From the NCBI RefSeq assembly GCF_964355755.1, contig NC_092672.1, positions 6,200,001 to 6,264,000 on the forward strand: a stretch of DNA of 64,000 nt. The letters are read 5' to 3'. Positions 1 to 64,000 of this stretch are shown here, one piece after another. The stretch's first letter is position 1; the number at the start of each line of letters is the position of its first letter. This DNA comes from Antedon mediterranea (Eukaryota; Echinodermata; Crinoidea; Comatulida; Antedonidae). The notes under the pieces were generated by a model. The model saw nothing but the letters and a program-made list of their open reading frames with translations, made no database searches and was not told the origin of the DNA. The position numbers and the translations under genes are program-made.

Positions 1-45
1 CGCGAATCGAAAGCGCAAGCTTATACGCATGCGTATTCGTGTTCC
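1..45. repeat. fragment of hairpin MITE (GCGAATCGAAAGCG family)
   Basis: The first bases carry CGCGAATCGAAAGCG followed by a TACGCATGCGTA-like core. The same motifs occur inside the complete inverted-repeat element at 5126-5296 and the diverged copy at 23468-23855. Only an inner part is present because the window starts here. It lies in an intron of the partial TRAF gene. Confidence 0.55.
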
Positions 46-183
46 ATCCTCCAAATCACTCTCTATATTCATGCGTATAATCATAGTCAATAGAAAGTAT
101 CTGACGCTGGTTCCTATAGGTTCGCAAATAGAAAGCTTCCTATATATTTACTGTATTTTCATATATTACTATTATTGTTGCAG

Positions 184-595
184 TCAATTCGTTCAGAAAT
201 GCGTTACCACATGACGGACAACACGTCAATGAACAACCATGTTGCTATGATCGGAGAGAAGATTGTTTCACAGAAAATTATAATTGACGTCCACGGCGTT
301 AATCTGGAGGATGGCACAGACTCTCTCCAAACCTGCGTAGATAAGGTGCAAGACCTCGAGAAGATGTTTGGATCTCACTTAGTATGGAAAATCAACAATT
401 ATGCGGAGCGCGTCCAAGATGCAAAGATTGCCAAGAAGACGACCATATTTAGCCCGCCATTTCTTACAGGAAGACATGGTTACAAACTTTCTATGTCTGC
501 CTGTCTAAATGGTGACGGAAAGGGTAAGGATATTCAGACAATTTAGAGAAGTGATCTGCGCGAGTGAAACTAATATTGTTACATAAAACTAAAAA

Positions 596-634
<39 letters not shown>

Positions 635-669
635 AAATCAGGCAAAGAACATTAATTCTAAACCGCCCG

Positions 670-703
<34 letters not shown>

Positions 704-1264
704 CTGCAATTGTTTCTGTAAAATAAAGCTTTGTCTTTTGACAAAAAAGGTGTGATGTGCCCAAATATGGTGTGATATGCTCAAATATGGTAGTTACATG
801 ACATCATCACATTTAGTTCGTCACATAAAGTTTGATAGTGTAGTTAAGAGTAGGAAATTGAAGTAGTGCTTTGTTTTCGACAGGATGTTTTTTTTTTTTT
901 TATAAAAATAATCTTGTTTGAAATTGTCTTCACAGCTAAGGGTCACTTTATGTCCGTGTTCATCTGCATTTGCCGTGGTAAATACGATGCTCTGTTACCA
1001 TTCCCGTTCACACACCGAGTGACCTTTTTCCTCATTGACCAATGTGAAGACCCACAAGCCCGACGGAACATCTCTTACAGCATCAAGCCTGTCCCATGTA
1101 AGGAGAACCGCATGTTTCTGGGTAGACCCCAGAATGAGCGTAACCACAGTTTTGGAACGTCCAAGTTCGCGCCTCTGCACATTCTCAATACCAGGGACTA
1201 TATTCGAGACGACATCATATTTTTAAAGGTTCGAGTTGATCATGATGAAAACATGGGCATATAA
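184..1264 (+). CDS. TRAF: TRAF-family adaptor, copy A (3' part: last two exons, MATH domain)
   Basis: Partial gene cut by the left edge. Coding exons are 184-523 and 936-1264 (stop TAA at 1262), giving 222 aa in frame. The first exon follows a TTGTTGCAG acceptor and begins with the tail of a TRAF zinc finger. Next comes a short coiled coil ending in DLEKMFGSHLVWKI, then the start of the MATH (TRAF-C) domain with IFSPPFLTGRHGYKL. The second exon completes MATH (FTHRVTFFLIDQ, YIRDDIIFLKV). TRAF proteins trimerise through this region and bind receptor tails to drive NF-kB/JNK signalling; that is family knowledge. Exon lengths (340 and 329 nt) and intron phase are identical to the last two exons of the complete TRAF gene at 3307-8650, so the two are tandem paralogues. 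I cannot assign it to a vertebrate TRAF number. RING and most zinc-finger exons must lie left of the window. Confidence 0.9.
597..631. repeat. (AT)n microsatellite
   Basis: An uninterrupted AT run in the intron of TRAF copy A. A second AT run follows at 672-700. Confidence 0.95.
672..700. repeat. (AT)n microsatellite
   Basis: Second AT run in the same TRAF-A intron, about 40 bp after the first. Confidence 0.95.
724..848. repeat. MITE family I, diverged copy
   Basis: Shows the family blocks in order: AAAGCTTTGTC, GACAAAAAAGG, TGTGATGTGCCCAAATATGG, TGACATCATCA, then GTTTGATAGTGTAG. It is a degraded copy of the palindromic element best seen at 37769-37897 and lies in the TRAF-A intron just before the last exon. 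Confidence 0.7.
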
Positions 1265-1448
1265 GTTGACTTAATGGGACAAAAAATGATAATAATAGTA
1301 TAGGCTTACAAATGGTTATTTTTAAATTCTAACAGCTATATATATAACGCCCTCTTAAATACATTGATATTATACACACTTTCAATATTTTGTACGATAC
1401 ACATACTACCGTTTGTTTCCATTTCTAGATGAATACATTTTAATTATA

Positions 1449-1454
1449 AATAAA
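1449..1454 (+). terminator. candidate poly(A) signal AATAAA, TRAF copy A
   Basis: AATAAA 185 nt after the stop codon. A second AATAAA at 1519-1524 is an equally good candidate. The actual cleavage site cannot be read from sequence alone. Confidence 0.45.
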
Positions 1455-1578
1455 TGGTTTGAGTACGTTGGTCATTTGTTTCAAAGATTGTGTTTTTTAG
1501 TAGTGTTTGAACCCGGTCAATAAAGGTTCATTTATACAGTATACAATTATATAGAATCTATGTTATTCTTTATGACCA

Positions 1579-1670
1579 TTTACACAAACCGCGGAGCGGA
1601 CGGACGGTTTCCGCTCAGGATTAGATTGAACGTAGTTGTTCGCTTACCTTCACCGCTCGTCTGTGTAAAG
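1579..1670. repeat. small imperfect hairpin element
   Basis: Imperfect inverted repeat. The left arm TTTACACAAACCGCGGAGCGG (1579-1599) pairs with CCGCTCGTCTGTGTAAAG (1653-1670). Size and shape suggest a short MITE. No second copy was found in the window. Confidence 0.45.
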
Positions 1671-1984
1671 TGAACTTAAGACGCAATAAGATGCATATAA
1701 ATCAATAGGCTATTCTGCATGTCATAAATGCAAAACCAGATCGAATGAGACTCTGTATCCAAAAAGGGTGCATACAATTTGATTATCTGTTATTGTCTGC
1801 TTTTCGTATTCGCCTGTGAAGAAGAAAAGCGTCGCTGCCGAAGGATGATAGCGCCGCAATCAAACCTCACTAAATTCTGAATTGAAATTTATATTTAATT
1901 TAAATATAATTAATTCTTGCAGTTACTCGAAAAGTACACGAACATATTCTGGAGGAATAACATATAGCTTAAGTTTAAACAAGT

Positions 1985-2080
1985 TATGTGACAAAAAAAT
2001 GTGATGTGCCCATATATGGACATGATGATGTCATATCACTACCATAATTTGGGCATATCACTACCATATTAGGGCACATA
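1985..2080. repeat. MITE family I, partial copy
   Basis: Contains TATGTGACAAAAAAATGTG, GATGTGCCCATATATGGACA, TGATGATGTCATATCACTAC and GGGCACAT, the family core. The GCTCTGTCTACACTATCAAA termini are missing, so it is a truncated copy. Confidence 0.7.
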
Positions 2081-2350
2081 CAATAATAATTCATCGGGCG
2101 CTAAGAAAGACCTTGGGGAGCCAATTGTTCATAACAACAGTATAGTATGAACTGTAAGCAACAAAAATAATAAAAATTGTTCCATAGATTATTGAATATT
2201 CATAATTCACTTTTTGCATGCTTTATATGTTTAAGAAATGAATGCATTTTATTCCTAACGACGGCACGTATATTGTAAACACAATTCTTTCAATTCCAAA
2301 TGACGTAGCACATATTAAATAATCATGTCAAAATACCTTTACACGCCCGC

Positions 2351-2494
2351 GGCAATCAAACAACAGGATGCTGAGCTCCGGAGATCAAAGGGCTGTGTCT
2401 GCGACACGATAAGCTCAATGTCCATACAGTACCGTATTTGTCGCAGCCACACATAAGACCAAAGGCGAGCTCAGTGCCCTGTTGTTAGATTGCC
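2351..2494. repeat. hairpin MITE with 28-bp terminal inverted repeats
   Basis: Left arm 2351-2378 (GGCAATCAAACAACAGG..GAGCTC) pairs with right arm 2467-2494 (GAGCTC..CCTGTTGTTAGATTGCC), 24 of 28 positions matching by eye. The inner part also folds (GGAGATCAAAGG / CAAAGGCGAGC region). Total 144 bp. This is the structure of a non-autonomous DNA element; no flanking duplication is obvious. Confidence 0.65.
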
Positions 2495-3306
2495 CTGACA
2501 AGCTCAGAAGTTAAACTGTTACAAAATAGTAATGCTTGGCGTAAGCACAACGTAAGTGACTCAACCAATCACAGGTGATGGATCATTCGAACTGTCGCTT
2601 GTCATTAGTCAATTAGCTCGCGTTGCGTCTCTAGTGGGAACCAAGCTTTGAAACAGGTGCACGTCCGCAAAAAAAGTAAAAAAGAGTTGCGATAGGGCAC
2701 TTTCTCTACAAATGTTTAGAAGTGAGAGACACTTGTGCTTTAGTTCTGTCCTTTTGTTCAGAACTCATATCCCGAAATAATCTACATAATCTAATATTAT
2801 GCAAATTATCCACGTCTTTTTTTGTTTCTTTTTTTCAAATTGGAGACAATCCGCAAAGTATTTATAATTTGTTGGAGACTTGAGATGTTTTGGAAATCCT
2901 TTTTTTTTTCAAATTAATTTTCAGCTAGCTAAAACAGTTCATAAAATGATATGTGTTTGTGTCGGTAACCTAATATTCATAATAATTAATTTTATAGGTC
3001 TATTTATCTAGTACACATAATAAGTTTAACATTTTACGATGTTTGCCATAACGTATAATACATAATCAATAACTTGGAAATATTGACAACGTTATGCTTG
3101 GCTGACTTCAGACAATTATTAAGCGGTTTACAGCGTGTAGTGATGTTTTATCGTATCTAAGAGCCATCGATACAAATCGAAGCCTTCATAACTACGAATT
3201 TTGAAATATTGATATTGCAACAAATATCGCATTACGACAGTTTCGAGACGATTCAATTTGAGAAGGAACTCAACGCGATAACAGTTTCTTCAAAGAACTT
3301 TAAAAA

Positions 3307-6300
3307 ATGCCAGAAAGAAGGGACAGCGCATCGTCTGCTAGTTCGGCAGCAAGTTCTCAGTCGTCTGATGATGAAGATGATCGACCAGGTTCCGCCGGTT
3401 CCGACGCATCGGATGATTCTCGTCCAGGATCAGCAGGCTCGAACGCTAGCGCGGAAGAGGAGAACGATCCGTGTTTGACGAAAGTAGGGGGTGTTTCGGT
3501 CTACTTCGAGGAGCCTTATGACAAGAAATATGAATGTGTGGCATGTAACCAGATCCTACGATTCCCAGTCCAGTTTGAGGAGTGCGGGCACCGCTGCTGT
3601 TCGTCATGTTTGCCTGAACTTCTAAGGTAGGCTTGGAAAAATACAATTATTATGAATGTTTAGGGCTACTGGTATTGGAACATTTTTTATTGTGTATTAT
3701 TATTATTGCTTATTCTATGGATGGATGCATTATTTATCATTCCTCGACGCTTATCCATTGGTATTTCTAAAACCGTAATGATAACGGCGAGGCCAACATT
3801 GCTTCCGGAGCAAAATAAAAGATAAAAAAAACTTTAATTTTGGAAGATTTCGGGATCGAAATTGTGTGATTTTTTTGGGTTGCAAAAAAAACCCAATAAT
3901 ATATATTAAATTACAATGCGAAAACCCAAACTGAATTATAATTATAATTTCGACTACAGACAATTACTTGTCTCTGTAAAATCCCTGCAATATTGTAACA
4001 ATGTAAATACATATTGCTGAATAAATGTGAATTTATTATAAGAGTGTTGAGATCTGATATATATCTTAAATTTTTTAAATAACTAATCTTAAGATACAAT
4101 GCATTATAAAAACTATATCGCAGGATACAATAACTCATGATAAGGATAACGATAACATTTCTTGTAAAAACAAAATTATCTATACAAAATAATAAATGCG
4201 ATTTAGGTACATTTCGATAATCTAGGCTATTTCGTTTATGAAATTTAAATGCCTAACTAGTAGAAATAATACAACATTTTGGCATGATAACACATTAGCA
4301 TTGTGTGGATTTTAGCAAAGGCGTTTTACACTTATCATGTAAACTGTTTATATTAAATTATATAACGCATTTCTCAGTTATATAACACGCATTCACGGCA
4401 GTCATTAAAATGGAAAAACATAATTAATCTATGTTTATTATATTTTAATGTATTATACATGACGATGAAGGCGTCTCATAGCAAAAGTGACGAGTGCGTT
4501 CAAACACTGATGAGAATATTCACGGTTTTGTAGGCGCGCGTTTTTAATAGCTGCGTCTTTTTGGTGTCACATGTGTGAACTTCGTAATGTTGGTTGCCAG
4601 ATATGCCGTGTTCACACGCACTAAAGTTCATAGAACGGATTTAAGCTGATCCGAAGCATATCAGAGTTATGTACGACGTAAGAAATGGACATATGATCTG
4701 TGAACTCTCTCAATGCCTCCGTGTCCGATATAATTCCGATGTACCTCCGACATAACTACGATAGGTTTCAGAGTTACAATTTCGTCCGTGTCGTCAACTC
4801 CGATATACTTCGATAAGTTTCAGAGGCTAGTTCAATTCAGAAACTCCTGTAATCTTACTTTAACGTACATTAAAACTTGACAAATGCTATGAAGTAGGCA
4901 AAATGTGTACTGTACTATATTATTTCTTTCAAATTATACAAGTTTCTTCTTTATTCTTATAAATATATAGATACATCTTTGAGCGTCCTGGGTAGGTAAT
5001 CACACATAATTAGGATAAAACAGATTAAATACACTTCTTATCCCATATGCGCACGTATATCAATGATGAAGTAAACCTGCAATGAGCATGAGCAAACCCT
5101 TTCACCCACTGGACCTTGCCTGTATCTTTTAAGCCGATTTTCCACTAGGCGAATTTGTTCGCGCGAATCGAAGGCGTCAGCTAATACGCATGCGTAGAGA
5201 AGGATGTGGAAGATGTAAACATGAATACACATGCGTACAAGCTGGCGCTTTCGATTCGCGCGAACAAATTCGCCTAGTGGAAAATCGGCTTAAAAGTTTT
5301 CACATTGATAGTACTGTTTCATCGATACCATTAAAACCATCGGAAGATCATAATCAAAGATGCATAGCGTAGCTGCGCTATGTAATCTTTGTATCTTCAG
5401 TAACGCCAAGGAGAGGCATAACATTAACGCGCGCGCGTACAAAAGACACACTATTGTTATCACTGTTTGAACGCCGCGAATACAATTAAGTATGCCTCAT
5501 TTGCGGTATCACGTGGTTTTAATGATTTAATTGATTGAAATTGTAACAATATAAAATTATTGAGTTGTTTGTTATGGTTTCTATCGGTGGCCAAGTTGCA
5601 CCGTATCAAATAATGAAACATAAACATATGCACTTGTTAATGAAAATGAATGAAATAATATTATTTTTAAATTGAGTATTGACCATGAATTCGTCTCAAG
5701 CCCATCACACATGGAGCATGAATAGAATATTCATTTTATTTTTTTTTTGCCGCAAAAGATCGAAACAACGCTGCTCATATAATTAGAAAAACTCCGAACT
5801 TTGAGTAATATTTTGCAGAAAATTCAAGAAGAGTTTTGTTCGGCCTATCTTTAAAGTTTTCTTAAATCTCTCTTAGAACACCAAAATGACGAACCAGACT
5901 TACATTTTCTGCAATATATTTCCATGTCCGCAGCCACCACATTTATTTTAAAGCAATATTTAGCAAAGAATGAGTCGCCGGCATTCGATCTTTTACGATG
6001 TCAAACATTTTAATGAGTGTAAATAAATTGTGAAAAAATGTGTTAGTGGTTTGATTAGCAATTTAGAACGATTTTCAAAATTGACAAAGATGCCTATGGT
6101 GCGGAAAATTGGCCAAATTATCAATGAATAGTTTACTATTATCGAATAAAATCTTGCAATGGTCAAGAAAGAAACGTTTCGGTTTTTAACTGAATATATT
6201 GTCTCAATTGCTAATCCGCAATCAAGCAATTATCTATGACGACTAAATGTCGATTCGGGATAGATATCCCATCCACAATTATAATTTTATCTAAAATATC

Positions 6301-8650
6301 ATTCTCCAAATTTTTTAGAATTTCGCCAAAGTGCCCACTTGATGAGAAACCCGTATCACGTGATAAGGTATACGTGGACACATCGTTTGGACGAGAAATT
6401 GGTGATCTTCCGATCAAATGCTACTATCACAAGAAAGGCTGTGATTGGACAGGCGTACTCGATGAATGTAAGGTAAGGATGCGTTCACACGTACGCTGCA
6501 GGCTTGAACTGGGTTTGACTTACGTAAGGTACATGATGGTTTCAAATGCCAAAGTGTTCACGTGATATTCACCATATATTGGTATGGCGTTAAGATAAGA
6601 CACGTGTAATGTACAAGTTCGTGTCTACAGGATGATACCAATCGATATTAAAGCTATAGACCTAACGAAGAAGAAACACTGCATCTAATATGGATTAAAA
6701 ACCCCAAATGGAAAAGGCTATAAACTTACCCCAAGTTATTTTCTTGTATGCCTTGTATTCCTTTGATTTGTGTCTATGCTTCCAGCTGAAGTATACGTAT
6801 GACTCGCCATGTGTGCCCAAATATTTTTCTTTTACTAATATTAAGCTGAGTCTAGAACCTAGGCTAGTTGAAAGCCAACGTAGCACAAATTTCTAGAATT
6901 GCGCATATATAATACAGTATAATCCGATTCATTTCCAGGATCATAATGGAAAGTGTAAATACATTGAGATGGAATGTCCGAACGTGTGCGGAGCCAAGTT
7001 CGAGAAGCGTTTTCTGGAATCTCACCTTAGCGAAGAATGTAGCAAACGCATGGTCACGTGCGAGTTCTGTGAGAAGTCTGTGTTTTACAAAGATGAAATT
7101 TCTCACTTAAACCAATGTCTGAAATTCCCCGTACCTTGCCCGAATGGATGCGACCAGACAGATATACCTCGAGAGCAGTTAAAAAAACATACTGATACAG
7201 ACTGCCCTAAGCAGAAAATTGACTGTCCATTCGCAACCATGGGATGCGATTTTAAGGTAAGAACACAGGGATTTCATAATAATTCTAATTCCTCTAAAGC
7301 CTTGTCTACACTATCAAACTTTATGGGACAAAAAATATGATGTGCCCAAATATGGTAGTGATCAAATCTATATATGGGCACATCACATTTTTGTCACATA
7401 CAGTTTGATAGTGTTTAAAGGAATGAGTAGAATTACATAAAGAAAGGTACTAACGAAATAGTTCTTATCAACCATTTGCCTTTAAATATGAAAAATAATT
7501 ATGGAATGTGAAATAAAAAGGAATTTCTTAAATAGACTGAGCGCCAGAAAATGCAACGGCATGTTCAAGACGATTCAATGACGTCAAAACATGTGACCAT
7601 GGTCGGATCGACGATTGTGAAGCATCAGGATACCCTGGACAAGCAGGTGGAAATGATGGACATCCACAAGGAGACGTTGGGCAACTGTCTGCAGAAGGTA
7701 CGAGACCTGGAAAAGCTGTACGGATCTCAGTTGATCTGGAAGGTTGATCGATACGCGGAGAGGATGCAAGAGGCTAAAACCGGTAAAAAGATCACAATCT
7801 TCAGTCCGCCATTCTTGACTAGTCGACATGGTTATAAGATGGCAGTTTCACTATGCCTTAATGGAGATGGCAAAGGTAAGTGACTATCAAAAACAATGAT
7901 GTAACTCTCTCCTATTGTCCAATTTAATATTCAAATGATCCACACAAAAAAATGGTCTGACCTCACCAACTTACAAAACATAATTTTAACCAGGGAAGAG
8001 TGAAATCACACTTCACTCTTCACGCTGATTTTAACGTAACGGCATCTGGCGACATCAAACCACATGCTGGTTGTGTTTATCAGAAACTTTTAATAGACAT
8101 GAAACTTCTTACATATTACATCATGATGTCTGTCGCTGAATATTGATATATTAGGCCTAGTTGTCTTGCCATTTCAGAAATACCACCTGTTCTTCTACGA
8201 TACTCTACCATAACTATCAGTTAACTGGTTATTCAGACCCAGTATCTCTCCTTTCTAAAACATATCTTTTTATATTTTTCCGAAGTTTCAATATCTTAAA
8301 ACGTTGTGTTTTTTCTTACAGCCAAAGGTCATTTCATGTCCGTTTTTATCTGCATTTGCCGTGGAGAGTACGACGCTCTAGTACCATACCCATTCACACA
8401 TCGAGTGACGTTCACCCTCATCGACCAATGTCAAGATCCGAAGGCCAGACGTAACATCTCCTACAGCATCAAGCCTAACCCGTGCAAGGAGAACAAACCG
8501 TTCCTCGGCAGACCTCAGGGCGAACGCAACGCTAGCTTTGGAACACAGAAATTCGTACCATTGAACACGCTGAAGTCGCTGGACTACATTCGCGATGACA
8601 CTATGTTCATCAAAGTCCACGTTGATCATGACGACAACATGTGTATCTAA
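3307..8650 (+). CDS. TRAF: TRAF-family adaptor / RING E3 ligase, copy B (complete)
   Basis: Coding exons 3307-3626, 6319-6472, 6939-7256, 7536-7875 and 8322-8650 join in frame to 486 aa, close to vertebrate TRAF2 length. Domain order: a Ser/Asp-rich disordered N-terminus with a twice-repeated RPGSAGS(D/N)AS block (residues 26-48); a TRAF-type RING, C77 to D115 (CVAC, CGHRCCSSC, CPLD); about five TRAF zinc fingers (residues ~140-285; GCDWTG, ECPNVCG, CEFC, CPNGCD, CPFATMGCDF); a short coiled coil (~280-330); MATH domain ~332-480. RING plus coiled coil plus MATH indicates a cytoplasmic ubiquitin-ligase adaptor for TNF- or IL-1/Toll-type receptors (family knowledge). The start ATG is the first in frame after an AT-rich leader. 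Tandem neighbour of copy A. All zinc ligands I checked are present. Orthology to a numbered vertebrate TRAF is not decidable by eye. Confidence 0.93.
5126..5296. repeat. hairpin MITE with ~46-bp terminal inverted repeats
   Basis: The left arm starts CTTTTAAGCCGATTTTCCAC and runs through GCGAATTTGTTCGCGCGAAT to GGCG. The right arm is its near-exact reverse complement, ending GGAAAATCGGCTTAAAAG. The core has ACGCATGCGTA and ACATGCGTACA. It lies in intron 1 of TRAF copy B. Related sequence occurs at 1-45 and 23468-23855. Confidence 0.85.
6727..6870 (+). repeat. dispersed repeat family II, diverged copy
   Basis: Shares an ordered set of blocks with 53167-53310 and 62551-62716: CCCCAAGT, CGTATGACTCGCCATGTGTG, CCAAATATTT, TTACTAATATTAAG and TAGAACCTAGGCTAG. 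It lies in intron 2 of TRAF copy B. Confidence 0.6.
7294..7420. repeat. MITE family I copy
   Basis: Nearly complete: CTAAAGCCTTGTCTACACTA, TCAAACTTTATGGGACAAAA, TGATGTGCCCAAATATGG, GGGCACATCACATTTTTGTC and CAGTTTGATAGTGTTTAAAG. It sits in intron 3 of TRAF copy B. Confidence 0.9.
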
Positions 8651-8743
8651 GGAACTACGAACTGTCTACAAATTGTAAATATTACGCGTCTAAGGCTTCT
8701 TGTTTATAAATATAAATTATCTATGCATTGACTAATATAAATT

Positions 8744-8749
8744 AATAAA
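8744..8749 (+). terminator. candidate poly(A) signal AATAAA, TRAF copy B
   Basis: AATAAA 94 nt after the stop codon in an AT-rich 3' UTR. Confidence 0.5.
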
Positions 8750-9714
8750 ATAGTCATCAGATCATATGAAATTACTATTATTAGGTACCGGGAATGGGAA
8801 GGAGTTCGGGGCAGGTATAGTAACAGGGCTATATGTTAACATTTTCGGATTGTACCTACAAAATTGTTAATTATTTAGGTCTAAATATAACTTTTTTCTT
8901 TTCATTCGATCATAGATATTACACGATAATCAATAATATGGATCACGCGGCACGAGAAACATTACATTTGTCATTGAATTAACAAATCGTTAAATTAAAC
9001 AGTGCTTTTAATATAGTATGTTTTATAGTGCAAAAGTAAACATGCGCAGATCGACTGAGACAAATATCTTCTCGTGAAAGGACAGACAAACATTGTAAGA
9101 AACCACCGTAAATCACTAATTAGGTTATGACATTTATAAGAAAAAACGTTTTATTTGGATTAAAAAATGATCTAGGTTATTTAAGACAAGTAAAAAGAAC
9201 AACCTGATATATAGATATACTGTATCATTTGCTTTAATCACCCGTGTTGTAATATTTTTGTTAAACCAAAACACAGTTTTATTATTTTTGTAAACGTATT
9301 ATCGTCGATATATAAAATGTGTTTTAAAATTTATAGATTATATAATTTTACCTTAGCTAAACATTGACATGACAAAAACATGTTTTGTTCTTAATATTTC
9401 AGTCGGTTTTTACGTAGGATGATTCCACGGTAAACAAAACATTTATTATACAATAGATATGCCAATAACAAGTGCCTTATATCTGGATTGACAAAGAATG
9501 CCAATGTAATGAATTGGATAGCATCATTAAATTACTAGTATATCTATATATTGCAAACAAGGTGTATATATAATTATATATATTGAAAAAAGGTTATTTT
9601 TTAAATGTAAAAAGTATGTGAAAGTGAATAAATCTATATAACACAGCAGCACTCTTCTTTTTTCGATTTTGGTCCAACTTTTGCGCGATCGGTGGCCTAT
9701 CGTCAGTCACGTTG

Positions 9715-9785
9715 ACGTAAAGCACCTAGAGGGGTCAGTGATCCATTAGGCGCTATATAAATACTGTTTATTATTATTAATATTA
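9715..9785 (+). repeat. short interspersed repeat tail (GGCGCTATATAAAT + TTATTATTA)
   Basis: AAGCACCTAGAGGGGTCAG, then TTAGGCGCTATATAAATACT, then a TTATTATTA run. This is a widespread 3' tail pattern of invertebrate interspersed repeats. The left boundary is unclear; sequence from about 9640 may belong to it. Confidence 0.5.
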
Positions 9786-10561
9786 AACGGAATGGGCCTC
9801 TATATTTGTGTTTTCATTTTGTATGTGTTCATACGAAGAATCATAAACATTTCAGTAAAAAACACGCGAACAAAAATATTCACACGTTTCACGGAGAAGA
9901 AAACGGCGCCGTTTAATTCATATATCATTTTACAATACAAAACGTCGCCGTTTTCCGTTCCGTAAAACTAACAAGTGGGAATGTAGATTTCAATTTTACA
10001 AAGAGCCGAACGCTTTGTAAAATTGTCTTAGTAAAGTCAGAAAAAACGGTGGGAAGAAACGATTTTCCTACGTCAAGAAGATTATATTGCCACAGAATCG
10101 ACGATTTAAGATCAATACCATATTAACATCACACGCTCTCGTTTAAGAAAGCCCCCAGCAGAGGCAATATGTGCTTCCAGAACAGAATAAAACTGAACAT
10201 CTAAAACAACTAATTACATGAATTAAAGCGTTGTTTATTAAACAGCTTTATAAAGGCCAAATCGATTACCGCAATCAATAAATAAACGCATAAACGCATT
10301 ATACTTCCAACAAGTATATCTTTCTTGTCTAAACATAAAAAAGAACGATTTATATTTCATATACTAGGTTCATTACCGTAATGATAAAAAACAGTAATAT
10401 AACAGGGGAGATCTCACATTTGTTTGTTAAAATAAATAGATGAGTAGGCCATATCGCATTATAAAAATGTATAAAATCTCGTCAAAGTGTAGGCTAAACA
10501 ACAGCTTGCAGAAAAAAAAGTATCGACACAAAGAAGATTACCAGTCTATTAGTTTTACAGT

Positions 10562-10790
10562 GAGATTTTCGATACAGTACGTTAAAATATTCTATTTTCG
10601 ATACGTGAAAATATTCTATTAATTTCTATTTTCGATACGTGAAAATATTCGATTTTCGATACGTGAAAAAATTAGATTTTCGATACGTGAAAAAATTAGA
10701 TTTTCGATACGTGAAAATATTCGATTTTCGATACGTGAAATATTCGATTTTCGATACGTGAAAATATTCGATTTTCGATAAGTGAATAAG
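10562..10790. repeat. 24-bp minisatellite, about ten units
   Basis: Tandem units of GATTTTCGATACGTGAAAATATTC with small variants (AAAATTA instead of AATATTC; one unit lacks a base). Decayed units (CGATTTT..GTGAAAATA) continue to about 10875. No coding meaning seen. Confidence 0.9.
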
Positions 10791-11297
10791 CGATTGAGAT
10801 ACTGTACGTGAAAATAAGCGAGTTACATACTTTACAAAAAAGCGATTTTAAAAACGTGAAAATAGGCGATTTTCTATATATGAGCATATTTTTTCTGTTA
10901 AAAAGCCTGGAGAAGGTTCTTTATAAAATTGTTTTGTAAATTACTAACAACGAAAAATCTCATTTGTTTGACACAAGCAAAATAGTATTAGAAACAAAAT
11001 AATTTAAAAAGAAAAACAGATTACAAAACAGTACTTGATTAGTTCAGTACACGATTCAATAGACTTTCTTCCATCAGTCATAGTAATGATTTTCAATGTG
11101 ATGGATGGATACTAAATTAGCAAATTGATGAAGAATTTATCAGAAATAGAAAGTTTTTCAAAATGTAATATCAATGTAGACAATTATCACCGATACTTAA
11201 AACTCAGAAAGTGTCCTATCTTTTTTATATCTGTGAGGTGATTAGGGATTGTTCGAACTGTAATTCTCCAAGTCTGTAGTAACAGTTGCTGTTTTAT

Positions 11298-11455
11298 GTT
11301 AAGCTCTGTCTACACTATCAAACCTTATGTGACCAAACATTTGCTGTATGCATATATGGACACGATAACGTCATATTTCTACCATATTTGTACGGGGCGC
11401 CGTTCGGGACATAATTTACTCCCCGTATATTTGGACACATCACATTGTTAAAAAA
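11298..11455. repeat. MITE family I copy, diverged
   Basis: Starts TTAAGCTCTGTCTACACTAT and CAAACCTTATGTGACC, continues CATATATGGACACGATAACG and GTCATATTTCTACCATATTT, and ends near GGACACATCACATTGTTAAA. An insertion or divergence around 11395-11430 (ACGGGGCGCCGTTCGGGACA) is not found in other copies. The right terminus is lost. Confidence 0.75.
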
Positions 11456-12059
11456 TATTTATCTGGTGTAGGTATGGTCACATACTGATTTTCAATGGAT
11501 TAGAAAAGTTAGAGATAGATGTAACCGAAAATAACATTTTACATTTAACTCAAAAACTATATGCGGTGTACCCCAAGGGTCTATACTGGGACCATTATTG
11601 TTTTTGATTTATGTCATTGTCAATGACATACCCAACACATCCAATTTTTTAAATTTTATTTATTTGCTGATGACACAAATATATTCTACTCACATAAAAA
11701 TAAAGAGACATTATTTACAATTATTAATGTTGAACTTATTAAAGCCGCAAATTGGTTTAAATTAAATATTTTCTGTTTAATTATAAAGTAAGGGCTTCTA
11801 TTAATGGTCATAGTTTTATTGATAATTTTAATATATCACATGTTAACGAAACTAAATTCCTTGGTATCACTATAGATGAAAAACTAACATGGAAACCTCA
11901 CCTTCATATAATTAGTAATATAATTTCATAAATATTGGCATTATGAATAAACTCAAATACATACTTCCTTCTAATATACTCATAATACCTTAGTTCTACT
12001 GTATATTTTATATTTTAATTTGGGCCGTACTATAAATTGGGTGAGGTGATTTCCCGAAT

Positions 12060-12202
12060 GATCGTAAAATCAAAACGGTACTGGGTATATGACCAACTAG
12101 CGTTCTTGTCACCAACTAGTCATCCATTCATAGAAGTACTGATGTAGTAGCCTACCTGTACGGTGACCATAGAATGTGACCCGAGAAATGACTAACTACA
12201 AC
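12060..12202. repeat. ~140-bp repeat, second copy at 24705-24843
   Basis: ACGGTACTGGGTATATGACC, CAACTAGTCATCCATTCATA, ACTGATG and GAATGTGACCC match the block at 24705-24843 in the same order. Here it interrupts the retrotransposon remnant. Confidence 0.8.
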
Positions 12203-12596
12203 TTTTTTTTTTCTTCTGTTTTTAGATGATAGAAAGTTGAGAAAATTTTTTACGAGTAGTTGTACGATATGAAGATGTTTATGAAAATATGTTAAAGATG
12301 TAAAACATACTACACTAGGCGTATAAACAGTAATGTTTGTTAGTAAAAACAATTTTATGTTAAAAGATATAAGGAAGAAAAGCAAAGAGATTATGGAGCG
12401 GCTGTACCTGAATATACAATACAAGTATTGTAAGGTTAAAAACTAGAAATTTAGGCGATCTTGTCAAAGGTCAAGCGCCTTCAGCCTGCCACGTTTCGAT
12501 ATTCAATATTGAACTTGATGGACAAGCCTTGAATCATCTGTTACTGATCATCTGTTCAAATTACAAAAGAGAGCTTTGAGAATTTGTGATGTTGTC

Positions 12597-12791
12597 ATTT
12601 CAATCTCATACCAAACCTTTATTCCTTAAGTTTAATTTTTTAAACATTTACGATATTAATAAACTCTAAACGCGTTCATGTATCATATTCATCATTTCAA
12701 TCTCATACAAAACCTTTATTCCTTAAGTTTAATGTTTTAAACATTTACGATATTAATAAACTCCAAACGGCTCTGTTCATGTATCGTATTC
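12597..12791. repeat. tandem duplication of ~97 bp inside the retrotransposon
   Basis: Two adjacent copies begin TCATTTCAATCTCATAC and share ACCTTTATTCCTTAAGTTTA and CATTTACGATATTAATAAAC, differing at a few positions. They duplicate part of the RT C-terminal coding region. Confidence 0.9.
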
Positions 12792-13551
12792 ACAATTTAA
12801 TTATTCCACCTCATATTTCTTCACCATTTGTTAAATCTGACAAGCATGCATTTAATACTAGACATGCAGATGATTATGTAACCGAAGCTTTTACAACAAA
12901 CATTAGACGTAATTAATTTTTTATACTGGTCCAAAACTTTGGAATTCTCTCTCGATTTAATTAAAAAACAAACCATCCATTGCTAATTTTAAATATAAGA
13001 CATCTCTGATGAGTAATTGCCTGACATGCACCATCTGATCCATTATATTGTTATTATTATAATCTGTGCCATGATTTTACATATTTCCATATGCATATTT
13101 GCTTTTTATCCCATAGGCCTATCCGAATACTACTCAGTTTATTTATTTATTTATTATTTTTTTAACTCATGTTTTTTTCTACTTCTTTATTATCTTTTTA
13201 TAGAATATTTATAATCATAATAATGTATGTATAATAATGTTTGAAATGGGGGTCAGCCTTAAAGTTCTTTGAACTTATTTGACCTCCATCCACACTCATG
13301 TTTCTCTTAATCTAATAATTAATCTATGTTTTATTATGTACAATGTACAACTGTATTATTTGATGTATGTTGAAAATTTAATAAAACAAACAAACAGAAA
13401 AAACATTATTTTATAAGGGCCTCTTCAAGTCAGCTGTACTGCTGTAGTACAGCTGTTAGAGCTACCCCTTGTAAAACAAGGTTGAATAAATAAATAAATA
13501 AACTTTTAAAATAAAGTTTATGAACATTATTAAAACTTACAGAATAAATTG

Positions 13552-16500
13552 TCATGACTGGTAGAGTGACCAGATACTTATTAGGCTATCCTTGCCACCT
13601 ACCGCCAATAATTGACCATTATCAAATTCCGCAAGAGGGTACGAGAAGGCCAGACTGAGGATGCTCTCTGTATGGTAGTCTAGAACGGCAAGTGGTTTGC
13701 ATTTTTGAAAAGAAAATAAACGGATTCTAAAGAAAAAAAAAGATTGATTCAATTTAAAATTTTGCCAAAATTTATATTTATTTATAATACAAAAATAAAT
13801 TTGGTAAATTCATGCCATAAACACAAAAGTTTTGTCATGTTTTATCATCCAATCTGAAAAATGTTTTTGCCGAAAGATCATAGTTTGTCTACTAAACATT
13901 TTTGCTCTCTGCGAGTGAAATCAGTTATTGCAGGCGACGATTGTACACTGCATAGTCCTTGGGTGGTTTTTTGTTATCCAATAAAAAGCGTTTGTCTTTA
14001 GGTCCGGTGTCGTCAAAGATCCACTCGCAAGACTTTGCAATGTCTAGTATACATCTGTTATTCTAATTATTGACCATTTTTGGGATAAGGAATTATGGAC
14101 AGACTGTCCATAAGACTGTCAGTCTTTGCAGATTGGTCTCTAATTAGGAGAAATATTAATAACCAGCTATATTGTGTTCATTTAAGAAACTGAAGTGTGG
14201 TCTTTAATTGGAGGTATTTTTATTCAGATTCCTTAAGAGACTTGTATAGTTAATACTGTTTAAAAAAAAACTATACATACATTAAAGTAATTAACATTTA
14301 CCCACCTGTTATCCCATCCACCTGTAGTGAATATCTTATTATCTTGTCTAATCTTGATGTCAGATAAACCAGCATTTGTCAATTCATGCTCTTTAATTAC
14401 AGATATGTCCTAATAATATAAATATGAACTTCTGATATGTGAATAAAGAATGAGAAATTTCCGTAATATTGTGTTTTTTTTGTACTAATAATGGAATAGA
14501 GTTTTATGTCATTTATTGGTGTCATCATGAAGAAATTCCGAGACAGTCATCCAAAATGGACTCATAGGACAGGTTAACCCTATATTTGTTGTTTTTGGAA
14601 GGGGATAGTGGGGAAATGGTCTCCTCACTTTTTATTGGCAAATCCATTCAATGTAGTATATACAGAAAATTATCTAATATAATGGAAAGTACAGTGCTGA
14701 TATCTTGGCTTGGCTTAAATCGCACTAGAAACGTCTATCCTTAGTTTTAAGGGATTCAATAAGATAAAATAATTGCTTACGGAAGAATCAACATGCCAAA
14801 GTTTGAGAGAATTATCAACTGAACCTGATACACCTCTCATCGTGCTAGTGGAAAAATCAATACACATAACTGAAATGAAATTTAGTCATTATATTATTGA
14901 TATTACTATGACACTCATTTATATTATTATGAAATAATTAGTTATACATGCCATAATAAAAAATAAAATTATTATGAATTATATTTTAATATTTTCATCA
15001 ATTTATAGCTTGTACTATTGATTATGTATTCATAAAAATATGAATATCATTGTTGTAAAGATACAGAATGTATTATATTACAAATAGATTCATAATGCAC
15101 ATCAATACAGGGATTATCTTTAAGTGTTATTTATAAATAATTATATCTTGTATGACAATGCACTTTTATCATACAAAATGTACAATATGGTAGTTGTGTA
15201 GAGTGGGAAGAATAGGGACTTTAAGAAACACGACGGTTAGGGGAGGACGACGAATATCCTGTGTTTGCTAGAGCGCGTAAAATCATAAACCGTTGACATA
15301 GCCGTTTTATTAGTTATGCACCCTTGCGTGAAGATGACGACTTATTCATGCTGAGCTTCGCCCACTTTGTTAAAGCTCATGCATAAATTATTCATAAGAG
15401 CACCGTCCCGTGGCTTCCCGTCGTGTTTCATAAAGTACCAAATATTATAAGTAGGGCTTGCTAGAGGGAGCTTCTGTAAATGGGAGCGTGGCTTATGGTT
15501 AATATTATAACAAATATTTATTTGGTCATATTTTGTACTAAAATGTATTACCTGGTTCCGAATGCATTTTTAGTTTTGAAACCATTTCTTGCTTTTTGGT
15601 ATCCCACAATGCAACAGTACCATCCTCATAGCCAACTATTAGTTGATGATTTAATATCCATTTCATACACATTACCATTCCTATTTTATGAATTTTGAAA
15701 AGAACAAAAAACTTGTGGATTTTTTTTTTTTCAGCAAAGCTTAAAAGTTTTATATGGCAAAAAAAGTATAGATTGTGTCACTTACCATATGATTCTGGTT
15801 TAGTTGGTATCAAATTACAAATTGGCTCCCCTGTCTCTAAATGGAATAGTCTAACTGTTGCCAGTTCACAAGTTGGTGTTGCAAGAATGTGACTACCATT
15901 ATCTGTAAAGAAACATTTCCAATCAGAAACAGAAAATGTTCATTAATAAAAATTAATTAATTTTCAACTTGCCCAGCTTATCTTAACACTTGCCCTTCTA
16001 GGTGTATAATGAAAATTATTTAATACCAAAAAGTAAATGCAATTTTTTACCTTCAGAAGACAATGCACATTTACAAAAACTAACAGAGGTAACAGGAATT
16101 TTGTTGCGGACTTCTTGACGACCTTCTTTGAAGTCCCAGACACAAACATTGTTATCACGGCCTTGACTATATAAGAAAAGAGAAGAATTCATCAATATGC
16201 ATGCTATCTGATAAAAGTCACTTCTTGGTAATGTTAACTTGGAAGTTAAGTTTAATAAAGTCAGGTTCGTGGTACTCCATTTAAATAACCCACAATTATA
16301 CTGATTCAAACTAAACTTTTAAGATACCTTATTAGACTGTTTTCTCTGTATACTTTCACCCAGATGACAGCTTCTTTATCATGCCCCTGAAGGGTCTGCG
16401 CCACCCTCCTCGTTTTTAAGTTCCATAACTGTACCTCTCCAGTTGAACTTCTAAAAGAAATTTAAGTAACCACACATTAAAATAAAGTAAAATGATACAT

Positions 16501-16709
16501 AAAATAACGTTAAAGAAATCTGCTCCTCATATATTTATAAGAATAATTATACAGTTTTTTCAGATAGATGAATATTCAACTCACCCGGTAACTAGCATAT
16601 CTTGGTATGTTTCATCTTTAGTAGTATTGTGGTTCATAAATGTCATTGAATGGCTAAATCCATTTAAACCACGAAGTACAAATAATGGAGATGGTGATGG
16701 CCGAGTCAT
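13552..16709 (-). CDS. GNB1L: GNB1L, WD-repeat protein (complete)
   Basis: Minus-strand coding exons, 5' to 3': 16709-16585, 16450-16328, 16166-16051, 15902-15786, 15680-15552, 14869-14781, 14409-14306, 13726-13552. They join to 325 aa; human GNB1L is 327. Seen: N-terminal PLFVLRG, then WD blocks VQLWNLKTRRVAQTLQGHD, SQGRDNNVCVWDFKEGRQ, LIVGYEDGTVALWDTKKQE, GVSGSVDNSLKLWHVD, FTTGGWDNRIRLF and the typical C-terminus LLAVGGKDSLISIWSLYQS. A WD-repeat propeller fills nearly the whole protein, with no other domain. In vertebrates GNB1L maps to the 22q11 deletion region and supports stability of PIKK kinases with the TTT complex (family knowledge). The start ATG gives MTRPSPSPLF. It is divergent with PIGS (599 bp between start codons), so a shared promoter is likely. 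Introns hold a hairpin MITE (15216-15438). Confidence 0.95.
15216..15438. repeat. hairpin MITE in GNB1L intron
   Basis: Left arm ACTTTAAGAAACACGACGG (15218-15236) is the reverse complement, with one mismatch, of CCGTCGTGTTTCATAAAGT (15418-15436). The element is about 220 bp and GC-richer than its surroundings. It lies between GNB1L coding exons 5 and 6. Confidence 0.75.
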
Positions 16710-17308
16710 ATTTATTTTAATTTAGAAGTTTCGGAAAATTATGTTAAAATCTTTATTTAGAAGAAGTTTTTCCTGGATAAGTCTTTATTAAAAGATATAA
16801 AGAACTGGTCTACCACATCATTATATGTCTAGGCCAAAGTAATTCAACTGAAGACAACAACTTGCATGCCTCCTACTGCCTCCTGCTACACTCTAATTCA
16901 GTGCTTCAAATAGCAACCCCAAACAAAAACGAGGTAAAAGGCCTAACATAAAAGGTAAATTTGAGAATAAAAACCACTAAATATGCTATTTTCAGTGATT
17001 CTTTTGAAACACTATAACTAAATCTACCGATCTATATTGCTTTTAACAAACATTGTTCATTTGAATTTAGATATGCAGCAAATAAATTGTTAATTTCTTG
17101 TGCACATTTTGTAAACAAACTTGTTTAGCCAGTGCAGCACGTTATATTGTAATTGTAAAAACGAAATTACTACGGTCCAACAAGGTATACTGTGTTTCAG
17201 CTTGAAACTTTTCCGTATTTTTGCTTTCCGACTATTTGTAAATAATTGACGGACCGCGAGGACAACCTTGCATCTAAATCTTAAATTTCCATATTATTTC
17301 ATATTCAA
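16710..17308. promoter_or_regulatory. putative bidirectional promoter of GNB1L and PIGS
   Basis: The 599 bp between the two divergent start codons contains no other gene and no recognised repeat. It must hold both 5' UTRs and both core promoters unless these use distant non-coding exons. A short GC-richer patch (GACGGACCGCGAGGACAACC near 17249) lies close to the PIGS start. No TATA box is convincing. Confidence 0.6.
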
Positions 17309-20300
17309 ATGGAACGAAAACTCAAAATAAAGATTGCTCCAAATATTAGGAAATATGGTAAGTATTTATCTACTTTGATCTAAGATTTTAATGCAATGTT
17401 ACGTGTCGTTAAATGGGCTAGGCCTCTTACCTAGGCTCAGCGAGGCAAAGAAATCTGGAGGGCTGCCGCACAGAAAAGCTTTGGTCGGTGTGTTGAATTA
17501 TGACTATGACTCTGAGGAAAACAGTAACTGACAGTTTTATATATTATTAGGTACTAATTTAATGGGTTAGATATGAACTTTTTTAACACGTTTATACTCT
17601 TGAATATTCAACCTGGTCTGCAATAAGAAAAGTGATAAAGCAAATACTCTTTATTTATAATAAAAAAAAAAAATTAAAAATACTGTCATAAAAGGCCCCT
17701 ATTTTTTTGGTTACTGTACAGGTATTATTTTATTATAAATGGGTACCACCAACATAACTTGTGATGTGTTTTTAATATTAATATACCAATCCATTGTATT
17801 TATTAGCTGAAGCTAACAAAAACTATGCAGCATTATCAGTGGCTTTGATTTGCTTAGTGGTTGGTGTACCAATGTGGTGGTCAACAACCACGACATATCG
17901 GGCAAGTTTGCCATATTCAGAAATAGACCAACTCGCTGCATCTAAGGTGAGATACATAAATGGCCTACAATTGCATATATGCACAAATGCACTTGTCAAT
18001 TGTATGACCCACTATACGACCCCCAGGAGAGGTGCGTCATTTGTGAGATGTTCATCATACCTTATGAATACCATGACTTACCTTTAGGTGACCATGACGT
18101 ACCCATTTTGACGCACTGTGACCACGTTGTTCATGATATGGTGGGTGGTAAAGTGACAGACATTGACACACCATTGTCCAATGATGTGACGTACCATCTA
18201 GGTTTTTTTAAGCATCCATGACGTACCTCTGGTCGTATAGTGGGCCATACAAATGACACATGCATTAGCATCGACAATAAAAAAATATTAATTAATTTTT
18301 GAATTATTAATGTATATTTCAGATAACTGTAGTCATACCTACAGATGTGTGGATTTGTCTTGAGCACACGCAGGTAGTAGATGCAACTTCTTACCGAAAA
18401 CTGGAACAGAAACTCAGTCTTGGTATGTTCTTGAATTATAGATTTATGAATTAAAAGAAATCTATAAAAAATAATTTCTTCTTTGAATTTTACCTTTGTT
18501 TTGTATTTTAAACAAAACTTAATTGTAAAATCAGTGAAATTAAACGTAGAAAGAAGTGATAATTTAATTAATTGGTATAAAAAAATTTATTAAATAAATA
18601 ACATCATTTGAATAAAAAAACAAATCACACATCTACACATAATCAAACATCGTATACACTATCTCTAACAATTTTTTCAAACTTCTGTCGACTAAAGCCG
18701 AAGTATAGTCAGCCATTGTATACTTAATATCTTTAAAACATAATTGATATCCTAATAAGAGGAAAACTTTGGGACAAAAGTAAGTTTCTACTTAGAGCTG
18801 TCCCCTGAATTGGTCATAAACTATTTTTCCCTTTTATTTGTTTGTTTCAAAGGTAAAGTATCAATTTAGTATGGGTGTTCTAAATTCTACAGCACTAAAT
18901 TATGTTTGTACATTGTATATGTTTTTAACCTTTAATCATTTTTCACTGTTAATCAAGGAATTGTAAGGCTTGGAGATCTTTCAATGAACTACAATATTTC
19001 AGTTCATGAATGTTCGGCAAAAACAACAAATATTTTATCAAAGAGCAAAACTATAAAAGGTAAGACAACTATGTAAAATAAAATGTTTTTAATGAACATG
19101 CTTAATAAATTCAATTTTGGCTAAATATTTACACTCCAGAATATCTTAAAACTCTCCCTAAACTCTTTTCTTCAGGTCCCAGACTATTTGTTATCATTAA
19201 ACAACACACATTCAGAATACACATTATCATCATTATTACTGTAGGCTAGCCCAATCTAAAGCCTTGTCTACACTATCAAACTTTATGACAAAAAATGTGA
19301 TGTGCCCATATATGGACATGATGATGTCATATCACTAACAGATTTGGGCATATCACTACCATATTTAGGCATATTTCTTCTGGTCAAACTAGTTTGATAG
19401 TGTAGACAGAGCTTAATATGGTTTCCAGTGTATTGGGAGAGTTGACTGCACTGTAACAGCATATCAAACTTGTGCTTTGATAGATTTTGATTCCGAGCTA
19501 GAAGAGACTAAAAAATTGGTAATGGGCAAGTCCAACGTCTATTTACTTTCTGAACGACGTTTTAATTCGACAAGTCAAATTATTGTGAGTCAAAATAGAA
19601 GAGGCTATGTAAAGTTTCAAAAAGGTATGCATCTGTTATAACAATAATAAGAAAACATACCCCCTGCCCCACCAACTCATCTCTTACACACATCTTTATA
19701 TTGTACCGTTATAAAATATGCTTCAATTATTGTATGGTATTTTGTGAATCGAACCCATAATCTTTAGATAGCTATTATGCCAACATATTGTGCCATCATA
19801 TTGTATTTTTAGACAAATGAGTTTGCATTTATCGATATAAAGAACTTGTAATTGTGTAATTATTGATTTTTGAAAGTAAATAATTTAATCTCTCTCACCC
19901 AGAATTAATTACATGTTACCATGGTGATATTGATTTGTTTACGTTATGAATTTAATTGAGTATTCTTTATTAACACATTATATATCAATTTACTATTATT
20001 CTTGTTTTACTTCCAACAGAAGATTTAGATAATACAGCCAGTGCTGTTTTGGGATTAGTTCGAGATGTGTTTACAAATGAAAATATAATTAACTCGTCTT
20101 GTTCTGCATCCAAAGAATATTCACATACAGAAGTAAGTCCCAAAACATCAATTGTGAAGTAATTAATTTAGTATAATAACAAATACAGATACAGATACAG
20201 ATACAGATAACTTTTATTGTCCAAATAAACTGGAAATTGCATTTGCTCACTTATCACATAAAAATATCGTATAAAAATATCGTATAAAAATAAAGTATAA

Positions 20301-23300
20301 AATGCAGAATAACAATATAAAAATACACAATGATTAAAAAAGTACATCATAAAATTACAGCTCAAAAACATTTAAGTTAAAAATACAGATCATTACAAAA
20401 CGGTTTAAAAAGTGTCTTATATTTCATTATTAATTATTATATTATATTATTTATTATTGTTATCAAAATTATTGTAGTTACCTCTTAAAGTCATCGTTAA
20501 ATTTTTTAATCCCAGCTGGGAGAAACGAATTTGAGTATCGACCCGTCCGCGCCAACACCGGCCTCAGTCTACCACTTCTACCAATGTGGCAGCGCAGAAG
20601 ATCCGAATGAAGGGGGTGGCTTTCCTCCTCCATGACCGCCTGTAAACCATTTTTCAAATAAAGATGAAATTGAAAAATCCTGTAAATATAATAATAAATT
20701 AATTTGGACTTTACATAAAAAAAAAAGGAATCCATGAAATAAATAAAATAAAAACTAATCAATAACTACAGATTAATAATAATTATTAGAATCATACTCC
20801 AATTATTAGTTTCGTTTTACATTGCATAGTCTGGGCTCCAGACGGAGTTTTGTCTTAATATTAGTAAAAATATAAATATTTTTGCACATATGGCGTTTCA
20901 TACGTGTATTACTTGAGTTTGGGTATTTTCAGACAAAAATCAAAACGACGACGTGTGGAATGACATAAAAAAGACAATAAATACAGACTTGGAGCAAGTC
21001 TATACATTGCATTACTATTAATTATTTAAAAAATAGTTTATCTTTTGTTTTTTTCACTTATTTTAAATAATTAAAAAAAATCTTGTGATGGTATTATAGG
21101 ATGACATAGACAGCATGAGAGCATTAAGGTCCAACCCAGGGTATGAACTTTCTTTTAACCTTTTGAACCCTGACCCAGCAAGTATACATTACACGTGGGA
21201 CATCGCAATTGGTATTCAATGTAAGTCCTATTTCAATGACGTTGAAAATGTACATCAATTATCTGAATATACAACAGCTTTTGACATATAGTACAGTACA
21301 TCGATATCAAAGTCTTAATATTTGACTTGCATTATTTTTTTTTATAGCGTATTTGCAACCATTTCTAGATAAATTATCTGAATTTGCCAATTTTGGCGTC
21401 GAGTCTCAAGTTCTATACTATACAAAGCTAGCAGTAAAGGCTAGGAAATCTGCAAATGTTAATGGCTATATATTGTCCTATGATCTTCTTCCGCATGTTA
21501 TCAACCCTATTGAAGCCAGGCTAGGTAAGTAACATTTGAATGAACTTCTTGATTGTGCAATAGGAAGCTTGACCTACGACCTACACATTAATGCGTTGTT
21601 ATTCGTCTGGACACACCAAAACTTGGTTGAGGAATCGAGTGAGAAAGCATTTCCCAATTATTATGATGTAAGACTAGATCCTAGAGTTACAAATCAGAGT
21701 CTTCCAAAGGCCATAGGCCTACCTATACTATCAAACTAAAAGAAACACTTATATTATTTTCAATACAGGTAGTCACATATCCACCAACCCTGATCTAAAC
21801 CACCGAACTAAAAAGAGAAACTTATTTATTTTATTTTTAATACAGGTAGTCACATATCCACCAACCCCGATTTAAACTTCATCGTTTATCTACCAACCCA
21901 ATCACAGTCCCCATTGTATGTGATGGATGCGGAAGGCAACCAAAGTCCATACAATGCCTTCCTAAGCCCTCGCTGGGGTGGTGTGTTAGTGTACAATACA
22001 CCAGAGGATGGTGAAGTTGATAACGAGGGTCGCCTGAAGGTTGACATGCAGGAGGTGATGGAGGTATTTGTGGGTCAGTTGAGGTTGCTAATTGGTATAC
22101 CTGATCAAGCAGTGAATGTTCTACATAGTAATGAAAACTGTGGAATAACCGATTGGGTCAGTAATCAAAGTAATTGTTTGAAAAATTTGGACAAAAATAC
22201 AGAGATTGAAGGGTAATATATTTGTTAAACATCAATGTATAGACAATAATTTAAAAGTTTAGGCCTAACTGTCTAAACTTAGCTTTGCCACACATGGACG
22301 ACATATTGAACCTTGATTGATGAGAAGAGCTGAGTGTTTGCGCATGCAATTAAAATCTGATGATGAAAATTAGAAGTTAAATTACCAAAATCCTGTACCA
22401 CAATATAGCATGTGTTTCCCTCTGGCCTTAATATACCAACTAATGGCGTGATACCTAAATGGAAAAGCTGTGAACTGTAAACTAAATAAAAGAATTTTCT
22501 TAAATAAGGAAGTGGATGTGTTGTTTCGGAGTAAGACATTGGAAAATATTGCATCAGCATCTTCAACTTTGACCTCTCTTTCTCAACTTCTAGCAAAGAT
22601 TCCAAACATGGTGATAAAGGACGATGTGGCTAAACAGGTGAATTAAAGATCTTGTTTTAAATCGTAGAGGGTGACATACTACATTTTACAGAATCAAGCA
22701 ACACTGAAATAAAAAGATTGTGAGGCTTTAACCCTGTCTACACTATCATTAACTAGTTTGACAAAAAAGTGTGATGTGCCCAAATATGGTAGTGATATGA
22801 CATCATCGTTTCCATATATGGGCACATCACAGTATCTCCAAAACATGAAGTAGTTGTTCATATTTTTAATTTCCAAAAACTGTATTGTGATTTTTTCCTT
22901 GTTCTAGGTATACAGTGCAGTGGAAATGATACAACTAAGCAAGAAATTCCTGGCAGAAGGCAACATTTATCGGGCTTTTCATGCTTCTAAGAAAGCAATA
23001 CAAACATCAGAAGAGGCATTCTTTGATTCCTCCTTGCTAGAATTACTTTACTTTCCTGAAGATCAAAAGTTAGTATCATTTATAAAAATCCAAACAAACA
23101 ATAAACACATGAGATGAGAATCTAAATCGAGATAGTCTATAGTAACTGAAAAGAAAAATAAAGAGATTAAAAATGTTTAAATGGTAGTAATCACGGAAGA
23201 AAGGTGGATACGCTGTATAAGCATGATGATAAATAAACAATTATCAGAATCGCCGAAATGTTACTTAATGAATCAAAAATTAAAATTGTTTATTTTTGTC

Positions 23301-23431
23301 CATTTCTCATCAGGTACGCAATATACATTCCGTTATTTTTACCCATCCTAATACCAATTGCCGCATCAGTGTACAAATCTGTGCTGTGGCTCAGAGGCAA
23401 GAAAAAGGAGTCAAAAGACAAGGAAGATTGA
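17309..23431 (+). CDS. PIGS: PIGS, GPI transamidase complex subunit (complete)
   Basis: Coding exons: 17309-17357, 17807-17946, 18323-18422, 18958-19059, 19442-19624, 20020-20132, 21100-21220, 21348-21524, 21846-22156, 22509-22637, 22908-23068, 23314-23431. They join to 567 aa; human PIGS is 555. PIG-S is a structural subunit of the ER-membrane complex that attaches GPI anchors to proteins (known). Seen: a membrane segment at residues ~22-41 followed by TYRASLPYSEI; lumenal blocks GYELSFNLLNPDP, LPHVINPIEARLG, SPRWGGVLVYN, STLTSLSQLLAKI and AFFDSSLLELLYFPEDQK; a C-terminal membrane segment (~530-552, YAIYIPLFLPILIPIAASVY) and a short basic tail. Exons 4-5 are the least conserved part, so the exon 5 acceptor (19441) is the least sure junction. 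Introns contain several repeats, and the exon 9 acceptor is partly duplicated upstream. Confidence 0.96.
17998..18254. repeat. hairpin MITE in PIGS intron 2
   Basis: ATTGTATGACCCACTATACG at the left end pairs with CGTATAGTGGGCCATACAAAT at the right, extended by CAGGAGAGGTGCGTCAT / CATGACGTACCTCTG. The interior is rich in TGACGTACC-type motifs. Confidence 0.75.
19257..19416. repeat. MITE family I copy next to PIGS exon 5
   Basis: Complete palindromic copy: CTAAAGCCTTGTCTACACTA at the left, GTTTGATAGTGTAGACAGAG at the right, core GATGTGCCCATATATGGACA. It ends only about 25 nt before the PIGS exon 5 acceptor. Confidence 0.95.
20182..20640 (-). mobile_element. non-LTR retrotransposon 3' fragment (minus strand)
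   Basis: On the minus strand a C-terminal RT block reads SGRLRPVLARTGRY then SFLPAGIKKFND and ends at a stop near 20478. A 3' UTR and a (TATCTG)n tail follow (seen as ACAGATACAGATACAGATA on the plus strand from 20184, next to ACTTTTATTGTCC). It is 5'-truncated and lies in PIGS intron 6. Confidence 0.8.
20825..21000 (-). repeat. dispersed repeat family II copy
   Basis: Reverse orientation relative to 53167: ATAGTCTGGGCTCCAGACGG, AGTTTTGTC, CACATATGGCGTTTCATACG, and a terminal GACTTGGAGCAAGTC mini-hairpin. It lies in PIGS intron 6. Confidence 0.8.
21741..21878 (+). repeat. 77-bp direct duplication spanning the PIGS exon 9 acceptor
   Basis: The end of intron 8 plus the first ~33 nt of exon 9 occur twice. 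Copy 1 (21741-21800) carries CAATACAG/GTAGTCACATATCCACC; copy 2 (21815-21878) carries TAATACAG/GTAGTCACATATCCACC. The spacing between equivalent bases is 77. Only copy 2 continues into the conserved exon. Confidence 0.95.
22726..22834. repeat. MITE family I copy
   Basis: CTTTAACCCTGTCTACACTA, ACTAGTTTGACAAAAAAGTG, TGATGTGCCCAAATATGG, TGACATCATCG, CCATATATGGGCACATCACA. The right terminus is missing. It lies in PIGS intron 10. Confidence 0.85.
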
Positions 23432-23467
23432 AACAGAAAGGCGTCTGTGCAATACATTAAATGCTGT

Positions 23468-23855
23468 TAGGCCGATTTTTCACTTGGTGAATTTGTTCGC
23501 GCAAATCGAAAGCGTCATGCTATGCACATGCATATTTGAGTTTCTGTCTGTTATACTTTTTTACCCTTCTGCGACGAATTCTAGTTTCCTTGATTTTTTG
23601 CTTCAGCGAAATTTACTAGTTCGAAATGTTTCTACTTTTTGTGAATCAAAATATTGCGCAACCAATCCGAGCTCAGGAAATGAGCTATGACGCTTTCATG
23701 AGCACTCATGCGAATCGAAAAGCTCAGCAGTCACGCGAGGAAAATGAACATCGCAGCTATTCACTCATGTAGTAGAAAGAGAGTAGCGCAATTTTTTTCT
23801 CTTCGAGACGTTGGATTCACGCGAACAAATTCGCCTAGTGGAAAATTGGCTTTAG
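23468..23855. repeat. large diverged copy of the AAGCCGATTTTCCACTAGGC hairpin element
   Basis: The left end TTAGGCCGATTTTTCACTTG, GTGAATTTGTTCGCGCAAAT pairs with the right end GCGAACAAATTCGCCTAGTG, GAAAATTGGCTTTAGG. It has the same termini as 5126-5296 but a 388-bp span with a different middle, so it may be an internally expanded relative. It begins 37 bp after the PIGS stop codon. Confidence 0.8.
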
Positions 23856-24627
23856 GTCTCTGGGGCTGGATGGCCTAAATAGCATAATGTGCATATAGAT
23901 GTTTCTATGCAACTTTGATGGTAGCTATTACAAATGTAAATTTTTTTATAAAATGGGGGAACTAAATCTGACCAAAAAATGAAAGTTAACAGAGATCATG
24001 ACCTCCAAGAGCTAAAAACCAATTTTAAAAGCAATAAAGCAAAGATAGTCATTTGGAATTCCATTTCAAATAAGTTTGGGGAAAATGGAGAAAAATCATG
24101 CACTATTATTTAATAGAAAATGCAAGTAAAACAAGTTGAGGTGCACAAGGTGTGATGACATTGTTCCAGGAACTGTGATCAATTGTCATATCAATAAGCA
24201 AGCATATTCTCTGTACTGTATCTATACTTTTCCAGTATCATGCAAAGTAGTACAGTGTCACATATTTATCACATGTGACGCCAATGTTAAATTAGGCTTA
24301 TGGCCTATGAAAGAAGCATGGGCTGTGGCAGAGGCAGGATACAGCCAAAACATGTCATACATATGACAGATAATGCCATTCAGTACAGAGAATCAGGTAT
24401 TCAAGTAGTTTAATGTCATGAAGTACTTTTGTATGTATATTGTGTTAACATTATTTTCTGAATAAACTATAACAAACTCTCTTCTTTGACAAGTCATTGC
24501 ACATTTTAATTCATACCATGGCAGATTTTAAAATTATTTGCATCAGGCTTAATAATTCTACAGTAGTATTTATCATGCAAACACAGGCCTAGGTTAGAAA
24601 TGAGTGAGTTGTAAATGCAATAATCTG

Positions 24628-24891
24628 TTAAACTCTATCTACACTATCAAACATTATGTGCCCATATGATGGACATGATGATGTCATATCACTACCATAT
24701 TTGGTTGTACGATCAAAATGGTACTGGGTATGACCAACTAGTGTTCATGTTCCCAACTAATCATCCATTCCTAGAATTACTGATGAAGAAGTCAATCTGT
24801 GGCGACAATAGAATGGACCCAAGATCTGACTATCTTCGACTTTTAATATTTGGGCACATCAAACTAGTTTGATAGTGTAAACAGAGCTTTA
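24628..24891. repeat. MITE family I copy split by a ~140-bp insertion
   Basis: Left part 24628-24704 (TTAAACTCTATCTACACTAT .. ACTACCATATTTGG) and right part ~24844-24891 (TTTGGGCACATCAAACTAGT .. GTGTAAACAGAGCTTTA) form one element. The middle 24705-24843 is the block also found at 12060-12202. Confidence 0.85.
24705..24843. repeat. ~140-bp repeat inserted in a MITE
   Basis: Matches 12060-12202 in order (GGTACTGGGTATGACCAACT, AATCATCCATTC, TACTGATG, AGAATGGACCC). Foreign sequence on both sides differs between the copies, which defines the unit. Confidence 0.8.
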
Positions 24892-25639
24892 CCCTTGCAG
24901 AGGCATGGATATTGATTACAAGATGCGATGCAAACACTATAAAACAACACATGATTTTCTGCGCATCGACGCAAGTGAGCAGATAACCATAATGCTTTTT
25001 TGTCTTTGCATCATCAAATGATTACATCAAAATCTGGTAAACATATCATACTTCTCAAATTCAGATTATATTCAACCAAACTGTATTTATGGGCGAGCAC
25101 AAATAAAAATATTTTACAATTTGGTAAACTCGCACAGAGTTTCTTAAGAAAGCTTATCTTTACGTATTCTATCTTTACTTTATAAGCAACATCAAATGAG
25201 TGTTTTAATACAGCTAAAAAGTCTTATACATTTAAACACATGGTTAAAAATATAAAGGTTGTAACTGGTTATTCAGATACATGTGTACAATACAGTTTTA
25301 TTATTAACATATTTACAGTATGCTAACATTTTTATACAGTCAATTTATTAGTGTCTACATGCCTTGAAAGCTATTTAGTACTATAATATTGGAAATAATG
25401 CTTTTTGATAATGCATATACCGTAAAATAGACCAATAGAGACTTAACTACCGTACAAGAACAGTTTCAGGAGCCTTGACGCTCATGTCAAGAAAAATGAG
25501 AAGTCTGTCCATAACAGTGTTAAAGAAACACTCAAATATGCTTTACTTGTCTTCGAAAAAAAAAAATAACAAATACTAATTATAGTTTCTCTGCTTTTAA
25601 AAAATTTACTTTCAATTAAAAACATATTCAATAACAAGA

Positions 25640-25900
25640 TGATTGATATAAAGTTACGGTACACCGCATATGCTATTCACTCCTGAGGACGATCAAAGTA
25701 AATTTAAATTAAAGATGAGTAGAGTGTCCAGCTAAAAATACAGAAACCAAAATTTAAATGAAAAGTAAGACATAATATGTTCTCTATAAGAACTATAAAT
25801 TGTTGGAACTCTTTGCCAAAAAATGTGATTGAATCTCAAAATCTAAATAAATTTAAAACCGCACTGAAAAATCACAACCCGTTAAAATACAGCCCTTATG
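25640..25900 (+). mobile_element. non-LTR retrotransposon C-terminal fragment
   Basis: Translates around 25780-25875 to NCWNSLPKNVIESQNLNKFK then TALKNH, the usual C-terminal block of jockey/CR1-type ORF2 proteins. It has no intact upstream frame. Confidence 0.65.
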
Positions 25901-25942
25901 AATCAAAGAAGATTATGTTCTGATCAAGAGAGGCACAGAAGC

Positions 25943-26301
25943 ATTAAAGATGTATTGTCCCCAAAAACATGAAAAATGAAGATTAATTAAATCAGACTTT
26001 GAATATGTTATGTTGTAGTTTTAATAAAGTTAATCACTTCCATAGAAAAAACAAAAACAAAAACAATTATGTTTTCACTAGTAAAATGACAAAATAAATG
26101 GTTAAATTCAACCAAAAATGCATTGGCTGGCAGCCAATTTGACCATTTTTTGCCTTCAATTAAATTTTTTCAGGTAAATACATATTTTTTCCATCCAATT
26201 TTTGGTCAAAGTGGATAACTATTATGTTGCTTTAAAATGGAATATTCAACCAAAATTGTTTTAAGAATTATTTTTTCAGGGGGACAATACATCTTTAATG
26301 T
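25943..26301 (+). repeat. repeat family III (ATTGTCCCC element)
   Basis: Left terminus TTAAAGATGTATTGTCCCCA, right terminus GGGGACAATACATCTTTAA: terminal inverted repeats of about 19 bp around a 359-bp AT-rich body. The body also appears, inverted, at 33480-33661. Confidence 0.85.
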
Positions 26302-29118
26302 CTCAAAATCCAGGTAGATCCAGGTAGGCAGATATTGATCGAAACGTCAAGAAACTCAACAGTCCTTTTCTATACTATATTTATGTGGTGTACCACAAAC
26401 TTTATATCAACATATTGATTTCGCCATGCAAACCTTTAATCAATATAAAATGACCAAAGCTCATTGGACGAAAGTTACTTTCTTAGTACATGGTATAGCA
26501 CAGGCCTTTGTTTATCAATCAAAAATAGACAATAATATATAATCAAGCTTTTAAATGTTAATTTTAAAATCCTAAAAACTTGCTTTATGGTTCAAGAGTC
26601 AACCAATTTAAAATAAAATTCACTGCATATAATTTGGTAGCTTATTATATTAGCAAGGTAATTCATACTAAAAATACTTTTGGAAATAAATACTGAATAG
26701 TTTCATGGTGTACCAATTTGGATACAGAATCCCTAATATGGTTTAAAGGCATACATAAAACTAAGGCTATTTATCATAAAGCTAGTCTTATTGAAATATT
26801 TTATTTATTCCTAAAAAGTCAGTTGCATAAATCGATTTACTAATTTTTCACATTTTTAATTACAATATCTAAAATGAGATAATAGATTTACATTTGGTCC
26901 ATATTTTACTTTAATAGTAGTCAAAAAATTGTCAAATTTCCTATTAGGCCCTACATCTACAAATGAAACATTTTCTCATTATGAAAAACAAGCTTAAGCA
27001 GAATTCTCTACTACATTAAGAGCCTTTTGTTGCCAAGACGAAACACATTTCTATTCTTTAAAATATGGGACATCATGGGCCTGCCCAACAGTGTCCAGTT
27101 TTTAAACTTTGTGTCCACTTTTAAAACGACATGTAAATGTGCTATACGAAGCGCTGAACTTTTTTTTTGAAACGGCGGTAAAAAAAAAAAGAGTATAGTG
27201 TGAGGTGTCATTAGTGTTCCCTCCCTCTCCTATGTTATCATGAGGATCTGCGCCCGTGTACTACACACTTGTTAAAATTCTTCTATAGCCTTACTATAGC
27301 ACAACATTTCCGTAATAAACTTTCCAACTGTATCCTCAAACTACTCTAGTAATGTGGCGCTTCTTACAATTAATGTTTGCTTGAGACTTGTGCTAATAAA
27401 CTAGAAAATCTAACAAATTTGCATATATACATAAAACTTTAAAATATAAAGAATATATCTCTAGATTATTTAATATAGGCGATTGCGAGATACATGAAAC
27501 AAATTATTTGGCATAAAACTGATAAAACTCTAACAATCACATTTAAAAATACTATATCATATATAACATTGGTGCGCATATAACATATATTTGACAAACC
27601 GTACTGCATAGTTTAAATAAAGCAATAATACAAAAAACACAATTATTAGCATAACTGTCACTGGTATATGGTTGGACATGGTATTAGTCCTAAATGGTCC
27701 TTAATTTGACGGCGACATTGTCAAATAAAAAAAATATTACTAAACGTACAAATAAATAAATTTGTTCCTTGTTGTTTTATCATGCTAATTACTTACTCAT
27801 TTACATACAACCTGTCCTATTGGTATATAAGTACTCTAGGCGTTGTTTTCTGTTCTAATGATGAGAATAGTTTCTCAAAAATTGTCACATTTTAAGGCAG
27901 TTTTTCTTTAAATGTCTCACTATAGTTATTTTAAATAAATAAATATTATTCAAAATTGCAACTACTGTTTATGACTACCATATTTAACAAAAAAATATAA
28001 TTTATTCATTTTCAAACACATTTTGATTATTGCAGTTTTAATAATGAATGACAAGAGGATGTAATGTGCCAAAATTACTCACTTGAAAAAATATTAAAAT
28101 TTGAACTATGCCGTATAGTTATTGTTTTAAAGATTCCAAAATAATGTAAAATAAATAAAAAGATGATATGCTATTTGTTCACTCCATTCGTTCTCTCTGT
28201 TTAAAAAAAAAAGAAGTATTTCAAAATTGCTTTATTACAACCTGAAAAAAATGAAATTAGCAGAAATCAAAATAAGCAGATGTTAACCCCTTTATGAATG
28301 GGGTAGGGGTGGGGATGATGACATATTGCAGTGCGATATGGTGGGACCATGATAAATATATAATTACTGTCCTATGGAATGATCCTATTAAAATAATATT
28401 ACTTGTGCCACTTAATACTAAAAAATGAACTATAAAATACCTAAGCACACACTTTTCAAGTGGTAACACACTTCTACGAAAAAAACATAAAATCGTTTCA
28501 CATTTTTGAGAAATATTTCTATTTCCTATCTGTTCTATGAAACTATTCCACAAGAAAATTGCAAATGCATACCAATGTTGTATTACCTTAACTTTACACG
28601 GCCAATAATGCGTCCGTTTAAATGCTAGATCATATCTCATGGCAAGCCACGTAGTCCCGAGAAATAGTCACATTAAAAGATGGAATCGGCAACTTATGCA
28701 CAAAAGCTTATGGTTGTGAAATATAAACTGATCAAGCGTTCAGTAGTTTACTTAGATGCACGTTTTATAGACAAGCGCAAAATGCGCAAGTATTAAAATA
28801 ACCACATAGCAAAAAAAATTAAAAAAATCTTCCAATCTTGAGGTATAATGAAAAGAAACATGATTAATTAAAGATAGATTATTTTCTGTTTTGTGGTAGT
28901 GTATGAGGAAGTTATTGACCATCACACTTAAAAGAACTGTAACTTTAATGTACAGTAATTGTAATAAGTTCTACAATTGTGTTACGTTATGTTGTACGCC
29001 AGGAACCGCGCTTAGACATTATAACACGATAAAAATAGCTACTTACTAATTCCATCACAAAGCTTTCACACTGGGATGAAAAAAAATGTTACCAGTGAAA
29101 ACCCTCAGCTAGTAAACT

Positions 29119-29325
29119 CACTATGATCTATAAACCGCATAAATATACTGCCGTTATTTTAAATCGCTACTAAATTCATTCAAACGCCTTTTCATTTGCG
29201 ATGAAACAGAACTTTACCCAAGTTATAAATCGATACCTTGAGTAAATTATTTCTGCAACACTATGACCTATAACCGCATAAATAACCGCAGTAATCACTA
29301 CTAAATTTATTCCAAACCCTTCTCA
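29119..29325. repeat. diverged local duplication (~140-bp spacing)
   Basis: CACTATGATCTATAAACCGC near 29119 and CACTATGACCTATAACCGC near 29262 begin similar blocks, each followed by ATAAAT..CCG..ACTACTAAATT..TTC. Probably within the 3' UTR or flank of the GDPD gene. Confidence 0.5.
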
Positions 29326-29598
29326 TTCACTGGAACCTACAACCTCAGTCTGCTGGACATCATAAACTCAATTGACCAGCAACTTTTTATATTCTAGGTC
29401 ACCATCGTGACCTAGTTAATATTTGGCAAAATTAAGTATAAAACTGATCAACAAATTTCAGAAATTTGAGATGTTAAGTAAAGTACAAATAGAGCTGTTC
29501 GGTGGAATTTGTACAGGTATTAATATATGCAAATTTACATATTACCACATGTATACAAACAGCCAACACCCAATTTCCAACTTGCTGTCAACTTATCT

Positions 29599-32500
29599 TC
29601 ATTCGGACGTATGTTGCTTATCTTCTTCTCTTACTAGTCGTTCTTTTTCACCGTTACTAAGCACATGGTTCTTCGTTTCCATGAAGTTTTTAAGCTGCGT
29701 TGGATAATCTGTCATGATGCCAGAGACACCAAGTCTTAGTGCCCTCTCCCAGTCGTCTTCTTCGTTTAATACCCACAAGTACACCTAATATATAATAATT
29801 ATTGCTATCTATTAACTTTAATTGTTTAAATAAATTGTTGTGACAGTATTAAAATTAATTTAGAAGAAAATCTTTGGACTCCAAAAGCAACAAAGATAAC
29901 ATAACAGTAATCTGACCAAAAAAAAGAAGAAAAAAACAACATTCTGAAGTAATTTTCGGTGGCTTGTGAAGAGCTAAAAAGAATAAATAAAAAATAGGGG
30001 TCAAAGGGTGAATGTCCATGAGCTTCTGAGACTTTGACCCGATCTGTTATAATGCACCGCTTTTTTGCAAAACCCAGACGCAGTAACATTTGTGCTTGAA
30101 TGAACAAAGAAATAAAACTATTTAAAAACATACATAAATAAAAAAAAGCAAAAAAAAAATTTCTTACCTCAATACCTCGTTTTTTGAGGTGTGAAAATAA
30201 ACATTTGCTCATAAGAAGAAAGTCTACTACACTAACAAGAAATCGCTGGAATTTAGTGAGTTCAACGCCCCTGAAAAAATAAATGTAAATTATTAAAGAA
30301 TTTTGCCTTATATTAAATTATATAAAGGTTATACATTATCACTATTATTACCATTATAAGATATTAATAAAAAAAAGCAAAAATATTTACCAATATTTTG
30401 AAAATACACTTGGCATTGGAATTTCTAAGAACTGCTCTTTGATTGGACAGAACGGAAGCAGACCAAAATAAAACTGTAGGACTACCCTGGTTACACCCCA
30501 GACGCTGAAACACAGGGGTATATTGGGGTTCTCCTTGTAGCATTTTTTGACAACCGATTCTCGAAAGTTGCCCCATACAGTTATATCCTCTCGTTCAAAT
30601 TCTTTGACCATATTTGATACCTGTGAAATATAATTGAGACCAATGTACAAAATACAATAAAAGATTGAGAATTTAACCTTTGAACATTGAGATTGTATGT
30701 AAATGTGTTTATACCTCTGTTTATTTCACAGGAAACGATTAGGTACAGATACAGTTACTGACAATCTGGTCCAATAAGGTACCATACATATTTTACCATA
30801 CAAGATTCAAGAAATTGTATTGGTCCATTTAACAAAAATGGAACTGAACTTGGCATAATTAAACAATAACAATACAATGAAAGATATGCAACAAACATTT
30901 ACAATCCATGTATCCCCACAAAATGTGTCAAAGATACTAGACAAATTGAAATTACAGTACAGTTATAATATGCTATATGTATGGTATATAATATAAATGT
31001 TAACCTTTGTTCATAGGATGGGTTAAACAAGAGTGTGGTAATTTCAAGAATTTCTCAATACTCTGTTATTAACACATCCCTTCCTTCCTTCCTCTTTTAA
31101 ACATACAAACAAACACATAACATAATATATTGAAGTAATTGAATTGCAACATTGTACATCTTTAGAAGAAGACATTACATTTAAATATTGGAAAATACAA
31201 ACAATTATCCTAAAATTAATTTTACCTTTGAAATAAGTTCATCATCCTCTCGTTTTATATCAATGTTAAGAGGAACTCCCGGGAATGTTTTTAAGACATC
31301 ATATAACAGTGGTATATTTCGATCTTCAGATTCAGATATGCATATATCACCTAAAAATAATAGTTAAAAACAATTACAGAACTTTTGTTTGCAATATTTA
31401 AGGTTTTGATTATTTATACTATATTTAAATATTTTCTAGAGTACATAATATTGAATATACAAATAAGTTTTAAAAATGTGTATATCAAAGTATCACCTCT
31501 TCAGAAATTTCTAAAATAATATGCAGATTAAACTTACCATTAGACATTTGAACTTTAATAGAATTAGAAAGTTTTGGTAGGTTCTGAAGAAAAAAAAAAT
31601 ATTAATGGCATTAAATCATTTGTTTTAATAATGATAAATTGTTTGCAAAAAAACATTTTCTCAGGTTGGACTCATCCCCAGTGAATGGCTTATATTCTTA
31701 GGTTGGACTTATAACCAGGGATTGGCTTATATTCCCAGGTTGGACTTATCCCCAGGGATTGGCTTATATTCCCAGGTTGGACTTATCCCCAGGGATCAGC
31801 TTATATTCCTAGGCTGGACTTATTCCCAAGGATCGGCTTATATCCCCAGGCTGGACTTATCCCCAGGGATTGGCTTATATTCTCTGGTTGGATTGATCCC
31901 AGGGACCGGCTTATATTTTCTGATTGGAGCTGAACAGGGTACGATGCTTACATCAAATTCTGTCTCTTTGATAGATACTGGTTGATCTGATACTCTTGTC
32001 AGGATATCATCATGAGCTACAACCACTTGTTTGTCACAGGTGAACTGGCAATCAATTTCTAGCATGTCATAATCCAATTTCATTGCACTGTACACAAAAT
32101 TGGAAAAAAAAATGTATAATTGAAAACATCCATAAATAAATGCTACAATTGTGGTGCAGCTATCAGGGAGTTGTAAACTCCCTGCAGCTATGAAGCTAGG
32201 GCACTCCTCGATTACAAAACCAGAAATGTTGCACCTACGGCATAACGAAACCACCAAGCATGAACACAAGGTTATGATTTTGATTTTGATTACGATCAAT
32301 TGGGAAATTACCTCACGAGGTTATGAATAGAAAATTCTTCTGTTCAACTTTTTTAAACCTTGGTCCATTCATTTTTGATAGGTAGATCAAAGGTACTGCA
32401 CGCATTCAATTTACATTAGACAATGAGGTAATTAAAGTAGTTAACCTTTGACCAACAACAACAAAAGTAACTTTCGGTTCTGAAAGCACAAACAATGTAC

Positions 32501-35065
32501 AATACACTTACTGGTTGTAAGCTGTCATTGTGTTTTCAAGATTATCTCCAGCTCCTATAAAGATAAAAAGTGTTTATCTTAGTATAGTTCAACATGACAT
32601 TACACTTGTGATGTTCATTTTATCACCATCAAGTGTTATCATAGTACAGTAGTTCAGGGATAAAGTATTAATATTGTATTTATAATTGAATTATTGAATT
32701 ATTTGGTCTGAAAAGTACAAACTGAAGTTAAAATTCCGTCAGAAATGAAGTTTGCTATTTTGAGTATATTGTACGGTAATCATAAACAAATTGTACTTAT
32801 TATCTTTAATGCTTTATCAATTGTTATGTTACTGTAATTGTAATATCTCTTGACTAGTAACAGTAGTAGTAGTAGTACTATTTACTGTAGCATTTCAAGG
32901 CTGTAGAAACCTGCAATAAAATATTATATTCTGCACTGTAATAATCTTTAAAGATATATTGTCCCCCTAACAACATTTTTTTTTTCCAATTATTTTGTTT
33001 AGTATGTCATTTTAATTATATTTTATTTTATTTTATTAATTTTAGCAACATTAAAACAATACATAAACTTTGAGTGTGCCAAGGAGTAGCAAAAGAGGTC
33101 GAAGGACCACTTTCGCCATTAGGCGTGCCACACCAGCACTCAAAGCATACATTAAAACATAAAACAATGTAAATATGTAATATTAATACCATAATTATAT
33201 ATATTAAAGAGGCATAGTGTTTTTAAAGTGGTCCATTAACATGTTTTTAAATTGTACCCAACTTCCGCATACAAAGGCGTCTTTAATATTGACCGATAGT
33301 GAATTCCACAAACGAATAAATCTGGTTGGGATACAATGCTTTCCACTATCAGTTTTGGATGCAAGATTTAAAAGTTAGAACATCCAAATGCCTACAATTG
33401 ATAGTCAACATATTTAAAATAAAACTATTCTGTAATTTATACAATATATTTGTAATAATATTACGACGTAATAGCTAGTCACTTTGAACAAAAAATACTT
33501 AAATTGGTTTTTGGTTAAAATTAACCGTTTTTATATACATATATACATTTTTTTTTCACAGAAGTAAATAACTTTATTAGAACTGCAAAATGTCATATTT
33601 AAAGTCTGATTTTATTAATCTTCATTTTTCATGTTTTTGGGGGACAATACATCTTTAAACCGAAGGTACATTATTTGACAATTATTTGCAGATTTTTATG
33701 ACTTATATACCAATTATATTCTAATTACTGTACTGTATGTTAATAACTCTTGGTAAAACAATGGCACACGAAAGGGAGGTATATTTGATGACTATTGTAA
33801 TTAAAAGACAACACTCAATAATAGCAAGAACAATCTACTCAATATAACAGCTGACTACAAATATACCTTGATTCAATTAGTGTTTATAACAATTAGTCCA
33901 AAAATGGAACTACTGTAACAACTTATTAATAATAAAGGAAGACGAAACAAAAGACGTTGCATTACAAGATCAGTCTGCCGTACACATTCTTAACTGCAGC
34001 GCTGGACTAGAATTCTGAAATCAATATTGTGGCCAATAATAGGTAGAGCTGCTGTATGATTGGGAGCATACATGCAAATTATCACACTCGCATAATTACA
34101 GACTTAGTTTGTTCACCTTGAGTGGAGTATAACGGTACGTTCTAAATTGGCTGATAGAGTACCGGTACTGGTAGAATACAAAATAGTTTAATATTTATGA
34201 AAAGCTGATATAATTTATGAAATTAATCATGAACAGATTATGGACACTCTTTCACAATATTTTAACATTGGTTATTACCCAGTATATTATATGATTGACG
34301 CCACGGCTGTAGAAGGAAGTGACTAGCATTCGGGGAACCTTCTATCATGGGTTTACTCAGAAAAATCTTCCTAAGTGTCCACCCAGTTTCAATTATCAAT
34401 GATGATTATTTTGTCACCCAAATAGCAAGAATTTGCAATATTTATTACTTATCGGCAATTTCAGTAAGGAATGCGGCTATTAGATCATCATGCATTTATT
34501 GCGAATGGGTACGAGTGCTTGACCGCTAACGATGATCCTGCGGTGTTTTTCAGAAGTGCTTATTCGACATCATTTCGGCTAGATCTAGGCCTAGTTTAGT
34601 AGTGGTTATAAGTGCGAAACAACAAGTGACAAAAAGAAAATAGCATCATTTAAATTATTAATTAGTTCTAAGTATGGACAAACAAATCATATTTTTTAGG
34701 CCGACCACCTAATTATTAAATAATAATTATTATTTGATTATTAAATTAAAGTTTAACACCGTGTAACATTAGGATAGAGTGAAAGATGTTTAATAAAATA
34801 CAAAATTTACATTTTTAAACAGTATTTAGTCGCCGGTACATATATTAAATACACCGGCTAGGCTAGAAGCTTCTTTTCTAAGCAACATTACACTTGTTTT
34901 CTTACCTCCTCGATGAGCAATAAGTCGGCAACCATGACATCGCGATTTGCGGAATTTCAGACTTTTTTTGCGATGGACTAGTGAAGGAAACCGAAGTAAA
35001 ACAAGTGAAATAACTGTATAGCCACCAAAAAGTGAGAGCGGTATTGCTATTGAATAGACCGACAT
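29599..35065 (-). CDS. GDPD1: GDPD1/GDPD3-like lysophospholipase D (complete)
   Basis: Minus-strand coding exons, 5' to 3': 35065-34906, 32554-32512, 32087-31952, 31583-31538, 31350-31226, 30620-30391, 30270-30168, 29784-29599. They join to 342 aa; human GDPD1 is 314. An N-terminal membrane anchor (IAIPLSLFGGYTVISLVLL) is followed by the GDPD catalytic barrel: AHRGG (H51), NLENT, MLEIDCQF (E78, D80), VVVAHDD (H93), PLNIDIK, TVWGNFRESVVKKCYKENP, GLLPFCPIKEQFLEIPMPS and VYLWVLNEEDDWERALRLGV. The expected catalytic His/Glu/Asp/His set is intact. The family hydrolyses lysophospholipids and N-acyl-lysophospholipids at ER membranes (known). An upstream in-frame ATG exists, but the chosen start aligns with vertebrate proteins. 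The C-terminus has a charged extension after MTDYPTQLKNF. GDPD1 versus GDPD3 cannot be settled by eye. Confidence 0.95.
31663..31927. repeat. 37-bp minisatellite, about seven units, in GDPD intron 3
   Basis: Units of GGATTGGCTTATATTCCCAG plus GTTGGACTTATCCCCAG, with point changes. The array starts beside exon 4 and ends only about 25 bp from the donor of exon 3 (31951). One strand reads as an open frame only because of the repeat. Confidence 0.95.
32944..33661 (-). repeat. repeat family III copy, interrupted by a retrotransposon fragment
   Basis: Left end CTTTAAAGATATATTGTCCC, right end GGGGGACAATACATCTTTAA. The right ~180 bp is the reverse complement of the left part of 25943-26301 (AATCAGACTTT, AATAAAGTTA, TTAACCAAAAA). 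The middle is the RT fragment at 33015-33480. It lies in GDPD intron 1. Confidence 0.8.
33015..33480 (-). mobile_element. non-LTR retrotransposon 3' fragment nested in a family III element
   Basis: On the minus strand, 33374 down to the stop at 33204 reads FIRLWNSLSVNIKDAFV, GSWVQFKNMLMDHF, KNTMPL*. A 3' UTR and a TAAAA-type tail follow (seen as TATTTTATTTTATTTTATTA on the plus strand near 33020). It is 5'-truncated. Confidence 0.8.
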
Positions 35066-35637
35066 GTCGTTCAATACGGTCTGGTAGTAGAAAAAGCACA
35101 AATCTAACATTAAAAATGTTAGATAAAGTAAGACTTTCTTCTTGGTTTCTGTGGCAGTGGTGGTACAATCAATACAGCTCTCTATACACACTGTGTGGAA
35201 ACAGTGTGTTTGGCAATAACTGCGAACTTTGACCTCACATGACACTTGACACATTTCCTGGTTTTTAATAATTCATGGGAAAATTCCGATCGTCATCATT
35301 CGTTAAAAGTTGTTCGTTTTGTTAGTAAGGTTTCGTGTATAAATTACTATTTAAAATTGTTGTGATTGGTAAAATTGAAATTACTCTCTTTGTGGCAAGT
35401 TTTTTTTCACACATTTACAAGAAAATATGGTCTAGTCAGGCCTAGGCCTCTCAGGTTAGGCCTAGTTTATGCTATCACAAAGATTGTCTGCCGAATATTT
35501 GACGAGTTGGAACTGATTTGTTCATTAAAGTCATTTCGTACCAGAGAATTTTGCTTGCCCTACTTTTCAAACCATATACAGTACAACAATTGGATTAACT
35601 TAAATTATTATTATTTCTTTGTAGAATAAAAGTAATC
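35066..35637. promoter_or_regulatory. putative bidirectional promoter, GDPD gene / TIR-HEAT gene
   Basis: 572 bp between divergent start codons. The TIR-HEAT start lies 14 nt after a TTTCTTTGTAG acceptor (exon begins 35624), so at least one upstream non-coding exon is expected, probably in 35250-35350. No TATA box is convincing. Confidence 0.55.
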
Positions 35638-38139
35638 ATGGGTAGTGATGGTGGATATGATGTGATGATAATGGGTGTAACATCCGATAATGAACTTGCG
35701 CAATCTCTTGCAGGTACGGTTACCTTACAGTGTTTACTTGCTTAACAATCCATACTTCCTACAAAAACACAAATAAAACAATTGTTAAAAGGTATATTTA
35801 TTTTTTATTTTCAGATTCTTTAACTCAGGATGGATTGAGTGTCTGGACACTTAATACAAATAACAATTCAAAATCAAAAGGAAATATTTTGGTAGCATCA
35901 AAGGTGTGCAAAGTTTAAAGCTGTATACACAAATTCAGCCTAGTTAAGCTGATACAGGTTTACACACATTTACATTAACAGCTAAAAACGTATAGTTTCT
36001 TATGATTTTTATTATGATATCATCTTTATTTATTTTTTCTAGGTACTTGTGAACATATTAAGTGAAGGGTCCACGTCATGCCAGGAATGTGAAGATTTGA
36101 TCTCATTAGCATATGTATCAGACACGCCTATCTTCCCAGTTGCGAGGGACTGCTTTCCAGCAATCAACAGTAGACTATCATTCTCAATGTAAGGAAGCAG
36201 CGTGGTTGGTTGTTAACATGCCTGCTTTCCAATCCTAAGCTCTTGGGTTCAACTCTAACATACAGTAGTTCCATGATCAATCGTAATGGTTATAACACAT
36301 GCATTGTGGGGGAGTTCTTACATAATACTTTAATGGTTTGCATAACTAATTTCAAGGAGCTCCAGAAAATAGGTTTGCTTGCTACCTACTGTATTGTATT
36401 CAGTAATAACATATTAAGCTCTGTCTACACTATCAAACTTGTGAAAAAAATGTGTTTGATAGTTTAATAGTGTAGACAGAGCTTAACCTTTCCTTTTGTA
36501 ATTCTGCAGGAAATTGATTCTAGCAAAGATAAATTGGATGTTCTTCACAAACGAAGCAGACAGAACAGAAAACTACCCAATATTACTGTCTTCCATTCAA
36601 CATGCCATCGAAAAGGTGAACCTGAAGTCCGAAAACGGCGACGGTAATGAAGACGTCACCGACGAACGTGTTTACGTTATTAAAATGAGCCAAGATGAGG
36701 AGAAAATAGAGGTTTCAGACAGACCAGAGTTTTGGGAGAATAGGTTACGCGGTCTATCTCAAGTAACATGGCCTGAATTTCGAGATGCGTTTATTGACGA
36801 ATATAAAGAACAACTAAAAGAAAGTTTCCCCGAACATCGACAAAAATGGTTGATAAACATTATTTATGGCGACATCTTTGACCTTCATAAGATGATAACG
36901 AAAAAGATGTACACAGATTTTTGCTGTGGTATTGAAAATGATCCTGACAATTTTTATCACCGAATCCTGGACTACGCACTGGGCCTGCTTGCAATGCGCA
37001 GCGTGTTTGACATGGAAAGTACCGTTAGGTTAGATGCGGTTCAAAATCTTGGTAAGGAAAAATTGGTAAAAGAAACTAAAAATCAAAATGTGTTTTTAAA
37101 TGTGTTAAATTCAGGGCTGTAGCCAGCATGAGGCAAATTTTCACCACCCACCCTAATTCCCCAGCACATATTAATAATATACTTAAAGCATCTTTGCCTC
37201 GTCTGTTTTCAACCTCTCACTACTCTCATTAATTTATTTATGAAGTGTATTAAACATGCAAATGTAATTGTTTACAGGCCAGTTTAAGACACGTTCAGTG
37301 ATTTCAACCTTGACAAATCTTTTGAATGACAACGATCCAAACATGAGGGCGGTAGCAGCTATTGCACTTGGAAAAACAGGTGAATTCTTTTTCTTCTTAG
37401 AAATGATTTCTCTTCAACACGAATAAACAACACATAGAATAATCTAAATCATAGGGACATCCCTATTAAGGGTACACCTGTGAAACAAGTGAGGGGAAGA
37501 ACATTATCATAGACCTTGCATGTATTTAAATGAAATAAAATAGCCTCAGTAGCCTCAGTATTGTCTTATTTCTTTAGGAGTAAAAAATTACAAAGTGGTA
37601 CAGAGCATGATCAGGAAACTAAGTGACGAAGATCGTCTTGTTCGGGAAGCCGCTTGTATATCTCTTGGACACATGAGGGCAGAAGTATCTGTACGATATA
37701 TAGTGGCATTATGGTGCGTTAAGTTATTGAATTTTTCTTTCTAGCTGAAATAGTGAACAAACTTACCCTAAGCTCTGTCTACATTATCCAACTTTATGTG
37801 AAAAAAAATGTGATGTGCCTATATATGGACATGATGTCATATTTGGGCACATCACACTTTTTTTGTCAAACTAGTTTGATAGTGTAGACAGAGCTTTATG
37901 GTTAAAATATATATTACCGATTGCATTATCTTGATCATGATATAATGAATAAAGAAAAGTAAGTACATTAATACGGGTAAATAACTAATCTTCTTGCTAA
38001 TACCTTTAGGCGTGGTGACACAATTTCACATGTCCGTCAAGCGGCTGAGGTGGCGCTAGGACTCATCAACTCGCCAGCATCACAAGAAGCTTTAAGAATG
38101 ACGCGTGTTCTCTCAGATGAAATGAACCGGTTAAAATGA
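35638..38139 (+). CDS. TIR-like domain + HEAT-repeat protein (complete)
   Basis: Coding exons 35638-35713, 35815-35903, 36043-36188, 36510-37051, 37278-37379, 37578-37713, 38010-38139 join to 406 aa. Residues ~5-100 read as a TIR fold: beta-A YDVMIMG, GLSVWTL, ILVASKVLVNILSEG, SLAYVSDTPIFPVA. After KLILAKINWMFF comes a mostly helical region (~105-284) that I do not recognise (TWPEFRDAFIDEY, HRQKWLINIIYGDIFDLHK). Residues ~285-395 hold about three HEAT-like units, one per exon (LNDNDPNMRAVAAIALGKTG; LSDEDRLVREAACISLGHM; SHVRQAAEVALGLI). There is no signal peptide or membrane segment, so it is probably cytosolic. TIR domains act as signalling adaptors or NAD+-cleaving enzymes. The residue where enzymes carry the catalytic Glu appears to be Leu here. 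Function unknown; an innate-immune or cell-death role is inference only. Confidence 0.88.
36414..36487. repeat. MITE family I, shortest copy
   Basis: A 74-bp palindrome: TTAAGCTCTGTCTACACTAT, CAAACTTGTG, ..GTTTGATAG.., AATAGTGTAGACAGAGCTTAA. The central CATATATGG core is absent. It ends about 22 nt before the exon 4 acceptor of the TIR-HEAT gene (36509). Confidence 0.9.
37769..37897. repeat. MITE family I, complete copy
   Basis: CTAAGCTCTGTCTACATTAT, CCAACTTTATGTG, AATGTGATGTGCCTATATAT, GGACATGATGTCATATTTGG, GCACATCACA, GTTTGATAGTGTAGACAGAG. One of the clearest intact palindromes. It lies in the last intron of the TIR-HEAT gene. Confidence 0.95.
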
Positions 38140-38339
38140 GTCGGCAAAATAGATATAGAATTGTTTTTCAATTAAACTTACCTTAGGACATTTTTTGGTA
38201 TCAATAGCAATAGCAGGGTTCAGAAATAGAAAATACATCATCGTGAAGAACAACTTACTTATGGAGGAAGACCAAACAGCACAATATATGCCTTTTAGTG
38301 CAATTGATAGTACTTACCTTCTCATCAGATATACGCCAA

Positions 38340-38345
38340 AATAAA
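38340..38345 (+). terminator. candidate poly(A) signal AATAAA, TIR-HEAT gene
   Basis: AATAAA about 200 nt after the stop. A further AATAAA at 38772-38777 is an alternative. Confidence 0.4.
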
Positions 38346-40351
38346 TATCTATTTGAATACTGTATTATTTTTTATACAGGATTAAATTATTATGTAGATA
38401 TTACAGTACCATGATAAAGTTTTGGTAAAAACACTTTTTAACTCGCAGAATCATGTTACTACTAAAATATATGATACTCATGTACTTTTTGATTAAAGTC
38501 AACATTTTCTAGCATGCATGGGATGGAAAACATCTTTCAAGGGGAGGCAACCCGACCGATATGCACTGTGTAAAGTTGATGGTCCTAGTTTTTTAGATAT
38601 GTTAAAAGGGAGTTGAAATACAAATAGCTTAGAAAATTGTACAGTATTTTTAGAAATAGTATTTTTAGAGAGATTTAAAATATATATGGTATAATATATT
38701 ATTTTGTATGTTTATATGGCTATTTATAATTATGTACTCAGTGTATGTAAATGTGTTTACACTTGGACGAAAATAAAACACAATTTCGAAAAACTACAGC
38801 AGTGTCTTTTGATATATATTTTATTTTATTGCATTTCCCACGCGAATTTCATTTTTACCATTTTCACAGCACACGATTTACACAGTAAAGATGGCAGCAT
38901 AACGTGTAAGGTACATAAACTGCAGTGAAGCGTTGCCTATCTGTGATAAGCCAACAATACAAGCCCTGTTCACATGGCTGTTTTGCCCAGTAAGCCTGAA
39001 TGCTTAGTAAACAGATTAACTGACTACCTGGGCATAACATCTATATGAACATGCCAAACTCGTCAATCGACGGTCAGTCTACTTTGTTTACAAAGTCTTT
39101 CCTTAAGGGCCAGTTCACACTAGCATTTCGACGTTATACAATTGAACGCATGGAAATCGTGTGAACTAGTGTTACGTTTATGGTCACAACATTGAAGATT
39201 ACTTTATGTATCTGGTATTGTTTGTTGGTCTTTTTAGATCATTGACAATTAGAACAACATTTATATGAAGGGCAAATCCAAAATGTTCAAATAGCTTTAG
39301 CTCCATGCAAAGTTAAATATCTATAATTATTATCTTAACTTACATTTAAAGTATATAAAATTTGTACGTGCGACCGTTTAATTTGTGACATTAATTTACT
39401 TATATTTTTTATAGAACACGACAGGACATTGAACAAAGTTACATTAACATAGGCAACTTGCATTGTAGTATTTCATCGTCTATATTTAGGCATTATCCAT
39501 CTGGTATTCACATACAATGTTTACTATCATGTGCAGAAATTGAATAAAAATCGTCTTTAAAAGACTCGCGCGCACTCGCACACCTTCACGCGCACTCACG
39601 CATACTCCTCTGTGCTTTAAAGGCTATACAACATACTTAAGGCCTCTAGACTATGTTTAAAGCCAGTCAATAAATAACTAAAAGATCTACCGTTTATAGT
39701 CAAAAAATGCTTTACAATCGTATAAAATATATACATCAGATCGTCTTTTTAAAATATATAAATCAATTGAGAAATAGCGCCCCGACTAAAGTCGTAACAG
39801 GAGCCACGTAAGAGAAAAAAATTTTACATCCGTAAATATTGATCCTTAGAATTTACTGAAACTAGAAGAAAACCGTGGAATGATATTCAACTCACTAAGA
39901 ACAACAACAAAAAACTAGGAAATTGGAAGATGAACGAAAACAGTGACGAGGAAAAACATAAAAAAACACGTTAAGAATTTCGGAAGATCAATCAAAGGAT
40001 ACGAACCAAACGACATGCAATAACTTTAGCAATCATAATCCTAGAATAAAGTACTTCTTTGGTCCTAGAGCTCTGACAAACATGGTTGATCAAAAGTTAC
40101 TGTTTAAAAATTACAAATTACACCAAAGGTCAGATAAACTGTATATACGCGGTATACGTTAACACAATATAATCAAGGTGTTAAAAAGCTGAATGCAAAA
40201 ACTGAGCATGGATATAGTGTTGATAAGCATAAACATTGATACCTAAGCAGTGTAATTAAGCCTCTTTCAAGCTATACCTTCGCCTTATCCCAGGCAAGAA
40301 AGTGACTGCAAACGGCCGAAACTCTTAGATCGTGGCCCATATCGCGGTGGC

Positions 40352-40376
40352 TTAACTCGTCCTGGTGACGAGTTAA
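40352..40376. other. perfect 10-bp stem, 5-nt loop hairpin
   Basis: TTAACTCGTC - CTGGT - GACGAGTTAA. Weaker outer pairing (ACTCTTAGAT / ATCTAAGAGA) extends it to about 40321-40385. It may be a small element end or an RNA structure; no second copy seen. Confidence 0.6.
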
Positions 40377-41137
40377 TCTAAGAGACGTAACACATAATAG
40401 TTTACGCAGATTCTACTGCACATTGAAAGACGATTTTTCTGGTAATTTTTAGTCAAAAGGTAAATCTGAACACACAGTAATAGTTATCTAAAGTCATCTA
40501 CGATGTATATGTCTCGATAGATATTCGTAATTTTTGTCACAAATCCTCTATGTAATTGGTCACCAACTTTTGGTTGCAGTATTATACTACACCCCCATCC
40601 AACCCCATGATGCTAAGTCACACACTTAACCCCACCCATGAATTTTTATCAAGAATACTTGATGGAAATATTACGGTCTATTCCAGTATAAGCTAAAATA
40701 TAATTTCATACATATAATATATATACTTTATGAATTGGCACATCACGATTTATCTATACGATAGGAGTATATTCCCTTTTTCTAAATATTAATTATCTAT
40801 TTTACATTTAAACATTTTTGAATAGTGCTGATTGTGAATCTAAACGACAAAAGCGGAAATACGGGACATTATTTGCAAGAGGTCCATTTTGAAGCAAGAT
40901 CGTTTCAAAATTGAATAACAATAATACGACATGTTCTATATTCTTTCATTATTTCATTTGGATAATTTCCTTAAACACCAATTTCAGTAACAACGTATGA
41001 CATTTAGGCCTAAGAAGCTGCGCTTAAACAGACAAATATCTAAACATTAGGCCTACATTTAGCAGAATGTATACTTTTATTTTGGGCCAGTAATTTTAAA
41101 TTGTAGTAAAGCTCATATTTATGACGATATCAACTAG

Positions 41138-41143
41138 TTTTAT
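41138..41143 (-). terminator. candidate poly(A) signal AATAAA, GAS2L gene
   Basis: TTTATT on the plus strand, 54 nt beyond the GAS2L stop codon in the minus direction. A second TTTATT lies near 41074. Confidence 0.45.
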
Positions 41144-41196
41144 TCACAGTATATTTAAGTGTCTACACTCTTACAAGGCTTACATCATCGATATTT

Positions 41197-44100
41197 TCAT
41201 AAATGTGACTCTATAACACCTCTAGCTGCTAAAGTCTTGTTCGTTCCATCGTTACGCCCATCTTCATAACCAGAATCATGTTGAGTTGGGGAGACGGAAT
41301 CTATGCTACTAAAGGAATAATCACGTTCGGTGGGCCTGGCTTGGGCTTTGACGATCTTGGGCCTGTCCATGCAGTATTCCAGCCTATCTTCAAGATCGGG
41401 CATGGAGAAACAGCGCCCATCTCGACGCGAGTTCGATTTTTTGGACCTCAGTACAACATTGGTTTGATGATGAATTGGCAGCGGTATCCTGGTGGGTCTG
41501 TCGCTAGGCACTGGTTTTTCTTTACGAGGCGGAGTATTAAGTCTTGCTTCTATCTTTAAATGACTAGGTACAGGGAAACATGGCCTGATGCGTGACAACG
41601 ATGAGTCTGATTCTACACTAGAGCTCAGATGATTTGAATCATCCCTGTCAGATAGGTAACGTGACCTAGGAACAGACATTCCATTGGAGTACATATCTGG
41701 CTCTGTGTGACAACTCCGACTACGTACAGTACCATTACCCCTGCCTCCAATTTGTCTTGATCGGGTTCCACTGGCGTCCAAACTTTTCCTAACACTCTTA
41801 GGTGATCCTATGCTTCGTGATCTCGTTTCTTCACGTTGAGTTCGTTTCGACTCGTCTTTTGTCTGAGATTTAGTTTTAGGAGTTAGTCGAGGTTTTTCTG
41901 ACGGCTTTGACCTGTTAACTGGTCGTGACCTTTGATTTGCTCTAGCCAATGCTGCCTTTGATCCACCAGAATAGTTCTGATAATTGTAATTCTCCATGTC
42001 TAGGCTACTTCTGGCGGAACTGCTGGTGCTTCCTGGGGCAGATTTTCTGGGTTTGTTACCAGATCGTAACGTAACTTCGGCATCATCTATTTTACTATTA
42101 TCAGAACCCCATCGCGAGGTAATTGCTTGGAGGAGATCATCCATTTCTGACCTTTCTGATCTGCTATCCATTGACTCCGAACTACTAGTACTGTCTAGTC
42201 TGTGTCGACCATCATCGCCTCGTGAGACCATAATCATTGATTTGTCTTTTACATTTCCAGAACTAGAGTTTCGACCCAACGAGGCTTTGGCAGATGCAGG
42301 TCGGGATCGTTTTACTGCCTTTGGAGAGCCAATATTTAAGGTATCTTTAAGCCTAGTAGCAGGACTTTCACTGCGTTCTCGGGCTGAATTCACTCGCGAC
42401 CGTCTCCCAAGTGTGCCGTATATCTCAATAGCATTTCGAGATTCTGGTCGAGTGAGCCTTGAAGTTGAACTTACACTTCTTAACTTAGCGCTGTTACTAA
42501 ATGATGAAGTGGTAGAAATGTTCTTCTCTGGGCTTGTTGGACAACTGACTGCCTGCCGGTTTTCCGGATCACTGCTACGAGAGCGGGATACTTGGTTCTT
42601 CTTGCGATATTGCTTAAGATATTCGGATGTTGCAGTCACTGGTGTTGACTTCTTTTCTCTCATTGAATGTGACCTGCCAAACGCAGGATCACTAGTTGAG
42701 TTGGTTTTCCTTTCAAGAGTGCGTCTACCACTTAAAGAGGATACTCTACTGCTACCATTCAGGTCACTTTTGTGCCTGGTTAATGTTGGCGTAGACGTTG
42801 CAGAAACGGTTGGAGACCGTTCAGAGTTTAAAGATTTCCGCAAGGGTGACGTTCGAGATATGCCGGGTGATTCGGATCGTTTTCTTAACGATGGATGCCG
42901 CACCAGACTGCTACGTCCATCATTACTTCTAGTTAGCGGTGATGGTGATTCAACAGAACCATGTCTCCTTTGCATAACAGGGCTACTCGATGCGCTATGT
43001 GAGACAAACGACCCCGGACGAGATCGTCTGAAAGGAATTGGCGAAGACGATGGCGAACTTGACATGCAAGAAGACTCCGGCGTGCTGAGACGATTATTAC
43101 GTTTAGCGACTGGGTCGCTTAACGCGGCTTTAAGTTGAGCTTTTTTAATCTCACTTAGTCGCCGAGAAGGACTTTTAGAAGTGGTTGGTGTTTGTAGATT
43201 GCCTGAGCTTGTCGACTTAGGAAAAGCATCTACAGAATTGTCCTTTTTTGAAACACTGGGTTCCACAGCAGACTTTGGACGGTTCGGTTCGGTGTGTTGA
43301 AATGACGGGCGCCTTCGAACAGGAGTCTCGGCAGTCGAAGCTCTGAAAACAATAGAAATAAAAAAAAAAACCGATTAATCAATAAAACAGGGATAACACT
43401 ATAACATGGGTATCACAGTAATGACATACACAACTAGTTCAGAAGTTATTTTAGAATAAAACAAACCACTTCTTTCTAATTTCATAAATTTTTAACATTT
43501 GCTTGTTTTCAATTCAGCAACGTAATTAATTCTGTTACGATGGAAGAAATCACTCAAGTTTAATTAAACTACAACATACATCGTGTTTATTGAGTGAAAG
43601 CACCGAGTGTGTCGCGTCAATAAAATGATATCGGAACATACAAGGATGTTTTACCGTTGTATGTAACGTATAATCTAATCACATTATATTAAGCATCATC
43701 GCTCACCACCAAACATTACGGTATCATACATGATGGAATTCGGTGTTAGTAATAGTAGGCTTGGCTTATACACTTGTACGATGATTGATTGATTCAGAGG
43801 GCGATTAAAGCTTGTTTTCCACTAGTTCCACTAATTCATTCTCGAAATAGAAATGTAGTTTAATCGGATGTCGTAATATTTCAAGACTTTGTGACGCGAA
43901 AAAATACGCAACCATGAATGTTCCATTCGTGCAAATAAATAGAAAACAGGATGTAATAATATATGAACGGCAAGGTTTTCGAAGAGGCAACATGTTGTAC
44001 GCCTTGGCTTTCGTTTGGTGGGTAGAATTGGTAACTGAAGTTCAATAGGCCTAATGTACGGCATCGGTTCGGGCGGTTAGAGAAGGTGATTGTGGGTGGC

Positions 44101-47100
44101 ATTGGCAGGTTTAAAAAAAGTTCGACCTATAGCTGTCTTTTATCATGGGTTATGGTAATTATAATGGATCCCCCACACATCTCCTTGTTTTTTGTTGTAA
44201 TGAAACGTTAATATCGTAATCAGCACATCCTTCAACCATAAAATCCAGGTAATTAATTCGTTTGTTTTCTTTTCTTTGTTGCCTATCGAATGCCAAATAA
44301 CAAGCTGGTGTGTTTAGCTTAATGAGGAACCTTATTAACAAGGGGGATATTGGATTCTGAAATTGATATCAACACACGCAAAAACTTAACACGGCCTTGC
44401 TTGAAATTTTAAAAAGGAGCCGAACGAAAAGTCGCTAATTTATAACTTCTGATACTAATCACGGTTTTAATAATAAACACGGAATATTTGAGTATTTTAA
44501 CAAGACGATGTTTGTTAATATTGTGAAATTTATCAACAGCGCATGCCTCACAAGCCATGTAAATTTCATCATTATTTCAACGCGAATGTTGATGACGATT
44601 TAAACGTATTCCCGAAATAAACTGTTGTTTGTTATTGTTAAAATTATGCAAAGTTAAAACATTCGTACAAAAACTTTGTTAATGTGTGGTACCGTACCTT
44701 CGTTCTCCTAGAGATGACTTTGGTCTCTCTGTTCCCGGGGCACTTTTCGTCGTCTTGTGATGCAGATTGTGCGATCGATGGCCTAGAAAATAAAATCGAA
44801 AGAAACTGTTTACGATAAGACAAACATCTGGTTAATTAGGCACTCTAATTAACACCACATTCTCTTGATAATTAGAGGCCTAAGTTCGATTATGAGTCAA
44901 CTGAACGAATGAGTAACTGAGATATTTCTGTCTTTTTGTGACATCATATACAGAAGAAGTGAAAACAAAATTTGAACTAGGGACAGTAAACATCTTTCAC
45001 ATAATGTCAGACAATAAATTACAGGAACCAAGAGATACAAAATATCCGCGCTCTTGCTAATATAGGCCTAATGTTATACGCGCTATAATTGTGTATCTTG
45101 TGTATGTTAAGAACAATATTATCGTCGTAGTCGTCAGATTGTGTAGCGTGTTGTTTTTAATGTTTATATAATAGTACAGGTTCGGTAAGGTTCAAATCCT
45201 GAGACCGTCATTTGGTAGATCCTCTGTTATTGAGGTTTCTCTTGAAAATTGATATTGTAACATTATGAAATATGAGTTATATCAACAACTGTGACATTGG
45301 AAGCGTGCCTATAAAATCTATATTTGACGTAACGATAAGAAACAAACATTTCTACTGGTACAGTTTCTTGTGTATGAATTTACTGTAAATCCCATAATTT
45401 TCGCGTCCCCAAATGTTCGGGATTTTACTATACATTTCCAACTAATGAAAAATGTTGTTTTACAGTATTAATTTTCTATGTAGAGCGGCATCACGGGTAT
45501 TTTTGTTTGTAACTGAGCTGGGTGGGGTCCTAGAAAAACCATCCAATAATAAATGCATGCATTAGGAATAACTCTCAGTTTGTATGTGACGTGTATTAAT
45601 ATAAATAAACATACGGTTTATATTTCGATATTTTTAAAATGAGAAACAAAACACGTCGGAGTGAGTGACAAGAAGTGAATAGTGGACATAATTAGATCAG
45701 TAAATCTAACTGCTTTACATTCAAAAGGATATGAATGAGGGAATATGCCAAGTGATACAATTTCATAATTATTTACGATATCGTTACAGACTTTATGTTA
45801 GCTAATATTCATAACTTATTCTAGTGCGTGTCAAATGACATTCTGTAAGGTTTAAACAGCTCAATTTAGACCAGTTTCGTATGATTCGTCACTTATGGCG
45901 TGAGCTGGACATGGGCTACTCTGCTGGTTACCAGTAATATTTTCGACCATATGAGATTCAGATATTTTATCAGGAAGGCTATTAATAACTTTTGATGATA
46001 ATATGCAATATGATATACATATAATATCTCAGTGTATTTATCTTTATTTTTTAGTCCATATGCATTTTCTAAAAAAAACCATTGGGTGTGTTTAAGCATG
46101 GTTGTTGGACCTCATCCGACATCTACATAAAATAGTCTGTTTTTCTTAAAGCTCTGTCTACACTAGCAAACTAGTTTGACAAAAAATATGCGATGTGCCC
46201 AAATATGGTAGTGATATGACGTGTTCATATATGGGCACTTTGTGTGTCGCATTACAGTTTGATCTGAGACAACAACAAATAGTGTAGACAGAGCTTAAGA
46301 ACCAAACGAAAATGACACCAAGGTTTACATCAGTTTATTTCAAAGGCAATGTGAAAGGAAGAACGACTCGAAGTTTTATTAATAATATTATATTTTTGTA
46401 TAATAATTATGGTTAATTATGATTATGATTATGGAAATCATGCGAATGTTTTAGGAATGATGTCCAATACACTAACTAACGAGTCGTGGTATTACGTACC
46501 TTAGTAGTAAGTCTATGACTGTTATATTATTCATGTATTTGCCACGTGTATCATGCTTGTGAATTTAGTAGTGAAATACTGATATACATGCAATAACCGT
46601 CTATTTATGACACCCGTTAGCTTATGAATACCGTAATATATGTAGGCCCACTTGTTATTTATGAGCAAAAGACACATTTTCCCCCGACAGACATTAAGCC
46701 TACATCCAATACTAATCCCGCTGAAACAACTCCACAATTAATCAAATGAATTGGAACTATTGATATTTTGATCTCGAAACATCTCTGTCGAATACCGGAT
46801 TAAACCATCAGCGCTAAGTAGGCCTATCTTACATGGGTGATAAATTGAAACACTCTCGGGTACTGACTGGAAATATCATAGGATTATTTACATCTAGTCT
46901 GCCAATTGAATAGCTTAATATATAAACACATTGTAGGCCTATGCGTGCGAATAAACCTAAATCGATGAAATACCGTTTCAATACTGTTAACATTAATTAT
47001 CTATGCATTAACTGTAATATTTGGGGTGTGACGCACCGCCCTAAAAAGATCATTTCAAATTTGTCTTAAAAATCTGCACAGCGTCCTCTAACGATTGAAC

Positions 47101-47257
47101 TTTTCGTTATAGTACATTGTCATAAAAGTATGGAAGCTATATAACAATAGATTTCTTTGTTCCGACTGAGGATGATTCATTATCATTTTACATATCGGTG
47201 TACGAATTGAAAATTATAATAGCTAATCTATTGTACTTTTATTGTATAAACCAATAC

Positions 47258-47300
<43 letters not shown>

Positions 47301-50300
47301 TATGCTGCAAAAGAATACAGATTGCATACTCCACGAGATATTTCAGTAATTTCCATGCTTCAAAGATGTACTTATACACCGGACTTATACGTATTAGTGT
47401 AGAGTACAAAATGTATGAAAAAATTCATTTTTGATCAGCAAATCTTCTAAATAGAGGAACGTATCGGGGATTTTACTCTTCCCTGATGGTAACCAAACGT
47501 TTTTAAATGTGTAATGAAATTGTACCGGCGTAATTGCTCTTAAAGAGGTTAATGTATGTTCTTGTTACTTACATTAATGTAGAGGAATAGTAGGCCTAAT
47601 ATACGTTGATTTTCTGGGTTCTTAAGAGAAGCCAAAAGGGGAAAAGGGGGATGAGTCGAAAGAAGATGGGGCGAAAAGAGAGGACTGAAAAGAAAAAGGG
47701 CATGTGTTCTGTGTGTAGTACCAGACACAGCCATGCACAAAAGGCCCTTCGACCTCGCAAAATGATGATAATCATTTTTAAACGAATACATTTCGGATTC
47801 TATACAACGTTACAACTAATTTGAATACCATTCAAAAACACAACAAAGAAATTGATTCAATTCTTCTCAATAGTATGATTGTTCCTCATAAATCGCACAA
47901 AGAATTAATTTTTGTTCACACATGTTTTAAAGTTTAGCTTATTTGCTACCGCACCACATACTGCCTTTATAATGGAAATCGGCAGGCTATTTAAAATCAC
48001 ACGTAGGCCGGGTATCACGGCCGGTTGGGGTGCATGGTTATGCGGTGTAATTAAACTCAACCAAATGAATACAATTAATAAATGTGTTCATGCTTTCAGT
48101 TATGTCTTGTATATGTTCATGCTTGTAGTGACGTAATAATCATGAAATCACTCTTATAATTAATAATATAGAATATACAAATAAACCCACAATACATTGT
48201 CTCCTTCCAATTAAAAACCTTTCCAATTTTAAAACCCAAATTGTAGATAAAATTCTGTCGTTTTCAACCCAAACTAGCCAATTACGGTAGAACGCAAACA
48301 AAAGTTGTCTGAAATCGAGGTCTTACAAAAAGTAGACCTGGTTGTAATTAATTGGAAGAAGAACTGTGAAATTAGTATAGTAGTAAAGTATATCTCCGGA
48401 CATTATTTAAACAGTCAATCGCTCTCTAACGAAAAAAACAGATTATAAGAGATTTAGGAAAGGTCTCCTACGACCATGTTTGCCACAAATGGGACGATGA
48501 CTCTCTCACACGTTGGGCGCGGGCGGGAAAGGCGCTCCCTTTTGTGATTCAAAAATCATCCAAACGCAAGCATGTCCGGACTGAGATATTATTTTGCCAA
48601 ACAAATGTTACTTTTGAAAGTTCCAATCGAAGATAATAATTGACAATCACAGTGTATTCTTGGTAAGAGGCATACTGTTCAATATTGTCCGGAAAACTAC
48701 ACAACCAAACACAGTAGAACCCCTATTAAGGGACACATTCGGGCCCGAAAAAAGTGTCCATTCAATTTTGTTTTTCTATCAACGTTATTTATAGAGGGTA
48801 ACCTTTCCGGCTGGACAAATTAATGCCAGTTGATATTTATGAATATCCCTCAATAGAGGTGTCCCTTCAATAGGGGTTTGTCACAGTGTTAAAACATATG
48901 TTTTACCTAATTCATTTCACAGGAAAGTGCTCCCTATAGGGATTCTACTGTATAATACTATATATTATCACGGAGAAATAAGTTTATTTCTTCGTGGTAA
49001 TGATACACCATGGATTAATGGTTATCGTTGCAAAGTGTGATATGCTACTAATAATAGAGCGACAATTCCAGTTCCATATTTGCAATGATAATCAAAAAAC
49101 ACTTTACTCACATTCCTCCTTACCTAGGCAGCGACAGGGATCATGTTTATCTAAGTAATGTTCTAATGTGTCCCAGCCCCCGCCAACTCGTACCATGACG
49201 TGATTGCGTAAAATCTGTGAATAAATCGGTAAATTACAGTTAATAAATACGGAATGTAGTAAAATAGATAGTAATGATTAATGTATGCCTGACATATGAG
49301 ATGAATTTGCCTGGAAGCGAATATGATAATGACAAACATAGTAACGTTGCAATAGCCTAATAATGTAATGTACATTCTATACACTGTCATGTACCTTCAC
49401 ATTCATTTTATGTCGTGTTTTCAACATGTTAAAATTATCACACCCGATTGTTGTATGGAAAAGTAATAATAATAGTGAACTAAACATGTTAAGCCATAAA
49501 ATACTCTTGAGATGCAAGAAATTACACCCAATGAGCAGGCCTAACAACCCAAATCATGTCATACCGGAAACTCTTTAGGCCCTACTACTAGAGCCTAGCT
49601 TAAAACTGGATTATACGGATAAACACACCCTGAAGACTCCACATTGAACTAACTAACTTCTGTTGATTTTTTTAAACGAAGCACACCTAGAATAAACGAC
49701 ATTACACACTGTGTGGTTAACTTAAGTGTCTGTCCAAACGTCGTGTTAAAATGAATTTCAATCCAAAAGAGTAAACAAAAACGCTTTTTGGTCTAGTGGG
49801 TTTGTGTCAAAATATCTAGTCAAGATAACGAAGCAAATACAGTAGTTGCAACCGTGCATCAATGATTTTGATACTGATGTTGTATATTATTTGTATTTTC
49901 TTTTTATTTAGCCGGTCACAATTGTGACGTCATACGGTGTTGTATATTAAAGATGTGCTCTTATATAGTTTTCAAGAAAGTTACCAATATAACACTATGC
50001 TGCGTAGAAACATCTGAACTATTCTTTACTACTTAGAGCAACATTACTAGTTCTCAATTATCATACCACCTTTAATGTGATAAATAATAGTTCGATGATG
50101 TCATAACTATCCCGTGACGTCATGGGCAGTGTTTTACGCGTTTGAAATACAAACACGCGTCGACCACAAACTGCACAGTGTGTTATATCAGGTATTAACT
50201 AAATTCTATAAATATCAATGAGATTGGCATAGCACCAATGATTTGATAAATATAACTCCTGATACTTACCCTGACATATATCTTTGTTTTTGAATCTCCT

Positions 50301-50377
50301 ATTCTGTATTTTCCTTCCGCAACTCGTATCATCGGAAACTGATTGGGACAAGAACATCGACTGACAAGATCACGCAC
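41197..50377 (-). CDS. GAS2L: GAS2-like cytoskeletal linker (3' part: GAR domain and C-terminal tail)
   Basis: Minus-strand exons, 5' to 3': 50377-50270, 49214-49124, 44782-44698, 43342-41197. They join in frame to 809 aa plus stop. The first two exons encode a complete GAS2/GAR domain ([63 protein letters not shown]), the microtubule-binding module. It is followed by a ~740-residue Ser/Arg-rich disordered tail, mostly in one 2.1-kb exon. The tail has SPIP (43044-43033) and TRIP (41493-41482), matching the [S/T]-x-I-P EB1-binding motif known in GAS2L proteins. The actin-binding CH domain expected before GAR was not found; those exons are probably beyond 64000, implying an intron of at least 13.6 kb. 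Which GAS2L paralogue this represents is not decidable here. Confidence 0.92.
46146..46299. repeat. MITE family I copy
   Basis: TTAAAGCTCTGTCTACACTA, CAAACTAGTTTGACAAAAAA, GATGTGCCCAAATATGG, CATATATGGGCAC, ATAGTGTAGACAGAGCTTAAG. An ACAACAACAA interruption lies in the right arm. It is in a GAS2L intron. Confidence 0.9.
47256..47303. repeat. (AT)n microsatellite
   Basis: AT run with one TG interruption, in a GAS2L intron. Confidence 0.95.
48711..48951. repeat. terminal-inverted-repeat element (ACAGTAGAACCCC)
   Basis: Left end ACAGTAGAACCCCTATTAAG pairs with right end CTATAGGGATTCTACTGT; internal GGGACACATTC / GTGTCCCTTCAATAGGGG adds further inverted matches. About 241 bp, a non-autonomous DNA element. 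A possible related fragment is at 37456-37480 (CCCTATTAAGGGTACAC). Confidence 0.75.
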
Positions 50378-51549
50378 CTGCAAAAAACAAAAGAACATTG
50401 TTATTACATCAATTATCTTTTATCGAATAGGTATTCTTATTTCGAAGTACTACCGGTAAACGTTTATAAAAATGTTATATGGGTGAGCTTTTGTGAATTT
50501 GTAAAAAGTATCGAATTTAACGGACACTGTTTTAGGCCTACATCTGGCTATGGAGGTAAAAATTGTTTATTTTTACCTCTATGATCTGGCGCGCCAATAA
50601 AGTATACATTTGATAGTATTATATTATTCTGATAATGCTTGCACAGTACATGAAATTCTAAGCCTAAATTATTTTTATGTTCTATAAATATAGGCCGCTT
50701 GAAGGAGCATCACTTGACTTCGTAGGCACATAGTTTATGCATAAGACCGATATCACATTAACATTCTCATGAGAACATAGGCACATTACTGAAATAACAG
50801 TATGTTGCTTTTAACATGACATAGCAGTCGCAGATTGCCTCAAGTCTTTTGATTGCTCTTGCAAATAAAAACAAGCAATTCTAATTGTACACAAGCGATT
50901 GTAAATGACGTATGCGTTATTAGCTAAAATAACCACATTGCGCTATTAATATCTTCACACCAAAGACACAACACAGCTGTCTGTTTCCCGATTAGTATTA
51001 CTTTACATGCCAAAGCATTTTGAGGTGCTAACATAATAAACATTTAAACTTAGAACTATGGAACGCACATAGTGCCTTTGTAACGTCGATCTGATGAATA
51101 CAGTATTTGTGTGCGTTTCATATAGAAGTAATTATGAATCTATGGAACGCGACGATTTTGTGTGCGTGAACCTAATGATGTGACTATCTAGGCGTTTCAT
51201 ATTCATTGCGGTGTCGATATTACAATTACAAAAATGTTACGCAATCTAGAAATCAAGGTCAATTCATCCATGCTTAATCCATGGATGAATTAGCAAAGAC
51301 CCTAACCGTTGGCCTACTTGGTACTACATTATTTCAACATTAGTAATACGCATTAAATCCTATTTTCAAGAAGCGTTTTCCGCCCACAATATCATGATTT
51401 GGTCTTTACAATTCCGTACAAGTAATTATCTATCTGTTCTATGCTCTCTATATTTATCTTAGTCATTCATTATTATAGACATTCATTAAAGTCATATAGA
51501 TATCCATTCATCTAAACATAACCAACAAAATTAAATTATAACTAGAATT

Positions 51550-53126
51550 TAATTCGTCACTTTGACGAATTATAGGTGATCATTTTTATCATTTTAATAA
51601 AATTAACATTTTTTAAACATGCATGTACGTTAACATACGATCGTTAAAAGTTGATGTACGCCATCCTATGACATGATTGCATATACACTTATAGTGCTGA
51701 GTTCTACCTATGTGTCATACAATATGTACAGTACATACTGTATACAGTGTATAGCATAGGTGAAATTACGGGACTCACATCGTGTTCTAATTTTTTGGTA
51801 TGATGGAATTTTCAAAATAAACTCGAAGATGACAATTTCGAAAGATAATGAATTGAGCAAATAAATATAAGGATTGGAAGAAAATTTGACACGTAGAAGC
51901 GCAATGCGCGGTCTTTGAAATTTGTATAACTTTGACTAAAGAAATTTAAAAACTACTTTTTAACTTCAACTGGCCATATGATAACATCACAACATCCGAT
52001 AGGCTTAATTTTAATATGAATTCATATCTACATTTCATCAGCTTTCATAATAACTTATAATCTTCAAAGTCACCTTTAATTCTGAAGAGCTATAAGATAT
52101 TCAAATGTATAGTGTAGCTGAAATTACACGACCTAGGTTATTCAAGTTTTTACGCGTGATGACGTCATCAAAATAAAAATGTTGACAACTCATTAGAAGA
52201 ATAATTAATTGAGCAAGCACATACTAAAAGTTGTGCAAAAATCGGGCTCAAATAACGGAGATGCGCTCTATTGAATGTGATAACCCACACAAAAAGAAAA
52301 AAATTCCTAATTTTTAAATTCAAGTGGCCATTTGATGACGTCATACCATTTTGTACGTCTAATGTGTATATACATTTGTATCTACAACTTATTGGCTTCC
52401 ATAATAAGTTAAAAAAAATTGGGGGTCATCTGCCATTCTGAAGAGTTATATTCATTTTAAAAAGTCCTTATTTTTTACCATTTTTAGCACTTTTGTACAA
52501 TTAGTGTGCGCATTTTGTCATTTTTAACGTGCTCGTATAGCGTTATTTTAAGTCGGAATGGACTCAAAATTGGTGAATGTACTAAGGATTGTGAGTAGAA
52601 TGTGATTTATACATCAAATTTTATTTTTTACGCATTTTAAGAATCGTGCGCACAAAAACGCATTTTTGCGCAGTAATTTTTTGAAACGCGCAAATGGCCT
52701 AATTCATGCTCTAAATTGATCAAAACCTAATTTTGCGCGTTTTAAATTTTAAACGCGCGATTTCACGTTCATGACCTTGAAACGCGCAACTTTTTATTTG
52801 CTAATATTTTTACCCTTGACCTGAAGTTTACCTGTAGTGAATTTCATTAATATGTCATAATGAATTATGGAGATATGATTGATAATGTGATTTCACAAAA
52901 TGGCGTATAAATGACGTCACGGATGAGTGATCACGCTGGAAAGCTGATTAGGATTAAGTTATATTATTTGAAAGATATTCTGAAATTTTGGTAATCATTG
53001 ACATTAAACTTTTTGAGATAATTGTTACACAAAATAGTGTACAGAAACAATAAAAAGAAAAATAAAGATTTCATACAATAACAATAGGTGATCATTTTAG
53101 AATATTTTATTCTAAATGATCACCTA
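51550..53126. repeat. 1.55-kb composite repeat bounded by TAGGTGATCATTT inverted ends
   Basis: The left end is TAGGTGATCATTTTT at 51573. The right end is AAATGATCACCTA at 53114-53126, itself the right arm of a near-perfect 42-bp palindrome (53085-53126). Just left is a 9-bp stem hairpin AATTCGTCA-CTT-TGACGAATT (51551-51571). Inside, two diverged ~356-bp units (51747-52105 and 52106-52462) share GGTGAAATTACG / GCTGAAATTACAC, TTGAGCAA, AACTGGCCAT / AAGTGGCCAT and TTCTGAAGAG. The rest is rich in GCGC-type motifs (AAACGCGCAA). No coding frame seen. Confidence 0.7.
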
Positions 53127-53166
53127 ACTATCCCTTTCTATTCTATATCCATTTTCTAAAGGCCAT

Positions 53167-53310
53167 AGACTTTCCCCCAAGTCTGTAGTTATTTCAAGGC
53201 TTTTCTATATTTCTATATACAAGATCAATACGTATGAAACGCCATATGTGCCAATATATTTATCTTTTTACTAAGTCAAAACTCCGTCTGGAACCCAGAC
53301 TACATAGGCC
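53167..53310 (+). repeat. dispersed repeat family II copy
   Basis: GACTTTCCCCCAAGTCTG, ACGTATGAAACGCCATATGT, GCCAATATATTTATCTTTTT, ACTAAGTCAAAACTCCGTCT, GGAACCCAGACTAC. It retains the small terminal hairpins GACTT..AAGTC and AGTCTGGGTTCCAGAC. Confidence 0.85.
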
Positions 53311-53734
53311 CCTGTACTGTACGTGTAGTATTCAGCATTCACTTGAATGTTACATTTTATCAATCTGATATCAGTGACAGGTTATCGATAGTTGGACTGT
53401 GGATATTTGTACATGTGCGATATTATTACGCTTTGACAATCCTTTCTATATTTTTGACAGAATGTTTCCATCATGGGTTTTATGAGTCACACAGCAAATA
53501 AATGATATTATCTAGAGTGTATTATTTATAGCCCCCTTGAAATAAGGTACCAACTTTAGAGCAAAGATGTTTTAACAACCCCACCAGTCGAGTCTAATGG
53601 ATGGAACTGATAGTGATATCAGGCTATTTACATTATGTAAATAGACACAAGTGCATGTACATTTCACAATGGACTTTCCGAGCACCACGAAGCATGCATG
53701 CAACATAGCGTAACGATGCGCACATGATGTTTAC

Positions 53735-53877
53735 CTAGTCTAGGTTCTAGACGGCGATTCGATTTAATTTATTTTGGCACACATTGCGTTTCAAACGTAT
53801 ACTTAAAATGTAATTTACAGACAAAAACGTCGACTGACTGGTGGAGAAAAAAATATAAAGAGACTTGGAGCAAGTCT
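53735..53877 (-). repeat. dispersed repeat family II copy, inverted
   Basis: CTAGTCTAGGTTCTAGACGG, TTTGGCACACATTGCGTTTC, AAACGTAT, GAGACTTGGAGCAAGTCT. It is in opposite orientation to the copy 425 bp upstream, so the two form a large inverted pair. Confidence 0.75.
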
Positions 53878-56261
53878 AATGTTTACCAATCGGTGTTGCG
53901 ATAACTTCCGCGACGACACCAAAACAACAACATTTGGCGTAGTTGCAAAATCTTTCACAGCGGCGCGGATTGGTTTGTGCATCCATGCGTAAGAAGTTAC
54001 GCTCTACTGCGTCTTAGTATGTGGTACCTCGTCGTGCAATCGAATCCTATATTAATATAGTTGTGACTAATAAAACGTGTCTGCTATTGTGTACAATATC
54101 TCATTCGACTGGCACCATAACAAGATAAACCCAGATTAGTATAACAAATACATATATCCTGTAAACACCCACTGGAAACAATTCTACTCAAAATTATATT
54201 AATGCAAATATTCGAGTGTCAAGGTGAACAAGCTCTTCTATATTGATGATTCCTGGCAATCAAACGCATACGTTTAATTTGTTTTTGTTATAAAGTGTAT
54301 CTGAATGACAATTGTTGTTTTATGATATGATGAAGAGACACGCGATCGGAATCTCGCAGGACTTAATGCACGGTACCGTAATGGTATTTCCAAACATATG
54401 CGAGCGTACTGTTTACTACATTTACAAAATACAATGATGTAGCCTTCATTAAACAATACATAGTTTGGTCGAATATCATGCATTAAACAAGGAATATTTC
54501 GCCGCTCATTTCACGATAACTCCCGTCTACATGCATCTCAATATTAAAAATTATCAGCAAATGTTTTCATAGACTCTCTTTTCCCAGACGTGCTTTGGGG
54601 TGTGCGCATGGCCAGTCCAATTCAGCCGTAGTAAACTATAAGCTGCCGCATGGTAACTGTTTCCTAATGCTTCCGTTCTCTTGAATATAACTGCCCAAAG
54701 GAGCGGCGCGAGAAAGCAGTTATACAGTTAGCATCTTGATGGAATTGAGGGGAGAAGGGAGAATTATCCATTTCTAAATTTCTTTAAAAAAAAAACAACA
54801 CGCCAGAATTTTACATCATTATACAGTATACGATACAACAATGAACAAAGCCACAAATGGATAATGCATATAAAAGCAATCATTTTTTTCATCTCTGAAA
54901 CCAGCTGACAGATGTTTAAAATAGAAAGCTATCAGCGTCCAGATATGCAGGGCATTTATTTCCGTTATATGACAGGCCTAGACACATTGAACCTCACGGT
55001 GTTATGTTTATTTTATGCGTTCGAAGAGTACTTTATTACATTCCGACATGACTCTTAACTTGTAATGTATGATAGACTTATTTCGGATCCCCTTGTTTCA
55101 CCTGCCTTTCAACGATGACAGATATGGCAAGCCAGCGTGGACATAAATAGACTTTTCCGTCGGACAAAAGCAACAAAAGCGCCTTGAGCGATTATATTAA
55201 TTTTGTATCGACTCCGAATTTCAATTACAGGAAATTGGTAGATACAAACTGAGAATTGGAAAGCAGAAGGAAAAATCAGGGATACCTATTTAGCCTCTGG
55301 GTTTGGGTAATTTTAGTAGGAGGGACCAAAGTTAGGCTGAAGTCCAGCTATCGGTCCTGGGCCGAATTGTACACAGATGTATTCTTTATGTAAAGTCGGT
55401 GTTCTTTTCAACTTTGTGAACATAACATGTATGTGTGAAACTGCCTTTAGTGTCTTCAACTTTCCAAGATGGTCACGGCTGTTCAAATGTCGTCTGCCCT
55501 GAAGTACATCCGCCAGTTGTCTTCAGATTATGGTTGACCTTCATGTATGACATCTGACCTTGTTGATTAGCTGTTGTTACAATAACGATGTTCCATAAAA
55601 TAATGATAATATCAAGTGGGCCTAAATATAGCATGTGTTTGCAGATTAGAATAAATATCACCACCATAATAAGTGGATCATTTTCCCATGCGTGTATTTG
55701 ACATATTATTTCAATCGTTGTATATAAATATTAAACTGTAAAATGTTATTGCTGTTGCTACTAAGGGCCAGGCTTTTATATTCTCCCTGGAAGTTCAATT
55801 TAAAATCGAAGGAAATGCTGGGTAATTAAGGTCAGGAGGTTGTCGAACTAACAGTCAATAGCCCTAACATTACTTTGTCATTTTACTGCTGTATACTGGA
55901 CCCTATCCGTGCCCCTAATATTACATATTGGCAATAGGTACGTCCAGGCGAAATAGATCTGAAGAACAGTAATCACAGAAGAAGGAGTAAAGAAGGGTAT
56001 TCTAGGAACAAAATGTAGCGCAAACTGGAGAGGGGGGGGGGAATCCTATCATAGGCGTCATTTGTGGGTTTGGGTATAGGCCTACATTTCGTTACCTAAA
56101 TCCTTATCTGGTAATGACGTTTCCTTGGGAAATGATACGCCGGATGTTGGCTGTGTCGGTTTTGATTAAATCCTATTACAGTAACTGCTTCTGGTAAAAT
56201 AGTGTAGGTTATACTTGTTAAATATATGTCGAGAATATTGTTATAAAACAACCATATAGGG

Positions 56262-56525
56262 CCTAGAGCGAAACATAATGTTGTGTGCCTCATTGGTAGA
56301 GCGAAACATAATGCGAGTGCCTTATTGGTTTAGCGAAACATAATGTTGTGTGCCTTATTGGTATAACGAAACATAATGTGAGTGCCTTATTGGTATAGCG
56401 AAACATAATGCGAGTGCCTTGGTATAGCGAAACATAATGTTGCGTGCCTTTATTGGTAGAGCGAAACATAATTTTGTGTGCCTTACTGGTATAGCGAAAC
56501 ATAATTTTGTGTGCCTTACTGGTAG
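56262..56525. repeat. 33-bp minisatellite, eight units
   Basis: Units of TAGAGCGAAACATAATG plus (TTGTG or CGAG)TGCCTTATTGG. Two unit types differ in the TTGTG/CGAG block and partly alternate. The apparent open frames on the minus strand come from the repeat. Confidence 0.95.
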
Positions 56526-57534
56526 GCCTATATCCGTCACAATAATTAAACGATGATATACCGTCCTTTTTGCAGGGTGATGCCGGTACCAGGGCCTTGA
56601 GAGATAAACATACGGGTGGGTAGTAAAGGCCCTACCCACTTGTCAACATAACATACGGGTGGTGACAGTATACCACTTGTCATAACGTGACGTCATACCA
56701 TGTTGGAGTGATGTCAAGATTGTCAGGATGACACCAGATGATGCTGGTTGATCTACGACCATTAAATACATTTTTACAACTATGTAAATCATCCTTTATA
56801 TTATCAGAGAGGAAACGGAACTAAGAGTTGAGAGGATGCGATAAAGCATATCATTAGTACTTACAAGTTGTCTCAGCTGCTGAACATAAATAATGAGTGA
56901 TGAGGAAATCATAGGTACATTCCCTTTCTAACCATTTCATGTCAAGCAATGTAACTAATTACCATACTATTTAGTTATGTTTGAATACTAATCGGCCACT
57001 GTAACTATAAATCGAATATTTATATCTAGCTATAGCTTATCTATATCTGTCAAAATTACAAAATATGTTTTAACATGAAGAAAAAGTTAACTTATTTCTC
57101 AATGATTATTTTGACGAGGGGTTGTGATCGCTACTTTTGTACCTGTACCTATAAAATATGCCTACTGTATATAATCATAATTATTGCATATATTGGATCT
57201 ACAATCGCAACACACATGCACTAGTAACCAAGGCACATATCGGGCCAAACGCAGGAAATTATTATAGCAGAAATGGTAATCCACAACGGATGTATATGGA
57301 GAATAAAATAGTCCTCTATAGGATATGCAAATGAGCTGAGCTGAGATAAAATCATTTTAATAACGCTTCAACAAGAACTCTCGGGAAGGAATTGAACCGT
57401 AACACTCATCAAGTACCACAACTGGTATATGAGGGAGTCATTTCATTCTTCACTGGGTATATCTCATTTATTCCATGCAATGATGCCTGCCTTTATGTTA
57501 TCTGTAGGCCACATGCCCATAGATTCACAATATA

Positions 57535-57830
57535 TTACAGTAAGGTTGACTCTCTCCTTTTTAACGATACAAATAAATACTTTGAGAGATTAACATAAGC
57601 ATTTCCATCTTTTAGTAACTTATATAACTTTAAAAAGGGATTACGCCAATAATACCGACTCAGTAAGGTATCTCTTTCTGCCTTACAAGCTGGACATACA
57701 AGACAAAAGTGATACTCGTCTTCTCGTCTTTAGACATGATCGATTAAATACACCCGCCCTCTCAAACCCCTACAAACACAATATCCCTTGTGTATGGGTA
57801 CACCTAGGATAGCTTTAGATCTTATCATGG
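57535..57830 (-). mobile_element. non-LTR retrotransposon C-terminal fragment (minus strand)
   Basis: From 57718 down to the stop at 57535 the minus strand reads EYHFCLVCPACKAERDTLLS, RYYWRNPFLKLYKLLKDGNA, YVNLSKYLFVSLKRRES, the C-terminal zinc-knuckle-like region of jockey-type ORF2. Stops and frameshifts lie upstream (before 57718), so it is dead. Confidence 0.75.
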
Positions 57831-59726
57831 GGTTCTCTCAATAGAATTAATTTGTATTTTATTTTTAAGTATTTTATAGAATACTGATGTATTGCGTATC
57901 ACTGCCCAACATTGGCCTTTTCTCCATTAAAGACTTATGTGACTCGAATTTGTAACTAAACCATTTAAATAAATCAATCATAGTGAGTACAGTTTAAGCC
58001 ACACCGTTTGATTTGATTGATTTGTATAAAAGTAACCGACCTAGTTAAAAAATGTCGTCATATTCCTATAATGTATCAATGGAATACGCATGCTCTTTCA
58101 AAAATATTACGATATTCATACTCAACGGTGGGGTCAAGCAAGTGCCACGACCCTTACAAAATATAGAGAGCAAGTTAGGTTCAAAATAGGTTTACATTCA
58201 TTTAAGTTACGAAATAGGAAAACATTGAACCACACAAAGACAATGTTGGTATAATAATAGGCGTATTATGTAGGACAACTTTTTGTAATTCCCTTAAAAA
58301 TGTATGTAAAAATATTACCGGTACTAAAATGTTCAACAATGGCGGGAGAGTATTGGATGTGGTCATTTTAAAATGCGGGTAGGGATCATCCATTTCAAAG
58401 TATACAGTATCTTCTGATTCTATATTTTAGCAAATCTATCATATCGATGAACATGAAACAAACATAAAATAAAGCAATAAAAGATGATTATCACCAGAGA
58501 GTCTTCAATCTGACGTCATTTTTCATGTTGCGTATGCGAAGAAGAAATCAGCAACATCAGGGGTCATTACAAGTACATGACCTCGGACAGACTAGTTTGT
58601 GAATTATTCATATTGCAATTCTAACGTGTTCACAACTTGAGGATAGTTCTTGAACAATTAGCATACCGTTATTCGATCAGCCATATGGTAATACGATTTA
58701 TATAAAAACGGATAGGCCTAATAGTTCAAATTCATATCTCAGCAAAAATGAGTGTAGTAAAATGTCCTATTGCAACCGAGGGTCTAAGATATAAATAATA
58801 AATCCATAGACAGGCATTTAAAATTGTTGAGATAAAGATAAGACAGCAGTATTGTACCGTACTGTAAATAGGGTATGATTTCGCAAATTTTGAATCTGAT
58901 CTGCAAACGAAATGTAGGCCTTACTAAAACTGGGACCCAACGTACGAACATGGAGACCAAATGGTACAAAAAGTGAGACCAAACATATCAAAACGGAGAC
59001 TCCTAGCAGTTAACGGAGACTCCTATGAAAAATAAACGTGGACTGGTACCGGTATTTGCAACGGTGTAAATCCACCGACAATAGACCATTAAAAAAACAA
59101 CAAGACAGTTAATTACACACACACATGTACCAAAATAACTCATTTGTTTTAACAATGCCGTCCAAAAATAAATCCAAACAATCCAATATAACACCACCAT
59201 GCCATTGGTAACATTATTTTAATCCATGTACTATCCCATAGCACTAATGGAAAACCAGAACTCCTTTTCATCTTTTGTTCTTTCAGTATTCTAAATCTAG
59301 GCACCATGCTTTCCTTTTCTGGCCTTTACATAATACCATGGTAAAAGGGGTGCTCACACGCAATGGCCACCGTAAATTCACACGAAATCGAGTAACCGAG
59401 ATATGATGTAGGTGAGGTAGCTATAAATAATAAGCAGTACCTGTTATTGAGATATGATTTATCATGGGAATTGATACCATGAACAGACGACATAAAACTG
59501 ATTTTAAAATTATGAAACAGTGATATGGTGACATGCATGCTCACTCAGTGACGTATGTAGACATTTATGTAGTCTCTGTAAGGAAAGGGGTCTTCATTAC
59601 CTTCACAATTGTAAAGTAAAACAAGACAACACAACACAAGGAGTCAGCGTAAAATGACAACCATCTTAAAGCCCCCCCCCCCCTCCCCCTCCCAACCAAT
59701 CATTCACGCTGAGGGTGACGAACCAT

Positions 59727-59901
59727 CAGTGGCGTAACGCAGAGGTCCCTGGTTTAGGAACACTAAGTGGCCCTCCAACGCTGGAAGCCGGACGTTTTTA
59801 GCCTTTTTCAAATGTTAATGCCTTTCCTCTGGACACTGCTAAGGGGCCCTGTAATCTCCCGGGCCCCTGGGTTTAGCCAGTGAGCGCTCATAGCCGTTAC
59901 G
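59727..59901. mobile_element. hAT-like non-autonomous element with 8-bp target duplication
   Basis: The element begins CAGTGGCGTAACGC and ends TAGCCGTTACG, so CGTAACG is inverted at the ends. It is flanked on both sides by CGAACCAT (59719-59726 and 59902-59909). An 8-bp duplication and CAGTGGCGTAAC terminus are typical of hAT elements. The right terminus is imperfect. Confidence 0.6.
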
Positions 59902-60180
59902 CGAACCATTCAGTGACACTCCTCTTTAAAATCATTATGTAGTATACAGACAATGTCACTGGGTAAAATGTTAAGACTGTTAGCAAACTGCAACGTTATC
60001 ACATTAATTAAACGGCGTATACCTAGAATCATGTCGTAATTGCCATAAAGATAGACAAATGACGTCAATATTCTAACAGGTTTCCGACAGAAATGTTTGG
60101 ATGTTGAGAGGAATGCCAACAAACGATTCGTCATTGCACGACCATCCGTGATTCTTAATTAAAAATTGTGTACCAATACA

Positions 60181-60204
60181 TCACACACACACACACACAC
60201 ACAG
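60181..60204. repeat. (CA)n microsatellite
   Basis: Uninterrupted CA run of about 12 units. Confidence 0.95.
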
Positions 60205-62550
60205 TATGACGTCAATTTAGAAAAAAGGAGAAATAGAGTCCCGTCGCCCGGTACATATATTAAATAGGCCTACAGAATACGACAATATTTTTCCATTCGG
60301 AGGGGTGATTAATGGGTACATAACATGAACAAAGTATGTCCGTCCTGGCGTGCCATACAGAAGCATTAAAAAAAAAGAGGAGTGAAAAAACCAAACTGGA
60401 TAGCAAATTTGATAGAATACCGTAAAAATGCGGCAATCACATGTTATAACACTTATGCGGATTTAAGGGGGGGGGGGGGTGTCAGCACTCGCGGTAACTT
60501 TACACATGTTAGCCATTACACATGTTAAAACTCTGTATCTGCCCTAAACACCACCATTAAATAAAATTCCTTTCGCTATAGAATTACTCAAACTGAGCAA
60601 AGTCATTTTTGAACAGCAGCTAAACACACATTTTCTTGTCGATTAGACACAGACTTCCCTACAGGTAGTACACCGTTGGATGTCAAACGTCACGTACAAC
60701 CGCCGGCTACAGATACGAGAACGATACCTCACAAAAAGCAAATAACGAAACTGCTGGGTGATTAAGATTTGTATTTCAACAATCGACCGAGTTCGGAAGC
60801 AAGACTCGCAAATGTATAAAACAGAAATCGTTATATTCTACTAAACGCATGTTTTCTCATAAACAAACAATTGCAAGATTGTAATTCGAGTTAAAATGAC
60901 AAACCAAGCCTACGTCGAAGGTTAATTACAAATCTTCGGGACCTAATAAATTTCCCCTTATTAGTATGGGGTGTCCAACGAATAAAGGTTGGCCGTAATG
61001 GTAATCGGTCCTCGTTTCACGGGAACTTTTTCCCCCACCCCCAACTCTTAGGGTTGAACCTGTCTGACAGGGATGATGTCCTCTGATTAAGGATTTCCCG
61101 ATGCATATTGCATGGAACTATATTTAAATAGGACCAGGTTTAACATTTTCGGAATACATCAATTACTGCACTCACAAGACATTTGAAACAGAACAATCAA
61201 AGACCATTACTCATATTGTAACTTGACACCGAAATAAACATTTTCTTTAAACCTAATTAATTGATTTTATCATAACAAACTAGGCCAGTGTCCTGACCGC
61301 GACTTTCATTCTGTTGGAATAAACAAACCAACGCTACAGGCCTGCTGTGACTTTCGAATCTAGCCTAGAATATGCCTAAGGATTTCTAGGAACACATTTT
61401 TATGTTTAGGCTATATCTCTTGGTGCGCTAGCGATATATCTGCCTAAGTTTTTTTTAAATGCTTACAGCCAATACGTTACAACAAAAACAATGTTAATGT
61501 TTTCAGGTTTTAATATTAATATTTTAGAAGGTCAATGGTACGATTGTTTAGTTATTTACTATGCAAACATTTAAGCAAAAACCACTAAATAATTGATTAC
61601 AATGCGCCAAGCTAGAATAATGTTTACGATATCGTGTATTGTTAAAACTTAATCCACGACGCCACCCACGGCCTCATCAATAAGTTATTATTTATCATCA
61701 AGCAGGACTGTTCCTAAGATGAGGAATTTTTTAACCAATCAATAGACCTAAGTCGGGGACCTTAGATCTGGAGATGTTTATCATTTTGAGGGGAGGGAAA
61801 AAATAAAAGTATAAGTATATTTTATATAAATAACATATATTGTAATTAGCTAATCATAGAAAGAAGGCTAGGCCTATTCATTATGATTTTGATGTTCAGG
61901 AATGAGCCTGAGGTACGGATAGGCAGATCACCTGTAGGACTACAGTACTTTATCGACATAATGTATTTCCTGTCACATTCTTATAACGGAAAGGCGTGGT
62001 CGCCTGCTCCCTAAAACATAAAACGACTGCATTTCAGGTATGAGCAGGCCTAGCCTCTGTATAGCAATGTTCGTCAGATATCAACCAATCACAAGTGACC
62101 AATTTAGAATCATCGAATTAAATTGTATCGATTTTTCTGATGGCTGAAGACAAGAGTCTAGACGGTCAGTTTAAATACATCACGATAGTTCGTATTCCAA
62201 TGAATGAAACTGTATTGTATCCAATATCTATAATTTATACCCATGAGAGATATTTATGATACCTTGTATTCTAAACAATACTGATGCTGATCATCATAGA
62301 CCATCTAAAATAGACAAAATATAAGACTAGCCATGTCTAAGCCAAGATTGACCATTGAACACCCAATCATTCTCTGTAATGTATCTCCACATTATAACAT
62401 AGCAAAACATGTTCACTATCAACATCAGTAAACTAACACTAATAGTGCCAGATACAGTGTCACTTATGTATACATGCGGAGCCTGTATTATGTTCACCAA
62501 ATAGTGCTGCATCTTTGTCCAGGACAAAGATACAGCACCTAAAATCGGTA

Positions 62551-62716
62551 GTCTTGCCCCAAGTTTGTATTTAGTATTTTTTATGTTAATCCACCAGTTT
62601 CGATTTTTTCCCTGAAAATACAGGTAGCAGTATATGTATGGAACGCCATATGTGCCAAAATATTTATATTTTTACTAATATATTAAGTCAAAACTCCGTT
62701 TGAAACCCAAACTGCT
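62551..62716 (+). repeat. dispersed repeat family II copy
   Basis: GTCTTGCCCCAAGTTTG, GTATGGAACGCCATATGTGC, CAAAATATTTATATTTTTAC, TAAGTCAAAACTCCGTTTGA, AACCCAAACTGCTAA. Same orientation as 53167-53310. Confidence 0.85.
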
Positions 62717-64000
62717 AAAATTAGCTGCAGTTTTTTAAATATTTTGAAATAAATGTTAATGAATTTTTACAAAAACAGTTTACAATCAATTTCCGATGCT
62801 TAATTGGTTCGAATTAAGATAAGACGTGTTCACATTGTGTTTCAGGAAATATCAGCCTAGCGATACATATTGCAACAGAAAAACAGAATGAAAAGCTAAT
62901 GAATATTTACGACTTGACAGGATGAAATGTAATGAAAAATAGATGAAATCTTTCATTTGTAGAATAAGTGATCGAGTGTAAAGTGTCTAAAAGCATACGA
63001 CAAAACCCTTCCAATAGAGAAACACTGTAACCTTTGAATATATCGGTACATTAATATTACGTTGTACTTATTGTGAAAGTATACACCATAAAGGCCTCCA
63101 ACGAGAATAACGTTTTCAAGGTGCACGACACACCACTGATCTCAATGTAATAAATGGAAGCAGAATACTCATTTCGATATTTGTGTCCAATTCGGTAGAA
63201 AGCCGAATATTATCATTCCCCGATCATAGGCTTATACTAGGTTTTTTTATGGTTTCATGATTGCCATGTGTCCGTATTCCCGATGACACGTAGGCCTACA
63301 GATATGTATAGTAGCAGGCATCGTTATACGCTCGACTTATTACTCGTTTCTGTTTTTGTGGCCAAAACATGAACCGCGGACCCCATCGGGATCTGGATTA
63401 GAAAATAACTATGGGTAATGTTTGTTATAGCCCATATGCATGGGGACACAACAATATATACATGTCAATGACATTTTCTTACATAATCACTTTAAGTTTC
63501 AATTTCAAACACGAAAGAAAGGACAGTAGAATATTAAAGTGTGATCTTGGCTTTTGGTAAAACACGAGAATTACAGGAAGTGACACGATCCGATATAAAT
63601 TAATTACTTGTGACAAAGACCAAGGGATTATGTTTAGTTATCTGCAAGGCCAAACAATATAAACCTATTCTGTATGTAAATTATATTTCGAAACTAATTA
63701 AACCTATTGAACATACAAGTAATTAAATAGTGTGCCTAATGAACTAACATGATGTTCTACAATATGAAGGAAAAGCTTACATAACAACAACTATACATGC
63801 AGCCATACAAAATGCAGGCCTAAACACGATAGGTATGAAAACAAAAACAATACTGGAATGGTTCTCTTAAATGTTACTGTTCTTAGGCAATAATGACTAA
63901 TTGTTGCATAAGAACATTAAAGGATCTATCTACTATAAATATTTTATAAACAACTGTTCCAGTGAACCAGGTTCACAAAGAAAATAGGAATGTGAGCTAA

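Follow-up and report, generated by a model that had tools for sequence, protein, structure and literature searches.

A TIR-HEAT gene of the crinoid Antedon mediterranea with leucine at the catalytic glutamate position of its TIR domain and a glutamate-bearing paralogue in the same genome

Analysis of a 64,000-nucleotide window of the Antedon mediterranea genome revealed a gene for a TIR-HEAT protein in which leucine occupies the position of the catalytic glutamate of NADase-type TIR domains, and comparison with the rest of the genome revealed a full-length paralogue, PARA, in which that glutamate is present. The explanation that we favor, with moderate confidence, is that the window gene encodes a TIR pseudoenzyme that is retained, next to the possible NADase PARA, in the non-catalytic role of a partner or adaptor. 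The window corresponds to positions 6200001-6264000 of contig C3, one of the 18 contigs of this 354 Mb genome.

The TIR-HEAT gene lies on the plus strand of the window (35638-38139) and comprises seven exons, with GT-AG boundaries at every intron and a TGA stop codon at 38137-38139. The spliced model gives exactly 406 amino acids, reproducing the length, the coordinates and the motif SCQECEDLISLAY of the original prediction, and orders the protein as a TIR domain, a helical middle and HEAT repeats. Exon 1 (35638-35713) contains the start codon and encodes strand A and helix A of the TIR domain (MGSDGGYDVMIMGVTSDNELAQSLA); exon 2 (35815-35903) encodes strand B and a degraded BB loop and helix B that together fall five residues short of those in PARA; and exon 3 (36043-36188) encodes strand C, helix C with residues C71-E72-D73-L74, and strand D. 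These exons are followed by introns in phases 1, 0 and 2, respectively, each at a position common to PARA. Exon 4 (36510-37051) carries TIR strand E, a variable linker, a helical segment resembling the Cbl-type EF-hand-like module (approximately residues 175-262) and the start of the HEAT region, which continues through exons 5 (37278-37379) and 6 (37578-37713; phase 2 intron, also common to PARA) and ends in exon 7 (38010-38139) with the final HEAT helices and the stop codon. A likely polyadenylation signal, AATAAA, is found at 38772-38777 on the same strand. Codon usage in the TIR exons is better in their own frame than in the five other frames.

The HEAT assignment is significant by itself, with Pfam matches to HEAT_2 (E=1.2e-19) and HEAT (1e-10) that extend from around residue 270 as far as the C terminus, whereas the TIR_2 match at residues 15-122 scores 23.4 bits, under the Pfam cut-off of 28. 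A PDB sequence search with the window TIR matched no TIR, and the Pfam scan of the window protein gave no SAM match. The weak TIR match is secured by PARA, which passes the TIR_2 cut-off (75 bits, E=9.6e-21) and aligns with the window protein over its full length with five common introns. The TIR and HEAT identities originally proposed for this protein are thus upheld by the profile search, the latter directly and the former, sub-threshold alone, through its relative.

PARA, the one other full-length family member in the genome, was found exon by exon at C3:34102858-34108330, 28 Mb from the window gene on the same contig, and its model has nine coding exons and 493 amino acids (its residue numbers are counted from internal Met 77). 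Identity to the window protein is 34% over the full-length alignment, with values of 29% for the TIR domain, 19% for the linker, 23% for the EF-like part and 48% for the HEAT region, and rises to 45% between helix C and strand D within the TIR domain. Together with this full-length alignment, five introns at the same residue and in the same phase indicate that the two genes share common descent through gene duplication. In a FastTree tree of TIR domains the two are sisters (support 0.945), with a branch length of 1.49 for the window copy, about twice that of PARA (0.72). Because the HEAT_2 scores of the two proteins are alike (70.8 bits for the window copy, 66.4 bits for PARA), this difference indicates that divergence of the window copy is concentrated in the TIR domain rather than gene-wide.

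Additional traces of the family were few. A lone exon-sized fragment at C3:34022716-34022796, about 80 kb upstream of PARA, resembles the exon at the start of the PARA HEAT region and is probably a partial duplicate. Two candidate relatives of the middle segment or HEAT region, at C4:11.92 Mb and C4:2.15 Mb, contained internal stops and were rejected as chance matches. The introns of both paralogues contain the same short inverted repeat (AAGCTCTGTCTACACTATCAAACT and its complement), similar to a miniature inverted-repeat transposon, at 36414-36485 and 37768-37897 of the window and at about 1563-1985 of L009 in the PARA locus.

The assignment of leucine to the catalytic position comes from a stretch in which the paralogues align without a gap, PARA reading KYC-RD-E-LALAYVSSKPIFP and the window copy QEC-ED-L-ISLAYVSDTPIFP. 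The wider stretches KYCRDELALAYVSSKPIFP of PARA and QECEDLISLAYVSDTPIFP of the window copy are likewise gap-free, as is the alignment of CEDLISLAYVSDTPIFP of the window copy with CRDELALAYVSSKPIFP of PARA. Since no gap intervenes here, Leu74 stands for the catalytic-position Glu, and it shares a column with PARA Glu76 in both the pairwise and a 32-sequence alignment. PARA Glu76 in turn aligns with a conserved Glu in two NADases of solved structure, Cat1 and AbTIR, and this Glu is their established catalytic residue. Across the genome's 30 best TIR_2 matches, Glu fills this column in 29 and Asp in one; Leu is found only in the window copy. The leucine first proposed from a remote motif match is therefore confirmed by alignment with PARA and genomic TIRs. 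Its codon, TTG (36097-36099, plus strand), is two or more base changes away from both GAA and GAG, so a single base-calling error cannot give Leu74.

Among other TIR genes in the genome, one at C6:22754080-22754511 carries Asp at the position of the catalytic Glu (NCAKDLVLADQLQKPIIPV). Clusters of TIR genes are found at C3:5.55-5.66 Mb, consisting of single-exon TLR-like TIRs with a WCNFEL motif, and at C11:5.61-5.66 Mb, where the TIRs are of the SYQWDHQPEV type with NCNKEV.

Changes in the window TIR extend beyond the catalytic position. The Glu is catalytic in SARM1 and in bacterial and plant TIRs, and in SARM1 the ligand is contacted by W71 and E75 within a pocket formed by strand A, helices B and C, and the AA and BB loops (PMC7075850). 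The position of the aromatic that contacts the ligand, Trp in SARM1 and Tyr in PARA, is taken in the window copy by Glu70, which is encoded at 36085-36087 on the plus strand and precedes Leu74 by one helical turn. A deletion of five residues affects the stretch from the BB loop through helix B, which has NTNNNSKSK opposite EVGLQAGVEFLNKI of PARA and lacks the D..L.AG pattern, and strand A reads DVMIMGV as opposed to DIMISYS in PARA. Both the catalytic-position Glu and the intact BB loop and helix B of NADase-type TIRs are thus absent, yet the hydrophobic pattern of core strands A, C, D and E is kept. Leu74 and the degraded pocket together argue strongly that the window copy would not have NADase activity.

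PARA differs from the window copy in having a normal BB loop, the Glu and an EF-like segment distributed across more exons, although both have the same TIR - EF-hand-like - HEAT order. Among solved structures, the best relatives of PARA are Cat1, AbTIR, a further two TIR proteins from bacteria, and SARM1. Profile comparison also matched PARA to TIR proteins of anti-phage systems (retron TIR, ThsB/Thoeris and SAVED-TIR), in keeping with an enzyme-like TIR. Its N terminus, MGSAVSKHKRKR, combines a Src-like N-myristoylation motif with basic residues, which we infer to be a membrane anchor, and a low-complexity acidic stretch lies between it and the TIR domain; the window copy begins with MGSDGGYD, without the Ser-Lys and the basic part. 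The catalytic-position Glu, the normal BB loop and the myristoylation motif suggest that PARA is probably a membrane-anchored TIR and possibly an NADase. Glu76 would only permit such activity, since Glu is also frequent at this position in some TLRs without reported NADase activity (PMC7075850).

The segment between the TIR and HEAT regions, originally suggested to be a new domain of 180 residues, resolved into three parts: a linker of some 40 residues that is not conserved, a helical part roughly 85 residues long, and the first HEAT helix. The helical part of PARA weakly matched the Cbl EF-hand-like domain (Cbl_N2, PF02761; E=0.06), and that of the window copy did not match it. A profile built from the two copies gave weak matches to CBL-B in the first half (E=0.4) and to EF-hand calcium-binding proteins in the second half (E=0.37), and the STIM2 EF-hand match was similarly weak (E=0.45). 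Comparison with the genome's own Cbl exons gave a shuffle z of about 4 to 5 at standard gap costs. None of these matches is significant alone, but taken together they suggest that the helical part is most likely a Cbl-type EF-hand-like module, and hence probably not a new domain. Both paralogues share with the Cbl domain a helical character and the pattern FW....-V.W..F...L; they differ from it in that the matches are weak (E 0.06 to 1) and that SH2 or 4-helix neighbors are absent here. PARA retains part of the EF loop (MDEDEDEVIQKEHYEEF), whereas the window copy has lost the loop with its acidic residues. A single-sequence AlphaFold2 model of exon 4, of poor quality (pLDDT 52), was helical in its C-terminal two thirds, and a fold search with this model gave no usable match.

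We propose that the window copy, which has kept the TIR core strands and well-conserved HEAT repeats despite losing the BB loop, the aromatic that touches the ligand and the catalytic Glu, would bind the same HEAT partners as PARA, or PARA itself through the remaining TIR surface. In doing so it could cap or dampen TIR assembly, or serve as a non-catalytic adaptor; the identification as a pseudoenzyme has good support, whereas the partners and the regulatory role are inferred. A more specific form of this proposal, in which the inactive copy caps or restrains the NAD-consuming assembly of a membrane-anchored, active PARA, is speculative and we give it a low probability; if true, an animal TIR enzyme distinct from SARM1 would come with a brake of its own.

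The uneven divergence could instead mark a decaying gene, in which the HEAT region is conserved by recent ancestry or by HEAT-only use while the TIR domain drifts without function. Consistent with decay, the TIR branch is double that of PARA, the TIR exons show less GC bias at first codon positions than the other exons do, and residues are missing from the BB loop and helix B. Nevertheless, every exon is open, the splice sites are canonical, codon usage favors the coding frame, the core strands keep their hydrophobic pattern and the region from helix C to strand D is still 45% identical to PARA, making decay unlikely in our view. We consider it quite unlikely that the window protein acts independently of PARA as a scaffold-type adaptor like MyD88 or TIRAP. 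Such a role would fit the occurrence of Glu in fewer than 10% of the scaffold TIRs of MyD88, TIRAP and endosomal TLRs (PMC7075850), as well as the TRAF genes in the same window, but a death domain is absent, the BB loop of the classical TIR-TIR contact is also lost, and the closest relation of the window protein, PARA, finds its best solved matches among NADases.

The original prediction had left room for either a scaffold-type TIR or an enzyme using a neighboring Glu. The latter idea is weakened for Glu72, which would point to the other side of the helix from Leu74, leaving only Glu70, on the same face one turn earlier, as a substitute that is possible in principle. Relative to PARA, Glu and a hydrophobic residue are effectively swapped (Y..E to E..L), such that Glu70 occupies the place of the ligand-contacting aromatic (SARM1 W71, survey numbering) and could act as a migrated carboxylate. 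We find this very improbable: degradation also extends to strand A, helix B and the BB loop, all parts of the pocket, and we know of no TIR that uses the Glu70 position catalytically.

Several other features of the window were noted. The first 9000 nucleotides contain, on the plus strand, TRAF-type exons for RING, TRAF zinc finger and MATH domains that seem to belong to more than one gene copy. A GDPD-like glycerophosphodiester phosphodiesterase gene on the minus strand (31838-35272) appears to be arranged head to head with the TIR-HEAT gene; its GDPD match (E=7e-6) lies in exon 31841-32320, and exon 34826-35272 resembles its N terminus by eye only. At 41197-43374, also on the minus strand, a 725-amino-acid open frame with a high content of Ser, Arg and Pro had no match in Pfam.

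Scans with the paralogue alignments, which used short patterns, found no prokaryotic or viral relatives and thus made no recent transfer visible. Our literature search found no description of the TIR - EF-like - HEAT order or of an active/inactive TIR pair. A recent TIR atlas notes that several eukaryotic TIR clades across animal species are uncharacterized and cautions that resemblance between TIRs is not the same as shared biochemistry (PMC13142454). In a 2020 survey SARM1 was the sole animal TIR with known NADase activity, and Glu was present at the catalytic position in more than 70% of all TIRs and more than 90% of the TLR1/2/6/10 subgroup, while being rare in MyD88, TIRAP and endosomal TLRs (PMC7075850). 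The coexistence of a Glu-bearing PARA with an anchor motif and a pocket-degraded copy that shares its HEAT scaffold could provide a direct test of whether there are animal TIR enzymes besides SARM1, and whether inactive copies regulate them.

Among known systems, SARM1 likewise joins an animal TIR to an ARM/HEAT-type solenoid, but its order is ARM-SAM-SAM-TIR, with a C-terminal TIR and the Glu present, whereas in the window protein the TIR domain is N-terminal, HEAT comes last and the Glu is absent. The TIRs of MyD88 and TIRAP resemble the window copy in the rarity of Glu at the catalytic position and would do so in their scaffold function; they differ in having other partner domains and a functional BB loop. 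Ten Aplysia TIR proteins with an Armadillo-type fold, of unknown function (PMC9334734), and the ecTIR-DC families of invertebrates (PMC6321704) are also uncharacterized invertebrate TIR proteins. The TIR-HEAT architecture, which the original prediction could not tie to a characterized animal family, has a full-length relative in the same genome and a possible parallel in the Aplysia proteins. Because loss of the Glu is common in animal TIRs such as MyD88 and TIRAP, and the combination of TIR with an Armadillo-type fold is known in Aplysia, we regard the window gene as a variation within the known kinds of animal TIR protein.
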